Below are positions 1-64,000 of a stretch of 64,000 nucleotides of DNA, piece after piece. This DNA is from Natronomonas pharaonis DSM 2160. GTDB taxonomy: Archaea > Halobacteriota > Halobacteria > Halobacteriales > Haloarculaceae. The stretch spans positions 1,922,001 to 1,986,000 of the forward strand of contig NC_007426.1 in assembly GCF_000026045.1 (NCBI RefSeq). Direction: 5' to 3'. The notes beneath the pieces are model-generated. The model was not told the origin of the DNA, ran no database searches, and worked only from the letters and a program-made list of their open reading frames with translations. A program made the position numbers and the translations under genes. Within the stretch, counting starts at the first letter, position 1; each line of letters begins with the position of its first letter.

Positions 1-335
1 GCCATCGCCGCCGAATCCTGCTCGACAAGTGGCGCGTCGGCCTCGTGGACATAAACCGTACAGCCGCTTTCGGCCTGTATCTCGCCGGCCAGCCCCGCGT
101 GGTCGGAGTGGTGATGGGTGAGGAACACCCGCTCGATGTCGGCGACAGAGAGGCCCTGCCGGTCGAGGCCGTCCCGGAGCTGCTGTTCCGTTGTCGGCTC
201 GGCAACGCCCGTGTCGATGAGCGTTGTCGTCGCCTCCGGCTCGGTGCCGAGTACGTAGCTGCTGTTGTTGCCCTCGAAGGCGGTGTTACCGAGCGAGAGA
301 ACGCCCAGTTCGAACGGCAGCGCCGGGTCGGTCAT
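1..335 (-). CDS. MBL-fold metallo-hydrolase (N-terminal part, cut by window edge)
   Basis: The visible 111 residues form the start of a metallo-beta-lactamase-fold hydrolase of the glyoxalase II type. The zinc motif THHHSDHAG lies at about residues 72-80, with H73, H75, D77 and H78 as the expected metal ligands, preceded by the usual LIDTG strand near residue 38. The ATG overlaps the stop of the upstream MoaD-like gene by four bases (ATGA), so the two are probably co-translated. The C-terminal half, with the remaining zinc ligands and the substrate-specificity region, lies outside the window, so the substrate cannot be named. Confidence 0.85.
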   Translation of the reverse strand, partial: MTDPALPFELGVLSLGNTAFEGNNSSYVLGTEPEATTTLIDTGVAEPTTEQQLRDGLDRQGLSVADIERVFLTHHHSDHAGLAGEIQAESGCTVYVHEADAPLVEQDSAAM

Positions 336-625
336 CGGTTCCCCCCGCCGCCGGCGAGCCCCGGCGCAAGCATGAGCCGGTCACCGTCCGAAAGCTGCCG
401 GTCCCGTCGTGGCTCTCCGGTGACGGGGTCGCCGTTGACGGCCACCGCGACGTTCGACCGGATGCGGCCGTCGCTGCCGAAGACCAGCGGACCGAGCGAC
501 TCGTAGTCGTCGGCGAGCGCCTCAAGAACCGCTCCGAGCGTCTGGTCGTCGCCGAACTGCCTGGTGACAGACGACCCGTCGGCGGCATCCCGGAGCGTCC
601 CGTGGAACTCGACGGTCAGTTGCAT
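332..625 (-). CDS. Ubiquitin-like / MoaD-family small protein
   Basis: This 97-residue protein looks like MoaD/ThiS and the small archaeal ubiquitin-like modifiers. It has a beta-grasp pattern, an N-terminal MQLTVEFHGTLRD strand and a central VAVNGDPV segment. Such proteins carry sulfur for molybdopterin or thiolated tRNA, or are attached to other proteins through a C-terminal diglycine. Here the C terminus is LAGGGGNR, so two residues follow the glycines. I start at MQLTV because the nine residues before it (ATG at 652) do not look like family sequence. Its stop overlaps the MBL gene start by four bases, which implies an operon. Confidence 0.75.
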   Translation of the reverse strand: MQLTVEFHGTLRDAADGSSVTRQFGDDQTLGAVLEALADDYESLGPLVFGSDGRIRSNVAVAVNGDPVTGEPRRDRQLSDGDRLMLAPGLAGGGGNR

Positions 626-705
626 ACCCGTGGTGGTTGCTCCGGCGGCCAAAACGTTTCGCCTGCCGGCAGCCGGTCCGGGCAGATGGCTGTCGCCGTT
701 GCTGG

Positions 706-1317
706 CTATTCGACCCCCGCGCCGGTCGGAGCCGACCCTTCAAACCGGGGCTCGGAATCGAGTCCGAGTTCCGAAAGCGCCGCCTGCATGTGCTCGTCGT
801 CGACGTAGCCAGCGCCGGCCTCGACCCGCTTTTCGTGGGCCAAGGCGAGTACCTCGCCCCGCCGCTCCGGTGGGAAGTCGTACTTCTCGACGACCAACTC
901 GACGACGAGGCCGCTCGGGTCCTGTGTGTACAGCGAGTGGAATGCTCCGCGGTCGAACTCGTTGAATCCGTAGCCGGCGTCATCAAGCGCCGTCTTCGTT
1001 TCCTCGAAGGAGTCGGGAGCGATACTGAACGCCAAGTGGTGGACGTTGCCGGCCCCGCGGTACGGCCGTGGTGAACGGCCCTCGCCGACGAAGAACGTGA
1101 GAATCCGGCCGTCACCCGTGTCGAAAAACAGGTGGGTAAGCTCCGGCGCATCGAGGTTCGGCTGTTCGAGCACCAGCGGCATTCCGAGCAGGTCTCGATA
1201 GAAGGCGATTGTGCTCGCCGCGTCGCCGCCCATAACCGTCATGTGGTCCGTGCCGATGGTGTGAACCGGGCTTTCGGGCGGCGCAGCCGTAACGTCGTGC
1301 TCTGGGGTGTGTTCCAT
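706..1317 (-). CDS. VOC-family protein (glyoxalase/bleomycin-resistance/dioxygenase fold)
   Basis: The 203-residue protein shows one clear vicinal-oxygen-chelate unit. It begins at about residue 20 with TDHMTVMGGD, continues with a YRDLLGMPLV helix, and has GNVHHLAFSI near residue 90 and a closing DPSGLVVELV strand near 135. The histidines and the glutamate at those places are the usual metal ligands. Family members are glyoxalases, ring-cleaving dioxygenases or resistance proteins, and the sequence does not settle which. A hydrophilic tail of about 55 residues follows the domain. The gene stands alone, without an obvious operon partner. Confidence 0.8.
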   Translation of the reverse strand: MEHTPEHDVTAAPPESPVHTIGTDHMTVMGGDAASTIAFYRDLLGMPLVLEQPNLDAPELTHLFFDTGDGRILTFFVGEGRSPRPYRGAGNVHHLAFSIAPDSFEETKTALDDAGYGFNEFDRGAFHSLYTQDPSGLVVELVVEKYDFPPERRGEVLALAHEKRVEAGAGYVDDEHMQAALSELGLDSEPRFEGSAPTGAGVE

Positions 1318-1397
1318 ACCGGCTATAGAATCCGCTGGCGGAAATACCCCAGTCGTCGCCGGTGTTACCCGGTGACAGAAGGGTTACCGCGTCGACG

Positions 1398-1529
1398 TCA
1401 CGGAGCAGTGGCGGTGAAACTGTACCAGACGAGAGCGGCCGACAGCATGACGACAAGCAGCCACGCGATGCCGACGAGTACCCACTTGCTCGTGAGACCG
1501 TTCCGGCGGGCGCGCGGTGTTGCTGCCAT
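1398..1529 (-). CDS. Small single-pass membrane protein
   Basis: This is a 43-residue protein with an arginine-rich N terminus (MAATPRARRNG) and one strong transmembrane segment of about 22 hydrophobic residues ending close to the C terminus. I chose the ATG at 1529 because the reading frame extending upstream to 1589 adds residues that overlap the previous gene and look non-coding. It lies 56 bases downstream of the uracil-DNA glycosylase homologue on the same strand and may be cotranscribed. I do not recognise a function. Confidence 0.5.
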   Translation of the reverse strand: MAATPRARRNGLTSKWVLVGIAWLLVVMLSAALVWYSFTATAP

Positions 1530-1585
1530 GGGAACCACCTCAGCGGAGATACGAGCGGAGAAATAAAAACTCCAGTGTCGGCCGC

Positions 1586-2173
1586 TCACCCAACAGTCGT
1601 TGCGACGCCTTTCGTCTGCCTGTAGTCGCTGTTCAGCAGCGCTGTCAACCGCTCGACGAGCGCGGCTTCCTCGGCGTCAGTCCACGTTGCCGGGTCGGCG
1701 ACGGGGACGACCAGAAACCCTCGGCCGCGAATTTCCTCGGCGTGTAGCTTGGCGGCGTCAGCCGGAAGCTTGCGGGCCTGTGTCGTGTACGCTTCGAGGA
1801 CGTACTCCAGCGGGTCGTCGCCGACAGGGAGTAAAATATGTGCGTTCAGCGCCCGGAGCTCGGCGTCAGCATACCGTTCAAGCTCCGCCGCCGGGCCGGG
1901 AGAAAGGCAGAGATACGAGAGATAGCAGTTGGTCAGTGTCGGTGCGTCGCTGTAGGCGGCGGCGGCGAAACCAGTCGCATGGAGGACGCGCTGAAGCCGG
2001 ACGCCGGCCAGCGAGCCGGTAAACGGGACGCCGGTCTCCCGGCCGCCGTGCCTTTCGGCATCGGCTCCGAGGACGTGGAAGTCGGCGTTTGCGTCGCCGT
2101 AACCGTAGACAGCCGGCTCGTCGGGGGCCGACATCCCGAAGGGATTCGAGACACGGTCGGTAACTCGCTCCAC
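1586..2173 (-). CDS. Uracil-DNA glycosylase superfamily protein
   Basis: The 195-residue product resembles the uracil-DNA glycosylase superfamily. The segment VYGYGDANADFHVLGADAER at about residues 22-41 resembles the family's first active-site motif, and GVPFTGSLAGVRLQ near 48-61 matches the conserved loop that follows. Such enzymes remove uracil or other deaminated bases from DNA. No iron-sulfur cysteine set of the kind found in type IV enzymes is apparent, so this may be a divergent or inactive member. The start is a GTG whose position fits a leaderless transcript: the TATA element at 2195-2203 lies 26 bases upstream. Confidence 0.65.
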   Translation of the reverse strand: MERVTDRVSNPFGMSAPDEPAVYGYGDANADFHVLGADAERHGGRETGVPFTGSLAGVRLQRVLHATGFAAAAYSDAPTLTNCYLSYLCLSPGPAAELERYADAELRALNAHILLPVGDDPLEYVLEAYTTQARKLPADAAKLHAEEIRGRGFLVVPVADPATWTDAEEAALVERLTALLNSDYRQTKGVATTVG

Positions 2174-2194
2174 ACCGGTCGGTAGCGAGCGGTA

Positions 2195-2203
2195 GTATAA
2201 AAG
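2195..2203 (-). promoter_or_regulatory. TATA box for the UDG-family gene
   Basis: Read on the minus strand the element is CTTTTATAC, centred 26 bases before the GTG start at 2173. That is the standard archaeal TATA-to-start distance and implies a leaderless mRNA. Confidence 0.6.
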
Positions 2204-2254
2204 TCAAAAGGTGTGGGGCGTTCGGCCCCCGTCGATGAGTGGTACGAAGAGCGA

Positions 2255-2752
2255 TTACTCGACGATGACAGCGCCGTACATGCCCTGCGCACGGTGGGGC
2301 GTACAGACGTAGAGCGCAACGCCTTCCTCGTCGAAGGTTACCTCGAACGTGTGGCCTTCCTCGTCGACGCGGTCGCTCTCGAACTCGAAGTCGCTGCCGG
2401 GTTCGTCAACGACGTTGTGTGCGCCACCCTCGCCGGTCCACTCGAAGACGACGGTCGTGCCGGCATCGACGCGAACCGCGGCGGGGTCGAACGCGAAGCC
2501 GTTGTTACCGGCACCGGTCGCGACGACGACCTCGTCCTGACCCGTCTCATCGGTGATGTCGCCATCATACATGAGGGCGTCGTTGTCGGTCAGGAACTGG
2601 TCGGCACGGCCTTCCGGCGTGTCGGGTTCGCCGTTGCCGTTACCGTTACCGTTGCCGTTGCCATTGCCGTTGCCGTTACAGCCTGCGAGCGTTGCCGCCG
2701 CGACCGTTGCACCGGTCCCGAGTACGAAGCGGCGTCGACTGATGTCTTTCAT
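2255..2752 (-). CDS. hcp: Halocyanin (blue copper lipoprotein)
   Basis: This membrane-anchored type I copper protein is thought to carry electrons in the respiratory chain. The 165 residues begin with a Tat-type signal (SRRRFVLG) and a lipobox LAGC, with C25 as the lipidated cysteine. Then comes a spacer of eight Asn-Gly repeats (residues 26-41) and the cupredoxin domain. H112, C150, H153 and M158 are the copper ligands (motifs GGAHNVV and YVCTPHRAQGM). From memory the protein closely matches the N. pharaonis halocyanin. I use the ATG at 2752, which starts exactly at the signal; the frame runs 21 codons further upstream without support. Confidence 0.95.
   Translation of the reverse strand: MKDISRRRFVLGTGATVAAATLAGCNGNGNGNGNGNGNGNGEPDTPEGRADQFLTDNDALMYDGDITDETGQDEVVVATGAGNNGFAFDPAAVRVDAGTTVVFEWTGEGGAHNVVDEPGSDFEFESDRVDEEGHTFEVTFDEEGVALYVCTPHRAQGMYGAVIVE
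2630..2677 (-). repeat. hcp: In-frame (Asn-Gly)8 hexanucleotide repeat
   Basis: Eight Asn-Gly dipeptides are encoded in a row between the lipidated cysteine and the copper domain. The DNA is a slightly degenerate hexanucleotide repeat (gccgtt with gccatt and accgtt variants on the plus strand). It acts as a flexible tether, and its copy number could change by slippage. Confidence 0.85.
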
Positions 2753-2780
2753 GTGCAATATTACTGTATGTGCCGAGGAA

Positions 2781-2790
2781 ACATAAAATT
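2781..2790 (-). promoter_or_regulatory. TATA box for halocyanin
   Basis: The minus-strand sequence AATTTTATGT is centred about 34 bases upstream of the halocyanin ATG, which would leave a leader of about 8 bases. Confidence 0.5.
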
Positions 2791-2899
2791 CCTTTGAGCC
2801 GTGCCAACGGCTCACGCTCCATTTTCCGGGATAAACCCGAAGAGCAAAGTCGGCGGAGATTTTTGGTTCAGTGGGTCATACGTTCGGACGAGCGATTCG

Positions 2900-4435
2900 A
2901 TGACTGTTCTCGTCCTCGGCGACTGTTTGACCGAATTCGGTCCGCTTGCGTCGGATGCCCGGAGCACCGACGAGCGCGTGCTGTGTATCGAAGCCCGCGC
3001 CTTCGCCCGTCGCAAGCCGTACCACCCACACAAACTGACGCTCGTCTTCAGCGCGATGCGGCACTTTCGCGACCGGCTGCGGGAGGCGGGATACACCGTT
3101 GACTACCGGCGGGTCGAAACGTTCGCCGAGGGTCTCGACGCCCATTTTGCGGCACATCCGGAGGACCACATCGTCACGGTCCGGCGGACGGCCCACGGGG
3201 CGACCGACCGGCTACAGCGGCTCGTTGCGAACCGTGGTGGGACTGTCGAGTTCGTCGCTGACCCGCGGTTCCACTGCTCGCGGGAGGAGTTCGACGCGTG
3301 GGCCGACGGCGACCCGCCGTATCGACACGAGTCGTTTTACCGCCACATGCGCCGCGAAACCGGCTATCTGATGGACGGCGACGAGCCCGTCGGCGGCGAG
3401 TGGAACTTCGACGATGAAAACCGCGAGTTCCCTGGCCCGGAGTACGTACCCCCGGAACCGCCACAGTTCGAGCCCGACGAGACGACCCGCGAGGTCCGCG
3501 AGTGGGTCGACGCGACCTTCGGCGAAGACGGCTACGACGACGCGCCGTACGGCGGCGCATGGGCCGACCCGGAGCCGTTCAGTTGGCCAGTGACACGCGA
3601 GGGGGCGCTTCAAGCACTGGAGGCGTTCATCGAGGAGCGCCTCCCGACGTTCGGCCCGTACCAAGATGCCATGCTCGGCGATGAGTGGGCTATGAACCAC
3701 GCGCTGCTGTCATCGAGTCTCAATCTCGGGTTACTGTCCCCGAGTGAGGTCATCGAGGCGGCGCTTGCGGCCTTCGAGGAGGGGTCGGTGTCGATAGCGA
3801 GCGTCGAGGGGTTCCTCCGACAGGTGCTCGGCTGGCGGGAGTTCGTGCGACACGCCTACCGACGGACGCCGGGAATGGCGGCGGCAAACCAACTCGGCGC
3901 GGCGGAGCCGCTCCCGGAGTTCTTCTGGACCGGCGACACCGACATGGCCTGTGTTGCCGACGCTGTTGATGGTGTCCGAACGCGCGGCTACGCCCACCAC
4001 ATCGAGCGGCTGATGGTGCTTTCGAACTTCGCGACGCTGTACGGCGTCGAGCCGTCGCGGCTCAACGAGTGGTTCCACGCCGCCTTCGTCGACGCCTACC
4101 ACTGGGTAACGACGCCGAACGTCGTCGGGATGGGGACGTTCGGCACCGACACGCTCTCGACGAAGCCCTACGTCGCTTCGGCAAACTACATCGACCGGAT
4201 GAGCGACCACTGCTCGGGCTGTCCCTACTACAAGACGAAGACGACCGGCGACGGCGCGTGTCCGTTCAACGCACTCTACTGGGACTTTCTGGGCCGCAAC
4301 GAGTCACAGCTTCGGTCGAACCATCGGATGGGGCTGGTCTACTCCCATTACGACGACAAAAGCGACGGCGAGCGGGAAGCCATCGCCGACCGGGCTGAAA
4401 CGTTGCGACAGCGGGCGCGAAACGGGACGCTGTGA
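2900..4435 (+). CDS. Cryptochrome/photolyase-related protein, iron-sulfur (6-4) photolyase type
   Basis: The 511-residue protein belongs to the bacterial/archaeal FeS photolyase group (PhrB type), which repairs (6-4) photoproducts using FAD and light. The start MTVLVLGDCLTE matches the Rossmann-like antenna domain. The C-terminal region has the FAD-binding helical core (VEGFLRQVLGWREFVRHAYR) and the cluster motif DHCSGCPYYKTKTT...GACPFNALYWDF near residues 435-465, whose cysteines are expected to hold a 4Fe-4S cluster. The reading frame continues 33 codons upstream to 2801 but overlaps the halocyanin promoter, so I start at 2900. A second, unrelated photolyase lies at 51072-52460. Confidence 0.88.
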   Translation: MTVLVLGDCLTEFGPLASDARSTDERVLCIEARAFARRKPYHPHKLTLVFSAMRHFRDRLREAGYTVDYRRVETFAEGLDAHFAAHPEDHIVTVRRTAHGATDRLQRLVANRGGTVEFVADPRFHCSREEFDAWADGDPPYRHESFYRHMRRETGYLMDGDEPVGGEWNFDDENREFPGPEYVPPEPPQFEPDETTREVREWVDATFGEDGYDDAPYGGAWADPEPFSWPVTREGALQALEAFIEERLPTFGPYQDAMLGDEWAMNHALLSSSLNLGLLSPSEVIEAALAAFEEGSVSIASVEGFLRQVLGWREFVRHAYRRTPGMAAANQLGAAEPLPEFFWTGDTDMACVADAVDGVRTRGYAHHIERLMVLSNFATLYGVEPSRLNEWFHAAFVDAYHWVTTPNVVGMGTFGTDTLSTKPYVASANYIDRMSDHCSGCPYYKTKTTGDGACPFNALYWDFLGRNESQLRSNHRMGLVYSHYDDKSDGEREAIADRAETLRQRARNGTL

Positions 4436-4488
4436 ATCGCGCTGTGCTCAACCCCGCCGGTTAACTCGCTTGCGCTCCAGCCCCGCGT

Positions 4489-5991
4489 ATGGAACTGACC
4501 GTCGAGCCGATAGACATCGGTACAGAGCGGCCGGTCGTGTTGCTTAATTGCGCCGATGCGGAAACGCTCGGCGTCCACTCTCTGGACCGCGTCGAAATCG
4601 ACTGGGACGGAACAACCGAGGTTGGTATCGTGAAGGTGACTGACGAACTGGTCGCGGCGGGACGAATCGGAGCGAGCCATGGGTTTCCGGAGATAACCGA
4701 CGGGACCGTCGTCGCGGTTACCCCAGCCGGACAGCCCGAGTCGGTCGAGAGCATCCGCCGGAAGCTCGATGGCCGCGAGCTTGACAGCGACGAGCTCGGC
4801 GCTATCGTCGCAGATATCGAGGCCGACCGCCTCTCGGATTTGGAGCTGTCCGCGTACGTCTGTGCCAGCCACGCAAACGGGCTCTCGCTTGAGGAGACAA
4901 AGCAGCTCACAGAGCGGATGGCCGAGGTCGGCAAGCAGTTGTCGTGGGAGCAGCCGGTCGTCGCCGACAAACACTCCATCGGAGGCGTCGCCGGCAACCG
5001 GGTCACGCCTGTCGTCGTCGCTATCGTCGCCGCAGCCGGATTGACGATTCCGAAGACGTCCTCACGAGCGGTCACTTCGCCGGCCGGAACCGCCGATACG
5101 ATGGAGGTCTTCTGTCCAGTGGAGTTCTCTCGGGAGGAAATCCGTGATATCGTTACCGAAACGGGGGGCTGTCTCGTGTGGGGCGGGGCTGTCGACCTCT
5201 CACCGGTCGATGACAAGGTTATCCGCGCCCAGCGGCCGCTGTCGCTGGACCCGCCGGGGCAGGTCATCGCGTCGGTACTCTCGAAAAAGCAGTCGGCCGG
5301 CTCCTCGCACATCGTCGTCGACATCCCGTACGGAGCCGGGGCGAAAGTCACGAGCCTCAGTGAGGCGCGCGACCTCGCCGACGATTTCCGACGTGTCGGC
5401 GACCACCTCGGGCTGACAATCGAATGTGCGCTCACCCGCGGCTCCGACCCCATCGGACACGGCATCGGCCCGGTGTTGGAGGCCCGCGACGTGCTCGCCG
5501 TTCTCGAAGGCGAAGGGCCGGAGCCACTGCGCATCAAGAGCCTCCGGCTGGCGGACATCATCTTCGATATGGCCCGCGAGGCGGGTATGCCGGTCGACGA
5601 CCGGTCGGCCGCCGACATCCTCGATTCGGGGGCGGCACTGTCGAAGTTCCGCGATATCGTCGCTGTGCAGGGTGGAGACCCGGACGTATCAAGAGACGAC
5701 CTCCAGCCGGGCGATAGAACAGAGACGGTCACAGCCGACACTGACGGCCTCGTAGTCGATGTCGACAATCAGGCCGTGAGTCAGCTTGCGCGGCGGGCCG
5801 GTGCGCCGAACGACCACGGGGCCGGCGTCGTCATCCACCGTCGAACTGGCGACAAAGCCGTTGCGGGAGACGTACTCTACACCATACACGCAGAAAGCAG
5901 CGACCGGCTTGAAGCCGCTCGTGAATACGCCGCAGGGGACGAAATCGTCCGCGTCGGCGGCCGCGACGAGGCACTCGTAGAGCGACGCTAA
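4489..5991 (+). CDS. deoA: AMP phosphorylase
   Basis: This 500-residue enzyme phosphorolyses AMP to adenine and ribose 1,5-bisphosphate. In archaea it feeds ribose-1,5-bisphosphate isomerase and type III RuBisCO. The archaeal N-terminal extension of about 80 residues precedes a thymidine-phosphorylase-like core. KHSIGGVAGNR at 161-171 is the phosphate-binding motif, TSPAGTADTMEVF follows near 200, and the SKKQSAGSSHIVVDIPYG segment lies near 265. A TATA-like element GGTTAACTC about 26 bases upstream suggests a leaderless message. No RuBisCO or isomerase gene is in this window. Confidence 0.95.
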   Translation: MELTVEPIDIGTERPVVLLNCADAETLGVHSLDRVEIDWDGTTEVGIVKVTDELVAAGRIGASHGFPEITDGTVVAVTPAGQPESVESIRRKLDGRELDSDELGAIVADIEADRLSDLELSAYVCASHANGLSLEETKQLTERMAEVGKQLSWEQPVVADKHSIGGVAGNRVTPVVVAIVAAAGLTIPKTSSRAVTSPAGTADTMEVFCPVEFSREEIRDIVTETGGCLVWGGAVDLSPVDDKVIRAQRPLSLDPPGQVIASVLSKKQSAGSSHIVVDIPYGAGAKVTSLSEARDLADDFRRVGDHLGLTIECALTRGSDPIGHGIGPVLEARDVLAVLEGEGPEPLRIKSLRLADIIFDMAREAGMPVDDRSAADILDSGAALSKFRDIVAVQGGDPDVSRDDLQPGDRTETVTADTDGLVVDVDNQAVSQLARRAGAPNDHGAGVVIHRRTGDKAVAGDVLYTIHAESSDRLEAAREYAAGDEIVRVGGRDEALVERR

Positions 5992-6032
5992 CGCCCAGAA
6001 GCTTTTCCTGCCGGCCGTCCAAGGCTACGGCG

Positions 6033-7310
6033 ATGAGTCTCGACGACGCTGCCGAGGACCTTGCCTCCAGCCTCGGTGTTGATAAAGCGGAGGTCAAAGA
6101 AGACCTAGAAAAGCTCGTCTCCTACTCGGTGCCGATGGACGAGGCCAAACAGAGCCTCAGGCGCAAGTACGGTGACGAAGGCTCGACCGGCGGCGGGGCC
6201 GACGACGCCCCGACGACCGACATCGAAGAAATAACGACCGACGACGACCGGGTGACTGTGACCGCCCGCGTGCTCACTGTCGGCAAGCGGTCGATTCGCT
6301 ACGACGGCGACGACCAGACGATTTTCGAGGGCGAACTCGCCGACGGAACCGGTCGCATCTCCTACACCGCATGGACTGATTTCTCGCTGACACCGGGCGA
6401 TACCGTCACCGTCGGCAACGCCGGCGTCCGAGAGTGGGACGGCAACCCTGAGTTGAATCTCGGGCAATCGACGACCGTAACGCTCGAAGAGGAGCCGCTT
6501 TCCGTCCCTTACGATGTCGGCGGTCAGCGCAACCTCATCGACCTCGAACCCGGCGACCGCGGCCGAACGGTCGAGGTACGCGTTCTGGAGGTCGAGCAGA
6601 AGACCATCGACGGCCGGGACGGCGAAACGGAGATTCTCGACGGCGTTTTCGGCGACGAGACATCGCGACTGCCGTTTACTGACTGGGACCCCCACGACGC
6701 AATCGAAGCCGGCACATCGGTCAGGCTCGAAGACGTATACGTCGACGAGTTCCGCGGTGTCCCGTCGGTCAACGTCACTGCGTTCACGACCGTCGAGGCA
6801 ATCCCGGAGGTCGCAGTCAGCGACGAAGCAACGGCGATGTCCGTCCAAGAGGCCGTCGACGCTGGCGGCGTCTACGATGTCGAACTCACGGGCAACATCA
6901 TCGAGGTCCGTGATGGTTCTGGCCTCATTCAGCGATGCCCGGAGTGTGGCCGCGTTGTCCAAAACGACCAGTGCCGCAGCCACGGAAAAGTCGACCCCGA
7001 AGACGACCTGCGGGTCAAGGCCATCCTCGACGACGGCACCGACTCAGTGACGGTCATCCTCGGCCGAGAACTGACCGAGGAGGTCTACGGAGGCACTCTC
7101 ACGGACGCGCTGGAAGCAGCCCGCGACGAGATGGACCGTGGCGTCGTCGCCGACGACATCGCCGAGACGCTTGCGGGCCGCGAGTACCGCGTCCGGGGGT
7201 CGCTGTCGGTCGACGAGTACGGCGCGAACCTCGATGCAACCGACTTCGAGGAAAGCGGCGGTGACCCGGCGAGCCGTGCCGAACGCTTCCTCGCGGAGGT
7301 GGGCCGATGA
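6033..7310 (+). CDS. rpa1: Replication protein A (single-stranded DNA-binding protein), RPA1-like
   Basis: This 425-residue protein is a single-stranded DNA-binding replication protein with several OB folds. They show as repeated stretches of the type VTVTARVLTVGKRSI and RTVEVRVLEVEQKTI, at about residues 65-165 and 170-260. A further OB fold follows and contains a zinc finger with C302, C305, C314 and H317. The C-terminal part is the haloarchaeal RPA tail. The stop overlaps the next gene by four bases (ATGA). Gene order rpa, RPA-associated protein, phosphoesterase matches the operon known in Haloferax, which supports the assignment. Confidence 0.93.
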   Translation: MSLDDAAEDLASSLGVDKAEVKEDLEKLVSYSVPMDEAKQSLRRKYGDEGSTGGGADDAPTTDIEEITTDDDRVTVTARVLTVGKRSIRYDGDDQTIFEGELADGTGRISYTAWTDFSLTPGDTVTVGNAGVREWDGNPELNLGQSTTVTLEEEPLSVPYDVGGQRNLIDLEPGDRGRTVEVRVLEVEQKTIDGRDGETEILDGVFGDETSRLPFTDWDPHDAIEAGTSVRLEDVYVDEFRGVPSVNVTAFTTVEAIPEVAVSDEATAMSVQEAVDAGGVYDVELTGNIIEVRDGSGLIQRCPECGRVVQNDQCRSHGKVDPEDDLRVKAILDDGTDSVTVILGRELTEEVYGGTLTDALEAARDEMDRGVVADDIAETLAGREYRVRGSLSVDEYGANLDATDFEESGGDPASRAERFLAEVGR

Positions 7311-9070
7311 GCAGTTCCGGCCCGGGGCGTCGTGAGGTGGCCTACCGGCTCTTTGCGGCCGAGTTCGACGACGCCGAGTTTTCCTACAGCGAAAGCGACG
7401 AAGAGCGAGCGCCGAACTACGTCGTCACGCCAACGGGCGCGCGCGTAAACCGGCTGTTCGCGGTCGGCGTTCTCACCGAAGTCGAGGACGTAAACCCCGA
7501 GATGGTCCGCGGCCGCGTCGTCGACCCGACAGGCGCGTTCGTCACCTATGCCGGCCAATACCAGCCGGACGAGCTCGCCTTCCTCGAACGCACCGACCCC
7601 CCGACGTTCCTCGCGCTCTCCGGCAAAGCCCGCACCTACGAGCCGGAGGACGGCGACCGCGTTTTCACCTCGGTCCGGCCGGAGTCGATAAGCGAAGTCG
7701 ATGCCGACACCCGCGACCGATGGGTCATCACCGCCGCCGAGCGAACGCTCGACCGCATCGGCATCGTTGCCTCGGCCATCGAGGCCGACCTCGCGGGCGA
7801 CCAGCTACGGGCGGCACTGGAGGCCGATGGCGTCGACGAGCGCCTCGCCGATGGCGTCGCGCTCGCGTTAGACCACTACGGCACGACGCCCGACTACCTC
7901 GATGCGCTCCGGGAGTTGGCTGTCGATGCCGTCCGCGTCGTCGCCGGTGAACGCGACGAGGTCGGCCGCCTCGATATCGCTCCCGGCGAGGGCGGCGGCG
8001 ACGCCACCGCGCTCGCGGCACTTGATTTGTCCGGTGCGCCATCCCCCGAGACAGCGGCCGCGGCGGCCGGCATCGGCGATGCGGACGACGCCGGAGCGGG
8101 AGTCGAGGCCGAACCAGAACCGGAGACTGAGACGGAGACCGACACGGAGCCCGCCGGGGCCAGCGACTCCGAGCCGGCTGAAACGACGGGAACGGATGAC
8201 GCACTGAGTGGCGACGGCCGCGATGCGACGGGTGTCGACGAGCCCCTCGCGGGTTCCGACGAGGCTGCCACGGCGAGTGACGGACCCGAGACGACGACCC
8301 CGGCTGACGAGCCGACGGCGGATACCGCTGAACGCTCGGCCACCGACGCCCTTGATGAGTCACCGACAGCCGAGGCTGCCCCGGCCGCCGGCTCGGAGCC
8401 CGGCGCAGTCGATACCGAGCCGCCGTCCGCTGGCGACGCTGGGCTCGATGAGAGCGATGCTGAAGCCGATAGCCCCGACGACGACTTCGACCCCGGTGAG
8501 TTCGACCTTGACGAGGAGGAACGCGAGGAAATCAAAGAGGAGTTCGGCACCGAGTTCTCGACGGCCGACGAAGTCGAGCCAGCAGACATCGAGCCGGAAG
8601 CCGGAGACGGAGCCGACGACGCCGAACCGGGGCAGGAATCAAGCTCAGAGTCGGAGCCTGAACCAGAGCCGGGGCTGGAGGCAGAGTCCGAACCCGAACC
8701 GGAGGTGGAGACGGAATCTGAACCCGAACCGGAGGTGGAGACGGAATCTGAACCCGAACCGGGGGTGGAGACGGAGCCGGAAGCTGCCGACACCGGCGAG
8801 TCAGCCGCTGCCGACGACTTGCCGGGCGACGCGGACGGTGAAACCGGCGTTGACGACGGGGGTACGGCTGACGATGTCGACCTCGAAGCCGCCGTCTCAG
8901 AGGCGATGGCGTCGCTGGACGACGGCGATGGAGCCGCCCGCGAGGAACTCGTGTCGACGGTCGCCGACGAGCAAGGTGTCTCGGCCGACGCCGTCGAAGA
9001 CACCATCCAGGAGATGCTGATGGGCGGTCGCTGTTATGAGCCGCAGGACGGTGTGTTGAAGCCAATCTGA
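7307..9070 (+). CDS. rpap1: RPA-associated protein (COG3390 type)
   Basis: The 587-residue product starts with a conserved domain of about 220 residues containing an OB-like fold (VEDVNPEMVRGRVVDPTGAF). That is the RPA-associated protein found beside rpa genes in haloarchaea, where it works with RPA in DNA repair and replication. Residues about 225-535 are a low-complexity acidic region rich in Glu, Asp, Ser, Pro and Ala, with short tandem repeats. The last 55 residues (SEAMASLDDGDGAAREEL...MLMGGRCYEPQDG) form a small winged-helix-like end that is conserved in the family. The very long acidic middle makes this version longer than usual. It is coupled by ATGA overlap to rpa and directly abuts the phosphoesterase gene. 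Confidence 0.88.
   Translation: MSSSGPGRREVAYRLFAAEFDDAEFSYSESDEERAPNYVVTPTGARVNRLFAVGVLTEVEDVNPEMVRGRVVDPTGAFVTYAGQYQPDELAFLERTDPPTFLALSGKARTYEPEDGDRVFTSVRPESISEVDADTRDRWVITAAERTLDRIGIVASAIEADLAGDQLRAALEADGVDERLADGVALALDHYGTTPDYLDALRELAVDAVRVVAGERDEVGRLDIAPGEGGGDATALAALDLSGAPSPETAAAAAGIGDADDAGAGVEAEPEPETETETDTEPAGASDSEPAETTGTDDALSGDGRDATGVDEPLAGSDEAATASDGPETTTPADEPTADTAERSATDALDESPTAEAAPAAGSEPGAVDTEPPSAGDAGLDESDAEADSPDDDFDPGEFDLDEEEREEIKEEFGTEFSTADEVEPADIEPEAGDGADDAEPGQESSSESEPEPEPGLEAESEPEPEVETESEPEPEVETESEPEPGVETEPEAADTGESAAADDLPGDADGETGVDDGGTADDVDLEAAVSEAMASLDDGDGAAREELVSTVADEQGVSADAVEDTIQEMLMGGRCYEPQDGVLKPI
8681..8778 (+). repeat. rpap1: Tandem 30-bp repeat inside rpap1
   Basis: Two identical 30-bp units (8701-8730 and 8731-8760) are flanked by degraded copies. 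Each encodes the decapeptide EVETESEPEP or a close variant. The repeat sits in the acidic linker and keeps the reading frame, so unit gain or loss would be tolerated. Confidence 0.85.
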
Positions 9071-9805
9071 ATGCTCGAACCGGTCTTCGGCGAGCCGCTT
9101 GCGGTCGCCGACTGCGGCCCTGAGCGAGTGCTCGTCGTCGCCGACTACCACGCCGGTATCGAAGTCGGGCTCCGAGCGGACGGCGTCGAACTCCGGAGTG
9201 CGGCCGAAAAGCGCCGCAAGCGGTTGCTGTCGGCAATCGAATCCGAGCTGGTCGACCGCTGTCTCTTCCTCGGCGACCTCGGAGACAGCATCGGGTCGCC
9301 ATCGCGGACCGAGCGCGCCGAGCTCAGGGAGCTCCTGTCTGCGGTCACCGACCACGTTCCGGTGACGGTGACGAAGGGCAACCACGACGGCGGTATCGAA
9401 TCGATTACGGAGGCTTTCGACGCCGTGAATGTCGTCGACGGTCGCGGGACGACCATCGGCAGTGTCGGCTTCTGCCACGGCCACACGTGGCCGTCGGCGT
9501 CCGTTATCGGGGCCGACGTTGTGGTCGTCGGCCACGAGCATCCGCTCGTTCGCTTAGAAGACGAAGTCGGCGGCGGTCGCACCGAGCGCGTCTGGCTTCG
9601 GGGGCGAATCGACCCCGCTGGGTTCCCCGACAACGATACTGTCGGCGACCGGCTTGTCGTCTGTCCGGCGTTCAACGAACGCTCCGGCGGGACCAGAATT
9701 AACGAACGCGACGAGTTCCTATCGCCGTTTCTCCCCGATGGGCTGGCTGACGGCGACGCCTACCTGCTCGACGGGACGCGGCTGGGTCCCTACCGGGATG
9801 TCTGA
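9071..9805 (+). CDS. rpe: Calcineurin-like phosphoesterase of the RPA operon
   Basis: The 244-residue metallophosphoesterase has the full two-metal signature. These are ADYHAG (D25, H27), FLGDLGD (D69, D72), KGNHDGG (N104, H105, D106), CHGHTWPS and VVVGHEHP. It starts immediately after the stop of the RPA-associated protein gene, with no gap. The same three-gene order in Haloferax gave it the name rpe. Its substrate is not evident from sequence; a role on nucleic acid ends or nucleotides is inferred only from the operon. Confidence 0.9.
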   Translation: MLEPVFGEPLAVADCGPERVLVVADYHAGIEVGLRADGVELRSAAEKRRKRLLSAIESELVDRCLFLGDLGDSIGSPSRTERAELRELLSAVTDHVPVTVTKGNHDGGIESITEAFDAVNVVDGRGTTIGSVGFCHGHTWPSASVIGADVVVVGHEHPLVRLEDEVGGGRTERVWLRGRIDPAGFPDNDTVGDRLVVCPAFNERSGGTRINERDEFLSPFLPDGLADGDAYLLDGTRLGPYRDV

Positions 9806-9817
9806 GGCGGCCGGCCG

Positions 9818-11914
9818 CTACAGCCACTCGATGGCCTCGTCGATATCGTGTTTCGGCGGCGAGCAGGTAAACGACCGACAGGCATAGACCGTCGGTTCGC
9901 CGTCTTTGGCGTCGCGGTTGGCCCAAATCGGCGGTACGTCGTCGACGTCGAGCGCCGCAAGCCACGGGTCGAGCCCGTCGTCGGTCGGCGGCCGACGGCT
10001 GAGCAGCCGTCCCGGCAGGTACGTCTCCGCCAGCGACGTCCGCCACGTTTCCGGGAGGTCCGCTGCGGCGACCGTCAACTCGATGCGACCGGCCGCGCTG
10101 TCGTGAGCCGCGGCCACGAGCGAGGTGTGTGAAAGCGGGTTCGACTCCAACGTGGAGGCGTGGGTTTCGATGACCGTTTCGGCGACGTCGTCGAAGCCAG
10201 CGTCCGGGTCAAACGCCGCGAGCCGCGACAGTAGCTCGACGGCGACGCCGGTACTCGACGGCGTTGAGCTGTCGGCGAGCTGTTGGGGGCGAGCAAGCAG
10301 CGAGTCGCCGCCTTCGGCGGTGAAATACAGCGTCCCGGCGTCGGCGTCGTAAAACTCCGACTGAATGACCCGCCCGAGCGACAGCGCAAAGGAGAGCTGC
10401 TCGACGTCGCCGGTCGCCTGATAGAGGTCAAGCGCTCCACGGCCGAGGAAGGCGTAATCCTGCAGATATCCGTCGATGCCGACGGTGCCGCCCTCGAAGC
10501 GGCGGTTGAGAACCTCCTCCGTCTCATCCCAGAGTTGCTCCCGACAGAACGACAGCGCAGCCGCGGCGTCGTCGGCGTATTCGGGGTCGAGAACGAGTGC
10601 TCCTTCCGCAAGAGCGGATATCATCAGTCCGTTCCAGCCGGCAAGGACTTTCTCGTCGCGCGGCGGGCGGCTGCGCTCGGCGCGGCTCTCGAAGAGCTGC
10701 TCGCGGGCGCGTTCGATTCGCTCTTCGACGGTTGCAGTGTCCATCACGCGCTCTGCGGCCAGCTCCTCCGGCGGTCTCGACTCGGTGAGTACTGTCGTCG
10801 CGTTCTCGAAGTTGCCGGCGTCCGTCACGCCGTAGCGCTCACAGAACAGTTCGGCGTCGGTCTCGTTGTCGACTGCCGCAGCGACCACCTCGGGCGTCCA
10901 CACGTAGAACGCGCCTTCCTCTCGGGTGCCGGTGCTGTCCTCGCTTTCGGCGTCGAGCGTCGAGTAGAAGCCGCCGTCCGGGTGGGTCAGCTCCCGGTCG
11001 ACGAACGCGAACGTCTCCGCGACGATTTCGGCGTATCGGTCGTCGCCGGTCACCTGATAGCCGGCGAGGAACGCCCGCGGGATTTCGGCGTTGTCGTAGA
11101 GCATCTTCTCGAAGTGGGGGACAGTCCACTCCCGGTCGACGCAGTAACGGTGGAAGCCACCGCCGACGTGGTCGTAGAGTCCGCCGGAGGCCATCGCATC
11201 AAGCGTCTCGACGGCGACATCGCGGTAGGTCTCCCGGTCGGTTTGCTGGTAGGCGCACAACAGCAGATGAATCCGTCCGGGGTGCGGGAACTTCTGGCCG
11301 CGGCCCCAGCCGCCGTGTTCACGGTCGGCGTTTCCGACGGCAGCGTTGGCGGCCGTATCGAGGAACTCCTCGCCGGGCGGCTCCGCAACTGGCTCCGGCG
11401 TGTCTTCGAGTTCGCTGGAGATAGAGGTCGCCCACTGGTCGGCCTGCTGTTCGAGCTGCTGGCGGCGCTCGGTGTCGTCCCACGCCTCGGCGATGTCTTC
11501 GAGCACTGATTTGAACCCCGGCGTGTTTTTGGTCGGCTCCGGCGGGAAGTAGGTCCCAACATGGAAGGGTTTCCCCTCGGGCGTCAGCCACACCGACAGC
11601 GGCCATCCGCCGGAGCCGCGGACCATCTGACAAACCTGCATGTAGACGTTGTCGACATCGGGACGCTCCTCGCGGTCGACCTTGATGGGGACGAAGTGCT
11701 CGTTGAGCACGTCGGCCGTGTCGGGGTCGTCGAAGCTCTCGTCGGCCATCACGTGACACCAGTGGCAGGCCGCATAGCCAATCGAAAGGAAAATCGGCAC
11801 GTCCCGCTCGGCGGCGGTTTCGAGCGCCGTCTCGTCCCACGGCTGCCATGCGACGGGGTTGTCGGCGTGCTGGCGGAGGTACGGCGAGGACGCCTCGTCG
11901 AGGCGGTTTTCCAT
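9818..11914 (-). CDS. DUF255 thioredoxin-fold protein (YyaL/SPATA20 family)
   Basis: The 698-residue protein has an N-terminal thioredoxin-like domain with the hallmark ACHWCHVM (C50-H51-W52-C53) and the family start SSPYLRQHADNPVAW. A long (alpha/alpha) barrel region resembling glycosyl hydrolases and epimerases follows (DHVGGGFHRYCVDREWTVPHFEKMLYD near residues 250-278). The family is widespread and highly conserved, but its reaction is not firmly established. A TATA-like GTTTAGTAC on the minus strand lies 26 bases before the ATG. It is convergent with rpe, 12 bases away, and divergent from the lipoprotein gene at 12025. Confidence 0.93.
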   Translation of the reverse strand: MENRLDEASSPYLRQHADNPVAWQPWDETALETAAERDVPIFLSIGYAACHWCHVMADESFDDPDTADVLNEHFVPIKVDREERPDVDNVYMQVCQMVRGSGGWPLSVWLTPEGKPFHVGTYFPPEPTKNTPGFKSVLEDIAEAWDDTERRQQLEQQADQWATSISSELEDTPEPVAEPPGEEFLDTAANAAVGNADREHGGWGRGQKFPHPGRIHLLLCAYQQTDRETYRDVAVETLDAMASGGLYDHVGGGFHRYCVDREWTVPHFEKMLYDNAEIPRAFLAGYQVTGDDRYAEIVAETFAFVDRELTHPDGGFYSTLDAESEDSTGTREEGAFYVWTPEVVAAAVDNETDAELFCERYGVTDAGNFENATTVLTESRPPEELAAERVMDTATVEERIERAREQLFESRAERSRPPRDEKVLAGWNGLMISALAEGALVLDPEYADDAAAALSFCREQLWDETEEVLNRRFEGGTVGIDGYLQDYAFLGRGALDLYQATGDVEQLSFALSLGRVIQSEFYDADAGTLYFTAEGGDSLLARPQQLADSSTPSSTGVAVELLSRLAAFDPDAGFDDVAETVIETHASTLESNPLSHTSLVAAAHDSAAGRIELTVAAADLPETWRTSLAETYLPGRLLSRRPPTDDGLDPWLAALDVDDVPPIWANRDAKDGEPTVYACRSFTCSPPKHDIDEAIEWL

Positions 11915-12024
11915 ACCCCCGGTATCGAGGCGAGTGTACTAAACGGCGTGGCTTCTGGCCAACCACGCCGCGAGGCCGAGACGAGATAGCACGGTATTTC
12001 AATGGTGGGCATCTCACGGACGGT

Positions 12025-12804
12025 ATGGAGCTTTCCCGCAGGGACGCCCTCCGCGCCGGCGGCGGCCTGCTCGCCGCCGCGGCGCTTTCTGGCTGTGTCG
12101 AAGAGCGGGTGACGCGGCGGGAGACACGCGTCACCGACAACAGCGCGTGGTCGCTTTCGACCGCGACGGAGGACGTAGCGCTTTCGGCGACAGAGTTTGA
12201 TAACTACACAGAGCGGATGGCCGACCGCTACGGCGACAGCGGCGTCTGGGGGAGCGACGGCGACCCCGGCGAGGAGTTCGAGACGGCCTACGTCCAGCGC
12301 TACGCCATCAAACGCGAGACGCCCGGGAGCCCGACCGAAAGCGAATTCGACCTCGTCCCGGACAACGTCGACCCGGAAGCGCCGATGCTCATCGCCGATA
12401 GCTGTGTCGCCCTCTACCGGACGGACGACGGCCGGCACCGCTACTGGTTGTGGGCGGCGACCGACTCGACGGATAGCCGACTGGTTCGGGACGTGAACGT
12501 CACAGAAATCGCCGCCGGCGTCCGATTCCGGGACGCACCGCTCGATGACGCTGCTGTCCCGTCAGCGCTCGGCGACGAGGCGACCGCCAGCCTCGGCACG
12601 CCGCCGTCGGCGTCGTTCCCGGTTCGGGGCGGCGCGCTTGACGTGACCAACGTTCGCGACGACACGAGCGTCTACGTCGTCGAGTGGGGCGGCGAACTCG
12701 ACGGTATCCAGTCAGTAAACGGCGTCTGCGAGGTGAGCCATCCCGGGGCGTACGAATTCGAGTGGACGATGTCGCTCGGTTACAACTTCTACGAGACGGT
12801 CTAA
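12025..12804 (+). CDS. Predicted Tat-exported lipoprotein, function unknown
   Basis: The 259-residue product starts MELSRRDALRAGGGLLAA and has a lipobox LSGC (cysteine at about residue 23), so it should be exported by the Tat path and anchored by lipid. The rest is a soluble acidic domain without a motif I recognise. It contains two central tyrosine/histidine-rich strands (RYAIKRETPG, RHRYWLWAATD). A TATA-like CGGTATTTCA lies about 29 bases upstream. I use the ATG at 12025 because it begins the signal; the longer frame upstream reads into the divergent promoter. Confidence 0.75.
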   Translation: MELSRRDALRAGGGLLAAAALSGCVEERVTRRETRVTDNSAWSLSTATEDVALSATEFDNYTERMADRYGDSGVWGSDGDPGEEFETAYVQRYAIKRETPGSPTESEFDLVPDNVDPEAPMLIADSCVALYRTDDGRHRYWLWAATDSTDSRLVRDVNVTEIAAGVRFRDAPLDDAAVPSALGDEATASLGTPPSASFPVRGGALDVTNVRDDTSVYVVEWGGELDGIQSVNGVCEVSHPGAYEFEWTMSLGYNFYETV

Positions 12805-12812
12805 CGACCTTT

Positions 12813-13616
12813 TCAGGCGAATTCATCACGAAGCGTCGCCACATCGACCGGGTCGTGGCCGCAGAACACGCGGACGTCGTGGCGGCGCTGTCGCTCCTGT
12901 ATTTTGCGGAGGCTGTCGTACCAGTCGCGCTTGCTCCACAACAGCCCGGCTCCGAGGGGCTGTTCGTCTTCGAAGTTCGTCCGCGTGTAGAATTCGTCGC
13001 CGGCGATGAGCACCCGCCCCTCGTCGTCGAGGTCGATAGAGAGCCCCAAAAGTCCCGGCGTGTGGCCGGGGAGATGGAGGAACTCGATGTCCTCGAAATG
13101 TGTCTCGCCGTCCCGGTGGACAATCTCCCAATTGAGGTTGTGGTCGAAGTCGTCGGCGAGGTAGGCAGTGCTGCCGGCGTCAGTCTTTGCGCTGTAGTAC
13201 GCGTATTTGAGCTCCGCTTCGTGGACGAACACCGGTACGTCGGTGTCGGCAAAACGGTAGAGCCCGCCCGCGTGGTCCAAGTGGAGATGCGACTGGACGA
13301 CGTAGTCGATATCGTCGACGGTGTATCCGACCTCACCGAGGGCTGTATCGAGGTCCCGTTCGTCGGCATCGGCGTGTTCGAACGCTGCGTACAGTTCGTC
13401 CGGCCAGTGGCCGTCGCCGGCCTCGGGGTGGGAGCCGGTGTCCCAGAGGATAGTTCCCTCGGGGTGGTCGATGAGGAGGTTGTAGACCGGGCCATCGACG
13501 AGTGCGACATCGGGATGTGGGTTGTCCGCCGACGCCGTGATGTGTCCCTCAATGATGTGGTTGCTGTCGGTACGAATCGTTCCGCGGTCCAGTAGATGGA
13601 TGTCGGCGTCGACCAT
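12813..13616 (-). CDS. N-acyl-homoserine-lactonase-like MBL-fold hydrolase
   Basis: This 267-residue protein is a metallo-beta-lactamase-fold hydrolase of the AiiA/AttM type. It has SHLHLDHAGG (zinc ligands HxHxDH, about residues 111-116), LPGHTPG near 190, AGDEFY near 215 and FCGHDP near the C terminus. That spacing is the lactonase pattern. Members open lactone rings, including quorum-sensing lactones in bacteria, but many homologues have other substrates. I start at MVDADIHLLDRG (ATG at 13616), because further upstream the frame overlaps the purD promoter. It is convergent with the lipoprotein gene, eight bases apart. Confidence 0.85.
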   Translation of the reverse strand: MVDADIHLLDRGTIRTDSNHIIEGHITASADNPHPDVALVDGPVYNLLIDHPEGTILWDTGSHPEAGDGHWPDELYAAFEHADADERDLDTALGEVGYTVDDIDYVVQSHLHLDHAGGLYRFADTDVPVFVHEAELKYAYYSAKTDAGSTAYLADDFDHNLNWEIVHRDGETHFEDIEFLHLPGHTPGLLGLSIDLDDEGRVLIAGDEFYTRTNFEDEQPLGAGLLWSKRDWYDSLRKIQERQRRHDVRVFCGHDPVDVATLRDEFA

Positions 13617-13730
13617 ACGGTCAGCACACGCCGCGCCTGTATCATCTTTTGGCGCAGCGGCGACGCGACGGCCGCGCCGGGAGCGCCACAATCCACGTCC
13701 ATGCATATCTCGGCCACTGGCAAAGGCAAC

Positions 13731-13738
13731 GTTTACAC
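13731..13738 (+). promoter_or_regulatory. TATA box for purD
   Basis: GTTTACAC is centred about 27 bases before the purD ATG at 13762, which is consistent with a leaderless transcript. Confidence 0.5.
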
Positions 13739-13761
13739 TTCCGTGCGTTCCCGATTCGCGT

Positions 13762-15057
13762 ATGACAGAGACGGTGCTGCTCGTCGGCGGCGGCGGGCGC
13801 GAACACGCAATCGCCCGCGCGGTCGACGATTCGGAGCACGGAACCCTGTATGCTTGTGCCTCGAACCGCAATCCCGGTATCGACGAACTGGCGGCCGGAT
13901 ACCGCGAACTCGACGAGACCGACGCCGAGGCGGTCGTCGACTACGCCGAGTCGGTCGATGCGACGCTTGCAGCCATCGGCCCCGAGTCGGCGCTCAACGC
14001 CGGTGTCGCGGACGCACTCGATGCGGCCGGCGTGTACGCCTTCGGCCCACGCGAGGCCGAGGCCAAGATTGAGACGGACAAGGCCTTCCAGCGGGAGTTC
14101 ATGGCCGACGAGAACATCCCGGGCTGTCCCGACTTCGCCACCTTTGAGGACCCCGAGGCGGCCGCCGACTACATCCGCGACTACGACGGCGACCTCGCTA
14201 TCAAGCCCCGCGGGCTTACAGGCGGCAAGGGCGTCCGCGTCATCGGCGACCAGATAACCGCTGCAGAGGGCGTCGACTACGTCCTCGAAAGCGACTACGA
14301 GGAGTTCGTTCTCGAAGAGCGGCTCGTCGGCGAGGAGTTCACCGTGCAGGCGTTCGTCGCCGACGGCGACTACCGCGTTTCGCCGGCCGTTCAGGACCAC
14401 AAGCGCGCCTACGAGGGCGACGAGGGACCGAACACCGGCGGCATGGGCTCGTACACCGACGCGACACCCGAGCTGCCGTTCATGGACGAGGCCGACTACG
14501 AGGCCGCCGTCGACGTTATCGACGCCGTCGTCGAGGCGATGCCCGAGTACAAGGGAATTCTCTACGGTCAGTTCATGCTTACCACCGACGGGCCGAAGGT
14601 CGTCGAATTCAATGCCCGGTTCGGCGACCCCGAGGCAATGAATACGCTCCCCGTCCTCGAGACGGACTTCGTCGAGTTGCTCGCGGCCGCCCGCGACGGC
14701 GAGCCGCTGCCGGAGCTTTCCTTCGCCGAACAGGCGACCGTCTGTAAGTACGCCGTCCCGGACGGCTACCCGACCGACCCCGAAGCGGGCGCTCGTGTCG
14801 AAATCGACGCCGAAAGCGCCGGGGAGGCCGAACTCTTCTATGCCAGCGTCGACGCCCGCGAGGACGGCATCTACACGACGACCTCCCGGTCGTTCGCGGT
14901 CGTTGGCATCGACGACGACATCAGCGGCGCAGAGCAGATCGTCGAAGCCGCCTTCGAACGAACGGGCGAAGAGGGGCTCCGCGTCCGGCACGACATCGGC
15001 AAGCCCGACCTTGTCCAGAAGCGCATCGACCACATGACCGAACTCCGCGGAGAGTAA
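13762..15057 (+). CDS. purD: Phosphoribosylamine-glycine ligase
   Basis: This is the GARS enzyme of purine synthesis, which joins glycine to phosphoribosylamine with ATP. The 431 residues show the N-terminal VLLVGGGGREHAIA motif and the ATP-grasp core with IKPRGLTGGKGV near residue 150. TGGMGSYTDA lies near 228 and EFNARFGDPEAM near 290 (metal and ATP ligands). The length and order match the family. The start MTETVLLVGG is supported by the family start and by the upstream TATA element. Confidence 0.96.
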   Translation: MTETVLLVGGGGREHAIARAVDDSEHGTLYACASNRNPGIDELAAGYRELDETDAEAVVDYAESVDATLAAIGPESALNAGVADALDAAGVYAFGPREAEAKIETDKAFQREFMADENIPGCPDFATFEDPEAAADYIRDYDGDLAIKPRGLTGGKGVRVIGDQITAAEGVDYVLESDYEEFVLEERLVGEEFTVQAFVADGDYRVSPAVQDHKRAYEGDEGPNTGGMGSYTDATPELPFMDEADYEAAVDVIDAVVEAMPEYKGILYGQFMLTTDGPKVVEFNARFGDPEAMNTLPVLETDFVELLAAARDGEPLPELSFAEQATVCKYAVPDGYPTDPEAGARVEIDAESAGEAELFYASVDAREDGIYTTTSRSFAVVGIDDDISGAEQIVEAAFERTGEEGLRVRHDIGKPDLVQKRIDHMTELRGE

Positions 15058-15182
15058 GCGGCTTGGGGACATCCACCGGAGCACTCACCGTGCGCATCCG
15101 GTAGCCCCCCGTAACCTACGGATTGTCGGCGCGGCGGCGAAGCCAAAGTTGTATGTCCTCGACCCTACTGTACCCGATTAGG

Positions 15183-15956
15183 ATGACTAGCGTGAGCGTT
15201 ATCGGCTGTGGAAACATGGGGGGCGCCCTGTTGCGTGGCCTCGCCGAGAGCGGCAACTACACCCTGACGGCGTGTGACCTCGACCCGGAGGCCCGCGAGG
15301 CCGTCGAGGAGTACGCGGAGACGACCGACGACCCGGCCGTCGCCGCCGACGCCGACATCGTCGTCGTCGCCGTCAAGCCCCACATCGCCAGAGACGTCGT
15401 CGACGACATCGAGCTATCGTCGGACCAGACGCTTGTCACTATCGCCGCGGGCGTCTCGACGGACGCCCTCGCAGACCGGACTGACGCGACTGTCGTCCGC
15501 GTGATGCCGAATCTCGCCGCCGAGACCCGCAACATGGCGGCGGCCGTAACGGAATCAACCGTCACCGACGATGTCCGGTCGATGCTCGACGATGTCGGCG
15601 AATTCGTCGACATCGACGAGGAGTTGATGGACATCGCGACCGCAGTCAACGGAAGCGGTCCGGCCTTCGTCTTCTATCTCATCGACGCGATGCGGCAGGC
15701 TGGCGTCGAAAGCGGACTCGACGATGAGGACGCGCGAGTCCTCGCCGCACAGACGTTCAAGGGGGCCGCCGAAACCGTACTGCGGTCCGATGAGGACATC
15801 GAGACGCTCATCGACGCCGTCTGCTCGCCGAACGGGACGACCATCGAAGGGATGGACGTGCTGTGGGACAGCGACGCCGACGAAGCGGTCGTCGATGCGG
15901 TCGCCGCAGCCGAGCGCCGTTCGAAGGAACTGGCCGACGAATCCGACGATGAGTGA
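15183..15956 (+). CDS. proC: Pyrroline-5-carboxylate reductase
   Basis: This enzyme catalyses the last step of proline synthesis, the NAD(P)H-dependent reduction of pyrroline-5-carboxylate. The 257-residue protein has the Rossmann motif [11 protein letters not shown] at the N terminus. VVVAVKP is near residue 62, VRVMPNLAA near 105, and the C-terminal signature [14 protein letters not shown]...SPNGTT near 157-220. I start at MTSVSVIG (15183). The gene overlaps proB by eight bases (ATGAGTGA), so proC, proB and proA form one operon covering all three steps from glutamate. Confidence 0.96.
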
Positions 15957-16803
15957 AACGATAGCCGACGAACTCGGTTCGGTGCCCCAATCGGTTGTCG
16001 AAGCCGCACGCGAAGACGCCGCAAACGCCAAGCGCGTCGTCGTCAAGGCGGGGACGAACTCGCTCACCGACGAGGAGTCGAACCTCGACGACGACAAACT
16101 CGACAAGCTCGTCGATGACATCGCCGACCTCCTCGAGCGGGACAAGGATGTCCTGCTCGTCTCATCCGGCGCGGTCGGAGCCGGCATCGGACGGGTCGGC
16201 TACGGCAGCAGGACGGTCGAGGAATCACAGGCGCTGTCGACGGTCGGCCAGAGCCACCTGATGCGCCGGTACACCGAGAGCTTCGAGCGGTACGACCGAA
16301 AGGTCGCCCAGATTCTCCTGACCCAGCAGGACCTCGAAAACCCCGAGCGGTTCACGAACTTTTGTAACACCGTCGAGACGCTGCTTGAGTGGGACATCGT
16401 CCCGATAATCAACGAAAACGACGCCGTCGCGACACAGGAGATTCGCATCGGCGACAACGACATGCTCTCGTCGTCGGTCGCTGTCGGCGTCGACGCCGAC
16501 CTGCTGGTGACGTTGACCGATGTCGACGCTGTCTACACCGGCAACCCGAAGGAAGACCCCGACGCCGAGCGTATCGAAGCGGTCGGAGAGAACTACGACC
16601 AGATACAGGGGCTCGTCGAGGAGAGCTCTTCGTCGGACTTCGGCGGCATCCGAACCAAAGTCGAGGGGGCGCGCAACGTCAGCGAATACGGTATCCCCGC
16701 AATCATCGCCGGCTCCGCCGAACCGGACGTACTACAACAAATCGCCACCGGCAAATCGGTGGGCACACTATTTGTCCCAATAAACGGTGAGACAGATGAC
16801 TGA
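15949..16803 (+). CDS. proB: Glutamate 5-kinase
   Basis: This amino-acid kinase phosphorylates glutamate in the first step of proline synthesis. The 284 residues include [13 protein letters not shown] near the N terminus, [10 protein letters not shown] near residue 66, and [19 protein letters not shown] near 150, followed by [12 protein letters not shown]. It ends after the kinase domain with no PUA domain, which is the short form also seen in other archaea. It overlaps proC and proA by eight bases on each side. Confidence 0.95.
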
Positions 16804-18112
16804 GACGACCGAAGCCAAAGTCGACGCCGCACAGACCGCCGCGCTCGAACTCGCAAACGAAAGCGACGAAGCCCGGCAAGAGAACCTGCAGGCCATCGCC
16901 GACGCCATCGACGAACGGCGGGCGGAGGTTCTCGAAGCAAACGAAAAGGACGTCGAAGCGGCCGAGGAGATGCTGGAGGCCGGCGAGTACAGCCAAGCGC
17001 TCGTCGACCGGCTGAAGCTTTCCGACGCAAAACTCGACAGTATCATCGAGATGGTCCGCAGCGTCGCCGGTCAAGAAGACCCCCTCGGAAAGACGCTCAC
17101 CGCCCGGGAACTCGACGATGGGCTCGACCTGTATAAGGTGTCGGTCCCCATCGGCGTCATCGGGACCGTCTTCGAGTCCCGTCCCGACGCCTTGGTTCAG
17201 ATTGCGGCGCTCAGCCTCCGGTCCGGCAACGCCGTCATCCTGAAGGGCGGCAGCGAGGCCAGCCACTCGAACCGGGTCCTCTATGAGATTATTCGCGAGG
17301 CGACAGCGGACCTTCCCGACGGCTGGGCACAGCTCATCGAGGCCCGCGAGGATGTCGATAGACTGCTTGGAATGGATGATTCGGTCGACCTGCTGATGCC
17401 GCGTGGCAGCTCGGCGTTCGTCAGCTACATCCAAGACAACACCAGCATCCCGGTGCTGGGCCACACCGAAGGTGTCTGCCACGTCTATGTCGACGACGCA
17501 GCCGACCTCGACATGGCAACCGACATCGCATACGACGCAAAGGTCCAGTATCCGGCGGTCTGCAACGCCGTCGAGACGCTCTTGGTCCATGAGGATGTCG
17601 CCGAGGAGTACCTGCCCGACATCGCGGCCCGATACGCCGAGGCAGACGTCGAGATGCGCGGCGACGAGGCCACCCGCTCGGTGCTTGACCGCGACATCGA
17701 GGCCGCGACAGACGACGACTGGACCAGCGAATACGGCGACCTCATCGTAGCCATCAAAGTCGTTGACTCGCTGGAGTCGGCCATCGACCACATCAACACA
17801 AACGGCTCCAAGCACACCGAGTCCATCGTCACCGAGGACGACGGCCGGGCGTCGACATTCATGCGCCGGCTCGACTCGGCGAGTGTCTTCCACAACGCTT
17901 CGACGCGCTTCAGCGACGGCTACCGGTTCGGGCTCGGTGCGGAGGTCGGTATCAGCACCGGCAAGATACACGCCCGCGGCCCGGTCGGCCTTAAGGGGCT
18001 CACGACGTACAAATACCACCTCGAAGGCGACGGTCACCTCGTGGCGACCTACGCCGGCGAGGACGCCAAGCCGTTCAGCCACGAGGAGTTCGACGGCGAG
18101 TGGTCACCCTAA
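16796..18112 (+). CDS. proA: Gamma-glutamyl phosphate reductase
   Basis: This is the second proline-pathway enzyme, which reduces gamma-glutamyl phosphate to the semialdehyde with NADPH. The 438-residue protein belongs to the aldehyde dehydrogenase superfamily. [12 protein letters not shown] lies near residue 117, [12 protein letters not shown] near 145, the catalytic cysteine is in [16 protein letters not shown] near 255, and the end has the conserved [13 protein letters not shown]. The start MTETTEAK overlaps the proB stop by eight bases. Confidence 0.96.
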
Positions 18113-18152
18113 CCGAGCCGGGCGAGGGCCGATTATAGCGCTTGGAAGAAGA

Positions 18153-18482
18153 CTATCGGCTTTCGCGCTGTTCGACCTTGTTCAGTTCTATCAGCAGGCG
18201 GAAAATTGCTTTGACGAGATTGGCGTCGACATCGAACTGTTCGGCGTTCTCGCCGGCCCGCTCCATGACGGCTTCCTCCTGTGACTCGTCGGTCGTGGGC
18301 AGGCCACGCTCGCGTTTGACGGCGGCGATGCTCTCTGCGACGTAGGTCCGCTGGGCGATGAGTTCGACGATTTCTTGGTCGATACTCTGTATCTCCTTGC
18401 GGAGTTCGTCGAGGTCCATCTCTGCGGGGTCGCCGCGAGTCATTTCCGTGTCGCTCCGGTCTGTTGTGTCGTTGTCAGCCAT
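18153..18482 (-). CDS. Chorismate mutase (AroQ type)
   Basis: The 109-residue protein has an acidic N-terminal extension and then the helical chorismate mutase domain. DLDELRKEIQSIDQEIVELI carries the first conserved arginine, and RTYVAESIAAVKRERGLP carries the arginine/lysine pair that binds chorismate. The enzyme makes prephenate for phenylalanine and tyrosine. Its start lies 43 bases inside the upstream shikimate kinase gene in another frame, so the two genes are translationally linked. The ATG at 18482 is the only sensible start. Confidence 0.9.
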   Translation of the reverse strand: MADNDTTDRSDTEMTRGDPAEMDLDELRKEIQSIDQEIVELIAQRTYVAESIAAVKRERGLPTTDESQEEAVMERAGENAEQFDVDANLVKAIFRLLIELNKVEQRESR

Positions 18483-19282
18483 GTGTGTCCCTCTCTGTTG
18501 CTCCAGGTAGTTTCCAGCGATTCGAGCGTCTCCCGGTCGCCGACAGCCGTGTAGCTGGGGCCGGTGCCGGAAAGCGACGCGGCGGCGGCCGGCAACGCCT
18601 CGACGAGCGGGTCGGTCGGATAGCCAAGCGCCGCACAGAAAGCGAAGCCGTTGACGCACATCGCCCGCTCGTAGTCGCCATCGCGGGCCAGTTCGTAGAC
18701 GACATCGGCCATCGGCGCGATTCGCTCACAGCGGTCGGCGTCGGCATCCGCCGAGAACGCCCGTTCGTCCGGCGTATAAACCAGCACGTCCCAGTCCGGC
18801 TCGTCGCGCTGTAGCAGTTCGTCGCTCGTGTTGTCGGTGACGGTGACGCCGCCGAGCATCGACGCCGAGGCGTCGTCGAAGGCTCCGGTAACGGTGACAC
18901 CGACATCGCGAGCGGCGTCGACGCCGATACGGCAAGCCGCCTCGCGGTCGAGGTCGACATCCAGCGCCGCAAGCGTCGCCAGCACCGTTGCGTTGGCGGC
19001 GGCGCTGGAGCTTTTCAGCCCCGAGGCCATCGGCACGTCGCTTTCGGTCCGGACGTGGCCGCCTTGGCCGTCGCCGAACCGTTCGACGACGGCTTCGACA
19101 CACCGCTCGATGAGACGCGTGTCCGCATCGGGGGCGTCGGCTATTTCGCCGGTGACGGACCCGGTATCGTCCAGCGTCACCGTCGCCTCGGTGTAGGCGT
19201 CGATGGCGAACGCCGAGCCATACCCGTTCGCCAGCGCGTTCAGTACGGTCCCTGCCGCGGGTGCGGCTGCGCGACCCTCCAT
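18440..19282 (-). CDS. aroK: Archaeal shikimate kinase (GHMP superfamily)
   Basis: This GHMP-type kinase phosphorylates shikimate in aromatic amino-acid synthesis in archaea and replaces the unrelated bacterial enzyme. The product of about 280 residues starts with the family segment EGRAAAPAAGTVLNAL. It has the ATP loop PMASGLKSSSAAANA near residue 85 and the C-terminal motif ASLSGTGPSYTAVG near 240. I start at MEGRAAAP (19282); ATGs at 19291 and 19306 add up to eight residues and cannot be excluded. The C-terminal 43 bases overlap the chorismate mutase gene. Confidence 0.92.
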   Translation of the reverse strand: MEGRAAAPAAGTVLNALANGYGSAFAIDAYTEATVTLDDTGSVTGEIADAPDADTRLIERCVEAVVERFGDGQGGHVRTESDVPMASGLKSSSAAANATVLATLAALDVDLDREAACRIGVDAARDVGVTVTGAFDDASASMLGGVTVTDNTSDELLQRDEPDWDVLVYTPDERAFSADADADRCERIAPMADVVYELARDGDYERAMCVNGFAFCAALGYPTDPLVEALPAAAASLSGTGPSYTAVGDRETLESLETTWSNREGHTWLTTTQQTGATRK

Positions 19283-19333
19283 CGTCTCCATCTCTTCCGG
19301 GGGCACACAAAGCCGTGGCGGTTGCCGCGGCGG

Positions 19334-19789
19334 CTACGGCTCTAGAAGCTCGATGCGGTTGCCGTCGGGGTCACGCAGGAAGACGAGCCGCGTGCCGCTG
19401 GCAGTCGTTTGTGGGTCGCTGAGCGGGGCAACGCCGTCGGGCAGGTCGTTAACAAAGGCATCGACATCAGCAACCTCAAAGGCGACATGTGCCGCACCGG
19501 GCTGGACGAGTTCGGCCGACGGGGTCGGCTCGCCCGCCGGCTCGTAGGCGACGAGTTCGAGTCGCGTGCCGCCGGCATCAAGGTGGGCAAAGGAGCCGGC
19601 AGCGCCATCGACGCCGACGACCGTCTCGAAGGCCTCGCCGTCGACGGTAAAGCGACTCTCGACGGTACAGTCGAAGAGGTCGGTATAGAACGCAATCGCC
19701 CGTTCGAGGTCGGAGACGGTCAGCCCGACGTGGTGGGCCGTGGGGCGTTCGGCTGCCGTGGCGTCGGCTGTCGAGTCAGCGTCAGTCAT
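19334..19789 (-). CDS. VOC-family protein (glyoxalase I-like)
   Basis: The 151-residue protein is a single vicinal-oxygen-chelate module. HHVGLTVSDLERAIAFYTDLF begins at about residue 18, followed by THLELV-type strands, GAAHVAFEVADVDAF near 95, and the terminal FLRDPDGNRIELLEP. The His and Glu positions fit a metal site like that of lactoylglutathione lyase or methylmalonyl-CoA epimerase, but the substrate is unknown. It runs in the same direction as aroK, 51 bases upstream of it. Confidence 0.85.
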   Translation of the reverse strand: MTDADSTADATAAERPTAHHVGLTVSDLERAIAFYTDLFDCTVESRFTVDGEAFETVVGVDGAAGSFAHLDAGGTRLELVAYEPAGEPTPSAELVQPGAAHVAFEVADVDAFVNDLPDGVAPLSDPQTTASGTRLVFLRDPDGNRIELLEP

Positions 19790-19837
19790 CGCTAGTACAG
19801 AGACAGCAACGGCTGAAAGAGCGTTGTGGTCTGAGAA

Positions 19838-19912
19838 TGCTCGCTAGGGGATTTGAACCCCTGTCATCGGCTCGAAAGGCCAATATGATTGGCCGGGCTA
19901 CACCAAGCGAGC
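19838..19912 (-). tRNA. tRNA-Glu (anticodon UUC)
   Basis: On the minus strand 75 bases fold as a full cloverleaf. The 7-bp acceptor stem is GCTCGCT with AGCGAGC plus discriminator A. The anticodon stem TTGGC/GCCGA closes the loop CTTTCGA with anticodon TTC. The T arm is AGGGG/CCCCT with loop TTCAAAT. No intron is present and CCA is not encoded. A TATA box lies about 29 bases upstream. Next along the chromosome is archease, but there is no sign of shared transcription. Confidence 0.95.
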
Positions 19913-19937
19913 GACATCTGCACGTGGGAGGTCAGTG

Positions 19938-19945
19938 ATAATAAA
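19938..19945 (-). promoter_or_regulatory. TATA box for tRNA-Glu
   Basis: Minus-strand TTTATTAT is centred about 29 bases before the mature 5' end of the tRNA, the expected archaeal promoter position. Confidence 0.6.
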
Positions 19946-20060
19946 CCTGTCCTTATAGCTCGACGACGCGGCCGCAGTCTGCGGATTTCGGGAGGGAATA
20001 CCACACGTTGCAGCGGACGTACTGGTCCGACAACACACCGCCACACGTCGTCGCCGCGCC

Positions 20061-20474
20061 CTACACATCGAAGACGACGTAGGCACGCCAGCCGTCCTCG
20101 GTTTCGGTGAGTTCCATCTCGGAGTACGTGACGGCCTTGATTTCGCGCGCTGTGATTGCATCGAGCGGCACGCCGCGAGCGGACCCCTCCAGCTGCCAGT
20201 CGCCGGCGTCTTCCTCGACAGCCAGTTCGTGGTCGACAGGGAGGACACCGCGGACATCCCGCTGGTAGATGAGCTCGGCGAGATACTCAAAAAGCAGCGC
20301 CTCCCGAGATTCGGCTGCGGCCGCGACCGAAACCCGGTCGCCGCGGTCGTCGGGCCACGTCTCACAGTGGGCCGCCGAGAGCCCGTCGGCAACGGCCGCA
20401 AAGACCGCATCGAGCGTCGCGCCGGTCGCCGCGACGGCGATGTCGGCGGTGTGGTCGCGGAGTTCGTATCCCAT
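20061..20474 (-). CDS. Archease (RtcB RNA ligase cofactor)
   Basis: This 137-residue protein is archease, which promotes multiple turnover of the RtcB ligase during tRNA splicing. It begins with the family motif GYELRDHTADIAVAATG. LFEYLAELIY is near residue 65, and the C-terminal AREIKAVTYSEMEL...YVVFDV is conserved. The aspartates and histidine of the first motif are likely metal ligands. No rtcB gene is in the window. It is divergent from the acetyltransferase gene, with 89 bases between them. Confidence 0.93.
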   Translation of the reverse strand: MGYELRDHTADIAVAATGATLDAVFAAVADGLSAAHCETWPDDRGDRVSVAAAAESREALLFEYLAELIYQRDVRGVLPVDHELAVEEDAGDWQLEGSARGVPLDAITAREIKAVTYSEMELTETEDGWRAYVVFDV

Positions 20475-20537
20475 CAGCGGAACCCACCGGGCGGGCGACC
20501 GAAAGCGTTGCGGGGCGAGTGACGCCGAGGGCGGTGG

Positions 20538-20547
20538 AATTATATTC
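20538..20547 (+). promoter_or_regulatory. TATA box for the GNAT gene
   Basis: AATTATATTC lies about 22 bases upstream of the GTG start at 20564, supporting a leaderless message and the choice of GTG. Confidence 0.5.
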
Positions 20548-20563
20548 GGCGACGCCGTAGTTC

Positions 20564-21061
20564 GTGGCAGTGAGTGTCACCATCGACACCCGGACCATCG
20601 GTGCCGGTGACGACGCCCTCGTCGAATCTGCGTGGGAGTTGAAAGAACGGATTCGGCGCGCCGAGGGCGTCCTCAAACAGCGCCGGGACTTCTTCACCGA
20701 TGCCTACCGGCGCGCGCGCGTCTACGCGCTCGTCGAGCCCGGCTACGACGACGAGCAATTGGTCGGCTTCGCGGCGACACGACGGGACGGCTACATCCTC
20801 TTTTTGGCGGTCGACCCCAACTACCGCGACCGTGGCTTCGGGAGCCAACTGGTCGCGGCGGTCGCCGACGACCACAGCTCTGTCACCTGCCATGCCCGGA
20901 CGACAAACGAGCCGGCGCTCGATTTCTACCGGTCGCTCGGCTTCGAAATCGAGCGTCGAATCGACGACTACTACGAAGACCACGGCGACGCCTACTACCT
21001 CCGGCTTGGCGAAAACGAGAGCCTGACGACGAAGCTCTCGCGGTTCATGCCGGGGACCTAG
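20564..21061 (+). CDS. GNAT-family N-acetyltransferase
   Basis: The 165-residue protein has the GNAT acetyl-CoA site: ILFLAVDPNYRDRGFGSQLVAAV near residues 80-102 contains the R-x-x-G-x-G/A loop. TNEPALDFYRSLGFEIERR near 120-138 forms the C-terminal half of the fold. Substrates of this family range from protein N termini to small amines, and nothing here narrows it. It starts with GTG (a second in-frame GTG lies two codons later). It lies 52 bases upstream of priS on the same strand and could be cotranscribed. Confidence 0.88.
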   Translation: MAVSVTIDTRTIGAGDDALVESAWELKERIRRAEGVLKQRRDFFTDAYRRARVYALVEPGYDDEQLVGFAATRRDGYILFLAVDPNYRDRGFGSQLVAAVADDHSSVTCHARTTNEPALDFYRSLGFEIERRIDDYYEDHGDAYYLRLGENESLTTKLSRFMPGT

Positions 21062-21113
21062 TCGGGCGGCGGCGGACGGCAATGCTTTTTCGTCGGACCG
21101 TGCTACCGCGGGT

Positions 21114-22295
21114 ATGAACGGTCGCACCCGTGAGTATCTCAAGGGCCGGTTCGGCGACCACTACCGCCGGGCGTCACTGTCGCCGCCGCCGGCCGCCAAC
21201 GAGCGCGAGTGGGGCTACATCACGTGGGGCGACGGCGGGACCACGATGGTCCGCCACCACTCGTATCTCGATGTGACCGGCGGCGGGGACCTCGGCGGCT
21301 TTCTGGCAGGCGAGCGCCCGCGACACGTCTATTTTTCTGCGGGTCGGTACGACGACCCCGGAGCCAGCAGCATGGGACAGAAGGGCTGGCGGGGCTCCGA
21401 TTTGGTTTTCGACCTCGACGCCGACCACCTTCCCGGCATCGACCCCAGCGAGACGAGCTATGCGGCGATGCTCGAAGCTTGCAAGGGTGCGCTCAGTCGG
21501 CTGCTGGACCTGTTGGTCGAGGATTTCGGCTTCGAGCCGCTCGCTGTCGTTTTCTCCGGCGGTCGAGGATATCACGTCCACGTTCGCAGAGACGACGTAC
21601 TCGAACTCGACCGAACCGCGCGTCGGGAAATCGTCGAGTACGTGCTCGGCGAGGGACTCGACTTCGACGACATCGTCTCGACACAGGCGGTCGCCGGCAG
21701 TGCGGGGCGGTCGTCGCCGGCACAAAAGCGAACGCTGCCGGACGGCGGCTGGGCCGGCCGCGTCCGAACGCGGCTGACCACACTCTTTGATGAGGTACTC
21801 ACAATGGAGGAGGCGGCGGCGCTCGACCGACTCCGGGAGTTCGACGGCATCGGCGAAGGAAAAGCCAAGGCGGCACTGACCGCGGCCAGAAACAACCGCG
21901 AGGAACTAACGAAGGGCAACGTCGATGTTCATCCGGCGGTCTACAGCATCGCGCGGGAACTCTTCGAGACCGTCGTCGAAGCGGAGTCCGCACCCATCGA
22001 CGAGCCGGTCACGACGGATATCAACCGGCTGATACGGCTGCCGGGGAGCCTCCACGGCGGCACCGGACTGGAGGTCCAGCACCTCGACCGCGACGCTATC
22101 GACGCGTTCGACCCGCTTTCCGATGCGGTCCCCGAGACATTCGTCGGCAACGAGATAGCGATATACACCCAGGAACCGACGACGGTCGAGCTCCGTGGGG
22201 AAAGCTTTAGGCTCTCGGAGGGTGTGTCTTCCGTCCCGGAGTACGTGGGCGTCTTCGCGATGGCCCGCGGCTATGCGAGCAAGGCAGGAGAATGA
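21114..22295 (+). CDS. priS: DNA primase catalytic subunit PriS
   Basis: The 393-residue protein is the small catalytic subunit of the archaeal/eukaryotic primase, which makes primers at replication forks. The metal-binding motif DLVFDLDADHL is near residue 100, VVFSGGRGYHVHVR near 145, and LIRLPGSLHGGTG near 305, all in the expected order. The regulatory subunit PriL is not in the window. The stop overlaps the GINS-like gene by four bases (ATGA), linking priming and the replicative helicase complex in one operon. Confidence 0.95.
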   Translation: MNGRTREYLKGRFGDHYRRASLSPPPAANEREWGYITWGDGGTTMVRHHSYLDVTGGGDLGGFLAGERPRHVYFSAGRYDDPGASSMGQKGWRGSDLVFDLDADHLPGIDPSETSYAAMLEACKGALSRLLDLLVEDFGFEPLAVVFSGGRGYHVHVRRDDVLELDRTARREIVEYVLGEGLDFDDIVSTQAVAGSAGRSSPAQKRTLPDGGWAGRVRTRLTTLFDEVLTMEEAAALDRLREFDGIGEGKAKAALTAARNNREELTKGNVDVHPAVYSIARELFETVVEAESAPIDEPVTTDINRLIRLPGSLHGGTGLEVQHLDRDAIDAFDPLSDAVPETFVGNEIAIYTQEPTTVELRGESFRLSEGVSSVPEYVGVFAMARGYASKAGE

Positions 22296-23341
22296 ACCTC
22301 GACGAACTACAATCCGTACAGGCACGCGAGCGCCAGTCCAGCGACCTCCAGCAGCTTCGCCCGTCGTTTTATCGTGAGGTTGGGGCGTTCGTCCAAGAGC
22401 TGACCGAGCAGCGCGCGCGCGTCGTCGAGGAAGTCGACGACCCGTTCTCCTCGCCGAAGGTACGACAGTTGACCAACGACATCGAGACGGCCGAACAGAC
22501 CGTCGAGGCGATATACGAACGGCGCGTCGGCAAGGTCGTCAAGAAGGCCTCCATTGCTGCGGCCGGGATGCCCGTCGACGATGCCGGCCTGACAGACGAG
22601 GAGGAACGGCTCTTTGAGGACCTTGTCGACCGCATCGAGGACAACCGCGACGCGGTGCTTTCGGTACTCGACGGGGACGGCCCCGACGTGTCGTGTTCAG
22701 TTGGCGGAACAGAACAGCCCAAAAGTAAGACAGAACCGGCCGCAGCCGACACGTCCGAGCCGGACGCACCGACAGCACCTGACGGTCGCTCGTCACCGTC
22801 GGCGGAAGATGGTGTCAGCGCCGCGGACCTGATGGGCTCCGGCAGCGACGAGGGCGGCGACAGCGACGAGCCAGCGGCCGACACACCAGTCGAACCGTCA
22901 GCCCCGGACCAGTCCACGCCGTCGGAAGCTGAACAGCCCACGGCGTCGGACCCCGAACAACCCGCTCCGCCGGAGCCGGAACAGCCGTCCACGGCAACCG
23001 CAGAGCAGCCCATCCCGTCGGAGGGCCCGCCGGCACCGAATCCCGAACAGCCGAGCGGTGATGGGCACCCGGTCCCGCCAGACCCACCGGAACAGGCCGA
23101 GGCAACCGATGGCGGGACAGCGGCCGCCGGCCCGTCGACTGAATCGGCATCGGACGCTACTGAGACGGCGTCGTCGATGCCCGGACTGCCGCGTACAACG
23201 GTCCGCATTACCGCCGATGTCGGTGAGATTGTCGGCGCTGACGACCGTGATTACGAACTCGGCTCCGAGGATGTCGTCACGCTTCCGGAGCCGAACGCCG
23301 AGGTGCTCGTCGAGAAGGACGCCGCAGAGCGGCTTGACTGA
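22292..23341 (+). CDS. Archaeal GINS complex protein (Gins51/15-like)
   Basis: The 349-residue product looks like the archaeal GINS subunit that joins MCM helicase to the replisome. The first 130 residues are helical and match the family pattern (DLQQLRPSFYREVGAFVQEL; later ERRVGKVVKKASIAAAGMP). A linker of about 150 residues follows, rich in Pro, Glu, Ser and Ala. It ends in a small beta domain of about 55 residues (TTVRITADVGEIVGADDRDYELGSEDVVTLP), the GINS B domain. The gene overlaps priS by four bases. Its stop abuts the stop of the convergent hydrolase gene. Confidence 0.85.
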   Translation: MNLDELQSVQARERQSSDLQQLRPSFYREVGAFVQELTEQRARVVEEVDDPFSSPKVRQLTNDIETAEQTVEAIYERRVGKVVKKASIAAAGMPVDDAGLTDEEERLFEDLVDRIEDNRDAVLSVLDGDGPDVSCSVGGTEQPKSKTEPAAADTSEPDAPTAPDGRSSPSAEDGVSAADLMGSGSDEGGDSDEPAADTPVEPSAPDQSTPSEAEQPTASDPEQPAPPEPEQPSTATAEQPIPSEGPPAPNPEQPSGDGHPVPPDPPEQAEATDGGTAAAGPSTESASDATETASSMPGLPRTTVRITADVGEIVGADDRDYELGSEDVVTLPEPNAEVLVEKDAAERLD

Positions 23342-24097
23342 TTAATCGAGGAACGAGCGAACGGCCTCGTTGAACGCTGCCGGTCGTTCGAGCATCGGCA
23401 TGTGTGCCGCGTCGTCGAATATCGTAAGCGAACAGTCCGGCAGCTCGTCGGCGAGGAACTCGTGGAACGCCGGCGGCGTCAGCGGGTCGTGTTCACCGCA
23501 GAGCGCCAGCGTGGGCACCGAAACCGTGCCGACGCGGTCGCGGACATCATAGGCGTCACAGGTCTCGAAGTCCCGGAGCGTCACGTCCTGTCCGGTCTCC
23601 AGCAGCGCCTGTCTGGACGGTTCGACGAGCTCGTCGCTTGGCTCGTGGAACAGCATATCGGGACGGTGGAGGAAATCAACCGCGCCCTCGAAGTCCGCCG
23701 AAATAGTGTCGAGAAAGTCCGGGTCTACCGAGAGCTTTGCGCCGGTGTCGGCGAGTATCAATCCGTCGGGCTCGAAGGCCCGTTCGAGCACAATCCACAG
23801 CGCGACAGCGCCGCCCATCGAGTTGCCGCAGAGTACGCTCGCGCCGGTGGCTTCACAGACTGCAACGACATCATCAGCGTAGGCGTCAAGCGTCTCCGTC
23901 CCGGCGTCGGCCGAGATATCATCGCTTTCGCCGTGCCCCGAAAGGTCGAGGGCAACCGCCGGCGGAGCGTCACCGCGGAACTGCTGGGTCCAGACGTCGT
24001 GTGCCCCCCCAGCGCCGTGGATGTAGCAGACGGTCGGGTCGTCGTCGCTCGCTGTCCGATAGGCCGTCGTCCGGCCGTCGTGGCTGACAGTCTCCAT
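23342..24097 (-). CDS. Alpha/beta-fold hydrolase
   Basis: The 251-residue protein has the alpha/beta hydrolase layout. The oxyanion strand YIHGAGGAHDVW is near residue 24, the nucleophile elbow CGNSMGGAVALW near 91 carries the catalytic serine, LCGEHDPLTP near 199 gives the acid, and DAAHMPMLERP near 231 gives the histidine. The lid region is short, as in small esterases and lactonases. The substrate is unknown. A TATA box 27 bases upstream suggests a leaderless transcript. Confidence 0.88.
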   Translation of the reverse strand: METVSHDGRTTAYRTASDDDPTVCYIHGAGGAHDVWTQQFRGDAPPAVALDLSGHGESDDISADAGTETLDAYADDVVAVCEATGASVLCGNSMGGAVALWIVLERAFEPDGLILADTGAKLSVDPDFLDTISADFEGAVDFLHRPDMLFHEPSDELVEPSRQALLETGQDVTLRDFETCDAYDVRDRVGTVSVPTLALCGEHDPLTPPAFHEFLADELPDCSLTIFDDAAHMPMLERPAAFNEAVRSFLD

Positions 24098-24119
24098 GGC
24101 GGACGGTTGCGGCCGTCGA

Positions 24120-24128
24120 GTATAAACA
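24120..24128 (-). promoter_or_regulatory. TATA box for the alpha/beta hydrolase
   Basis: Minus-strand TGTTTATAC is centred 27 bases upstream of the ATG at 24097. Confidence 0.55.
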
Positions 24129-24242
24129 CAGCGACGTCCCTGTCGCTTGTGTGTCGGGGGTGTCCGTGGGCTGTTTCTGTGTGAACCGCAATTCTACTAT
24201 TCTTTAACGGCCCTGCCGCTTGAGGGCGTTTTCAGGAAAAAG

Positions 24243-24250
24243 CTTATATA
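24243..24250 (+). promoter_or_regulatory. TATA box of the Hsp20-like/cdc48 operon
   Basis: CTTATATA lies about 30 bases before the ATG at 24276. It is preceded by a purine-rich GAAAAAG stretch that could be a BRE. Transcription should start within the palindrome at 24260-24274. Confidence 0.65.
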
Positions 24251-24259
24251 CCTTGAAGA

Positions 24260-24274
24260 CTAACTCTGAGTTAG
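24260..24274. promoter_or_regulatory. Palindrome at the predicted cdc48 operon transcription start
   Basis: CTAACTC-T-GAGTTAG is a perfect inverted repeat with 7-base arms and one spacer base. It sits between the TATA box and the first codon, over the expected start of transcription, which is a typical place for an archaeal repressor operator. No regulator can be named from sequence. Confidence 0.5.
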
Positions 24275-24275
24275 C

Positions 24276-24512
24276 ATGAGAGAAAAACTCCGCACACTCC
24301 GGAACGACCTCGACGGTCCTGTCCGGCAATACGACTACGAGGACGCGGCTGTTCTCGCAGCGGACTTCGGTGCCGTCGACGGCCACGTCGACGTCGTCGA
24401 CGGCACTGCAATCGTCGTCGTTGACGGCGAGCAATACGAGTTCGCAGTACCGGCTGACCCGGCCCGTGCTGTTATGAACAATGGGGTCGTCACCATTGAG
24501 ATGGAGCGATAA
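24276..24512 (+). CDS. Small Hsp20/alpha-crystallin-like protein upstream of cdc48
   Basis: This is a 78-residue acidic protein. Residues about 35-77 read as a reduced alpha-crystallin (Hsp20) domain. The strands HVDVVDGTAIVVVDGEQYEFAVP are followed by ARAVMNNGVVTIEM, which resembles the conserved GVLTI strand of small heat-shock proteins. The N-terminal arm and the C-terminal I-x-I tail of true Hsp20 proteins are missing. I recall it as a conserved haloarchaeal family of unknown function. It ends three bases before cdc48 and shares its promoter, so a chaperone or adaptor role with Cdc48 is plausible but inferred. Confidence 0.7.
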   Translation: MREKLRTLRNDLDGPVRQYDYEDAAVLAADFGAVDGHVDVVDGTAIVVVDGEQYEFAVPADPARAVMNNGVVTIEMER

Positions 24513-24515
24513 TCC

Positions 24516-26795
24516 ATGAAGCTGACTGTCAAACCCCTCAAGCAGAAAGACGCCGGCCGCGGGTTGGCCGCCATCGACCGCGCCGCCATGGACGAACTCG
24601 ACGTCGAGAACGGCGACTACGTCGTCCTCGATAGCGGCGACTCCCGCGCCGTCGCTCGCGTGTGGCCCGGCTATCCCGAAGACGAAGGCAACGGCGTCGT
24701 CCGCGTCGACGGTCGGCTTCGGCAAGAGGCAGACGTCGGCATCGATGACAACGTCCACATCGAGCCGGCCGATGTCAACCCCGCCAAGGAAGTGACTGTT
24801 GCGCTGCCGCAGAACCTCCGCATTCGCGGAAACATCGGCCCGCATATTCGCGACAAGCTCAGCGGGCAGGCGGTCACGGAGGGACAGAACGTGCCCTTCT
24901 CGCTCGGCCTCGGCCCGCTCTCGTCGAAGAGCGGCCAGCGGATTCCGCTGAAAATCGCCGGCACGGAGCCGAGCGGCACCGTCGTCGTCACCGATTCGAC
25001 GGAGATTCAGGTCAGCGAAAAGCCGGCCGAGCAGATCGCCGGGCCTTCCGATGGGTCGGGAGCGGCGCCCGGCGAGGGCGGCACGCCCTCGGTGACCTAC
25101 GAGGACATCGGCGGCCTCGACAGCGAGCTCGAACAGGTCCGTGAGATGATCGAGCTGCCGATGCGACACCCAGAGCTGTTCCAGCAGCTCGGCATCGAGC
25201 CGCCGAAAGGTGTCCTCCTACACGGCCCGCCGGGGACTGGGAAGACCCTGATGGCGAAGGCTGTTGCCAACGAAATCGACGCCCACTTTACGGACATCTC
25301 CGGCCCCGAGATCATGTCAAAATACTACGGGGAATCCGAAGAACAGCTCCGTGAGGTGTTCGACGAGGCCTCGGAAAACGCGCCCGCGATCGTCTTCATC
25401 GACGAAATCGACTCAATCGCGCCCAAGCGGGGCGAGACCAGCGGCGATGTCGAGCGTCGGGTTGTCGCGCAACTGCTGAGCCTGATGGACGGTCTCGAAG
25501 AGCGCGGCGATGTCATCGTCATCGGCGCAACCAACCGCGTCGATGCGATTGACCCTGCGCTCCGACGCGGCGGCCGCTTCGACCGCGAAATCGAAATCGG
25601 CGTCCCCGACAAGGAGGGCCGCAAGGAGATTCTGCAGGTCCACACCCGCGGAATGCCGCTGGCTGACGGCATCGACCTCGAACAGTACGCCGAAAACACC
25701 CACGGCTTCGTCGGCGCGGACCTCGAAAGCCTAACCAAAGAAGCCGCGATGAACTCGCTGCGGCGCATTCGGCCGGAGCTCGACCTCGAGCAGGACGAAA
25801 TCGAGGCTGAGGTCCTTGAGTCGATGACTGTCACCGAGAGCGACTTCAAAGACGCGCTCAAGGGCGTCACGCCGTCGGCGATGCGAGAGGTCTTCGTCGA
25901 GGTACCCGACACCACCTGGGATGCGGTCGGCGGTCTCGATGACACCAAATCGCGGCTCCGCGAGACCATCCAGTGGCCGCTGGAGTACCCCGAGGTGTTC
26001 AAGCAGATGGACATGCAGGCCGCCAAGGGCGTCCTCCTGTATGGCCCGCCCGGCACCGGGAAGACCCTGATGGCAAAGGCCATCGCCAACGAGGCCCAAT
26101 CGAACTTCATCTCGATCAAGGGTCCGGAGCTGCTGAACAAGTACGTCGGCGAATCCGAGAAGGGCGTCCGCGAAGTCTTCGAGAAGGCACGGTCGAACGC
26201 TCCGACTGTCGTCTTCTTCGACGAAATCGACTCCATCGCCGGCGAACGCGGCGAACGGATGGGCGACTCCGGCGTCGGCGAGCGCGTCGTCTCCCAGCTT
26301 CTGACCGAGCTGGACGGCCTCGAAGAACTCGAAGACGTGGTCGTCATCGCGACGACGAACCGTCCCGACCTCATCGACTCGGCGCTTTTGCGCCCCGGCC
26401 GGCTGGACCGCCACATCCACGTTCCGGTTCCCGACGAGGAGGCTCGCGAGGCAATCTTCGCCGTCCACACCCGGAACAAACCGCTCGCCGACGATGTGGA
26501 CATCAGCGAATTGGCTGGACGGACCGACGGCTACGTCGGCGCCGACATCGAGGCCGTCTGCCGTGAGGCCTCGATGGCCGCCACACGCGAGTTCATCGAG
26601 AGCGTCTCCCCCGAGGAGGCAGCCCAAAGCGTCGGCAACGTCCGCATCACTGCCGAACACTTCGAGGAAGCCCTCGACGAGGTCGGCCCAAGCGTGAGCG
26701 AGGACACTCGCGAACGCTACGAGGAAGTCGAAGAGGAATTCACGCCCGGTGAGGAGCCGTCCGGCAAATCCGATGTCGGCCGGACGTTCCACTGA
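24516..26795 (+). CDS. cdc48: Cdc48/VCP-like AAA+ ATPase (VAT)
   Basis: This double-ring ATPase unfolds proteins and hands them to the proteasome. The 759 residues contain the N domain (about 1-175, [20 protein letters not shown]) and a Gly/Pro-rich linker. Then come two AAA modules with Walker A GPPGTGKT at 237-244 and about 510-517, and Walker B IVFIDEID near 292 and VVFFDEID near 568. The acidic C-terminal tail is typical of haloarchaea. It follows the Hsp20-like gene by three bases. Paralogues exist in haloarchaea, so the exact cdc48 copy is not certain. Confidence 0.95.
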
Positions 26796-26867
26796 GTCCG
26801 GGGGTCACTCACTCGGAGTGCCTCCTGTCACTCCAGTCCTCGGCTGGTGTGTCGGAGCATCTCATCA

Positions 26868-26896
26868 GATATTATTTTCCATTATATATAACTAAA
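26868..26896 (+). terminator. T/A-rich tract downstream of cdc48
   Basis: A T-rich stretch (TATTATTTTCC, then an ATTATATATAACT tract) stands out in this GC-rich window 70-100 bases after the cdc48 stop. It fits the T-run type of archaeal termination. It may also contain promoter elements for the next gene. Confidence 0.35.
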
Positions 26897-26943
26897 TACC
26901 ACCGTACAGCAGATACTTATTTCTCCGACAGCTAGGCCTGAAT

Positions 26944-27210
26944 ATGATGTCCCCGGACAAGAAGTCGACGCTGTTCTGTCCGGACTGCGACCACTACGGT
27001 CCGATGGCGACCGACTGGTCCCGCAGCCGGCGGGACGGCAGAGAGGAACTGGAATGTCCCGACTGCGGGACCGTCGTCGTCAGCCAGCCGCAGTTCGGCA
27101 CAGCTGACGATGGACGCACGCGAGTGGCGCTTGCCGCCTGTGCCGGGCTTGCAACGCTGCTGGCCGGACTGGTGCAGCTGGCGGGCTTTTTCAGCGTTCA
27201 CAGCCGATAG
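26944..27210 (+). CDS. Small zinc-ribbon membrane protein
   Basis: The 88-residue protein has two CxxC knuckles (FCPDCDHYG near residue 12 and ECPDCGTVV near 37), making a zinc ribbon. One transmembrane segment of about 22 residues closes the C terminus (VALAACAGLATLLAGLVQLAG with flanking residues). The zinc ribbon would face the cytoplasm. A TATA-like ACTTATTT about 26 bases upstream supports the first ATG; a second ATG follows immediately. No function is known to me. Confidence 0.75.
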   Translation: MMSPDKKSTLFCPDCDHYGPMATDWSRSRRDGREELECPDCGTVVVSQPQFGTADDGRTRVALAACAGLATLLAGLVQLAGFFSVHSR

Positions 27211-27250
27211 TGTGGCCGTGATTGCGGCCGGTGATGTGGGAGAGCGGGCC

Positions 27251-27258
27251 GCTTATTC
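27251..27258 (+). promoter_or_regulatory. TATA box for lhr
   Basis: GCTTATTC is centred about 25 bases before the ATG at 27280. A small TTCCG-TTCG-CGGAA hairpin lies directly downstream, over the expected transcription start. Confidence 0.5.
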
Positions 27259-27279
27259 CGTTCGCGGAACAAGGACACG

Positions 27280-30129
27280 ATGATGAGTGAGGGCCACAGC
27301 GCCGCAGCCGGAATGGACGCCTTCGCGCGGCTCCACGACGATGTCCGGCAGGCGCTCTCGGAGCGTGGGTTCTCGACACCGACCGCCCCACAGCGGAAGG
27401 CGATTCCAACGCTTGCGGCCGGCGAGAGCGGACTTGTTGTCGCTCCGACCGGTTCGGGGAAGACGGAGACAGCGATGCTGCCCGTGTTGTCATCGATTCA
27501 GGAACGACCGCCACGACACGGGATACAGGCGCTCTATATCACGCCGCTGCGGGCGCTGAACCGCGACATGCGCGAGCGGCTCGAATGGTGGGGCGAGACG
27601 CTCGGTATCGATATCGACGTGCGGCACGGCGATACGACCGACTACCAGCGACAAAAGCAGGCCGAAGACCCGCCGGACGTGCTAGTGACGACGCCGGAGA
27701 CGCTACAGGCGATGTTCACCGGTGAGAAGCTCCGGCGGGCCATCGAGGACATCGAGCACATCGTCGTCGACGAGGTCCACGAACTCGCCGGCTCCAAGCG
27801 CGGCGCACAACTGACAGTCGGGCTTGAACACCTTCGGGAACACGCAGGTCCGTTCCAGCGTATCGGCCTCTCGGCGACGGTCGGCGACCCCACAGAAGTG
27901 GGTCGGTTTCTGACCGGCGACCGGGGGTGCCACGTCACCGACGTCGAAGCCGGAACGAACCTCGATGTGACCGTCCGGACACCCGAGATACGACCTGAAG
28001 ACCGGACTGCGGCCGGCGAACTGCTGACCGACGCCGAGGTGGCAAGCCACGTCCGTGTTATCGACGAACTGGTCGACGCCCACGACTCGGTGCTGATATT
28101 CGTCAACACCCGGCAGACGGCAGAGGGACTCGGCTCGCGGCTGAAAGCCTACGGCACGAATATCGGTATCCACCACGGGTCGCTGTCGAAGTCGGCCCGC
28201 ATCGATGTCGAGGACGCGTTCAAGACCGGGGAGATCGACGGGCTCATGTGTACCTCCTCGATGGAGCTCGGCATCGACGTCGGGGACATCGACCACGTCA
28301 TCCAGTATGCGAGTCCGCGAGAGGTCCGGCGGCTACTCCAGCGGGTCGGCCGGGCAGGCCACCGGCGCGACGAAACGTCTTCGGGGACGGTCATTACGAC
28401 CCATCCTGACGACACCTTCGAGGCGCTTTCCATCGTCGACCGCGCCGAGCGTGGGGCCGTCGAATCGGCCGGCATCCACCACGGAAGCCTCGATACGGTC
28501 GCCAACCAAATCGCGGGCCTTCTGATGGGGTTCGAAGAGCTCCCCGCGGCCCGCGCCTACGAGATACTGACCCGGGCCTATCCGTTCCGGAACCTCCCGG
28601 AAGAGCAGTTCAAAGCCGTCGTGCGGGAGCTCTCGGAGAACCGCATCCTGTGGCTCGAAGAAGGCGACGACCGCATCGAGAAATCCGGCGGGACGTGGCA
28701 GTACTTCTATGCGAACCTCTCGATGATACCCGACGAGGCCAATTATACGGTCACGGACATGGCCTCCGGCGACCCGGTCGGAACGCTCGCCGAGCGCTTT
28801 GTTGTCACGTTCGCCGAGCCCGGCGAGACGTTTGTACAGGGTGGCGAGATGTGGCGCATTACGGAAATCGACGACGAAGAAGAGGAGGTACTCGTTTCGC
28901 CCATCGAGGACCCGACCGGCGAGGTGCCCTCGTGGGTCGGCCAGGAGATACCGGTCCCCCGCGGTGTTGCGGAGGCTGTCGCAACCGCCCGTGCTGACGC
29001 CCGGGGCCGGTTCGACGGCGGCGACGGCCGCGGTGCGGTCGCCCGGTCGGTCGCCGACCGCTACCCGACCGACGAACACACCGCAAGCGAGGCGCTGAAA
29101 CCGGTCGAAGCCCACAAAGGGCCGATTCCGACCCCCGACCGAATCGTCGTCGAGGGGTTCGGCCGACAAATCGTCCTCAATGCCGCTTTCGGCCACACGG
29201 CCAACGAAACGCTGGGGCGGCTGCTCTCGGCGCTTATCGGCCAACAAACCGGCGGCTCAGTGGCAATGGAGGTCGACCCCTACCGCATCGAACTCGAAGT
29301 CCCGTCGGGGACCTCCATCGGCGATGTCGTCGAGCTACTGGAGACCACGGACCCCGACCACGTGCCGACGCTCGTCGAACTGAGCCTGAAAAACGCCGAG
29401 ACGCTGAAATTTACGCTCGCGCAGGTGGCCGCGAAGTTCGGTGCGCTGAAGCGCTGGAAAGGGACCGGCTCCAGCCAGAACCGCTTCGGCAAGGACCGGC
29501 TGCTGGCGGCGCTTGAGGATACCCCCATCTACGACGAGGCGGTCCGAGTCGTCCTCCACGAACAGCTCGATGTCGACGGCGCAAGCGATATACTCTCCCG
29601 GTTGCAGTCCGGCGACATCGAGCTGGCGACGGTCGGCGAGCGAACCGCGCTCGGACAGGCGGGCCGCTCGTCTGGCCGGGAGCTGCTGTCGCCGGAGAAC
29701 GCCGACGCCTCCGTCGTCGAGACGGTCAAGGAACGAATCCTCGACGACGACGTGTTGCTTGCCTGCCTGCACTGCAAAGAGTGGGACCGCAGACAGACGG
29801 TAAAGCGGGTCGACGACCAGCCGGAGTGTCCGCTGTGCGGGTCGACACGAATCGCGGCGCTAAACCCGTGGGCCGATGAGGTGCTTGAGGCAGTGCGGAC
29901 CGACGACAAGGACGACGACCAACAAAAAGCGACCGAACGCGCATACAAGGCCGCCAGTATCGTTCAAAGCCACGGTAAACGGGCCGTTATCGCGCTCGCT
30001 GCCAGAGGCGTCGGGCCACGGAACGCCGCCTACATCATCAACAACCACCGCGAGGAGGAAGCCGACTTCTACCGCGACATCATCGAACGCGAACGTCAGT
30101 ACGCCCGGACGAAGTCGTTCTGGGATTAG
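27280..30129 (+). CDS. lhr: Lhr-type superfamily 2 DNA helicase
   Basis: The 949-residue protein is an Lhr ('large helicase-related') core enzyme, a 3'-5' helicase acting in DNA repair. Motif I is APTGSGKT at 55-62, motif II is DEVH at 164-167, and motif III is LSATVGDP near 205. Motif VI is QRVGRAGHRRD near 355. After the RecA domains come the winged-helix and Lhr-specific regions. Near residues 828-855 there is a CxxC...CxxC zinc knuckle (CLHCKEW, CPLCG). Start at 27280 or 27283 is equally possible; the TATA position fits either. Confidence 0.93.
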   Translation: MMSEGHSAAAGMDAFARLHDDVRQALSERGFSTPTAPQRKAIPTLAAGESGLVVAPTGSGKTETAMLPVLSSIQERPPRHGIQALYITPLRALNRDMRERLEWWGETLGIDIDVRHGDTTDYQRQKQAEDPPDVLVTTPETLQAMFTGEKLRRAIEDIEHIVVDEVHELAGSKRGAQLTVGLEHLREHAGPFQRIGLSATVGDPTEVGRFLTGDRGCHVTDVEAGTNLDVTVRTPEIRPEDRTAAGELLTDAEVASHVRVIDELVDAHDSVLIFVNTRQTAEGLGSRLKAYGTNIGIHHGSLSKSARIDVEDAFKTGEIDGLMCTSSMELGIDVGDIDHVIQYASPREVRRLLQRVGRAGHRRDETSSGTVITTHPDDTFEALSIVDRAERGAVESAGIHHGSLDTVANQIAGLLMGFEELPAARAYEILTRAYPFRNLPEEQFKAVVRELSENRILWLEEGDDRIEKSGGTWQYFYANLSMIPDEANYTVTDMASGDPVGTLAERFVVTFAEPGETFVQGGEMWRITEIDDEEEEVLVSPIEDPTGEVPSWVGQEIPVPRGVAEAVATARADARGRFDGGDGRGAVARSVADRYPTDEHTASEALKPVEAHKGPIPTPDRIVVEGFGRQIVLNAAFGHTANETLGRLLSALIGQQTGGSVAMEVDPYRIELEVPSGTSIGDVVELLETTDPDHVPTLVELSLKNAETLKFTLAQVAAKFGALKRWKGTGSSQNRFGKDRLLAALEDTPIYDEAVRVVLHEQLDVDGASDILSRLQSGDIELATVGERTALGQAGRSSGRELLSPENADASVVETVKERILDDDVLLACLHCKEWDRRQTVKRVDDQPECPLCGSTRIAALNPWADEVLEAVRTDDKDDDQQKATERAYKAASIVQSHGKRAVIALAARGVGPRNAAYIINNHREEEADFYRDIIERERQYARTKSFWD

Positions 30130-30229
30130 CCCCATTAACCAGCAATATTGTCATGTTCCTCTGTCGTGTCTGATAAATATAATTAAAATTATATATCTTG
30201 TACCGTCCGGCAGTTAGCCGAACAGAGAG
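30130..30229. other. AT-rich intergenic segment between lhr and the sulfite-reductase operon
   Basis: The stretch is much more AT-rich than its surroundings. It contains ATATAATT-AA-AATTATAT (30177-30194), a perfect inverted repeat with 8-base arms, on the upstream side of the strong TATA box at 30230. It may act as a terminator for lhr, an upstream promoter or a regulator site. No gene is visible. Confidence 0.45.
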
Positions 30230-30238
30230 TATATAAAA
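30230..30238 (+). promoter_or_regulatory. Strong TATA box of the rhodanese/sulfite-reductase operon
   Basis: TATATAAAA is the best TATA match in the window. It predicts transcription from about 30258-30262, which leaves a 5' leader of about 155 bases before the ATG at 30417. That is unusual where most neighbours look leaderless. Confidence 0.65.
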
Positions 30239-30259
30239 GGCCATTATACCGTGTCATCA

Positions 30260-30309
30260 CCACTCCTCGCGCCTCTACCACCGGTTTTGCGGCCACTGGC
30301 GAGGAGTGG
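30260..30309 (+). promoter_or_regulatory. 11-bp perfect hairpin at the predicted 5' end of the leader
   Basis: CCACTCCTCGC (30260-30270) and GCGAGGAGTGG (30299-30309) are exact reverse complements separated by 28 bases. With the TATA box at 30230 the mRNA should begin at or near the first arm, so the transcript would carry a 5'-terminal stem-loop. It could stabilise the mRNA, act as a sensor or be a protein site on DNA. Downstream, ATACA-GA-TGTAT at about 30360-30371 is a second small inverted repeat. Confidence 0.6.
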
Positions 30310-30416
30310 AAACCGTTTCCGCAACGGGAAGGAGGATGGGTGTACCCCTCATGTGTCCGTATACAGATGTATCAGAACCAGCCGACAAAAACGCAAACTG
30401 AGACCAAGGGGAACCG

Positions 30417-32804
30417 ATGACGCTGGATATCGACACTATCGCTCCCGAAGCGCTTGCGGACGAGCGGGAGCAGTACACCATCGTCGACGTTCGGGAGCCG
30501 AGAGACTACCGCGAACTCGGGCATATCCCGGGAGCGGCCAACGTTCCGTTCGAGCGGATTCGGGACCGCAGCACCGACGCCGCGGGCCGACTCCCGACAC
30601 CGGCGACGGTTCGACAGCAGCTATCGGCTGCCGGTGTCGAGCAAGGGGACCCACTCGTCGCGTATGACAACAGCCGCGGCGTTGAGGCGGCTCGATTTCT
30701 GCTAACGGCGGCGGTTTACGGCCACGACGGACCGCTGTATCTCCTTGAGGGTGATTTCGATGTCTGGCAGCACGACAACGAGACGGAACGCGGCCCGGGG
30801 CCGGAGGGTTCCTCGGAGTACGGCGCGGTGGCGCTCGATGAGGACGCCATCGTCAACCGTGCGACCGTCGAGGCGGCCATCGACGCGGACGAAGGGGCCG
30901 TACTGGTCGATACGCGAACGGCCGGCGAGTACGAGAGCGCCCACCTGCCGGGGGCAGTGCATCTCGGCTGGGAGGCCTTCGTTGACGCCGAAACCGACCG
31001 ACTCAAGCCGGAGTCGGAGCTGCGGACGCTGCTGGAGAGCCGCGGCCTCTCGTCCGACGACGAGATACTGCTCTACTGTAATACAGCCCGGCGGCTTAGC
31101 CACACCTACGCCGTTCTCTCGTCGCTTGGCTACGATGAGGTCCGATTCTACGAGGGCGAACTTACCGGTCTGGTGCGGGCGAACTCGCCCGCGTGGGACC
31201 CCCAAGAGCTCTACCACTCAGTGAGGGCGGTCGCCCCGGAAGGGTTCGACGCACTGCCGGCCGAACTCGGTGACGATATCTTCAGCCGCCTCCACCTGCT
31301 CGGACTCTACACGACCCGGCAGGACGGCTACTTCATGCTCCGAACGAAGATTCCCGGCGGGCAGCTGACAGCCGAACAGGCTCGCACTGTCGGGCGAGTC
31401 GCCGACGAGTTCGCCACCGCGCCGCCGGAACACGGCGGCAGCGAGCAAAACCCCGTCTTCGGTGACGGCTTCCTTGACGTGACAACACGGCAGGGCATCC
31501 AGATGCACTGGATTCGCATCGAGGACATGCCCGAAATCTGGGACCGGTTTGAGTCGGTCGGGCTGACGACGATTCAGGCAAGCGGGAACACGCTCCGGAA
31601 CGTCGTCATCTGCCCGGCAGCGGGAGTCGGCCACGAGACGGTCGACGTTCGCGGGCTCGCGGAGGATGTCGCCGACGCCTTCGAGGGGAGTACCCGGTAT
31701 GCGAACCTCCCTCGGAAGTTCAAAGTCAGTCTCTCGGGCTGCCACGAAAACTGTGGCCGCGCGGAGCTACAGGACCTCGGATTCGTCCCGGCGGTCAAGG
31801 ACGGCCGCGACGGCTTTGCTGTCAAGGTCGGCGGCGGCCTCTCCGACGGGCCGCGAGCGGCGACCGACCTCGGCGTTTTCGTTCCACCGGAGCGAGTCGT
31901 CGACCTCTCGCTTGCGGCTGCGGACCTGTTTATCGACCACGGTGCGTACCTCGATACTGCAGTCAATCGCTTGAAATACATCGTCGACCGCTGGGGGACC
32001 GACCGATTCCGCGAGGAACTCGAATCCTACGTCGAGTTCGAGTTCGAGCCCTACGACGAGCTGTTGACAACCGAGTACCGCGGCGACCACGTCGGTATCC
32101 ACGAGCAAGCCGATGGGAACCACACGGTTGGGCTGAACCTCCCGACCGGTCGAATCTGCGGCGATGAGCTACAAACGCTCGCCGACATCGCCGAGCGGTA
32201 CGGCAGCGGCGAGGTCCGGACGACGGCGAACCAGAACCTCGTCGTCCCCGGCGTCCGTGGCGAGGTGCTCGAATCGATGCTCGGCGAGCCGCTGCTTTCG
32301 TCGTACAGTCCCGACCCGGGGCCGTTCTCGCGGGGTATCGTCACCTGTACCGGCCGGGAGTTCTGCAAATACGGCGTTATCGAGACAAAGAGCCGCGGCT
32401 ATCGGTGGGCGAAGGAACTCGACGCATGGCTGGACGACGCCGATATTCCAGAGTCCGCTGTCCCTGAAGCCGTTCGTATTCATATGAGCGGCTGTTCGGC
32501 GTCGTGTGCGCAGCCACAAATCGGCGACATCGGGCTGCGCGGCGAAGCCTATCGCGACGAGACCCAAGCCGCACAGGCGGTCGATGTCGGCCTCGGCGGC
32601 GACCTCGACCGCGACCAGTTCGTCGACTGGGTCTCCGGCCGCATACCGGTTGGCGAAGTGCCGACAGCGGTAAAACGGGTCCTTCGGCGGTTCGTCGAGA
32701 CCCGACGGGACGGCGAGACGTTCGCCGAGTGGGCCGACCGGACCGACACCGAACGACTAGACCGAATCGTCACGACAAGCACACACCCACAGGAGGCAGA
32801 CTGA
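30417..32804 (+). CDS. Tandem rhodanese - siroheme sulfite/nitrite reductase fusion
   Basis: The 795 residues contain three parts. Residues 1-125 are a rhodanese domain in which D84 replaces the catalytic cysteine. Residues 140-257 are a second rhodanese with an active-site loop C221-NTARR. From about 275 onward is a ferredoxin-type siroheme reductase. C644, C650, C693 and C697 (CTGREFC, GCSASC) should bind the 4Fe-4S cluster and siroheme. R309 (MLRTK), R358 (TTRQ) and LPRKFK (K434, K436) match the substrate-site basic residues. Plant nitrite reductases have Asn where K436 stands and sulfite reductases have Lys, so I favour sulfite. Sulfurtransferase domains on the same chain point the same way. 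The stop overlaps the FrhB-like gene by one base. Confidence 0.85.
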   Translation: MTLDIDTIAPEALADEREQYTIVDVREPRDYRELGHIPGAANVPFERIRDRSTDAAGRLPTPATVRQQLSAAGVEQGDPLVAYDNSRGVEAARFLLTAAVYGHDGPLYLLEGDFDVWQHDNETERGPGPEGSSEYGAVALDEDAIVNRATVEAAIDADEGAVLVDTRTAGEYESAHLPGAVHLGWEAFVDAETDRLKPESELRTLLESRGLSSDDEILLYCNTARRLSHTYAVLSSLGYDEVRFYEGELTGLVRANSPAWDPQELYHSVRAVAPEGFDALPAELGDDIFSRLHLLGLYTTRQDGYFMLRTKIPGGQLTAEQARTVGRVADEFATAPPEHGGSEQNPVFGDGFLDVTTRQGIQMHWIRIEDMPEIWDRFESVGLTTIQASGNTLRNVVICPAAGVGHETVDVRGLAEDVADAFEGSTRYANLPRKFKVSLSGCHENCGRAELQDLGFVPAVKDGRDGFAVKVGGGLSDGPRAATDLGVFVPPERVVDLSLAAADLFIDHGAYLDTAVNRLKYIVDRWGTDRFREELESYVEFEFEPYDELLTTEYRGDHVGIHEQADGNHTVGLNLPTGRICGDELQTLADIAERYGSGEVRTTANQNLVVPGVRGEVLESMLGEPLLSSYSPDPGPFSRGIVTCTGREFCKYGVIETKSRGYRWAKELDAWLDDADIPESAVPEAVRIHMSGCSASCAQPQIGDIGLRGEAYRDETQAAQAVDVGLGGDLDRDQFVDWVSGRIPVGEVPTAVKRVLRRFVETRRDGETFAEWADRTDTERLDRIVTTSTHPQEAD

Positions 32805-34009
32805 TGTCGAAACGAGCGACACCCGGCGTTCCAAGCGTCGGCAACGACCCGCGGGATAGCATCACTGAGAGCCGAGAGCCGGAAGAGAAAACGTGGTTCA
32901 GAGACCTCGATGAAGCTGTCATTGAGGCCGACCGTTGTGTCCAGTGTGGTAGCTGTATGGCGGCCTGTCCTTCTGACTCCATCGGCATCGAGCCCGAGAC
33001 CGGACGGCCGACGCTGGTCCGGATGTGTACTGGCTGCTCTCGATGTTGGGACTTCTGTCCTCGGAGCGGGCTGCGCTACGAGCGGCTCAACGAACTCGAA
33101 GGCGAATCCCCCGACGCCGCCTACGCCGCCAGCGCCGACGACGACCACGAAGGCCAAGACGGGGGCGCGGTGACGGCGCTGCTGGCCGGGCTGTTAGCGG
33201 CCGGCGAAATCGATGGGGCGGTCGTCGTCAGCGACGGCGACGACCCGCTCGCCGGTGAAGCAACACTGGCGACGAGTCCCGAAGAGCTGTTCGAAAGCGC
33301 CGGTAGCACCTACAGTCAGACGATGCAACTCGGGCAAGTCGACGACCTCGTCGCCGAAAGCGACCTCGTCGACCCCGACATCGCGCTTGTCGGGACGCCG
33401 TGTGTGATTCAGGGCGCGGCGGCGCTCGATAGACTGCAGTACGACGACGAGTTGGCGTCGGTGTCTCTAACCGTCTCACTGGTCTGTACGCGGAGCTTTG
33501 CGGCCGACAGGCTCCGGTCGCTGCTCGTCGGCAACGGGGTCGATATGGACGATGTCGACAGCCTCGAAGTCGTCGGCGGTGCGTTGACAGCCCGCGATGC
33601 TGACGGACATCGGCTGCTGACAAAGGATGTCGAGGCGTTCGACGCCGCGGCTCTCCGCGGCTGTGCCGAGTGTGCCGACGCAGTCGGAAAGGCTGCTGAC
33701 ATCTCGGCGGGCAACGTCGGCAGCCCGGACGGCAAGACGACGCTTCTGGCCCGCACCGACGACGGGACGGCCGCAATCGAAGCCGCTATGGAAGCACTCG
33801 ACATCGACGAGCTAGACAGTACGGACGCCCTCGATGCCTTCGCCGACTGGAACCGGCGGCAGGCGGAGGCGACGATTCCACGGGAGCGCGACAGTGAGGC
33901 GTCGCTTACGGTCACCTACACCGAACACCGGGAGGCCTACGATGGAACCGGCCGTGAACCGGAGCCGCTCAATCCGGCCCGCGTCCACCAGTACGAGGAG
34001 TGGTGCTGA
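32804..34009 (+). CDS. FrhB-like F420-dehydrogenase beta-subunit protein with ferredoxin domain
   Basis: The 401-residue protein has an N-terminal two-cluster ferredoxin domain (C45, C48, C51, C55 and C75, C78, C81, C85). The domains of coenzyme F420 hydrogenase/dehydrogenase beta subunit follow: QDGGAVTALLAGLL near residue 118, LVGTPCVIQGAA near 196, and GCAECADAVGKAADISAGNVGSP near 285. This family binds FAD and takes electrons from reduced F420. Placed directly after the siroheme reductase (TGATG junction), it is probably the electron input for that enzyme, as in the fused Fsr of methanogens. The partnership is inferred, not shown. Confidence 0.85.
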   Translation: MSKRATPGVPSVGNDPRDSITESREPEEKTWFRDLDEAVIEADRCVQCGSCMAACPSDSIGIEPETGRPTLVRMCTGCSRCWDFCPRSGLRYERLNELEGESPDAAYAASADDDHEGQDGGAVTALLAGLLAAGEIDGAVVVSDGDDPLAGEATLATSPEELFESAGSTYSQTMQLGQVDDLVAESDLVDPDIALVGTPCVIQGAAALDRLQYDDELASVSLTVSLVCTRSFAADRLRSLLVGNGVDMDDVDSLEVVGGALTARDADGHRLLTKDVEAFDAAALRGCAECADAVGKAADISAGNVGSPDGKTTLLARTDDGTAAIEAAMEALDIDELDSTDALDAFADWNRRQAEATIPRERDSEASLTVTYTEHREAYDGTGREPEPLNPARVHQYEEWC

Positions 34010-34042
34010 GAGCCGAAGCTCGGGGTGAGAGTGTCGAAATCT

Positions 34043-34064
34043 GCACGACCGAAGTCGGCCGTGC
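34043..34064 (+). terminator. Hairpin downstream of the FrhB-like gene
   Basis: GCACGACCGA and TCGGCCGTGC form a 9-10-bp stem with one A-C mismatch, 34 bases after the stop. It is GC-rich and lacks a long T-run, so it may be a 3' end stabiliser rather than a classic terminator. Confidence 0.4.
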
Positions 34065-34067
34065 TTG

Positions 34068-34124
34068 CCCGGTTTCCGCCGCGACGACGGGACAGGGATG
34101 TGGTGCCGCCCGCCGGAAACCGGG
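34068..34124. repeat. Perfect 11-bp inverted repeat upstream of the prepilin-like gene
   Basis: CCCGGTTTCCG (34068-34078) and CGGAAACCGGG (34114-34124) are exact reverse complements with 35 bases between them. They lie between the FrhB-like gene and the TATA box at 34144. The repeat could be part of the operon's 3' end or an upstream operator. Confidence 0.5.
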
Positions 34125-34143
34125 TGGACATGAACAGGTGTTG

Positions 34144-34151
34144 TATATAAA
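34144..34151 (+). promoter_or_regulatory. TATA box for the plus-strand prepilin-like gene
   Basis: TATATAAA lies about 85 bases before the ATG at 34233, so this gene would have a leader of roughly 60 bases. Confidence 0.5.
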
Positions 34152-34232
34152 CTTTCGGTTCGACGGACGGGCCAGCCTCGGCAGCTAACCCGGGCGCGGT
34201 ATTGATGAGGCTCGGCGACCAACGACGAACGT

Positions 34233-35651
34233 ATGGACGACCGTGCGGTGTCGAACACTGTCGGAATTGTGCTCATCCTCGGCATGACGATAGCCGCGGT
34301 GAGCGCGCTCGTGTTCGTTGGCGGAGCGGTGCTCGAAGACACCCGCGCGGACACCGAACAGTCGCAGGTCGAGAGTTCGATGTCGCAGTTCAGCTCCAAG
34401 GCGAGCCTCGTCGGGCTCGGCGAATCAGACGCCCAAGAGTTCGCGCTCGGACGGATTACCGACGGACAGGTAACCGTCGAGCCCGATGAAGGACACGTTT
34501 TGATGTACGTCGAGGACGCTGAGGGTGACAGAGACGACATCGGCGATGTTTCGCTGGGTGCGATGGTCTACGAGAACGGCGACACCGAAATCGCCTACCA
34601 AGGCGGCGGCGTCTGGGAACGGACTGGCGACCACAGCCGGATGGTCTCACCACCCGAGTTCCACTACCGGAGCGAGACGCTGACGTTTCCGATTCTAAAC
34701 GTCTCCGGGGCCGGAAGCGCCAGCGGCGACGTGCGGGGAGCGGCAACGCGGGGCGATGACCCACGGCAACTCTACCCCAACGTCTCGAAAAACGAAGACT
34801 TCGACAATCCACTGACCGATGGGACCGTCTACATCGAAGTCGAGAGCCGGTACTGCGAGGGCTGGGAGTCGTTCTTCAGAGACCGCTCACAAGGTGGGCT
34901 CGATGAGACGTGTGACGAGGGCGACTCGGATACGCTCGTCGTCGATTTGACTGCCTCCTTCGAGCCGGCGTTCGGCGCTACTGTCACTGCAAAACAAATT
35001 GAAAACGATGGGGCAGAGGTTGATGGGTCGACACGGGAAGGCATCATCGCACCGTCGGCGAGTGACCGCATTGAGCAACGAATCGACGACTGCGAAACCA
35101 ACGGTTGTCGCGACGATTTCTCATCAACGCTCACGCATGGGACCTACTACACGACTGACGCCGACGACATCGAGAATATCGACATCGACACGACCGACGG
35201 AGCGGTCGATATCGTTGTCGATGACTCGGACGGGGTCGACGGTACCGGGTCGATAGATATCGTCGACGGGGACGCGACTGTCTCGCTGTACGTGGGTCCC
35301 GGCGGAGAGTTCAGTATGACTGGCGGCAGCGACGAAGTCAATGTCGGCGGTGAGCCAAGCCAGTTCATCACGTATATCCATTCCGACGTGCCGGCGGTAC
35401 GGATGAATAGCGCAACGTACGTCGGCGGCATCTATGCACCCAACACGGTCATGGAAGGTGACCAAGGTGGTGGTGGCGGCTGTGGTGGTGGCTCAGTCGA
35501 TGTCACCGGCTCCGTCGTTGTCGAGAACTTCTGCTTCCAAAACGGTGCGTTCACCCACGACGATGATATGAGCGATATCGACGTCGACATCGATGCGAAT
35601 ACCGTCAAGTACCTCCACGTCAGCGAAAACCGGGTTACAATCGACATATAG
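34233..35651 (+). CDS. Prepilin-like surface protein with beta-helix-type C-terminal domain
   Basis: The 472 residues open with MDDRAVSNTVGIVLILGMTI, a type IV prepilin/archaellin-like N terminus: a short charged leader and then a hydrophobic helix. A long acidic extracellular part follows. Near residues 385-445 the segments YVGGIYAPNTVME and GSVVVENFCFQNGAF resemble the beta-helical module seen in pilus-associated proteins (DUF7305-like, from memory). A glycine run with a cysteine lies between them. Two cysteine pairs (near 207/225 and 286/291) could form disulfides. It converges on the pilus operon, five bases from the stop of its last gene, and is a likely minor pilin or adhesin. Confidence 0.75.
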   Translation: MDDRAVSNTVGIVLILGMTIAAVSALVFVGGAVLEDTRADTEQSQVESSMSQFSSKASLVGLGESDAQEFALGRITDGQVTVEPDEGHVLMYVEDAEGDRDDIGDVSLGAMVYENGDTEIAYQGGGVWERTGDHSRMVSPPEFHYRSETLTFPILNVSGAGSASGDVRGAATRGDDPRQLYPNVSKNEDFDNPLTDGTVYIEVESRYCEGWESFFRDRSQGGLDETCDEGDSDTLVVDLTASFEPAFGATVTAKQIENDGAEVDGSTREGIIAPSASDRIEQRIDDCETNGCRDDFSSTLTHGTYYTTDADDIENIDIDTTDGAVDIVVDDSDGVDGTGSIDIVDGDATVSLYVGPGGEFSMTGGSDEVNVGGEPSQFITYIHSDVPAVRMNSATYVGGIYAPNTVMEGDQGGGGGCGGGSVDVTGSVVVENFCFQNGAFTHDDDMSDIDVDIDANTVKYLHVSENRVTIDI

Positions 35652-35656
35652 CCGTC

Positions 35657-36397
35657 TCAGCCGGCAAACCGCAGTCGCATTCGGAACTGCGGGGCCTCCA
35701 GCGACTCCGTCTCGATGCGCAGCACGCCGTCGGCCACGTATTCCCACTCGCTATCCGTATCGGCCTGCCGCTCTAAGTACCGATTCCACGCCGACTGTCG
35801 CTGTGAATCGACTTCGATTTCAATTTCGTCAGCGTCCTGCAGGTCCGTCGGGGTAGTCGGCACACGGCTCGTCCGGACGGTCTCGACCTGTACAGTCCCG
35901 TCCCTAGAGACGGCTGTCGGACCTGGTGCACGGGTCGTCCCAAGCAACGGGAGCAACGTCCGCTCGCTATGTATCCGGAACGGTGGCTCCCGGACCATCG
36001 CCCCGCCGTGGCCGTCGCCGCGGATGATCGCCCCGCCCTCGTATGCGATTTCAGCATCGCCATCGGTGTAGACGAGCGGCGTATAGCGCACGGTGAGGTT
36101 CTGGTCCTCAGCAGTGGCGTCGGCATCCCGAACGACGAGTTCTGTCGGCTCGCCGTATCGCAACGTCCCGCCTGCGAGCCGCATCTCTGTCGCCCGGCTT
36201 GGCGCGCCGCCGCGGTAGATGTCGTCAGCGTTGTTCGCAAAGACATCGAACGCTCGCTCGGCGTTGTTGAGCTGTTCGGCGCTTTGGCGGTCGTCGAGTG
36301 TGGCGAAGCCGACCGTCGTGACAATCCCGATGGTGGCGACAATAAGCGAGAACACGAGCACGTACCCGACGACATCGCTGACGGCGCGGTCGGTCAC
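35657..36397 (-). CDS. Prepilin-like protein (DUF7289-like), last gene of the pilus operon
   Basis: The 246-residue protein begins MTDRAVSDVVGYVLVFSLIV, the same class of N terminus as the plus-strand protein at 34233. The middle part (PLVYTDGDAEIAYEGGAIIRGDGHGGAMVREPPF) lines up with the corresponding region of that protein, so the two are probably paralogues. This one lacks the beta-helix end. Its start overlaps the stop of the upstream gene by four bases. It is expected to be processed and inserted in the membrane by the pilus machinery encoded in the same operon. Confidence 0.8.
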   Translation of the reverse strand: MTDRAVSDVVGYVLVFSLIVATIGIVTTVGFATLDDRQSAEQLNNAERAFDVFANNADDIYRGGAPSRATEMRLAGGTLRYGEPTELVVRDADATAEDQNLTVRYTPLVYTDGDAEIAYEGGAIIRGDGHGGAMVREPPFRIHSERTLLPLLGTTRAPGPTAVSRDGTVQVETVRTSRVPTTPTDLQDADEIEIEVDSQRQSAWNRYLERQADTDSEWEYVADGVLRIETESLEAPQFRMRLRFAG

Positions 36398-36846
36398 GAC
36401 GACTGCACCTCCAGTACGTCCTCGCCGTCATCATAGACAATCGCTACCTGTCCTCCGGAGAGAGTCGTGTTTTCGACCGGCGTTTCGCTCCGGAGCGGGA
36501 CGGTCACCGTCACCTCTGGATGTGTGCTTTCGAGTTCGATATGACCCGCTGACTCTCCATCGGGCTGCGCGACGGTTATCGAGTAGCTGCCGGCGGCCGT
36601 CCGCTGTGGCAGGTCGGTCTGGAGCGTGAGCGTCTCGGTCTCGCCGGCGCGGGCGAGCCGGTCGGCGCTGGCGAGGTCGCCGGCGAGCTGTTGGCCCGCG
36701 ACGGTGAGTTCGTCGTGGGTGACCTGCTCGGTCTGGCTCTCGATGAGGCTGCCGCCGGCCATCAAAAGCGCCGAAACCAGTATCGCAGCGATGGCGAGGT
36801 TGAGCACGTAGCCGACCGTAACCGAAACACCACGGTCGTCAGTCAT
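36394..36846 (-). CDS. Pseudopilin-like protein (DUF7266-like)
   Basis: This 150-residue protein starts MTDDRGVSVTVGYVLNLAIAA, a type IV pilin-like leader and hydrophobic segment, followed by a small beta-rich domain. I choose the ATG at 36846, which overlaps the preceding stop by eight bases, over the ATG three codons upstream at 36855. Its downstream partner overlaps by four bases. The DUF label is from memory. The function is inferred from the operon. Confidence 0.78.
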   Translation of the reverse strand: MTDDRGVSVTVGYVLNLAIAAILVSALLMAGGSLIESQTEQVTHDELTVAGQQLAGDLASADRLARAGETETLTLQTDLPQRTAAGSYSITVAQPDGESAGHIELESTHPEVTVTVPLRSETPVENTTLSGGQVAIVYDDGEDVLEVQSS

Positions 36847-37702
36847 CGAACTCACCCGGCGCGACAGTCACCCTCGATTCGTAGCTGCGGTCCGGCGAAT
36901 GGATGCCGACATCGAGTACAACGCTGTAGAGCACCTCGGAAACCTCCGGGGCAGCCGGCTCCGATGTCGTGGCAACAATCAGTTCATACTCCCCATCGAC
37001 CGTGTCGGCGTTGTCGAAGCCGACAAAGTCATCGTCGAGGTCACTCGACAGCCCGAGCGGACACGGCTTCCCGTCGAGTCGTTCGTCGGTCACGTCGAAG
37101 GAAACATCGCCACTGGCGTCGACGCGACAGCGGACCTCACCGTCTACGCTGACCGTCAGGTCGTCGTCGTTCTCAGCGTCGAGGTAGACTTCGAGTTCGC
37201 CATCCCCGAGGTCGATATTGAACGGGTCGGGGTCGTCTTCGTCATCGATATCGATAGAATCCATCGAGCCGCGCTCAAGCGTCATCGAGAACGCCCTGAC
37301 GCCGTCAGCGCCGCTAACACCCCAGTTGTCGATGCCGTCGGATTGCTGGATGTGTCGGCCCTCGGTGAAACCGCTGGTGCCCGTCTCCGTCGTCGCCGCG
37401 CGCTGGAGATGTCGCTGTTCGAGCATCGATAGCGACTCCTCGAAGCCGTCTCGGACGTTGCTTTCAATGGTGCCGAAGTCGTCGCCATCCTCGTTCTCCG
37501 CCTCGATGAGCCCGCTGGCGACAGACACCGCCCCCTCCTGGTATGCCAGCGGCTCGCTTGCCGCATCCCCGTCTCGGGTCGCCACGTTGTCGGTGTATAT
37601 GGCGGTGTTGACAAGCAACGCTAAGGCGACAAACAGCACCGCCAGCACGATGCCGGCGACCAAAAGCAACTGGCCGCGGTCGCGGTCTGTCACTTCCGCC
37701 AT
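36839..37702 (-). CDS. Pilus-operon membrane protein (DUF7261-like)
   Basis: The 287 residues start MAEVTDRDRGQLLLVAGIVLAVLF, an RGQ-type leader before one transmembrane helix, with the bulk of the protein outside. The outer domain is very acidic and includes a DDEDDPDPFNIDLGDGE stretch near residue 155 and one cysteine pair (CRVDASG, PCPLG). RGQ leaders of this sort recur in the other small proteins of the operon, which suggests a common processing or assembly route. It overlaps its upstream neighbour by 13 bases and its downstream one by eight. Confidence 0.78.
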   Translation of the reverse strand: MAEVTDRDRGQLLLVAGIVLAVLFVALALLVNTAIYTDNVATRDGDAASEPLAYQEGAVSVASGLIEAENEDGDDFGTIESNVRDGFEESLSMLEQRHLQRAATTETGTSGFTEGRHIQQSDGIDNWGVSGADGVRAFSMTLERGSMDSIDIDDEDDPDPFNIDLGDGELEVYLDAENDDDLTVSVDGEVRCRVDASGDVSFDVTDERLDGKPCPLGLSSDLDDDFVGFDNADTVDGEYELIVATTSEPAAPEVSEVLYSVVLDVGIHSPDRSYESRVTVAPGEFDD

Positions 37703-38265
37703 ACGACCACCTCCACTTCAATGACGGTGTAGAGTTCGCTGTTGTCGTCGATGTCATCAGCGTAGAACTCGGTGCCGTCCAGCTGTTCGCCTTCGTAGCC
37801 GTCGCTTGTCAACTCCGAGCTATCGTACACGCCAAGCGCCCGCGTGGCGGCGACGGCGTTGTCGCTCGGCTCACCCATCCGGACCATCGACTCGGTTCCG
37901 ACCCCACCGTCCGGCTCCGCGTAGTGAACGTCGATGTTGAACGCAATCTGGCGCTCTAAGAGTGTCTTGTTAAGTGCCTCGCCAAAATCGTTCGGTGGGC
38001 CGGCGGCGTAGGTCCCTTGGTCGGGAACACCTTGGAACTCCTCTTCGTCAGGGTCCCAAAAGAGGACCGCCTCCTGCAGCATGCCCTCCCGTTCGGCCGT
38101 CGCCAGCAACCCCTCGACGGTCGCCTCTTGTTGGTTCTCGATGTGCTGGTTGGAGGTACTGGCCGAAAGCGGTGTCACTGCGGTCGCCTGTGTCGCAAAG
38201 ACCAGCCCACCGACGATGAGCACGGCGGCGACGAACGCCTCGACGGTGTGTGCTTGACCACGCAT
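37690..38265 (-). CDS. Pilus-operon membrane protein (DUF7288-like)
   Basis: The 191-residue protein begins MRGQAHTVEAFVAAVLIVGGLVFATQATAV (leader with RGQ and one membrane helix). It continues with a conserved-looking segment TPLSASTSNQHIENQQ near residue 32. It ends with a strongly hydrophobic strand (TVIEVEVVVWRK). I start at 38265, because upstream sequence in this frame overlaps the preceding gene. There are two bases between its start and the stop of the DUF7287-like gene. Confidence 0.8.
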   Translation of the reverse strand: MRGQAHTVEAFVAAVLIVGGLVFATQATAVTPLSASTSNQHIENQQEATVEGLLATAEREGMLQEAVLFWDPDEEEFQGVPDQGTYAAGPPNDFGEALNKTLLERQIAFNIDVHYAEPDGGVGTESMVRMGEPSDNAVAATRALGVYDSSELTSDGYEGEQLDGTEFYADDIDDNSELYTVIEVEVVVWRK

Positions 38266-38267
38266 TG

Positions 38268-38798
38268 TTACCACACCTCTACGGTCATTCGGTACTGGTC
38301 GCCCGCGACCGAGACGGTGCGGGTCGCGACGGCGACATCCTGCCGCTGGCTGTCCGGAGCGTTTGTCCACGCGAGGTCGGCGTCGCTGTCGACGTTGTGG
38401 CTGTCGTCGATTGCGGTTTCGGGAAGCGTCGCCGGCGATGTGGGTGACGCATCGAGTGGGTGAATCGTCACCGCGGCGTTTCGGTCATCGAGGGCGAGCA
38501 TCTGTTCTTCGTCATCGAAGTCGGTGCCACAGAACTCCGCAGGGCCGGCATCAAAGAATGCGGCTACACAACCGACAGAGAGCGTTCCGGGTTCGGCCGT
38601 CGAGGTGGCGAGCAAGTCACCCGAAAGCGTCGCGGCAGCGTGGTCGGCAACGACGAGTTTTGAGCCGCCCCCACCGGCAAAGGGGTCGAACATCGTCGGC
38701 ACGTATGCGACAACGAATATCGTCGCAAGCAGGAACACGCTCGTCCCGATGGCGAAATCGAGCGTCGTCTGTCCGCGGTCGGTCGGTACGGAAATCAT
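38268..38798 (-). CDS. Pilus-operon membrane protein (DUF7287-like)
   Basis: The 176 residues start MISVPTDRGQTTLDFAIGTSVFLLATIFV, a TadE-like N terminus with the RGQ motif and a single membrane helix. A compact outer domain follows with two cysteines (SVGCVAAF, EFCGTD) that may pair. It shares four bases with the PilC-like gene upstream. Its role is inferred as a minor pseudopilin of the assembly system. Confidence 0.8.
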   Translation of the reverse strand: MISVPTDRGQTTLDFAIGTSVFLLATIFVVAYVPTMFDPFAGGGGSKLVVADHAAATLSGDLLATSTAEPGTLSVGCVAAFFDAGPAEFCGTDFDDEEQMLALDDRNAAVTIHPLDASPTSPATLPETAIDDSHNVDSDADLAWTNAPDSQRQDVAVATRTVSVAGDQYRMTVEVW

Positions 38799-40810
38799 AT
38801 GAGCATGAACACCACCAGCGCGAGCGTGGGCAGGACAACGACGAACTTCAGGCTCGCCATGATGCTCACCTCACGAATGTAGCCGGCGATGACGCCGGAG
38901 ATGATACCTTGCAGGGTGACAGCGTGGAAAAACAGCATCGTCAGCTCGTCGACATCGAGGCCATCGCCGAACTGCCCCGCGCCGGGAGCGTCCTCGGCTT
39001 CGGCGGCGCCCGCCTGGTCGACGAGCCCAGCCATCGTATCGAGGAACTCGACTTTGAGCAGCGCCATCACGCCCAAGAGCGTGACGTAGGTCATGATGAT
39101 GATGACCATCTGCATCCGTGTTCTGGACTTGCGGTTCCGCTCGATGTCGTCTTGGTTCTCTGAGGCCTGTGCGGCCGTCGAAAGCACCTGTGTAATCTGG
39201 CTGGAGGCCTCCTGTGCCTTCGAAATGAGCTTTAGTGTCCGGGCGAGCCGTGGGATGTGGTACTTGTTGTTGAACTCCCGCAGCGCCGTCTTGAGGCTGG
39301 TCCCGTAGTTGACCTTCGCATACATCACACGGAACTCTTCGGCCAGCCGTCCCGACGAGGTGTCGGCGACGACGCGGATTGATTCCAAAAGCGTCATTCC
39401 CGTATCGTTGGCACTGGAGAGTTTCCGGAGGTCATCCGAAAGGGAGTCGGTAATCTTGCGCCGCGAGCGGACGTTCCACTCATAAAAGAGCGTCAGCGGG
39501 ATGAGGTTGATATACAGCGGGACGTAGACCCAAAAGAACGTCCCCATTACCGGGGCAGCTATCATCCCCTCCAGCGACAGCGGCGCGACGCCGGCGGAGA
39601 CGGACATTCCGACAAGCACCGCGGACGCCGGCACCGTTATCGCGAGCACCGCCAGCGGGTTGTCGCGGAAGAACAGATGCGGCCGGGCAAGCAGCTGTAG
39701 CGTGAGGTGGGTGCCCTCTTTGGTCTCGATTCGGTCGAAGACCGCCCGTCGCCCGGCGTAGTCGGCCGCGAGCCCGAGGTCGAACATCGAGCTGGACTCG
39801 TCAGCGACCGCCCCGTCGTCGGCTCGGAGATAGCCGTCCCCGACTTCGTCCTGTACGACCGTCGAGACGAGCACCAAAAATCCGGCCCCAATGAGCGGTA
39901 TGAGCCCGTATACGGTGCCGTACAGGAGCGCGTCCTGTGCCTCCCCGAGCATCGACATGATGACGACGATGATGATGAGCAACAGCGGGAACAGCGACAG
40001 CGTCATGTACATCTCCCCGAAGAGTTCGAGCGTTTCGAGGACGGTCTCCTGTTCCTGCTTGGAGGTCCGCATGTGCTTTTCCTTCTGGTCTTCGAGGAAC
40101 TGCTCCATGTCGCCCCCGGAGTTGATAATCGAGAGCATGTCGGTGAGGAACTGACTGAGCTCCTCGGAGGGCGTCTGCATCGCCTGGTTCCGGATTGCGG
40201 TCCGGTAATCGGTGTCAAAATACTCGGTTTCGAGAACGATAGACTGGAACTCCTGGGAGACTTCGCCGTAGGTGTCGTCGGCGCGCGCCATCGCTTCGAG
40301 GATTTCGAGCTGATTGAGGCCGCCGACTGACAGAGCGTACATGAACGACACCGAATCGGAAAGCAGGACGTTGATTTCGCGCTTTCTGGCGTCCGCTTCG
40401 AGATACGGCTTGGCGACCATACCGCCGAAGCCGGCGCCGAACCCGATGCTCCCGAAGAACAGCCCGGAGACAGCGATGATGAACGGGAATTTCAGCTCGT
40501 TGACGATGCTGAGATACGGCTCCGGAAGCGGCAGGCCGAGAAACGTCGGCGGCGCAGTAAGCACGACCGACACGAGGAGCCAGCCGACGAGCGTGCCGAG
40601 TAGCCACAGGAGCAGTCCCGAAAGGATACCGACGCCGAGCGATTTCGAGAGGTAGATTTCGACCGTCTGTGGGATGCGCGCCTCGGCGAGTTTCCGTTCG
40701 AGGTTGGCGACGAAGTCGCTGTCGTCGTCGAAGAGCCGCGTGTACAGCGGATAGAAGAGGTCGGCGAGGGCGTCAGTTCCGGCGGTCTGTCGACCGTACT
40801 CGAAGCTCAT
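38795..40810 (-). CDS. Type IV pilus / type II secretion F-family platform protein (PilC/TadC-like)
   Basis: This 671-residue multi-pass membrane protein carries two T2SF-type modules. The first is near residues 130-300 (LSVGGLNQLEILEAMARADDTYGE, then the membrane pair around LFPLLLIIIVVIMSML). The second is near 455-620 (SANDTGMTLLESIRVVADTSS, then MVIIIMTYVTLLGVMALL). In archaea such doubled proteins form the inner-membrane platform for pilus assembly, working with the ATPase encoded just upstream. Both neighbours overlap by four bases. Confidence 0.9.
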   Translation of the reverse strand: MSFEYGRQTAGTDALADLFYPLYTRLFDDDSDFVANLERKLAEARIPQTVEIYLSKSLGVGILSGLLLWLLGTLVGWLLVSVVLTAPPTFLGLPLPEPYLSIVNELKFPFIIAVSGLFFGSIGFGAGFGGMVAKPYLEADARKREINVLLSDSVSFMYALSVGGLNQLEILEAMARADDTYGEVSQEFQSIVLETEYFDTDYRTAIRNQAMQTPSEELSQFLTDMLSIINSGGDMEQFLEDQKEKHMRTSKQEQETVLETLELFGEMYMTLSLFPLLLIIIVVIMSMLGEAQDALLYGTVYGLIPLIGAGFLVLVSTVVQDEVGDGYLRADDGAVADESSSMFDLGLAADYAGRRAVFDRIETKEGTHLTLQLLARPHLFFRDNPLAVLAITVPASAVLVGMSVSAGVAPLSLEGMIAAPVMGTFFWVYVPLYINLIPLTLFYEWNVRSRRKITDSLSDDLRKLSSANDTGMTLLESIRVVADTSSGRLAEEFRVMYAKVNYGTSLKTALREFNNKYHIPRLARTLKLISKAQEASSQITQVLSTAAQASENQDDIERNRKSRTRMQMVIIIMTYVTLLGVMALLKVEFLDTMAGLVDQAGAAEAEDAPGAGQFGDGLDVDELTMLFFHAVTLQGIISGVIAGYIREVSIMASLKFVVVLPTLALVVFMLI

Positions 40811-43335
40811 CGGTCTGGGTCGTCGGTGCCGGTCCGACGGATGTCATCGAGGTCCGGCACCGATGTCTCCGCGTCGGTTATCCGCTGTTCGCCACCATCG
40901 GCAGAAGCGGAGGCGTCATCCGAAGGCGTGTCTTCATCGTCGACTCTCGACGGCGTCTCACTGCTCTGTCCGATATCGATATCCGTTTCGGGCTCGATAT
41001 CGAGCGCGTCGGCGACCTCACCGGCTGGCTGGTCGCGGTACTGCTCTAAAAGCGGTTCGGCCGCTTCGAGGGCGGCGGCGGTCTCCTCGCGGAGTGCTTC
41101 ACCCGGGTCGGGACGTGGAACCATCGCCTCCTTTTCGGGGTCGATATCGATTTGCACCGACTCCATCTCACGGAGGTCCTCAAGCGAGCGTTCGAGGTCG
41201 CCGCTGGCGATGAGTGAGATGATAGTGTCGGGGTCGTTAACGAACGCCTGTAGGGTCGCTGCGACCTGCGTGTAGGTGTTGAGCCCCTCATGGATGAGGT
41301 ACGCGAGGGCGACCTTCCGCTTCCGGAGCTCAGAATCGAGTCGCTGCTGTGTCCAGCCCCGGTCGAAGCGTATCTGCTCCAGCGTGTTCGAGGTTCCCAT
41401 TTCCAGGAACTGGTCGGTCTCTGCTTGCCACTGGTAGACATCGCGAACGTTTATTTCGTCGTTTTCGGGGTCGTAGTGGTTGATTTCGGTCAGCGACTTG
41501 TTCCGGCGGACCTTGTTGCCGCCGACGCGCGTCTGGGTCTGAATCGAGACCAAATCAAGCGCGGTGAACATCGTCTTCGAGACGTTGATGGGGTCGGTTG
41601 TGAACCGCTTTATCACCTCGCCGACCGAGTCGGCGTGGAACGTCGTCAGGGTCGTGTGCCCGGTCGACATGACCTGAAACAGCGTTCGGCCCTCCTCGCC
41701 GCGAATCTCGCCCATCACGATGTAGTCCGGGCGCTGCCGCAGCGCCGCCTCCAGCAGGTCGAATTCGTCGACATCGCCCTTGTCGCCGTCGCTGAATGAC
41801 GGTCGGGTGACGCTTGCAATCCAGTTTCGCTGCGGTAGCTCGACCTCGCGGGTGTCCTCGATGGAGACGATTTTCGCCTTGCTCGGGATGAAAAGCGAGA
41901 CGGCGTTTAGCGAGGTTGTTTTCCCCGACGCGGTGCCGCCGGCGAACACGAGCGACTTGTTGTTCTCGATGCAAAGCCACAGAAACGCCATTTCGTCGAG
42001 TGAGAACGTGTTCCAGTTGATGAGGTCTATCGGGGTGAACGGAACGTCCTTGAACTGCCGGATGGTGTAGTTTGTCCCGTGGTCGGAGACCTCGCGGCCG
42101 AGCGTGAGCTGCGAACGGGAGCCATCGGGCAGCGTCGCATCGACCTGTGGGCTCCGCTTGGAAATCCCCTTGCCGGAACGCTGAGCAAGCTTGACGACGA
42201 ACTCGTCGAGTTCGTCCTCACCGTGGTAGACGTTCGTGATGACCTGCTCGTAGTCGGAGTGGTAGACGAAGACAGGCGAGTTGTAGCCGTCACAGGAGAT
42301 GTCCTCGACGTTAATGTCGTGTTTGATGCCGTCGATGCGCTCGTAGCCGATGAAGTCCCGCTTGAGCATGTAGAGGAGCTTCTCTATCTGGTGGCTCGTC
42401 AGCGTCTCGGCGTCCTCTTCGACGACGGCCGGCTCCGGGCGGGCAGAGACCGCCCGCAGGCTGGAGCCACGTTCGGCGTCGTCCGTGTCGGGGGACGCAT
42501 TGTCACCGCCGTTTGCTTCCCCGCGGTCGCTGGCGTCCTCGTCGTCAGCGTCGCCGAACCCGAACTGCGCCCGAATATCCAGCCCGTCGAAGAGCCCTGC
42601 TTCACCGTCGTCGGTGTCGACAAGGGAGGAAAGCGTCGCGACAAGCCCGTCGCCGTTTTCGTCGGGACGAGCCCCGTCGGCATAGAGGTCGTAGCGGTCG
42701 AGCAGCGCGTGGGTTTCGGATTCGATAACCGACGCCCGGACATCCTCGCCGCCATGAACGACGGTCTCGTCGCTGGAGTACTTGATGGCGGTTTTCAGCT
42801 TGCCGGCCAGAAACTCACGGAGGTCGTCCTCAATCGGCGACAGATGCGGTTCGACGAGGTAGTACTTCTTTTCGTTTTCTTTCTCGGAGTGGAATATAAT
42901 GACGAAGGCGTACGGCTCGTTGACCCAGTAGCGGTCGACCTCGCGGAAGTGCTGTTTCTTTTCGTCGGGGACCGCCTTCTCGAGGTCATAGCGGGTCGTA
43001 ACGGTCGCTGCACCGCCGTCAGTCGTAAAGAATTCCGCCTCATCGACATCGGGGTCGACGCGGACGGTCCGTCGGTTCGCAGCCTCGGCGACCGTCTCGG
43101 CTGCTATGTGTGCCACACCGAGCCGTCCGTCAGCGTCACGTGGGTCGAATCCGAGATACGATTCGGGGGAAAACGGCGCATCGGCGTCGCTGTCGTGGAA
43201 CTCGCGTCGAAAGTCGTCCCAGTCGTAGGTGCCGACAGTCGCCGACTGTGTGCCGTTGTCGTCGGCTTCCGGCGCCGCTGGACCGGCGTCTGATGCCGCT
43301 CCCCCGTCGTCGCCCTCCCCCTCGTCGACGGCCAT
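40807..43335 (-). CDS. Type II/IV secretion system ATPase (PilB/TadA-like)
   Basis: This 842-residue assembly ATPase powers pilus extension. Acidic, probably disordered tails flank the core. VFAGGTASGKTTSLNAV near residue 470 is the Walker A, and IVSIEDTREVELP near 495 is the Asp box. YIVMGEIRGEEGRTLFQVMSTGH near 545-567 is Walker B and the His box. An N-terminal domain of about 300 residues precedes it. It is the first gene of a seven-gene overlapping operon, and the next gene is its membrane partner. Confidence 0.92.
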   Translation of the reverse strand: MAVDEGEGDDGGAASDAGPAAPEADDNGTQSATVGTYDWDDFRREFHDSDADAPFSPESYLGFDPRDADGRLGVAHIAAETVAEAANRRTVRVDPDVDEAEFFTTDGGAATVTTRYDLEKAVPDEKKQHFREVDRYWVNEPYAFVIIFHSEKENEKKYYLVEPHLSPIEDDLREFLAGKLKTAIKYSSDETVVHGGEDVRASVIESETHALLDRYDLYADGARPDENGDGLVATLSSLVDTDDGEAGLFDGLDIRAQFGFGDADDEDASDRGEANGGDNASPDTDDAERGSSLRAVSARPEPAVVEEDAETLTSHQIEKLLYMLKRDFIGYERIDGIKHDINVEDISCDGYNSPVFVYHSDYEQVITNVYHGEDELDEFVVKLAQRSGKGISKRSPQVDATLPDGSRSQLTLGREVSDHGTNYTIRQFKDVPFTPIDLINWNTFSLDEMAFLWLCIENNKSLVFAGGTASGKTTSLNAVSLFIPSKAKIVSIEDTREVELPQRNWIASVTRPSFSDGDKGDVDEFDLLEAALRQRPDYIVMGEIRGEEGRTLFQVMSTGHTTLTTFHADSVGEVIKRFTTDPINVSKTMFTALDLVSIQTQTRVGGNKVRRNKSLTEINHYDPENDEINVRDVYQWQAETDQFLEMGTSNTLEQIRFDRGWTQQRLDSELRKRKVALAYLIHEGLNTYTQVAATLQAFVNDPDTIISLIASGDLERSLEDLREMESVQIDIDPEKEAMVPRPDPGEALREETAAALEAAEPLLEQYRDQPAGEVADALDIEPETDIDIGQSSETPSRVDDEDTPSDDASASADGGEQRITDAETSVPDLDDIRRTGTDDPDR

Positions 43336-43404
43336 TGTGTTTCGGTTCGGTGTCTCGCTGAAAAAGACTTCTGCCCTAATCGAGCGCTGATTCGGGCGAT
43401 TCAG

Positions 43405-44547
43405 CTACGAAACGAACCGTTCGAGGCGGTCCATCGCTTCCCGTAGCTCGTCGAGACCGGTTGCATAGGAAGCCCGGAGGTGACCCGAAGCGCCGGCCCC
43501 GAAGGCATCGCCGGGGACCATCGCAACCTGTTCGGCCTCAAGCAGGTCTTCGGCGAACTGGCCGGCATCGTCGCCGGGACACTTGGGGAAGACATAGAAG
43601 GCACCCGTCGCCTCGAAGCAGTCGATACCCATCTCCTCGAACCGCGAGAGCACGAAGTTCCGTCGGCGGTCGTACTGGTCGCGCATCTCTTCGACATCCT
43701 CTCGGCAGGTCTGCAGCGCCTCGATGGCCGCGTGTTGGGCGGTCGTCGGCGCCGAAAGCATCGTGTACTGATGGATGCGGTTCATCGCACTGATGACGTC
43801 GGCGGGACCCAGTGCGTAGCCGAGCCGGAGGCCGGTCATCGCGTAGGCCTTCGAGAAGCCGTTGAAGACGACGGTCCGCTCGCGCATGCCATCGAACTCG
43901 GCGATTGAGACGTGGTCGCCGTCGTAGGTGAGGTCGGCGTATATCTCGTCGGCCAACACGTCGACGTCTTCCTCCCGACAGAAGGCGGCAACCTCGGCCA
44001 GCTCCTCGCGGTTCATCGTCGCACCCGTTGGGTTGTTCGGATAACAGTAGACGAGCAGGTCGGCCTCGTCGGCCCCCTCCTCGTAGAGGACCTCCTGTGT
44101 CAGCTTGAATTCGTCTTCGGCGCGGGTCGGGACATCGAGCACCTCGCCGCCGGCGAAGGTAACGCCCGGCGTGTAGGAGACATAACAGGGCTGGACGACG
44201 GCGACGGTGTCGCCCGGGTTGACGAGCGCCCGGAACGCGAGGTCGATGGCCTCGCTTGCGCCCGCGGTGACGAGAATCTCGTCGTCGGGGTCATACTGGA
44301 GATTCCAGCGGCGGACATCGTCGGCAATCTCTTCCCGGAGTTCCCGTTTGCCGCGGTTTGCCGTATAGGATGTTCGGCCGCGCTCCAGCGAGCTAATGGC
44401 CGCCTCACGGGCCGCCCACGGGGCCGAGAAATCCGGTTCACCGACACCGAGGGAGATGACATCGTCCATCTCTTCGGCGAGTTCGAAGAACCGGCGGATG
44501 CCCGATGGCGGCACGTCGGCGACTCGGTCGGACGGCTCCAGCGTCAT
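43405..44547 (-). CDS. Pyridoxal-phosphate aminotransferase, class I/II
   Basis: The 380-residue enzyme has the fold type I features. VTAGASEAIDLAFRALV is near residue 90, VYCYPNNPTGATMNR near 166, the DEIYADLTY aspartate/tyrosine pair near 198, and the PLP lysine in NGFSKAYAMTGLRLGYA near 228. The C-terminal arginine is in GHLRASYATG. It most resembles aspartate/alanine-type aminotransferases of archaea, but the amino donor cannot be read from sequence. It is coupled by ATGA overlap to an Lrp-type regulator. Confidence 0.92.
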   Translation of the reverse strand: MTLEPSDRVADVPPSGIRRFFELAEEMDDVISLGVGEPDFSAPWAAREAAISSLERGRTSYTANRGKRELREEIADDVRRWNLQYDPDDEILVTAGASEAIDLAFRALVNPGDTVAVVQPCYVSYTPGVTFAGGEVLDVPTRAEDEFKLTQEVLYEEGADEADLLVYCYPNNPTGATMNREELAEVAAFCREEDVDVLADEIYADLTYDGDHVSIAEFDGMRERTVVFNGFSKAYAMTGLRLGYALGPADVISAMNRIHQYTMLSAPTTAQHAAIEALQTCREDVEEMRDQYDRRRNFVLSRFEEMGIDCFEATGAFYVFPKCPGDDAGQFAEDLLEAEQVAMVPGDAFGAGASGHLRASYATGLDELREAMDRLERFVS

Positions 44548-45032
44548 GGCGTCACCGAGAGCCGGTCGTCGTCGGTGTCGTCGTCGAACCGATAGCCGCC
44601 CTGCTTGTAGTTCTCCATGATGTAGTGGGTGACCGTCTGAGTGATTTCGGGGACAGGAGCGACCTTGTCGCTGATGAACTTCGAGACCTCGCGCATGTTT
44701 TCGCCTTCAACTTCGAGCGCGAAGTCGTAGTCGCCGGAGACGAGCCGCAGGTCCTGTATCTCCGAGAAGCCGGCGAGGCGCTCGGCGACATCGCGGTAGC
44801 TCGTCTCGCGGTCGAGCGTAACGTTGAGTTCGACGTGGGCACGGACTCGCTCGTCGCCGGCAGCGTCCCAGTCGACGACGGCCGTGTATCCCTGGATGAT
44901 GCCCTCCGCTTCGAGTTCCTCGATCGTCGCTTCGACCTCGTCCTCGTCGGAGTCGGTCAGGCGGGCGAGGTCAGCCGTCGAATACCGGGCGTTCTCGCAC
45001 AACAGTTCCAGCAGTTCGTCGGCGCGGTCCAT
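44544..45032 (-). CDS. Lrp/AsnC-family transcriptional regulator
   Basis: The 162-residue protein has an N-terminal helix-turn-helix (YSTADLARLTDSDEDEVEATIEELEAEGII) and a C-terminal RAM ligand-binding domain (RLVSGDYDFALEVEGENMREVSKFI). It likely senses an amino acid and controls its own operon, which includes the aminotransferase that follows. The start at 45032 is supported by a TATA element 26 bases upstream; the frame continues farther but into the promoter. An 8-bp inverted repeat lies upstream. Confidence 0.92.
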   Translation of the reverse strand: MDRADELLELLCENARYSTADLARLTDSDEDEVEATIEELEAEGIIQGYTAVVDWDAAGDERVRAHVELNVTLDRETSYRDVAERLAGFSEIQDLRLVSGDYDFALEVEGENMREVSKFISDKVAPVPEITQTVTHYIMENYKQGGYRFDDDTDDDRLSVTP

Positions 45033-45054
45033 ACATAATAGGGCGGGAGCGCGG

Positions 45055-45062
45055 ACTAAAAC
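45055..45062 (-). promoter_or_regulatory. TATA box for the Lrp operon
   Basis: Minus-strand GTTTTAGT is centred 26 bases upstream of the ATG at 45032. Confidence 0.5.
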
Positions 45063-45086
45063 GTTGCGAGGACCGACCCGCGGTCG

Positions 45087-45125
45087 CCTAATATCACGGT
45101 CGTTCGTGTTCGTCGGCATATTAGG
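45087..45125. promoter_or_regulatory. Inverted repeat between divergent Lrp and HTH genes
   Basis: CCTAATAT (45087-45094) and ATATTAGG (45118-45125) are exact reverse complements, 31 bases apart start to start, which is about three helical turns. They lie upstream of both TATA boxes, so one regulator could act on both genes. Lrp itself is the obvious candidate, by inference. Confidence 0.5.
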
Positions 45126-45154
45126 ACATGGGTTGGTATATTATCTCTCGATAC

Positions 45155-45163
45155 TATTATAAT
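45155..45163 (+). promoter_or_regulatory. TATA box for the small HTH gene
   Basis: TATTATAAT is centred 27 bases before the ATG at 45186. Confidence 0.55.
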
Positions 45164-45185
45164 CCCGAACACCGATAGTGGAGGT

Positions 45186-45368
45186 ATGAACCAACACGCG
45201 ATGCGGACGGCGATGGCGCTCTACGAGAACGGCACACTGACAGCCGAAGCGGCCGCACGACAGGCTGGCGTCTCTGTCGACCGGCTGAAGCGCGCCGTCC
45301 GCCGGGCCGGCGGCTCGACGCCGTCCCCCACCGTCGACTCCGGACGCCCCCGGGTCAGCGCCGACTAA
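45186..45368 (+). CDS. Small helix-turn-helix protein
   Basis: The 60-residue protein is almost only a helix-turn-helix: MRTAMALYENGTLTAEAAARQAGVSVDRLKRAVRRAGG, with a short Pro/Ser-rich tail. Similar small DNA-binding proteins are common in haloarchaea (DUF7317-like, from memory). It is divergent from the Lrp regulator and has its own TATA box. Targets are unknown. Confidence 0.75.
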   Translation: MNQHAMRTAMALYENGTLTAEAAARQAGVSVDRLKRAVRRAGGSTPSPTVDSGRPRVSAD

Positions 45369-45431
45369 CGACCGACACCGACAGACAGCGAAACCGAACC
45401 GGCTTACACGGAGGGCGGCAAACGCCCGCCC

Positions 45432-46679
45432 GTGACATCGCGGGAAGCCACGTCCGTCATCGGTCTCGTTTCCGGCTCACACGTCGTCAACCACGCGTAT
45501 CTGCTTTTGTTCGCTCCCGCGTTTCCTCTCCTGAGCGCCGACCTTGACGTCTCCTTGGCCGCGCTTGGGGTCGCACTCGGCGTCGTCAACGTCGTTGTCA
45601 CCGTCTTCCAGTTGCCGCTGGGCTACGTCTCCGACAACTACAGCCACGGGGCAGTACTGGTCGGGAGCCTCGCTGTCGGGACGGTCGGCTGTGCGCTCGC
45701 GGCGGTCGCCCCCGACTACTGGTGGCTGCTCGGGGCTGCTGCTGTCATGGGCCTCGGCGTTGCCGGCCACCACCCCGCCCACTATCCGCTCATCTCGGCG
45801 GCCACACCGGACGGCTTCCGGTCTCGTGCCTACAGCGCCCACGGCTTCGCCGGGGCGCTTGGGCTGGCGTTGCCCTTTGCCGTCGTGCCGGCATCGGTCG
45901 CGGTCGGCGGCGGCTGGCGGCTCGCGTTCGGCGCTATCGCGGCGCTCGGCGCGGTCTACACGCTCGTCGCCGTCGCCGCTGTCCGGCGGCTCCCCGAGAG
46001 CGTTACCCGCGCCGGCGCGCTCGCAAACGACGGGGCGATGGACCGACTCCCGGCAGAGACCCGCCGCGAGCGGCTCCGGCGGGTCATCGGACGGGTCCGC
46101 GGCTACGGACGGACGCTTCTGGCTGCGCCGCTTGTGTTGCTGTTGGCGGCGCTGTGGTTTGTCAACAGCGTCGCTGCGTGGGGTGTCAGAGCGTATGCCG
46201 CAACGCTCTTGGAGGGGAGCTACGGACTCGCCCCCGAACCCGCCAGCCTCGTCGCCAGTGCGATGCTCGTCGTCGGTGCAGTCGTACTGCTCGGTGGCGG
46301 GTACGTTGCGGACAAGATCGGCCCGATGCCGATGCTGTTTGTCGGCTACGGCAGCCTTGTCGTTTTGGCGACGCTCGTTTCCTCGGCGCTTTTGCCGGTC
46401 GCCGCCGCCGTCGGCGTCGTGTTGCTTTTGGCGGCCACTATCGATATCTCCCGGCCGGCGCGGTCGACACTGACAGACCTCGCGTCGGAACGGAAAGATG
46501 TCGGCAAGAACTTCGCGGTCATCACACTCGGCGTCTCCGCGGGCGGGGCTGTCGCACCGCCGGCGTTCGGCTACGTCATCGACGCCGCCAACACCGGCGT
46601 CGCGTTCCTTGTTGTCGCCGCTGTTGCCGCGCTGGCGCTGGCGCTTTCGGTCGCCGTGGGCCGTCTCGCCGGCCAGTAG
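45432..46679 (+). CDS. Major facilitator superfamily transporter
   Basis: The 415-residue membrane protein has about 12 hydrophobic segments in two halves. The MFS loop 2-3 motif reads as GYVSDNYSHGAVLVGS near residue 64, and a weaker counterpart GGYVADKIGPMPMLFVG lies near 290. HHPAHYPLISAATPDGFRSRAYS near 115 resembles fosmidomycin-resistance-type members. The substrate is unknown. The start is GTG at 45432, chosen because no ATG precedes the first membrane helix. Confidence 0.88.
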   Translation: MTSREATSVIGLVSGSHVVNHAYLLLFAPAFPLLSADLDVSLAALGVALGVVNVVVTVFQLPLGYVSDNYSHGAVLVGSLAVGTVGCALAAVAPDYWWLLGAAAVMGLGVAGHHPAHYPLISAATPDGFRSRAYSAHGFAGALGLALPFAVVPASVAVGGGWRLAFGAIAALGAVYTLVAVAAVRRLPESVTRAGALANDGAMDRLPAETRRERLRRVIGRVRGYGRTLLAAPLVLLLAALWFVNSVAAWGVRAYAATLLEGSYGLAPEPASLVASAMLVVGAVVLLGGGYVADKIGPMPMLFVGYGSLVVLATLVSSALLPVAAAVGVVLLLAATIDISRPARSTLTDLASERKDVGKNFAVITLGVSAGGAVAPPAFGYVIDAANTGVAFLVVAAVAALALALSVAVGRLAGQ

Positions 46680-46714
46680 AAAGGCACAAAGCCGGCGACC
46701 GGCTACGGCCGGCC

Positions 46715-47296
46715 ATGACCGTCCGGAACATCGCGCGCGGTATCCGCTCGTTTACCAGCAATGCGTTCCTCGTCGACGGCGAGCGGACCGTCCTCGTAGA
46801 CACCGGCAACGACTTCGACGCGGTCTCGAACGTCGATGCGGCGACCGGCGACCTCGATGCGGTCGTGCTGACACACACCCATCCCGACCACGTCGGTAAC
46901 GTGCCCGCTGTCGTCGAAGCGTTCGATGTCGAGGTCTGGGGGTACGACGGCGACCACGACCTCGTCGACCACGAGGTCGGTGATGGCGACACGGTCGACA
47001 TCGGAGACCACCCGTATGAGGTGCTGCATACGCCGGGCCATAAGGAAGACCACGTCTGCCTGTATGCTCCGACGGCGGCGACGCTTTTCGCCGGTGACCT
47101 CGTGTTCGCTAACGGTGGCTTCGGCCGCACCGACCTCCCCGAAGGAGACCGAGACCAGCTCATCGAAAGCATCGAGTACCTGCTCGATGCCGTCGACGAG
47201 TCGCTGTCGACGATGTACGTCGGCCACGGTCCGACGGTCGATGCCGACCCCAGACACCACATTGAGCTAGCCCACGGGGCTGCACGGATGCGGTAG
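46715..47296 (+). CDS. MBL-fold metallo-hydrolase
   Basis: The 193-residue protein is a compact metallo-beta-lactamase-fold hydrolase. It has THTHPDHVGN (zinc ligands) near residues 54-63, HTPGHKEDHVCLY near 108, FAGDLVFANGGFGRTDLPEGD near 127 and YVGHGP near 168. The GGFGRTDLPEGD segment is like the glyoxalase II / persulfide dioxygenase branch, but the specificity is not certain. It follows the MFS gene by 35 bases and may be cotranscribed. Confidence 0.88.
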   Translation: MTVRNIARGIRSFTSNAFLVDGERTVLVDTGNDFDAVSNVDAATGDLDAVVLTHTHPDHVGNVPAVVEAFDVEVWGYDGDHDLVDHEVGDGDTVDIGDHPYEVLHTPGHKEDHVCLYAPTAATLFAGDLVFANGGFGRTDLPEGDRDQLIESIEYLLDAVDESLSTMYVGHGPTVDADPRHHIELAHGAARMR

Positions 47297-47356
47297 CTCC
47301 TAGCCGCCTAGTAGGGTACGACCGCAGAGACCGTTCGAGCGGACGAAAAACGGCTC

Positions 47357-48166
47357 TCAGGCAACCGCAAGCAGTTCGTCGTAGGCCGGCGCGTAAGCGT
47401 CGGCAACAGTCCCGACATCGCTCCGCTCCTCGCTGGAAAGCGCGGGCAGCGTCACCGTCGCCGCCGGGTCCAACAGTTCCGTAACGCTCCCGACGTGTTC
47501 TTCGAGTTGCCCCTCGCGGGCGCTGCCACTGGCGACTGAACAGGCTTTATCGTATCGCTCACCGTCGTAAATGCGACAGCGGCGCGGCTCGACGACGGCG
47601 ACGGCGTCGGGGACGAACCCGGACAGCGGCCGGGCGATGTCGGCGTAGGATTCGACGATGGCTTCGCCACGGCGGTCGATTTCGTCCGCCAGCGCCGAAA
47701 GCGCCGGGGCGTGTCGCTGCTCCATGAGGTCGTTGAACGCCGGCAGTGACTCGACATGTGGCGACGAATCGACCGGAAACGCACGCGTGGCGGCCGGCGG
47801 GAGTTCGGCATCCCCGTTGACGACGTAGCTGTCGTCCCCATCCAGTGTCACTCTGTCGAGGAGGAACCGCCGGCCCTCGCGGCCGAGGAGCCCCTTCCCG
47901 CGACCGGGGGTCGGCATCCAGAGCCGGTGGACGGGGTTTATCGCTTCCGGCGGCGCGCTGTCGGGGTTGGCGGCCGCGATTCGCTTTGCGTCCTTTCCGT
48001 AGAGCCGCTCGGTCTCGACGGCGCGGCGGTAATCATCCTGGTCGTACCAGTAGCCGTTGCCGGCGCGAGGCTTGTAGCCGCGGACGCCGGTGCGTGCGAC
48101 GAGTCCGGTTGTAAACGTCGTCTTTCCCGCGTCGACCTCCGCGCCGCCGGCGACGAGCAGCCTCAT
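47357..48166 (-). CDS. P-loop ATPase/GTPase of unknown role
   Basis: The 269-residue protein starts MRLLVAGGAEVDAGKTTFTTGL, a P-loop of the dethiobiotin-synthetase/MinD-like kind (GAEVDAGKTT). Further recognisable stretches are RGYKPRAGNGYWYDQDDYRR near residue 33 and PEAINPVHRLWMPTPGRGKG near 78. Together they suggest a small-molecule ligase or regulatory ATPase. I know no experimentally assigned function. It overlaps the stop of the preceding small gene by four bases, and the pair seems to be a conserved unit. Confidence 0.75.
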   Translation of the reverse strand: MRLLVAGGAEVDAGKTTFTTGLVARTGVRGYKPRAGNGYWYDQDDYRRAVETERLYGKDAKRIAAANPDSAPPEAINPVHRLWMPTPGRGKGLLGREGRRFLLDRVTLDGDDSYVVNGDAELPPAATRAFPVDSSPHVESLPAFNDLMEQRHAPALSALADEIDRRGEAIVESYADIARPLSGFVPDAVAVVEPRRCRIYDGERYDKACSVASGSAREGQLEEHVGSVTELLDPAATVTLPALSSEERSDVGTVADAYAPAYDELLAVA

Positions 48167-48426
48167 TTGAGTCCGTAGTATCCCGGCTCCTCGTCGGCCT
48201 CCGGTTCGGCGAAGACGAAGGCGTCGCTGTGGTCGAGCATCCACGGAATCGCCCAATCGAGCAGGATGCCCTCGGTCCCGGGGTCGAGGTCAGCGTCGGG
48301 GTCGAGCCCCTGCAGCAGGCGGGCGATTTCGTAGACGGTGTAGAGCTTATCGGCATCGAGAACCTCCTCGGGGTCGCGGAACTCGAACGAGCGAAGGTCG
48401 TCGAACGACGAGCGCGGTCGTGGCAT
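48163..48426 (-). CDS. Small conserved haloarchaeal protein (DUF5827-like)
   Basis: This is an 87-residue acidic protein, MPRPRSSFDDLRSFEFRDPE at the start, with a helical YTVYEIARLLQGLDPDADLDPG middle and a DWAIPWMLDHSDAFVFAEPE end. It has no catalytic motif that I recognise. A TATA-like ATACATAAAA about 27 bases upstream fits a leaderless start. Its stop overlaps the P-loop ATPase start, so the two proteins may act together. The DUF label is from memory. Confidence 0.7.
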   Translation of the reverse strand: MPRPRSSFDDLRSFEFRDPEEVLDADKLYTVYEIARLLQGLDPDADLDPGTEGILLDWAIPWMLDHSDAFVFAEPEADEEPGYYGLK

Positions 48427-48512
48427 ACCCCGGCGTTGGGTGCCGGGCCTTTTATGTATTAATCGACCGGATGGCTCCAACACTTTTGTTTCCGTGGGGA
48501 GAGGCGAAAACG

Positions 48513-50273
48513 ATGAGCGACGAAGACGACCTCCGCGACGAGGTGTGCCGCCTGCGCGAGGAGGTCGACGCCCTCCACCGTCGACTCGATAGTATAGAAG
48601 CGGCCGAGCAGCCACAGGATGAGGGGTCGCCACCGGACGCGGAACCGCCGGCTGACAACCGCGAGCCGACGGGAAAAGCAGCCGAGGGCGGCGCAGCCAG
48701 CGACCCCGCCAGCGAGGACGGTCGCGACTGGGAACTCCGAGTCGGCGTCCGCTGGCTTGGTGTCGCCGGCGCGGTCGCGCTCGTGGTCGGCGTCGTCTTC
48801 TTTGTCCGGCTTGCCATCGAACTCGGCTGGCTCGGCTATCTCGGTCGCGTCGCCGCCGGCGTCGTCGGCGGTGGCGTGCTGTTTTTCGGTGGCCGCTACG
48901 CCGCCGAAACGCAAGGCTACGACCGCTGGGGAACCATCGCTGCCGGGGCCGGCGTCGCGGCCGCATACTTCAGCCTCTATGCCGCCTATGGCCTTGAGGC
49001 CTACCGCGAGGCTATCGGAACGCCGCTGTGGGCGACTATCGCCGGGCTAACCGTACTCGTCGCCGCCGTCGCAGCCGTCTCGGTCCACGACGGCCGGCCG
49101 GCTATCGGCGGCGAGGCGTTCCTGCTTGGATATCTGACCGCCGCCATCGGCACCGAAGCGGTGACAGTCGTGCTGACCCCGGTGTACCTGCTTTTCGTCA
49201 CCGCCTGTCTGGTCACCGTCTCGGCCGTCCGGCCGTGGCGACGGACAGCCGTCGCCGGCGTAGTGGCCTGCCACGTCGCGGCGTGGGCGTGGGTCATCGA
49301 GGCTGTCCCGCCGCCGTGGATGGTTGTCACCGTCGGCGCGGCGGTCTTTTTGCTGTATCTCGCCGTCGGGACGCTACTGCGGCGGCCGGTGGTGCCGGTG
49401 CTCGGGAGCGCGTGGCTCACGTTGGCCGCGCTAACAGTTGGAAACGCTGTGCTCGCCGCGCTGCTTTTGGATGCGGCGTTGTCAGAACTGACCGTTCCCG
49501 GGGGTATCGATGTCGGCGGGGCCGGCGCTGTCGCCGTTGCCGGGGCACTTGTCGGCTTCTACGTCCTCACCGACCGAACGCCGCTCCGGCGTGACAGGGC
49601 AGCCGCGCTGGTCGCTATACCGCTTTTTGCGGTCGGGGTCGGCCAACTCGCGGGGGTATTCGGCGCGACGGCCGCGGCGCTCGTGGTCGCCTGTGCCGGC
49701 GTCTGGCTCTCGGTTGTCGAAGACGAACCCGCGTTCAGATTCGGCAGTCACCTGCTTGCGGCCGGGGTCGTGATGAAGTTGCTAGTCGTCGACGCGACGG
49801 AGCTACAGCCGGGCGATAGCGGCGATATCGTCGGCAGCCTCACCGGACGACCGGCGGCTTTCGCTGCCGCAGTCGGCGTCTTTTATTTGCTGGCGTGGAC
49901 ACTCAGCCGGCTCGACCTGCACAGCGCCGAACGGGACGAGCGAGCGACCATCGCCGGGGGATACGCCGTGGCGGCAACTGCGCTCGCCGTCATCGGCATT
50001 GCGCTGGAGCTGTCCGGCGTCGGCGTCTCCGTCGCGTGGACGCTTTTTGCCTTCGCGCTGCTTGCGGTCGGCTTCGTCGCGGCCGTCCGCGGCGTTCGAC
50101 TGCTCGGCATCGCTGTCTTCGCGCTGGCGACGGTGAAGGTCTTCCTCTACGACACCCGCGACCTCGATGCGCTCCCACGGACACTGTCGTTTCTCGCGCT
50201 GGGCGTGGTGCTGCTCGCGGCGTCCTACGTCTACGCGCGGTCACAGGACATCGACATCGGGCTCGCCGACTGA
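48513..50273 (+). CDS. DUF2339-type multi-pass membrane protein
   Basis: The 586-residue protein has an N-terminal coiled-coil (DLRDEVCRLREEVDALHRRLDSIE) and an acidic linker. More than 15 hydrophobic segments follow. LRVGVRWLGVAGAVALVVGVVFFVR and GGGVLFFGGRYAAETQGYDRW fit the predicted membrane proteins of the DUF2339 group. The end ALATVKVFLYDTRDLDALPRTLSFLALG is also typical. Function is unknown. I start at 48513, where a TATA-like ACTTTTGTT lies about 28 bases upstream, rather than 31 codons earlier. Confidence 0.85.
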   Translation: MSDEDDLRDEVCRLREEVDALHRRLDSIEAAEQPQDEGSPPDAEPPADNREPTGKAAEGGAASDPASEDGRDWELRVGVRWLGVAGAVALVVGVVFFVRLAIELGWLGYLGRVAAGVVGGGVLFFGGRYAAETQGYDRWGTIAAGAGVAAAYFSLYAAYGLEAYREAIGTPLWATIAGLTVLVAAVAAVSVHDGRPAIGGEAFLLGYLTAAIGTEAVTVVLTPVYLLFVTACLVTVSAVRPWRRTAVAGVVACHVAAWAWVIEAVPPPWMVVTVGAAVFLLYLAVGTLLRRPVVPVLGSAWLTLAALTVGNAVLAALLLDAALSELTVPGGIDVGGAGAVAVAGALVGFYVLTDRTPLRRDRAAALVAIPLFAVGVGQLAGVFGATAAALVVACAGVWLSVVEDEPAFRFGSHLLAAGVVMKLLVVDATELQPGDSGDIVGSLTGRPAAFAAAVGVFYLLAWTLSRLDLHSAERDERATIAGGYAVAATALAVIGIALELSGVGVSVAWTLFAFALLAVGFVAAVRGVRLLGIAVFALATVKVFLYDTRDLDALPRTLSFLALGVVLLAASYVYARSQDIDIGLAD

Positions 50274-50332
50274 GACACCGGCTGCTCTCGACGACGCGGC
50301 TCCGAAGAAAAATCGGTGGTGTGACGTACGGC

Positions 50333-50938
50333 TTACTGCTGAGTCGCCTTCTCGTACTGCTCTGCGACGTTGTCCCAGTCGACGACCTCGAAGAAGCCGT
50401 CGATGAACTCGCCGCGGTCGGGGCCGTAGTCGTAGTAGTAGGAGTGCTCCCAGACGTCGAGCGCCAGAATGGGGTGGCTACCCCACAGCGCGCCCTGGTC
50501 GTGCTTGTCGACGACGAGGTTGCGCAGCTGGTCAGCGACAGGGTCGTAGACCAAAAGCGCCCAGCCGCCGGCGGCACCGGCAGCGGCCTTGAACTCGCCT
50601 TTCCAGCCTTCGTAGGAGCCGAAGTCCTCCTCGATGCGGTCGGCGAGGTCACCGGACGGCTCGCCGCCGCCGTTGGGGTCCATGTTCTCCCAGAAGAGCG
50701 TGTGGAGATAGTGGCCGCTACCGTTGTGCGTTACGTTACGAATGGCGGCAGCGGAGCCACCGAACTCGCCCGCCTCGCGGTTCTCGGCGAGCGTCTCCTC
50801 GGCGGATTCGAGGCCGTTGACATACCCTTGGTGATGGGTGTCGTGATGCCACGTCACGACCTGCTCGGAGATGGACGGTTCGAGGGCGTCGTAGTCGTAG
50901 GGAAGCGGCGGCAGTTCGGGGTTTGAGTGCTCGGGCAT
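50333..50938 (-). CDS. sod: Superoxide dismutase (Mn/Fe family)
   Basis: The 201-residue enzyme dismutes superoxide. The metal ligands are in VVTWHHDTHHQGYV (first His near residue 31), GSGHYLHTLFWENM (near 79), and LDVWEHSYYYDY (Asp and His near 163-167). The family's GSHPILALDVWEH ending is intact. The length is typical. The leader has a clear Shine-Dalgarno-like TGGAGGA about 10 bases before the ATG, unlike most genes here. The promoter region holds a perfect 10-bp inverted repeat. Confidence 0.96.
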   Translation of the reverse strand: MPEHSNPELPPLPYDYDALEPSISEQVVTWHHDTHHQGYVNGLESAEETLAENREAGEFGGSAAAIRNVTHNGSGHYLHTLFWENMDPNGGGEPSGDLADRIEEDFGSYEGWKGEFKAAAGAAGGWALLVYDPVADQLRNLVVDKHDQGALWGSHPILALDVWEHSYYYDYGPDRGEFIDGFFEVVDWDNVAEQYEKATQQ

Positions 50939-50977
50939 TTATATCGTCCTCCAGTTGTACTCCTCGCCCGCATCGCT

Positions 50978-51014
50978 GTTAAATCTTCAGTGATAGACCG
51001 TACCAAGATTTAAC
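50978..51014. promoter_or_regulatory. 10-bp perfect inverted repeat over the sod promoter
   Basis: GTTAAATCTT (50978-50987) and AAGATTTAAC (51005-51014) are exact reverse complements with 17 bases between. The minus-strand copy nearest sod, AAGATTTAAC, also serves as its likely TATA element about 45 bases before the ATG. This is a candidate operator for redox control. Confidence 0.55.
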
Positions 51015-51071
51015 TGCGTCCGGTTACCTCACCTCGGAGGCGACGGCGCTAGCGGTATCAAAACCGGTTCC

Positions 51072-52460
51072 TCAATCGTCGCCGCGTGCCTGTTCGAACA
51101 TGTCGAGGGCCTGCTCGCGCCGCTGGCTGTGGTCGACGACCGGCTGGGGGTATTCCGGGGCCGCATTGGCGCGCTGTGTCGGCGACAGCTCGTGCCACGA
51201 GTGGATGACATCGGCCTCGACACCGGACAGCTCCGGGACGTACTCGCGGATGTATTCTGCGTCGGGGTCGTAGCGCTCTCCCTGTGTCATCGGGTTGAAG
51301 ATGCGGAAATACGGCTGGGCGTCGGTTCCCGTCGAGGCGGCCCACTGCCAGCCGCCGTTGTCGTTTGCGGTGTCGTGGTCGACAAGCCGGTCGCGGAAGT
51401 GGGCGTAGCCGTGCCGCCAGTCGATGAGCAGGTCCTTCGTCAGGAAGGAAGCGACAATCATCCGGACGCGGTTGTGCATGTACGCCTCCGCCTGAAGCTG
51501 GCGCATGCCGGCATCGACTATCGGGTAGCCCGTCTCACCGCGCTTCCACGCCGCGAGCAGTTCGGGGTCGTCCTCCCAGTCGATGTCGTGTTCGTAGCGC
51601 TTGTAGTTCTCCGTGACGACCTCGGGGTTGAACGCGAGCACGTGGGTGTAGAACTCCCGCCACGCCAGCTGTGAGCGGAACTCGGCGGCCGACTCCCGCT
51701 CGGAATCAGTCTCGGCGGCCGCAATCGCTTCCCGAACCTGCTTGTCGACCGCTCGAATGCCGATAGTGCCGAACTTCAGGTCCGCCGAGAGCCGCGAGGT
51801 ACACTCCGTGGCAGGGTAGTCGCGGGCCTCCTCGTAGCGGTAGATGTCGTCTTCGAGAAACGCCGCAAGCCGCCCGCGGGCCGGGGCAGTGCCCGCCTTC
51901 GGAAGCTCCGCTGTCGGCTCGTCGAACCCGAGGTCGGCGAGTGTCGGCAGCGTCGTCTCATCGGTCGCGTCGGCGAGCGCTGGAACCGGATAGGGGTCGT
52001 CCTTCTCGCGGTCGCGCCACTTCTTCCAGAAGTAGCTGTACACCGAGTAGGGGTCGCCGGCGTTCGTCGTGATAGTTCCGGGCGGGTGGCAGATGGCGTC
52101 GTGGAACCGCTGGGGCGTGACACCGACTTCGTCGAGCACGTCGGCGACGCGGTCGTCGCGGTCGGCGGCCAGCCCGGAGTAATCACGGTTCCACGAGACG
52201 ACGTCTACACCGAGGTCATCAGCGAGCGCCGACAGCACATTGGCAGGGTCGCCGCGACGGATGAAAAGCTCCGAGCCACGGTCCCGGTAGGCTGCCCGAA
52301 GTGACGATAGCGCATCGAGCAAAAAGGCGACTCGCGGGGGGGCGGCGTGGTCAAGAACCGCTTCGTCGAAGACGAACAGCCCGACGGGGCGGCCGGGAGC
52401 GTCGGCAAGCCCGCGGTTATCGGCCACCCGGAGGTCCCGACGGTGCCAGTGAATTCGCAT
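51072..52460 (-). CDS. phr: Deoxyribodipyrimidine photolyase (class I)
   Basis: This 462-residue flavoprotein repairs cyclobutane pyrimidine dimers with light. The antenna domain starts MRIHWHRRDLRVADNRGL. The FAD core includes TSRLSADLKFGTIGIR near 224, the WREFYTHVLAFNP tryptophan/glutamate segment near 270, and YPIVDAGMRQLQAEAYMHNRVRMIVASFLTKDL near 313-345. The end has WQWAASTGTDAQPYFRIFNP. It differs in family from the iron-sulfur photolyase at 2900-4435, so the cell has two types of photorepair. Confidence 0.95.
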   Translation of the reverse strand: MRIHWHRRDLRVADNRGLADAPGRPVGLFVFDEAVLDHAAPPRVAFLLDALSSLRAAYRDRGSELFIRRGDPANVLSALADDLGVDVVSWNRDYSGLAADRDDRVADVLDEVGVTPQRFHDAICHPPGTITTNAGDPYSVYSYFWKKWRDREKDDPYPVPALADATDETTLPTLADLGFDEPTAELPKAGTAPARGRLAAFLEDDIYRYEEARDYPATECTSRLSADLKFGTIGIRAVDKQVREAIAAAETDSERESAAEFRSQLAWREFYTHVLAFNPEVVTENYKRYEHDIDWEDDPELLAAWKRGETGYPIVDAGMRQLQAEAYMHNRVRMIVASFLTKDLLIDWRHGYAHFRDRLVDHDTANDNGGWQWAASTGTDAQPYFRIFNPMTQGERYDPDAEYIREYVPELSGVEADVIHSWHELSPTQRANAAPEYPQPVVDHSQRREQALDMFEQARGDD

Positions 52461-52553
52461 TGATGGAACCGACGCCCTCCGGCCTCCTAAAATCCCGCAT
52501 TCGGGGGACAGGCTGCCGGAACGGCCGGCAGTCTTCGTGCGGCGACTCGCGTG

Positions 52554-53489
52554 TCAGCGATGTGCGTCGAGCAGGTCGTAGCTGCGTTCCCACTCGTAGT
52601 CGTCCTCGTGGTACTGTTCGGCCAGCGGCCGCTCGGGCATCTCGCCGACAGCCCGCTTTTCCTCGCCGTACGACAGCCGGTCGTCGTCGTGGTAGAACCG
52701 ACCGGTCAGCACCTCGCCCTCGTAGAGGGCCGACTCCGCCTCGTACATCATCTCCGATGCCTCGCGTCGGTCGGTGTGGTCGAAGCCGTACTCGTCGCTT
52801 TGCTGGACATCGATATACGGGACGTACTGCTTTGCGTCCTTGTTCCACGTCGGACACTGCGTGAGGAAATCGATATGGGAGAACCCGTTGTGTTCGATGG
52901 CCTCGACGAGAATCTCCTGTGCCTGATTGGGATTGACCGCCGCCGTCCGCGAGACGTAGGAGGCACCGCTTGTGAGCCCCATCGACAGCGGTCGGATGGG
53001 GTCTTTCGCCGAGCCGTGCGGTTGGGTCTTCGATTTGTGACCCTTCGGGCTCGTTGGTGAGGTCTGGCCCTTCGTCAGCCCGAATATCTCGTTGTTGAAG
53101 ACGATGTAGGTGATGTCGTGGTTCTCCCGGGCCGTGTGGGCAAAGTGGTTGCCGCCGATGCCGTAGCCGTCGCCGTCGCCGCCCGCGGCGATGACCTCAA
53201 GGTCGGGGTTGGCAAGCTTGGCCGCGCGAGCGATGGGCAGCGCCCGGCCGTGGAGTGTGTGAAATCCATAGCTCTCGAAGTAGCTGCTGAGCTTGCCCGA
53301 ACAGCCGATGCCGGTGACGAGCAGCACTTCCTCGGGGTTCTTGCCGAGTTCGGCCATCGCACCTTTCAGTGCCTTCAGCACCGCGAAGTCGCCACAGCCG
53401 GGACACCACGTGGCCTGTGGCTCGATGCCGGGCGTGAAGTCGTCTCGCTCTACGTCCTCGCTGTCGTCGATTGCGTTGAATGCGCTCAT
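52554..53489 (-). CDS. porB: 2-oxoacid:ferredoxin oxidoreductase beta subunit (pyruvate synthase type)
   Basis: This is the thiamine-diphosphate-binding subunit, which decarboxylates a 2-oxoacid with CoA and ferredoxin. The 311 residues contain WCPGCGDFAVLKAL near residue 28, TGIGCSGKL near 59, and the ThDP motif AAGGDGDGYGIGGNH near 102. YIVFNNEIFGLTKGQTSPT near 127 and the THIDFLTQCPTWN-like end also match. The lengths of this pair (311 and 629) fit Halobacterium PorB/PorA better than KorB/KorA. The specificity call rests on that comparison from memory. It follows porA by two bases. Confidence 0.85.
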   Translation of the reverse strand: MSAFNAIDDSEDVERDDFTPGIEPQATWCPGCGDFAVLKALKGAMAELGKNPEEVLLVTGIGCSGKLSSYFESYGFHTLHGRALPIARAAKLANPDLEVIAAGGDGDGYGIGGNHFAHTARENHDITYIVFNNEIFGLTKGQTSPTSPKGHKSKTQPHGSAKDPIRPLSMGLTSGASYVSRTAAVNPNQAQEILVEAIEHNGFSHIDFLTQCPTWNKDAKQYVPYIDVQQSDEYGFDHTDRREASEMMYEAESALYEGEVLTGRFYHDDDRLSYGEEKRAVGEMPERPLAEQYHEDDYEWERSYDLLDAHR

Positions 53490-53491
53490 TG

Positions 53492-55381
53492 TCAGTCACC
53501 TGCCGCGGGAACAAAGCGGGTCGTCGGCGCGGGGTCTTCGTCCTCGATGGCGCTTTCGAACCCGTCGACGACCTCCTGTGGTTCGAAGGGGTTGCCGTTG
53601 TACTTCAGGAGACTATGCAGCTTCGGCCCGAACCGGCCGAGCTCCTTCTGGATGAGCCCCCGGAGCTGTGCGGAGGCGGTCATCTCGACGACCACAGCCT
53701 CCTCGACTGACTCGATGAACGTCTCGATTTCGGCCTCGGGGAACGGCATCAAATCGGAGATGCTGACGGCCCGGACGCTGTGGCCGGCGTCATTGAGCCG
53801 GGTGACAGCCTCTCTGACTGTTCCCTGCTGGCTGCCGAAGGTGATGAGGCCGTACTCCGCCTCGTCGGGGCCGTAGTAGGTCTGGTGGCTCGAATCGGCC
53901 GCATCGAGTTCCTCGCGGATGGCGTCGAGCTTTCCGAGCCGGCGTTCGAGCTGTGCGACCCGGTTTTCTGGGCTTTCGCTGATATGGCCCTGCTCGGTGT
54001 GTTCGTTGCCGGTCGCGAGGAAGCGACCGCCCGTCTGGCCGGGCAGCGACCGCGGCGAGACGCCACGGTCGTTGTCCGGGTCGTGCTGGAAGCGGTTGAA
54101 CTTCCCGGAGGCGTGGTGGGCCGCCTCGGCGATTTCCGCTTCGGTGAGCGTCGCCCCGAGGTCGGCGTCCGGTTCGCGGTCGAAGAAGGACTCGTCGACG
54201 TTGCGCAGTTCGCCGGAGAGCTTCTGGTCGTAGAGGACGATGGCCGGCAGGTGGTACTCGTACGCGAGTTCGAAGGCCGCCCGCGTCTGCTCGTAGGCTT
54301 CACGGACGTTGCCGGGGGCGAAAACGACCCGGCAGGAGTCGCCCTGGCTCGTGTACAAAACGTGTTCGAGGTCGCTTTGCTCGGGCTTTGTCGGCATCCC
54401 GGTCGAGGGGCCGGCACGGGTTGCCTCGACGAGGACGAGCGGCGTCTCGGTCATCTCGGCCAGTCCCAGCGGCTCGCTCATCAGAGCGAAGCCACCGCCA
54501 CTGCTGCCGGACATCGCTTTGACACCGGCATGGGAGGCACCGAGCGCGAGCGCGGCGGCGGCGATTTCGTCTTCGACCTGTTCGGAGATGCCGCCGACTT
54601 CCGGGAGGTGCTGGCTCATCAGGGTAAAGACCTCCGTCCACGGCGTCATCGGATAGCCGGCGATGAACCGGCAGCCGGCATCGAGCGCGCCGTAGGTGAT
54701 GGCGTTGCTTCCCGACAGCAGCACCTGCTGTTCGTCGTGGCTGCCGGTCGGTATCCGGAGGTCGTGGGTGTGTTCCATCTCGGCGACCTCCTCGTAGGCG
54801 GTCTCAAGGATGTCGAGGTTCGTTTCCAAAACCTCACCGGACATCGCATCGGCCATCAGGTCCTCAACGTGTTCGAGGTCGTACTCAAGCAGGGCGGCAG
54901 TCGCGCCGACGCCGGCCGTGTTTCGCATGACCTCGCGGCCGACATCGCGGGCGAGGCCGCGGAGGTCGAGCGGGTAGACGTGCCAGTCGTTTGCCTCGAC
55001 CCGGGCCTCGAAATCCTCGATGTCGTCGATGTCGACAAGGCCTTCATCGTAGACGATGATGCCCCCCTCGCGGAGGTCATCGAGGTTCTCTTCGAGCGGC
55101 TTTACCTCTTCGTCGCCGTAGTAGGCTTCCTCTTGGGGGTTCCGGGCGAAGGAGTCGCCCAGCGCCAAGAGGAAGTTATAGCCGTCGCCGCGGGAGGAAA
55201 CTGGTTCGGGCGCGGCGCGAATCTCGACATACGTGTGGCCCCCTCGAATCCGTGAGGGGTAGTGTCTGTGTGTGAAGACGTTCAGTCCCGAGCGCATCAG
55301 GGCCTTCGCGAAGTTCTGGCTCGTCGAGTCGATTCCGTCGCCGGAACCCCCCGCGATTCGCCAGACGAGTTCCTCTGTCAT
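53492..55381 (-). CDS. porA: 2-oxoacid:ferredoxin oxidoreductase alpha subunit with fused gamma domain
   Basis: The 629-residue protein has the gamma domain at its N terminus (LVWRIAGGSGDGIDSTSQNFA, YPSRIRGGHTYVEIRA) and then the alpha region. LLSGSNAITYGALDAGCRFIAGYPMTPWT lies near 210-238, AMSGSSGGGFALMSEPLGLA near 285, and the C-terminal VTFGSQQGTVREAV-type core follows. Together with PorB it forms the halophilic enzyme that replaces the pyruvate or 2-oxoglutarate dehydrogenase complex. A TTTTAACA element about 50 bases upstream may be the TATA box. Confidence 0.88.
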   Translation of the reverse strand: MTEELVWRIAGGSGDGIDSTSQNFAKALMRSGLNVFTHRHYPSRIRGGHTYVEIRAAPEPVSSRGDGYNFLLALGDSFARNPQEEAYYGDEEVKPLEENLDDLREGGIIVYDEGLVDIDDIEDFEARVEANDWHVYPLDLRGLARDVGREVMRNTAGVGATAALLEYDLEHVEDLMADAMSGEVLETNLDILETAYEEVAEMEHTHDLRIPTGSHDEQQVLLSGSNAITYGALDAGCRFIAGYPMTPWTEVFTLMSQHLPEVGGISEQVEDEIAAAALALGASHAGVKAMSGSSGGGFALMSEPLGLAEMTETPLVLVEATRAGPSTGMPTKPEQSDLEHVLYTSQGDSCRVVFAPGNVREAYEQTRAAFELAYEYHLPAIVLYDQKLSGELRNVDESFFDREPDADLGATLTEAEIAEAAHHASGKFNRFQHDPDNDRGVSPRSLPGQTGGRFLATGNEHTEQGHISESPENRVAQLERRLGKLDAIREELDAADSSHQTYYGPDEAEYGLITFGSQQGTVREAVTRLNDAGHSVRAVSISDLMPFPEAEIETFIESVEEAVVVEMTASAQLRGLIQKELGRFGPKLHSLLKYNGNPFEPQEVVDGFESAIEDEDPAPTTRFVPAAGD

Positions 55382-55560
55382 TGGGTATCACTGCGCCGGA
55401 CGGCGCACTGGGCGTAATTCGGCTCGCTATGTTAAAAGCGTTTGCGACCTATTGGCACGGATTAATAATGATATAGGTATATTAATCGTACAGCCCGACT
55501 GCGGTTTTCGTGGACAACCGGACGGGCTACCGATTCCGGTGGAAACGCCGCAGCCACAGG

Positions 55561-55568
55561 CTTATTAT
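55561..55568 (+). promoter_or_regulatory. TATA-like element for the DICT gene
   Basis: CTTATTAT is about 32 bases before the ATG at 55597 but only 14 before the ATG at 55579, so it favours the downstream start. A second AT-rich tract (GATATAGGTATATTAATC, about 55471-55488) lies farther upstream in the shared region with porA. Confidence 0.4.
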
Positions 55569-55596
55569 CCACAACATCATGGGTCTATTGAAGGGA

Positions 55597-56325
55597 ATGT
55601 CTCTTACCGAGCTCATCGCGGGGGTCGAAGACCACGAGAAGCGGCTGACGGTGTTTAACGCCGATTCAGACGCCGTTGCGGCCCTAAGCGAGCAGTTTCA
55701 TGACCGCAACGTCGATGTCGTCGGCGAGCACACGCCGAGCGGGCGACCGAAAACGTTCGCGGTCCTGTCCAGCGACGGGTCGTTCGTCACCGCGGCCGAT
55801 GTCGACAACATCCTCGAACCAACAACGACCGAGGAAACGGAGCCGGGCTTCGACGGCGAGGCCTACCAGCCCATCCTTGATCATCTCGACGAGACGATGT
55901 TTACCTCCTACGACATCGGACAGATGGTCGCCGCGTCACGCGAAATCGAAGACCGAGCGTGGCGGGTCGGGAAGGGAACGCTACACTCCGGCTTCCAAAA
56001 GCTGTCCATCCTGCAAGACCAGATGGACATCTACGAACAGTTGGCCGAAAAGAAACATCTCGAAGTCCACGCGTACGCCGTGCCGGACGCGGATGTCCCC
56101 GACCACGACAGCGACCTCACGATACACGTCGAGCGCAGCGACGAAATCGAGCGGTCGTGGTTTGTCGCCTACGACGGGGCGGGCGTCGACGTCAACAAGT
56201 GTGCGCTACTGGCCGAGGAGCGGGAGCCGCGGTCCTTCTATGGCTTCTGGACCTACGACCCGTCGACGGTCGACTGGATAATCGACCACCTCGATTCGAC
56301 CTACGGCCTCGTCGAATCGCAGTGA
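55597..56325 (+). CDS. DICT sensory-domain protein
   Basis: The 242-residue protein fits the DICT domain group of haloarchaea: MSLTELIAGVEDHEKRLTVFNAD at the start, a YDIGQMVAASREIEDRAWRVGKGTLHSGFQ segment near residue 107, and FYGFWTYDPSTVDWIIDHL near the end. DICT domains are thought to sense a ligand or light and often accompany two-component proteins. I choose the ATG at 55597 from the TATA position; 55579 would add six residues. It converges on the acyl-CoA dehydrogenase gene with one base between stops. Confidence 0.8.
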   Translation: MSLTELIAGVEDHEKRLTVFNADSDAVAALSEQFHDRNVDVVGEHTPSGRPKTFAVLSSDGSFVTAADVDNILEPTTTEETEPGFDGEAYQPILDHLDETMFTSYDIGQMVAASREIEDRAWRVGKGTLHSGFQKLSILQDQMDIYEQLAEKKHLEVHAYAVPDADVPDHDSDLTIHVERSDEIERSWFVAYDGAGVDVNKCALLAEEREPRSFYGFWTYDPSTVDWIIDHLDSTYGLVESQ

Positions 56326-56326
56326 G

Positions 56327-57481
56327 CTACCACGGCCCCTGTCCGTAGATGAGGTTCCGCTGTATCTCGTTTGCACCCTCGTAGATGACCGGAATCCGGA
56401 CATCCCGATAGACGCGTGAAATGCGGTTTTTCGTCAGCACCGACCGACCGCCGTGAAGCTGCATCCCTCGCTCGGCGCAATCGTTGGCGGTCTCGGTGGA
56501 TTTGACCTTCGCCATTGCTGCCCAGAAGCCAGCGTTGTCGTTTTCCTCAACGCGTGTGGCGGCCTGCCAGTTGAGGGTCCGCGCCGCCTGGAACTCGGTC
56601 ATCATGTCCGCGAGGATGTGCTGGACCTTCTGGAAGCCGGCGACATCGCGGCCGAACGCCGTGCGGTCGTGGACGAAGTCGGCGGTTTCCTCGATTGCCG
56701 CCGCTGCCAGCCCGAGACCGTGACCGCCGACGACGACCCGGCCGTGGTTGAAAAACTCAGCGAGCATGTAGAAGCCGGCCCCCTCGACGCCGATGAGGTG
56801 GTCTTCGGGAATCCGAGCGCCGTTCAGTTCGATGTGGGCCTGTTTGGACGCTCGGAAGCCCATCTTCTCGGGGATGTGCTCGGCATCGTAGCCGTCCGTG
56901 TCAGTTGGAACGACAAATAGCGAAAAGTTGCCGTACGGGTCGTCCGGGTTGTCGCCGGTGCGGGCATACAGCGTCACCCAGTCGGCTTCGACGCCGTTTC
57001 CGACCCAGTATTTCTCGCCATTGAGAACCCACTCGTCGCCGTCCTTCTCGGCCGTCGTTTCCATGCCGGTGAGGTCGGAGCCCGTATCCGGCTCGGAGAC
57101 AGCAAGCCCCGTGAGCTGGTCGTTTTCCGCCACGGGCCGGAGGAACGTCTCCTTCTGGTCGTCGCTGCCGTGGGTCTGGAGAATCTGTGCGCCGAAGCTC
57201 GCAAGCTGGAGCGTCAGCGCGATGCCGGCGTCGGCCCGGTAGAACTCCTCGGCCATCGCGAGAATCTCATGGAGGTCGAGTCCGCGGCCACCGTACTCCT
57301 CGCTGATGTCTTGGGCGACAAGCCCAGCGTCCATGCCGGCCTCCAGCACGTCCCACGGGTACTCGCCGGACTCGTAGTAGTCAGCGGCGTTGGGCGCGAT
57401 GTGCTCGGCGGCGAACTCCCGTGCCTCCTGTTTGATGTCGTGTGCGTGTTCGGGGACGACAGAATTATCTAACAGTTCCAT
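56327..57481 (-). CDS. Acyl-CoA dehydrogenase
   Basis: This 384-residue FAD enzyme oxidises acyl-CoA to the trans-2-enoyl form. LTGLAVSEPDTGSDLTGMETTAEKDGDEW near residues 128-156 is the FAD/substrate region. GFRASKQAHIELNGARIPEDHLIGVEG lies near 210, and the C-terminal CAERGMQLHGGRSVLTKNRISRVYRDVRIPVIYEGANEIQRNLI has the expected catalytic glutamate (YEG). Chain-length preference is not evident. It stands alone rather than in a fatty-acid operon. Confidence 0.94.
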   Translation of the reverse strand: MELLDNSVVPEHAHDIKQEAREFAAEHIAPNAADYYESGEYPWDVLEAGMDAGLVAQDISEEYGGRGLDLHEILAMAEEFYRADAGIALTLQLASFGAQILQTHGSDDQKETFLRPVAENDQLTGLAVSEPDTGSDLTGMETTAEKDGDEWVLNGEKYWVGNGVEADWVTLYARTGDNPDDPYGNFSLFVVPTDTDGYDAEHIPEKMGFRASKQAHIELNGARIPEDHLIGVEGAGFYMLAEFFNHGRVVVGGHGLGLAAAAIEETADFVHDRTAFGRDVAGFQKVQHILADMMTEFQAARTLNWQAATRVEENDNAGFWAAMAKVKSTETANDCAERGMQLHGGRSVLTKNRISRVYRDVRIPVIYEGANEIQRNLIYGQGPW

Positions 57482-57726
57482 CTCAAAACATGTTTAGGGT
57501 TTCTACTGGTAAGTATGTTCGGGAGGCGGCGGAACCGGTGTTTACCTCTTGTCTCGTTGCTACACCTACTATGGTACGCACTATCAAAAGCTTGTCCGCA
57601 GTCCAAGGGGTTGCCGCTTACTACTCAACCTTCCCGTAAAGCAGCCACACGGCGTCGTTTGGGGATGGTATTCCCGTCAGCGCAAACGAAGCGTATCAGA
57701 CGAGAGCGGTGCCACCAGTTGTCCCG
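57482..57726. other. Intergenic region upstream of acyl-CoA dehydrogenase
   Basis: These 245 bases lie between the start of the acyl-CoA dehydrogenase gene and the end of thiM. I see no convincing coding frame, tRNA or strong hairpin. Short frames exist but their composition is unlike neighbouring proteins. The right part presumably contains the thiM 3' end, the left part the dehydrogenase promoter (minus-strand CCTAAACATG about 20 bases before the ATG). Confidence 0.5.
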
Positions 57727-58563
57727 CTAGGTAACGGAGAGTACCCGCTCGATACGGCCAGCGGGGTCGTCGGGAGCCGCCTCAAGCCCCGCAACGGTGT
57801 CGAGAAACGCCGTTTTGTAGCTGGCGGGGCCATTGTATTCGCCCTCTTCAGCCGCTTTTTCGCCGGCGAGGCCGAAGCCGACCGTCCCAGCCAGCGCTGC
57901 ATCCAACGGCGTGGCGTTCTCCATCCCCGCGGCGAAGGTCGCAAGCGTCACGCCGAGCATGCAGCCGGTGCCGACAATCTGTGCCATCAACGGGTGTCCG
58001 GCGGTAATCTCGTAGGCTTCCTCGGGGGAGGCGACGATATCGGTCTCCCCGGAGGCGACGACGACCGTATCGTGGGTCCGGGCACAGGAAAGCGCTGTCT
58101 CGGCGATGTCGGCGTATTCGCCGACCGATTCGACGCCACGGACGTCGGCGTCGTCGCCCGCCAGCGCCGTGATTTCGCCGTGGTTGCCGTTCAGTATCGT
58201 CACGTCGAGTTCGTCGAGCAGGCGGTTGGCAACGCGCGTCCGGGTCGGCGTCGCACCGACGCCGACGGGGTCGACCACGAGGGGCTTGTCCCCCTCGTTT
58301 GCCGCCGTGCCGGCGACCACCATCGACTCCTCGCCGTCCTCGTCGACGGTCCCCATGTTGATGAGACAGCCGTCGGCGGTCGCAACCATGTCGTCGACCT
58401 CACGGGCGTCGTCGGACATGACCGGTAGCCCACCCCAGTGAAGCGTGATATTGGCGACATCGTTGACCGTCACGTTGTTTGTCACGGAGTTGACAAGCGG
58501 CGTCGCCGTATCGATGTCGCCGAGGGCGGCTGCCAAATCGACAGCAGCGTCGACATCAGACAT
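57727..58563 (-). CDS. thiM: Hydroxyethylthiazole kinase
   Basis: This enzyme phosphorylates 4-methyl-5-(2-hydroxyethyl)thiazole for thiamine salvage. The 278 residues show PLVNSVTNNVTVNDVANITL near 21, LPVMSDDAREVDDM near 48, VVDPVGVGATPTRT near 100, the ILNGNHGEITALAG segment near 125, and GTGCMLGVTLATFAAG near 208 (ATP/anion hole). It overlaps the thiE gene by eight bases, so both salvage enzymes are made from one message. Confidence 0.95.
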   Translation of the reverse strand: MSDVDAAVDLAAALGDIDTATPLVNSVTNNVTVNDVANITLHWGGLPVMSDDAREVDDMVATADGCLINMGTVDEDGEESMVVAGTAANEGDKPLVVDPVGVGATPTRTRVANRLLDELDVTILNGNHGEITALAGDDADVRGVESVGEYADIAETALSCARTHDTVVVASGETDIVASPEEAYEITAGHPLMAQIVGTGCMLGVTLATFAAGMENATPLDAALAGTVGFGLAGEKAAEEGEYNGPASYKTAFLDTVAGLEAAPDDPAGRIERVLSVT

Positions 58564-59200
58564 TCGGGGCCACCCCCTCAACGGCGTCAGCGAGCCGGCG
58601 AGTCGCGTGTTCGGGGTCGTCGGCCGCGGTAATCGCCGAGATGACGGCAACGCCGTCGGCACCCGCCTCGACGACGGGGGCGGCGTTGTCGGGGGTAACG
58701 CCCCCGATGCCGACGAAGGGCAGCGACGTGGCGTCCCGAACGGCCCGAATCCGGTCGAGGCCGATGTTCGACTGTTCAGGGTCGGTGTCCTTGGAGTCAG
58801 TTCCGTAGATGGCTCCGACACCGAGATAGTCGGCACCGGCCTGTTCGGCCTCGCGGGCGGCATCGGGCGTCGAGACCGAGCGGCCGACGATGGCGTCCGA
58901 TCCGAGCTGTTCGCGGGCAACCTCGATGGGCAGGTCGTCATCACCGAGGTGTACGCCGTCGGCATCGATTGCAGCGGCCAAATCGAGCCGGTCGTTGACC
59001 ACGAGCGGAACGCCCGCGTCGCGAGTCAGCGTCCGTAGCTCCGTGCCGACCTCGTAGCGTTCGCGCGCAGTCGCCGTTTTGTCTCTGAGTTGGACGATGT
59101 CAACGCCGCCACGGATGGCGGCTTCGACGACCTCGGCAGTCGACCGCCCTGCAGAGTGTTCGGCCCCCGTAACCAGATACACGCCGAAATCCTGTGTCAT
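58556..59200 (-). CDS. thiE: Thiamine-phosphate synthase
   Basis: This 214-residue TIM-barrel enzyme joins the pyrimidine and thiazole phosphates to thiamine phosphate. The markers are VYLVTGAEHSAGRST near the N terminus, GVDIVQLRDKTATARERYE near 33, LVVNDRLDLAAAIDADGVHLGDDDLP near 66, IVGRSVSTPDAAREAEQAGADYLGVGAIYGTDSKDT near 102, and PFVGIGGVTPDNA near 160. It is followed by thiM with an eight-base overlap. Confidence 0.96.
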   Translation of the reverse strand: MTQDFGVYLVTGAEHSAGRSTAEVVEAAIRGGVDIVQLRDKTATARERYEVGTELRTLTRDAGVPLVVNDRLDLAAAIDADGVHLGDDDLPIEVAREQLGSDAIVGRSVSTPDAAREAEQAGADYLGVGAIYGTDSKDTDPEQSNIGLDRIRAVRDATSLPFVGIGGVTPDNAAPVVEAGADGVAVISAITAADDPEHATRRLADAVEGVAPNV

Positions 59201-59242
59201 ACAACCCGCTGGTAGGGGCTCCGAGGGTATCGGACTTTCCGT

Positions 59243-59443
59243 TCACAGTCCGAGCGAGCCAGCCACGTCATAGCTGACTCCGAGGTAGTCGACCGATTTG
59301 AACCCAAGGTAGATGCCGACGATACCGAGAACGCCGGCCAGCGTCGGCGGCGCGGGAATCGGCACGCCGACAAGGGCAAAGACCGCGCCCGCGAGAAATC
59401 CAGTCAAAAGCGCCAGCGCTGCAATCAGGAGGCTCGCTTCCAT
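59243..59443 (-). CDS. XapX-domain small membrane protein
   Basis: The 66-residue protein has two hydrophobic helices with GFLAGAVFALVGVPIPAPPTLAGVLGIVGIYLG, which is the XapX pattern (PxPAPPxLAGxxGIxGIxxG). The role of XapX proteins is unknown. I start at MEASLLIAAL (59443); the frame nine codons upstream is not needed. It lies 42 bases past the thiE start, on the same strand. Confidence 0.85.
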   Translation of the reverse strand: MEASLLIAALALLTGFLAGAVFALVGVPIPAPPTLAGVLGIVGIYLGFKSVDYLGVSYDVAGSLGL

Positions 59444-59548
59444 GCCGTGTATCCACGGTGGCGACGGCAAAACGCTGTCGGCCTGTCGAGCCAGCGAAGC
59501 CAGCGGCTGGCGAGTGTATGCAGAAACGAGAGTAAAAGTTAGCTCAGC

Positions 59549-60439
59549 TTACAGCTTGCCGGCCTTCTGCAGCTTCATCAGGTCCTCGGTGTCGAGGGTT
59601 TCGCCTTCCTTGAACTTCTGGTAGATTTCCTCGGCTTCTTCCTTTGCGGCTTCGCGCTCCTCGGCGCGGTCCTCTTCGCGTTCTTCCTCCTCTTCCTTGT
59701 CGAGTTCGCGCAGGCGCTTCTGGACGCGGACGAAGTCCTCGTGGTGGCGGTCAGCCGCCTCCTGGGCCTCGACGAACTTGTCGTGCCACTCGTCGGCCTC
59801 GTCGCGGATGTCGTCGGCCTCGCGATAGGCCTCGATCATCTCGTTGTGGTGCTCTTGGGCCTTGTCGGCCAGCTCGGTCACCTTCTGGTGGTGCTGGGAG
59901 GCTTCGGCGCGGACTTCCTGGGCCTCCTCTTTGAGCTCTTCAAGCTCGCCGCCCTGGTCGAGCTTTTCCTTTCGCTCGGAGAGCTTCTCGCGTTTCTCCT
60001 CGATTTTCTCGATGAGTTCGCGCTCGTCTTCCGAGGAGAGCACCTCGGTCTGCTGTTTGAACTCGAGGTCTTCGATTTCCTCTTCGAGCTGGTCGATGCT
60101 TTTGCCCTCGTCGAGTTCGAGGTCAGCCTTGAGGTCGTCGACCTTGTCGAAAAGCTCGTTTGCCTTGGCGTTGAGCTCGTTTCGCTTTTCCTTGTGCTCT
60201 TGGACTTGCTCGTTGAGCTCGTCGCGTTTCTCGCGGTGTTCCTGTGCCTCGTCGACTTTTTCTCGGGTCTTGGCGTTGAGGTCGTCCCGCTCGGAGGCCC
60301 GCTCGGAAGCCATCTGGTTCAGCTCGTTGCGCCGGTCACGAAGCTGGCCGGCGAGCTTGATGAGCTGGCCCTTGGATTTGTTTTCGAGGTCGTCTTCGGT
60401 CAGTTCTACGTTGTCGGTTTCGTCGATTGACTCTGCCAT
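59549..60439 (-). CDS. Long coiled-coil protein
   Basis: The 296-residue product is almost entirely charged helix: Glu, Lys, Arg, Asp, Gln and His in heptad-like repeats from about residue 20 to 275. There are breaks near KSIDQLEEEIEDLEFKQQ and QGGELEELKEEAQ. A histidine-rich part (SQHHQKVTELADKAQEHH) lies near 183-200. The C terminus EGETLDTEDLMKLQKAGKL is compact and conserved-looking. Similar proteins are widespread in archaea and are thought to be structural or nucleic-acid-associated, but I know no proven role. There is no membrane segment or ATPase motif. Confidence 0.85.
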   Translation of the reverse strand: MAESIDETDNVELTEDDLENKSKGQLIKLAGQLRDRRNELNQMASERASERDDLNAKTREKVDEAQEHREKRDELNEQVQEHKEKRNELNAKANELFDKVDDLKADLELDEGKSIDQLEEEIEDLEFKQQTEVLSSEDERELIEKIEEKREKLSERKEKLDQGGELEELKEEAQEVRAEASQHHQKVTELADKAQEHHNEMIEAYREADDIRDEADEWHDKFVEAQEAADRHHEDFVRVQKRLRELDKEEEEEREEDRAEEREAAKEEAEEIYQKFKEGETLDTEDLMKLQKAGKL

Positions 60440-60741
60440 GGTTAATCACGCTACTCCATTACCGCTCCGGCCGCGGACAGCAACCGCTATGAAAAAATCG
60501 GTCGCCGTGGAAGGAAGGTTCCCTGTCATTCTGGTCGGCTGACGATGCTGCCGAACGCCGGACGCGTTCTGGTAGTTGGTATTATCCCGTGTTCGTATTT
60601 AAATCTTGTGGAGGTTCGTTCCCGTGGAAGAGCCTGTCACAGGCAAAAATACGCCCGGTAACTGTTCCCACACACCGCTAGCAGGGACATAAACGCCCGC
60701 GAACGGACGGCCTGAAATACCGGGCTATCCTGATTTCGGTC
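60440..60741. other. Divergent intergenic region between the coiled-coil gene and the DUF371 gene
   Basis: About 300 bases without a gene. It contains a palindromic ATTTAAAT element in a CGTATTTAAATCTTG context (about 60594-60606) that could serve as a TATA box in either direction. A second weak CATAAAC lies near 60688 on the plus strand. One 17-codon frame (60490-60543) has no support as a gene. Confidence 0.45.
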
Positions 60742-61158
60742 ATGGAGAAAGTAATCCGCGCCAGCGGCCACGAGAACGTCAGCGCCGAGCATTCGAGCAC
60801 CTTCGAGCTGACGAGCGACGACTGGCTGACGCCGGCCGGCGACTGCATCCTCGGTGTCGAGGCTGACACCGTTCCGGCCGACTTCGACGACGCCTTTGTC
60901 GAAGCCTGCCAATCCCACGAGGCGACGATTACCGCGACGCTACGGGTCGGCGACGAGACACAGGTCATCGAAGGGCACGGCCACCCGGAGCTGACCTTCG
61001 AGAGCGACCGGAGCCTCGTCGGACGGACCAGCGACTACGTCGACGACCGGACGGTGATGGTTGGTGCGTCCGCGGCCGCGGCCGACATCGACCGTGCCAT
61101 CGCCGACCGGCTTGCCGACGGGGCCGACATCGAGTGCCGATTGGCTGTCGACCCCTGA
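60742..61158 (+). CDS. DUF371 domain protein
   Basis: The 138-residue protein matches the archaeal DUF371 pattern: EKVIRASGHENVSAEHSSTFELT at the start, WLTPAGDCILGVEADTVP near residue 28, GHGHPELTFES near 76, and an ASAAAADIDRAIADRL helix near the end. Members are conserved in archaea but no activity is established. It lacks membrane segments, and the conserved His/Glu residues suggest a binding site. The ATG at 60742 begins the conserved region. Confidence 0.85.
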   Translation: MEKVIRASGHENVSAEHSSTFELTSDDWLTPAGDCILGVEADTVPADFDDAFVEACQSHEATITATLRVGDETQVIEGHGHPELTFESDRSLVGRTSDYVDDRTVMVGASAAAADIDRAIADRLADGADIECRLAVDP

Positions 61159-61252
61159 GCGAACACCGCCAGTAGCCATGGACCGAACCTGACAGAGCAG
61201 CCGCAGCGGCGTCGGTAGACAACGATATGTCTGAGGGCCATTTATCGCCGAC

Positions 61253-61591
61253 ATGGGAAGCGACGAAACGACGTACGGTCGTCGAGCACGCATTATCGTC
61301 GTCGTATTGGTAGTCATCACCGGTCTCAGCGCTCTCGCGCGCGCTGTCGAGGGGGGCGCGACCGGAGCCATCGAGGGCGGGCTGCTGCTGTACGTCGCGC
61401 TCGTGCTCGCCTACGGTGTCTTCACGGGCGCGCTCGAAACGCCGTCGGTACAGGCTGCATTCGGCGTCGGCCTGGCGGGATACGGCGGACTGCTGTACGG
61501 AACCGGCGGCGGCGTCCTCTGGCTCGGCCTCGCTGCCGTTGGGGGACTGCTGGCCGCCCACAGCCTCCGGCAGGCCGTTGAAGCTCGGTGA
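61253..61591 (+). CDS. Small multi-pass membrane protein
   Basis: The 112-residue protein has a short charged N terminus and three to four hydrophobic segments rich in Gly, Ala, Leu and Val (IIVVVLVVITGLSAL, LLLYVALVLAYGVF, and a final pair). I recognise no motif. It ends four bases into the longest frame of the endonuclease III gene, but the real start of that gene is probably later. Function is unknown. Confidence 0.65.
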   Translation: MGSDETTYGRRARIIVVVLVVITGLSALARAVEGGATGAIEGGLLLYVALVLAYGVFTGALETPSVQAAFGVGLAGYGGLLYGTGGGVLWLGLAAVGGLLAAHSLRQAVEAR

Positions 61592-61650
61592 CCCCCGGCC
61601 TACTCGCCGGCTTGAACAGCGTTTTTTCGGTTGCCAGCGTAGCCATCGGC

Positions 61651-62457
61651 ATGGCCGAGGAACCATCGGTGAACATCTCCGGCAGCGACGCCGGCGGCGG
61701 GGCGGCCGCTGACTTCGAGGCGGCGACAGCGGCGACTCGCGCCGAGGCGGTCGTTGACGAACTCGGCGACCGCTACTGGCAGAAGGCCTACGGCGGCCGG
61801 GACGGCTTCGAGTGTCTCGTTCGGACGGTCCTGAGTCAGAACACCTCGGATACGGCCAGCCAGCCGGCCCACGACGCCCTGCTGGAGCGATACGGTGGCG
61901 GCGACCTCGCGGCGGCGCTGGCCGACGCCGACCAGCCGACACTCGCCGAGACAATTTCCGGAGCGGGCCTCTACAACCAGAAATCAACACGACTCATCGC
62001 CCTCGCCGAGTTCGTCGTCGAGACCTACGGCGGTGCCGACGGGTTCGACGGGTTCGTTACGGAAGCGCCGCCCGACGAGGTTCGAGAGACGCTGCTCGAA
62101 CTGAACGGTGTCGGCCCGAAGACCGCCGACTGCGTGCTCTTGTTTTCGGGTGGTCGTGACGGCGTCTTTCCCGTTGATACTCACGTCCATCGCATCGCCC
62201 GGCGAATGGGACTGGCTCCGGCCGATGCCGACCACGAAGCGGTCCGTTCGGCGCTGGAGGCAGACGTTCCCGGTGAGAAGTGCGGCTTCGGCCACACGGC
62301 GATGATTCAGTTCGGCCGTGAGTACTGCACGGCCCGCAAGCCGGCGTGTCTCGACGACCCCGAGGCGTGCCCGCTGGCCGACCGCTGCGACCAAGTCGGC
62401 GTCTATCCGGAACGCGGCGAGGTCGTCGACCCCGCTGACGCACCCGAAATAGAGTAG
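61651..62457 (+). CDS. nth: Endonuclease III (DNA glycosylase/AP lyase)
   Basis: This 268-residue base-excision repair enzyme acts on oxidised pyrimidines. LVRTVLSQNTSDTAS is near residue 52, the helix-hairpin-helix LNGVGPKTADC with the catalytic lysine near 158, and the catalytic Asp in FPVDTHVHRIARRMG near 180. Four C-terminal cysteines likely hold a 4Fe-4S cluster, but the spacing is C-x6-C-x6-C-x5-C rather than the usual C-x6-C-x2-C-x5-C. I start at MAEEPSV (61651), which has a T-rich TATA-like element about 27 bases upstream. A GTG at 61588 overlaps the previous stop but adds a segment unlike the family. Confidence 0.92.
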   Translation: MAEEPSVNISGSDAGGGAAADFEAATAATRAEAVVDELGDRYWQKAYGGRDGFECLVRTVLSQNTSDTASQPAHDALLERYGGGDLAAALADADQPTLAETISGAGLYNQKSTRLIALAEFVVETYGGADGFDGFVTEAPPDEVRETLLELNGVGPKTADCVLLFSGGRDGVFPVDTHVHRIARRMGLAPADADHEAVRSALEADVPGEKCGFGHTAMIQFGREYCTARKPACLDDPEACPLADRCDQVGVYPERGEVVDPADAPEIE

Positions 62458-62509
62458 CCCGACAGGTGGCCGTCGGTGTGTTTTTGTCCGGCGGTCGCCG
62501 AGTACAACC

Positions 62510-64000
62510 GTGCTCACAAAGGAGTTGCTCCGTGTCTCCCGCGCGGGCGGCGGCTACCACCCGCAGTTCACGACAGCGGCCGACGAAGACGTTGCTGCCC
62601 GCGTCCTCGGCGTCTATCAGGGCCACGTTGGTGAGCCGCGGGCACAACTGGAGTCGGCACTTACGGACCTCGAACGGGAAACGGGGCAGTTCAAGCTCGT
62701 TCGCGGGTTCGCAAAGCTGTTAGAGCGGGAGGCAGCCTTCGAGACGCGGTCGCCAGTGTCACCCCGTCGGGCACGTACCGCCGCCTTCGTGGCTGCCGAG
62801 TCGGTCGGCGTCGTCACGGAGGCCGACCGGGATGCCGCACTCGTTGCCGCGGCCGACGACCTCGACACGAGCGCCGATGCCCTTGCGGCGTCGCTGTTTG
62901 CCGACCGCGATTGCGAGCAGCGTCTCACGGCGTTCGATGTCGACTACGACCCCGAGAGCTTGTGTACCCAGTATGACCTCTCGCTGGCGCAGACGGCGCT
63001 TTTCGACGCCACGTCGGTCCGAGTGCGAACCGACGACCCCAAGCGGCTCGTCTCGGCGGTAAAGCGGCTCCGGCTACTGTACGAAATCCGACGGGCTGAC
63101 GCCGGCCGTGACGTCGTCGTCACTGGACCTGACGCGCTCTTCAAGCGCTCGCGCCGCTACGGGACGCGGTTTGCCCGTCTGCTTCGGACGGTCGCTGCGA
63201 CGGCCGACTGGCAACTGGAGGCGACTATCGACGACCGCGGCACGGAGCGACGGCTGCGGCTCGAAGCCGGCGATATCGAAGTCCCTGACACCGACCCGGT
63301 CGCGGAGCCAACCTTCGACAGCGCCGTGGAAGCGGACTTCTATAGCCGCTTTTCGTCGCTGGACCTCGATTGGCGGCTGCTCCGAGAACCGGAGCCGCTG
63401 GCCGCCGGCGAACACGTCGTCATCCCGGATTTCGCCTTCGAGTGGAAACACGGCGACTTCCGGGTGTTCTTCGAGATTATGGGGTTTTGGACCCCGGAGT
63501 ACGTCGAAAAGAAGCTCTCCCGCTTCAGCGACCTCGAAGACGTGGCGTTTCTCGTCGCCTACGACGAGAGCCTCGGCGTCGGCGAGGACATCGAGGCGAC
63601 CGGCCAGCGGGCCTTCCCATACACGAAAACAGTCCGGCTGAAGGACGTTCGTGACGCACTGCGGCCATACGAGGAGACGCTCCGGGAGGCAAGCGCCGCC
63701 TCGCTGCCGGACCGGCTCGTTCCGGACGCCGACGTGACGACGCTTGCAGCCGTCGCCGACGACCACGGCGTCTCGGAGGCGGTCGTCGAGTCGGCAACGT
63801 TTCCCGAACACGACCGGGTCGGTCGGACACTGGTACGACCGGCGGTGTGCGACGCTGTCGACGAGGAACTTACCGCCGGGATGTCGCTTGCAGAGGCAGA
63901 GACGGTGCTTTCGGGCCACGGCATCGACGAGACGAGCGCGATGCTTTCGGCGCTCGGCTACCGCGTCGAGTGGGAGGGGCTGGGCGGTGGCACTGTCACG
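62510..64000 (+). CDS. Bax1/DUF790-type nuclease (cut by window edge)
   Basis: The first 497 codons are open to the window end. The GTG start gives VLTKELLRVSRAGGGYHPQF, the typical opening of DUF790 proteins, known as Bax1, the nuclease partner of the archaeal XPB/Rad25 helicase. The PD-(D/E)xK-like core lies near residues 303-335: VVIPDFAFEW, then VFFEIMGFWTPEYVEKKL, with Asp, Glu and Lys in place. The XPB gene is usually adjacent and would lie beyond the edge. A small remaining C-terminal part is missing. Confidence 0.85.
   Translation, partial: MLTKELLRVSRAGGGYHPQFTTAADEDVAARVLGVYQGHVGEPRAQLESALTDLERETGQFKLVRGFAKLLEREAAFETRSPVSPRRARTAAFVAAESVGVVTEADRDAALVAAADDLDTSADALAASLFADRDCEQRLTAFDVDYDPESLCTQYDLSLAQTALFDATSVRVRTDDPKRLVSAVKRLRLLYEIRRADAGRDVVVTGPDALFKRSRRYGTRFARLLRTVAATADWQLEATIDDRGTERRLRLEAGDIEVPDTDPVAEPTFDSAVEADFYSRFSSLDLDWRLLREPEPLAAGEHVVIPDFAFEWKHGDFRVFFEIMGFWTPEYVEKKLSRFSDLEDVAFLVAYDESLGVGEDIEATGQRAFPYTKTVRLKDVRDALRPYEETLREASAASLPDRLVPDADVTTLAAVADDHGVSEAVVESATFPEHDRVGRTLVRPAVCDAVDEELTAGMSLAEAETVLSGHGIDETSAMLSALGYRVEWEGLGGGTVT

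Follow-up and report, generated by a model that had tools for sequence, protein, structure and literature searches.

What a fused siroheme reductase and its FrhB-family neighbor reduce, and from where they draw their electrons, is a question that touches two gaps in haloarchaeal physiology: the role of F420 in haloarchaea was called "currently enigmatic" in a 2021 annotation review (PMC8305020), and little is known of sulfide formation by these organisms (PMC3402447). The two-gene cassette of Natronomonas pharaonis DSM 2160 described here, located in a stretch of 64,000 nucleotides (the window; NC_007426.1, positions 1,922,001 to 1,986,000), is a single compact candidate for both. Taken as a whole, the pair is probably an aFsr-like enzyme of the cytoplasm, an assimilatory sulfite reductase of F420H2 type made of two subunits, with a thiosulfate sulfurtransferase carried on the catalytic one.

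Both reading frames, P0001 and P0002, are open and intact (Table 1), and the TGA stop of the former (32802-32804) and the ATG start of the latter (32804-32806) have one base in common. The first-pass annotation had described a 795-residue protein with two rhodanese domains and a complete siroheme reductase, overlapped by a FrhB gene, and coordinates, motifs, and Pfam domains all agree with this description. P0001 matches Rhodanese twice (E 3.8e-30), NIR_SIR_ferr (E 3e-39), and NIR_SIR twice (E 5.7e-52), while P0002 matches a 4Fe-4S dicluster family, FrhB_FdhB_N (E 9.8e-20), and FrhB_FdhB_C (E 1.3e-28). An element resembling the TATA-box-like sequence upstream of P0001 also precedes one homologue, L072. 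A hairpin 5' of the gene (CCACTCCTCGC...GCGAGGAGTGG) was set aside as ordinary, having a fold z-score of -0.02 and being absent from homologues, and an Rfam search near the locus returned no match.

Table 1. Features of the P0001/P0002 locus, in window coordinates.
Feature	Position	Strand	Basis or remark
P0001, aFsr-alpha-like, 795 aa, tandem rhodanese plus assimilatory-type siroheme reductase	30417..32804	+	
First rhodanese domain, without catalytic Cys	30444..30761 (approximate)	+	Pfam, 1e0c alignment
Second rhodanese domain; invariant CNTARR loop holding C221 (codon of C221, 31077-31079)	30885..31169	+	Pfam stretch 157-251
First NIR_SIR half (pseudo-site half), K434/K436 (31716-31724), Cys triad C399/C442/C446	31581..32039	+	
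Second NIR_SIR half, siroheme-[4Fe-4S] ligands C644, C650, C693, C697	32325..32774	+	
P0002, aFsr-beta-like, 401 aa, FrhB-family electron-input subunit (very likely)	32804..34009	+	
P0002 2x[4Fe-4S] ferredoxin domain, 8 invariant Cys	32918..33061	+	
P0002 FrhB_N + FrhB_C: FAD motif GQDGGxVT, cluster ligands C200, C228, C287, C290	33122..33808	+	
TATA-box-like element, putative promoter	30229..30239	+	About 180 nt 5' of first ATG; sequence

The association of the two genes would have been put in question had reductase homologues usually been encoded without FrhB. Instead, the gene immediately after the reductase, in the same orientation, is FrhB in all 31 rhodanese-fused loci and in 79 loci among the 80 best named relatives, a set drawn from a search not biased to FrhB in which the remaining locus ends at a contig edge. 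Dozens of species share the domain architecture and the order of the genes, so the arrangement is far beyond chance. The trees of both subunits split alike and give the fusion a single origin (98 and 100 SH-aLRT); the fused proteins form a clade of their own, and their FrhB partner is missing the long N-terminal extension found in the unfused haloarchaeal type. Outside the pair the neighborhood of the fused haloarchaeal loci is not conserved, and no cof or cys genes were found near any of the 31; of the 47 sampled loci with the unfused haloarchaeal pair, 6 have cofC/cofG alongside, with further cases among the best named relatives. The SIR-FrhB pair is also found in bacteria (Rubrobacter, Acidimicrobiia, and Chloroflexi), with a Rubrobacter-type locus order of cofD-cofC...cysH-SIR-FrhB-X-sat-cysC-tauE. 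Across 29 bacterial loci, the neighbor clusters, named from their cluster representatives, include cysH (16), sat (12), cofD (10), and cofC (9). Such operons tie the module at once to F420 biosynthesis and to sulfate assimilation, and the presence of cofC and cofD beside cysH, sat, and cysC points to sulfite and F420.

The reductase half of P0001 has a complete siroheme-cluster motif (C-x5-C...C-x3-C) and, like aSir-type enzymes, an anion site with two Arg and two Lys; these residues (R309, R394, K434, and K436) are invariant in 108 of 108 FrhB-linked reductases examined. The Lys that the first-pass annotation had placed at position 436 is correctly located, as LPRKFK spans residues 431-436 and K436 falls opposite Asn226 when plant nitrite reductase is aligned with it. 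P0001 shows neither the Asn at this position nor the nas linkage looked for in a NirA; the only Asn seen there belongs to a nasA-linked NirA paralog in the same genome, which also encodes a second Lys-type reductase (L067). The nearest solved structures are plant nitrite reductases, and the nearest NCBIfam model is ferredoxin-nitrite reductase, with P0001 falling far under that model's cut-off. Glu407 was considered as a fourth cluster ligand and dropped, being present also in homologues without the Cys triad.

P0002 is very likely the electron-input subunit of this reductase. The genome encodes no other FrhB protein, and the cluster ligand set of P0002 is as in FrhB (PMC3591093). In profile comparison it scores 215 bits against Fsr and 38 bits against the ferredoxin-dependent HCAR, placing it far nearer Fsr/FpoF/FrhB than HCAR. 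The best fold matches of its structure model are F420 enzymes, which we take as support only, the model being moderate (pLDDT 61) with the ferredoxin part and C-terminus below 50. The genome makes F420, as cofG is present. Two F420-contact positions predicted from FrhB (PMC3591093) are less conserved: the F420-turn Lys position holds K/R in 26/26 bacterial and 31/47 unfused proteins and in only 6/31 fused ones (A260 in P0002), and a nearby aromatic is kept in 9/31 fused proteins (K311 in P0002) versus 72/73 elsewhere, while the FAD and Fe-S motifs of the fused subclade are invariant despite the drift at both segments. The first-pass proposal of an F420-type reductase built as two proteins on an assimilatory-type siroheme enzyme holds for its architecture and constant pairing, and is less secure at the donor, as the loss in this subclade of the Lys and aromatic found at its relatives' F420 site makes F420 use by P0002 less certain. 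The donor is the least certain part of the sequence-based reading, with F420H2 still moderately favored.

In the rhodanese half, the catalytic Cys is found in the second domain only (C221, in YCNTARR). This is the layout of classical tandem thiosulfate sulfurtransferases (TST), in which the first rhodanese likewise lacks a catalytic Cys and the second carries a six-residue loop; the CNTARR loop aligns with CQTHHR of 1e0c, is RhdA-like, and is invariant among the aligned fused proteins. At one locus in a Chloroflexia, a tandem rhodanese lies downstream of SIR-FrhB. ATP-sulfurylase was not found in the N. pharaonis genome, so the rhodanese half may provide sulfite from thiosulfate, a role to which we give an even chance. 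The loss of sulfate activation is not proven, because a weak CysD-like protein is retained in the genome. ATP-sulfurylase was missing from 71 of 72 haloarchaea sampled, where PAPS-reductase-family matches are also mostly weak, and its presence in a single genome makes a comparison of fused genomes with sulfate-activation loss uninformative. A route from sulfate to sulfite is reported as absent from N. pharaonis, for which TST plus sulfite reductase has been put forward (PMC3402447).

In the proposed mechanism, a hydride from F420H2 would pass onto the FAD of P0002, and single electrons would then travel through three [4Fe-4S] clusters, whose ligands are present, to the siroheme-[4Fe-4S] center of P0001, where sulfite would be reduced to sulfide with six electrons. 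The tandem rhodanese would probably take the sulfane sulfur of thiosulfate on C221, freeing sulfite beside the reductase. Thiosulfate could thereby supply the synthesis of cysteine and Fe-S clusters in an organism that has no recognizable sulfate-activation route.

The choice of sulfite over nitrite, already favored by the first-pass annotation, is one that we make with considerable confidence. That the pair is instead an assimilatory nitrite reductase, a NirA with an F420-type donor, would fit its best solved relatives and nearest NCBIfam model, and ANME possess an F420H2-dependent nitrite reductase, FNiR, a siroheme enzyme with a similar site that can prefer nitrite (PMC9295563). However, FNiR has lost an Arg that P0001 retains (PMC9295563), position 436 is Lys rather than Asn throughout the FrhB-linked set, the Asn-type NirA of this genome stands separately beside nasA and a NarK-type transporter, and the sulfate-assimilation genes of the bacterial operons and the sulfur chemistry suited to a rhodanese fusion both argue for sulfite; nitrite reduction was rejected as the best reading and appears very improbable. 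The drift at the two contact segments, with FAD and Fe-S motifs intact and the fused loci all free of neighboring cof genes, could also mean that the same sulfite reductase is fed in this subclade by a different donor, such as haloarchaeal ferredoxin, much as HCAR employs a FrhB-superfamily fold for a non-F420 reaction. We consider this rather unlikely, since the profile scores set P0002 much nearer Fsr/FpoF/FrhB than HCAR, FNiR is still active with F420H2 although its site deviates (PMC9295563), and the genome makes F420 and has no second FrhB protein.

The rhodanese half could alternatively act downstream of the reductase, not feeding sulfite but delivering the sulfide product, in persulfide or sulfane form, to Fe-S, tRNA, or thiocofactor synthesis, or handling persulfide stress. 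Carrying sulfur is a frequent task of rhodaneses, and the sequence of the invariant CNTARR loop is not in itself thiosulfate-specific; yet sulfide without an oxidant is no direct rhodanese donor, and the missing sulfate activation demands another source of sulfite, so we hold this to be a minority prospect. A system that chiefly removes sulfite rather than supplying sulfide would resemble the Fsr of Methanococcales, which detoxifies sulfite (PMC10229431), and could leave assimilation to L067, but its bacterial relatives lie within assimilation operons with sat, cysC, and cysH, and detoxification seems distinctly unlikely. A bolder version of the thiosulfate reading would have sulfite channeled inside one chain, a FrhB donor shifted from standard F420H2 recognition, and the C399/C442/C446 triad as an extra Fe-S site relaying FrhB electrons. 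Such a self-contained thiosulfate-to-sulfide enzyme is improbable, and if real would be the sulfide-forming route of some haloarchaea without sulfate activation.

The preferred reading, a sulfite reductase of the aFsr kind, has precedents, and the first-pass statement that no haloarchaeal system of this design had been described does not stand. Susanti and Mukhopadhyay proposed the haloarchaeal FrhB-like and aSir pair as a putative "aFsr" in 2012 (PMC3448663), with the same two adjacent subunits, an aSir-type alpha and an Fsr-N-type 2x[4Fe-4S]+FrhB beta. The present locus has a complete aSir-type alpha and an Fsr-N-homologue beta as adjacent conserved genes, keeping the FAD and cluster motifs and differing at the F420-contact residues, where A260 and K311 stand in place of the Lys and the aromatic that are usual there. 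The word "rhodanese" is absent from the 2012 text, whereas P0001 carries a tandem rhodanese. The methanogen Fsr of group I (7np8, 7npa; PMC10229431) likewise joins a FrhB-type oxidase with an N-terminal ferredoxin domain to a siroheme sulfite reductase and has the same four basic substrate residues and C-x5-C...C-x3-C motif as P0001. It is, however, a single polypeptide with a Dsr-like half and an inserted ferredoxin, whereas P0001/P0002 are two proteins with a duplicated aSir-type reductase, no inserted ferredoxin, and, unlike Fsr group I, a canonical Cys set for the second ferredoxin cluster of P0002; the pair thus falls outside that group. Mtb NirA = SirA (1zj8) and plant NiR (2akj/3b0h) share fold and cofactor motifs with the reductase half, but these ferredoxin-dependent enzymes have neither rhodanese nor a dedicated FrhB subunit, and the aligned plant enzymes lack the Cys triad of the first NIR_SIR half and have Asn at the K436 position. 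The N. pharaonis proposal of NP3186A plus NP4004A, as cited in PMC3402447, also runs from thiosulfate through sulfite to sulfide, using two separate proteins rather than one fused chain with its own electron-input subunit. A 2024 survey counted 19 of 529 halobacterial NirA proteins as fused to rhodanese (cluster 195.2; PMC11237513), very probably the same protein family as P0001; its passages on this cluster give no FrhB partner and no mechanism past a role in sulfur metabolism. On these sources, the basic pairing (2012) and the rhodanese-NirA fusions (2024) are already known, and what is new is the set of bacterial operon relatives with cof and sulfate-assimilation genes. The 2012 work called aFsr an archaeal invention, and the occurrence of the pair in several bacterial groups widens the module past the haloarchaeal range that the proposal gives it in abstract and text (PMC3448663).

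The two neighboring genes described in the first-pass annotation, a rhodanese-siroheme reductase fusion (P0001) followed by an FrhB-family partner (P0002), were confirmed and overlap each other. The surrounding 2.75 Mb haloarchaeal genome (98.7% complete) contains cofG, of F420 biosynthesis, and a genome search returned P0002 as its sole FrhB_FdhB_C protein. The folding of an inverted repeat upstream of the P0001 gene is not significant, and the repeat was not found in homologs. Going by sequence, the genes following P0002 resemble a pilus cluster, with apparent pilin-like N-termini and large membrane proteins.

Features of the Natronomonas pharaonis window (positions within the window)
Feature	Position	Strand	Description
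P0001	30417-32804	+	Two rhodanese domains and complete siroheme reductase
P0002	32804-34009	+	Eight ferredoxin-type Cys and FrhB module
Inverted repeat	30264-30313		11 bases, upstream of P0001 gene
P0001 C399, C442, C446	31611-31613, 31740-31742, 31752-31754		Codons of Cys triad, first reductase half
Pilus-type genes	34233-43335		Resemble type IV pilus-type cluster

The pairing extends across Halobacteria: the full-length fusion is present in 30 of 391 genomes, and FrhB lies directly downstream on the same strand in all 31 of its loci; FrhB matches as such occur in 126 of the 391. Unfused reductases, with about 44-51% identity to the reductase half of P0001, also have FrhB next, but this is not an independent count, as the 47 loci read were picked mostly via an FrhB match. 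A separate scan of named genomes, which used the fused reductase alignment as query and so cannot favor FrhB, found FrhB beside the reductase in 79 of 80 loci, the 80th stopping at a contig edge. In quick trees without bootstrap, with some long branches flagged, FrhB-linked reductases form one clade separate from FrhB-less reductases (100 SH-aLRT), fused and unfused types each have a single origin, and the FrhB tree repeats their split. One fused copy (L078, genome G002) lacks the Cys triad, has long branches in both trees and is perhaps diverging or decaying. The unfused haloarchaeal FrhB (L079-L084, L091-L130) carries an N-terminal extension of ~130-180 aa with C-x4-C-x-C and a conserved NVDxDGxLGDLxFT stretch; FrhB proteins paired with the fusion lack this extension. 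Two genomes hold another type of FrhB (L085:9059-10342 and L160; G241 C1:435145, G104 C7:49830), which nests near the unfused FrhB group and has no reductase alongside within the stretch read.

The named-genome scan also turned up bacterial pairs, in Rubrobacter, other Actinobacteria, Acidimicrobiia, Thermomicrobia and Chloroflexia, which form one clade (99) next to the unfused haloarchaeal type (96). The Rubrobacter-type order is cofD - cofC ... cysH - SIR - FrhB - X (~116 aa) - sat - cysC - tauE, where SIR is the reductase gene. Across 29 bacterial loci the recurring neighbors are cysH (16), sat (12), cofD, cysC, tauE and a siroheme-synthase N-domain (10 each), cofC (9), and cysN and cysD (3 each); each cluster was named after a single representative, in most cases scoring over the NCBIfam cut-off, with cysN and cysD also passing their main models and TauE named by Pfam. 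A conserved protein of ~100-120 aa directly after FrhB in 15 bacterial loci (L169:8746-9093 and 14 others) has no Pfam or NCBIfam match. In haloarchaea, cofC/cofG flank unfused pairs at six of the loci sampled, spanning two families and two arrangements, and at more from the named-genome scan. This neighborhood links the reductase-FrhB pair both with F420 and with sulfite derived from sulfate assimilation, but cof and sulfate-assimilation neighbors are absent from every fused haloarchaeal locus.

The substrate site is most probably of the sulfite type. In the alignment, R309, R394, K434 and K436 are invariant in 108 of 108 FrhB-linked reductases examined. K436, in the motif LPRKFK, occupies the position of N226 in plant nitrite reductase, and the only Asn among all aligned rows is that of the nasA-linked NirA. 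A Lys at this site would favor sulfite. P0001 is the third siroheme reductase of the genome. L067 is a stand-alone Lys-type enzyme (LPRKWK), while L068 is the assimilatory nitrite reductase, since its motif MPRKFN has Asn at the nitrite-reductase position and it adjoins haloarchaeal NasA (1039 bits; cut-off 1000) and a NarK-type transporter. The Cys triad of P0001 possibly forms an extra Fe-S site; it occurs in 107 of the 108 reductases linked to FrhB and in 9 of the 11 that lack this partner, but not in aligned plant NiR. FNiR, which is of Fsr-II type and reduces nitrite with F420H2, is a warning case for such substrate readings, although one of the four residues kept in P0001 is missing from it (PMC9295563).

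The chances are roughly even that thiosulfate would be the sulfite source. The second rhodanese has C221 within an invariant CNTARR loop that aligns with CQTHHR of sulfurtransferase 1e0c, the first domain being without Cys; ATP-sulfurylase was not found in this genome (1 of 72 haloarchaea sampled has it); and in one Chloroflexia locus a gene for a tandem rhodanese lies downstream of the SIR-FrhB pair. According to a genome paper, sequenced haloarchaea lack the sulfate-to-sulfite pathway (PMC3402447); it also cites a proposal for N. pharaonis in which a sulfurtransferase splits thiosulfate and a sulfite reductase reduces the sulfite. Compared with that proposal, P0001 would join both activities in one chain. 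Natrinema J7-2 grows on sulfate (PMC3402447), and haloarchaea therefore have other sulfite sources. A 326 aa CysD-like protein of this genome (L241:1219-2196; G000 C1 ~2218 kb) is a weak match, well below curated cut-offs; such PAPS-reductase-family matches recur in many haloarchaea without ATP-sulfurylase.

P0002 keeps all FrhB Fe-S ligands (C200, C228, C287 and C290, matching Cys 104, 134, 192 and 195; PMC3591093), the FAD motif and the eight Cys for two ferredoxin clusters. Scored with its alignment profile, Fsr reaches 215 bits, against 151 for FrhB of the F420-reducing hydrogenase and 38 for the ferredoxin-dependent HCAR, and a fold search with a P0002 model of moderate confidence suggests the same, F420 enzymes ranking top and HCAR last of the real matches. 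The main rival is a donor switch away from F420H2 within the fused subclade, where two positions near F420 have changed. The Lys of the IGKGK turn is K/R in 31/47 unfused and 26/26 bacterial proteins and in 6/31 fused ones (A260 in P0002); an aromatic residue preceding the S209/V210 loop is kept in 46/47, 26/26 and 9/31, respectively (K311 in P0002). Against such a switch, FNiR is still able to use F420 with a deviating site (PMC9295563), and F420H2 is therefore retained as, on balance, the most likely donor for the pair. The mechanism first suggested is well supported as far as the identity of the donor, which the drift at A260 and K311 leaves less secure.

The suggestion that no such haloarchaeal system had been described must be tempered. 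Full-text literature searches, with subscription papers mostly outside their scope, found no report linking the rhodanese fusion with an FrhB partner, none of the bacterial operons and none of activity. However, a two-subunit F420-type assimilatory sulfite reductase (aFsr) was proposed for haloarchaea in 2012 from gene context, in a paper whose supplementary tree includes a Rubrobacter Fsr-N homolog (PMC3448663), and a 2024 survey counts the rhodanese fusion (PMC11237513). As predicted from sequence, P0001/P0002 is a new rhodanese-fused form of aFsr, an enzyme that is itself known but biochemically putative.
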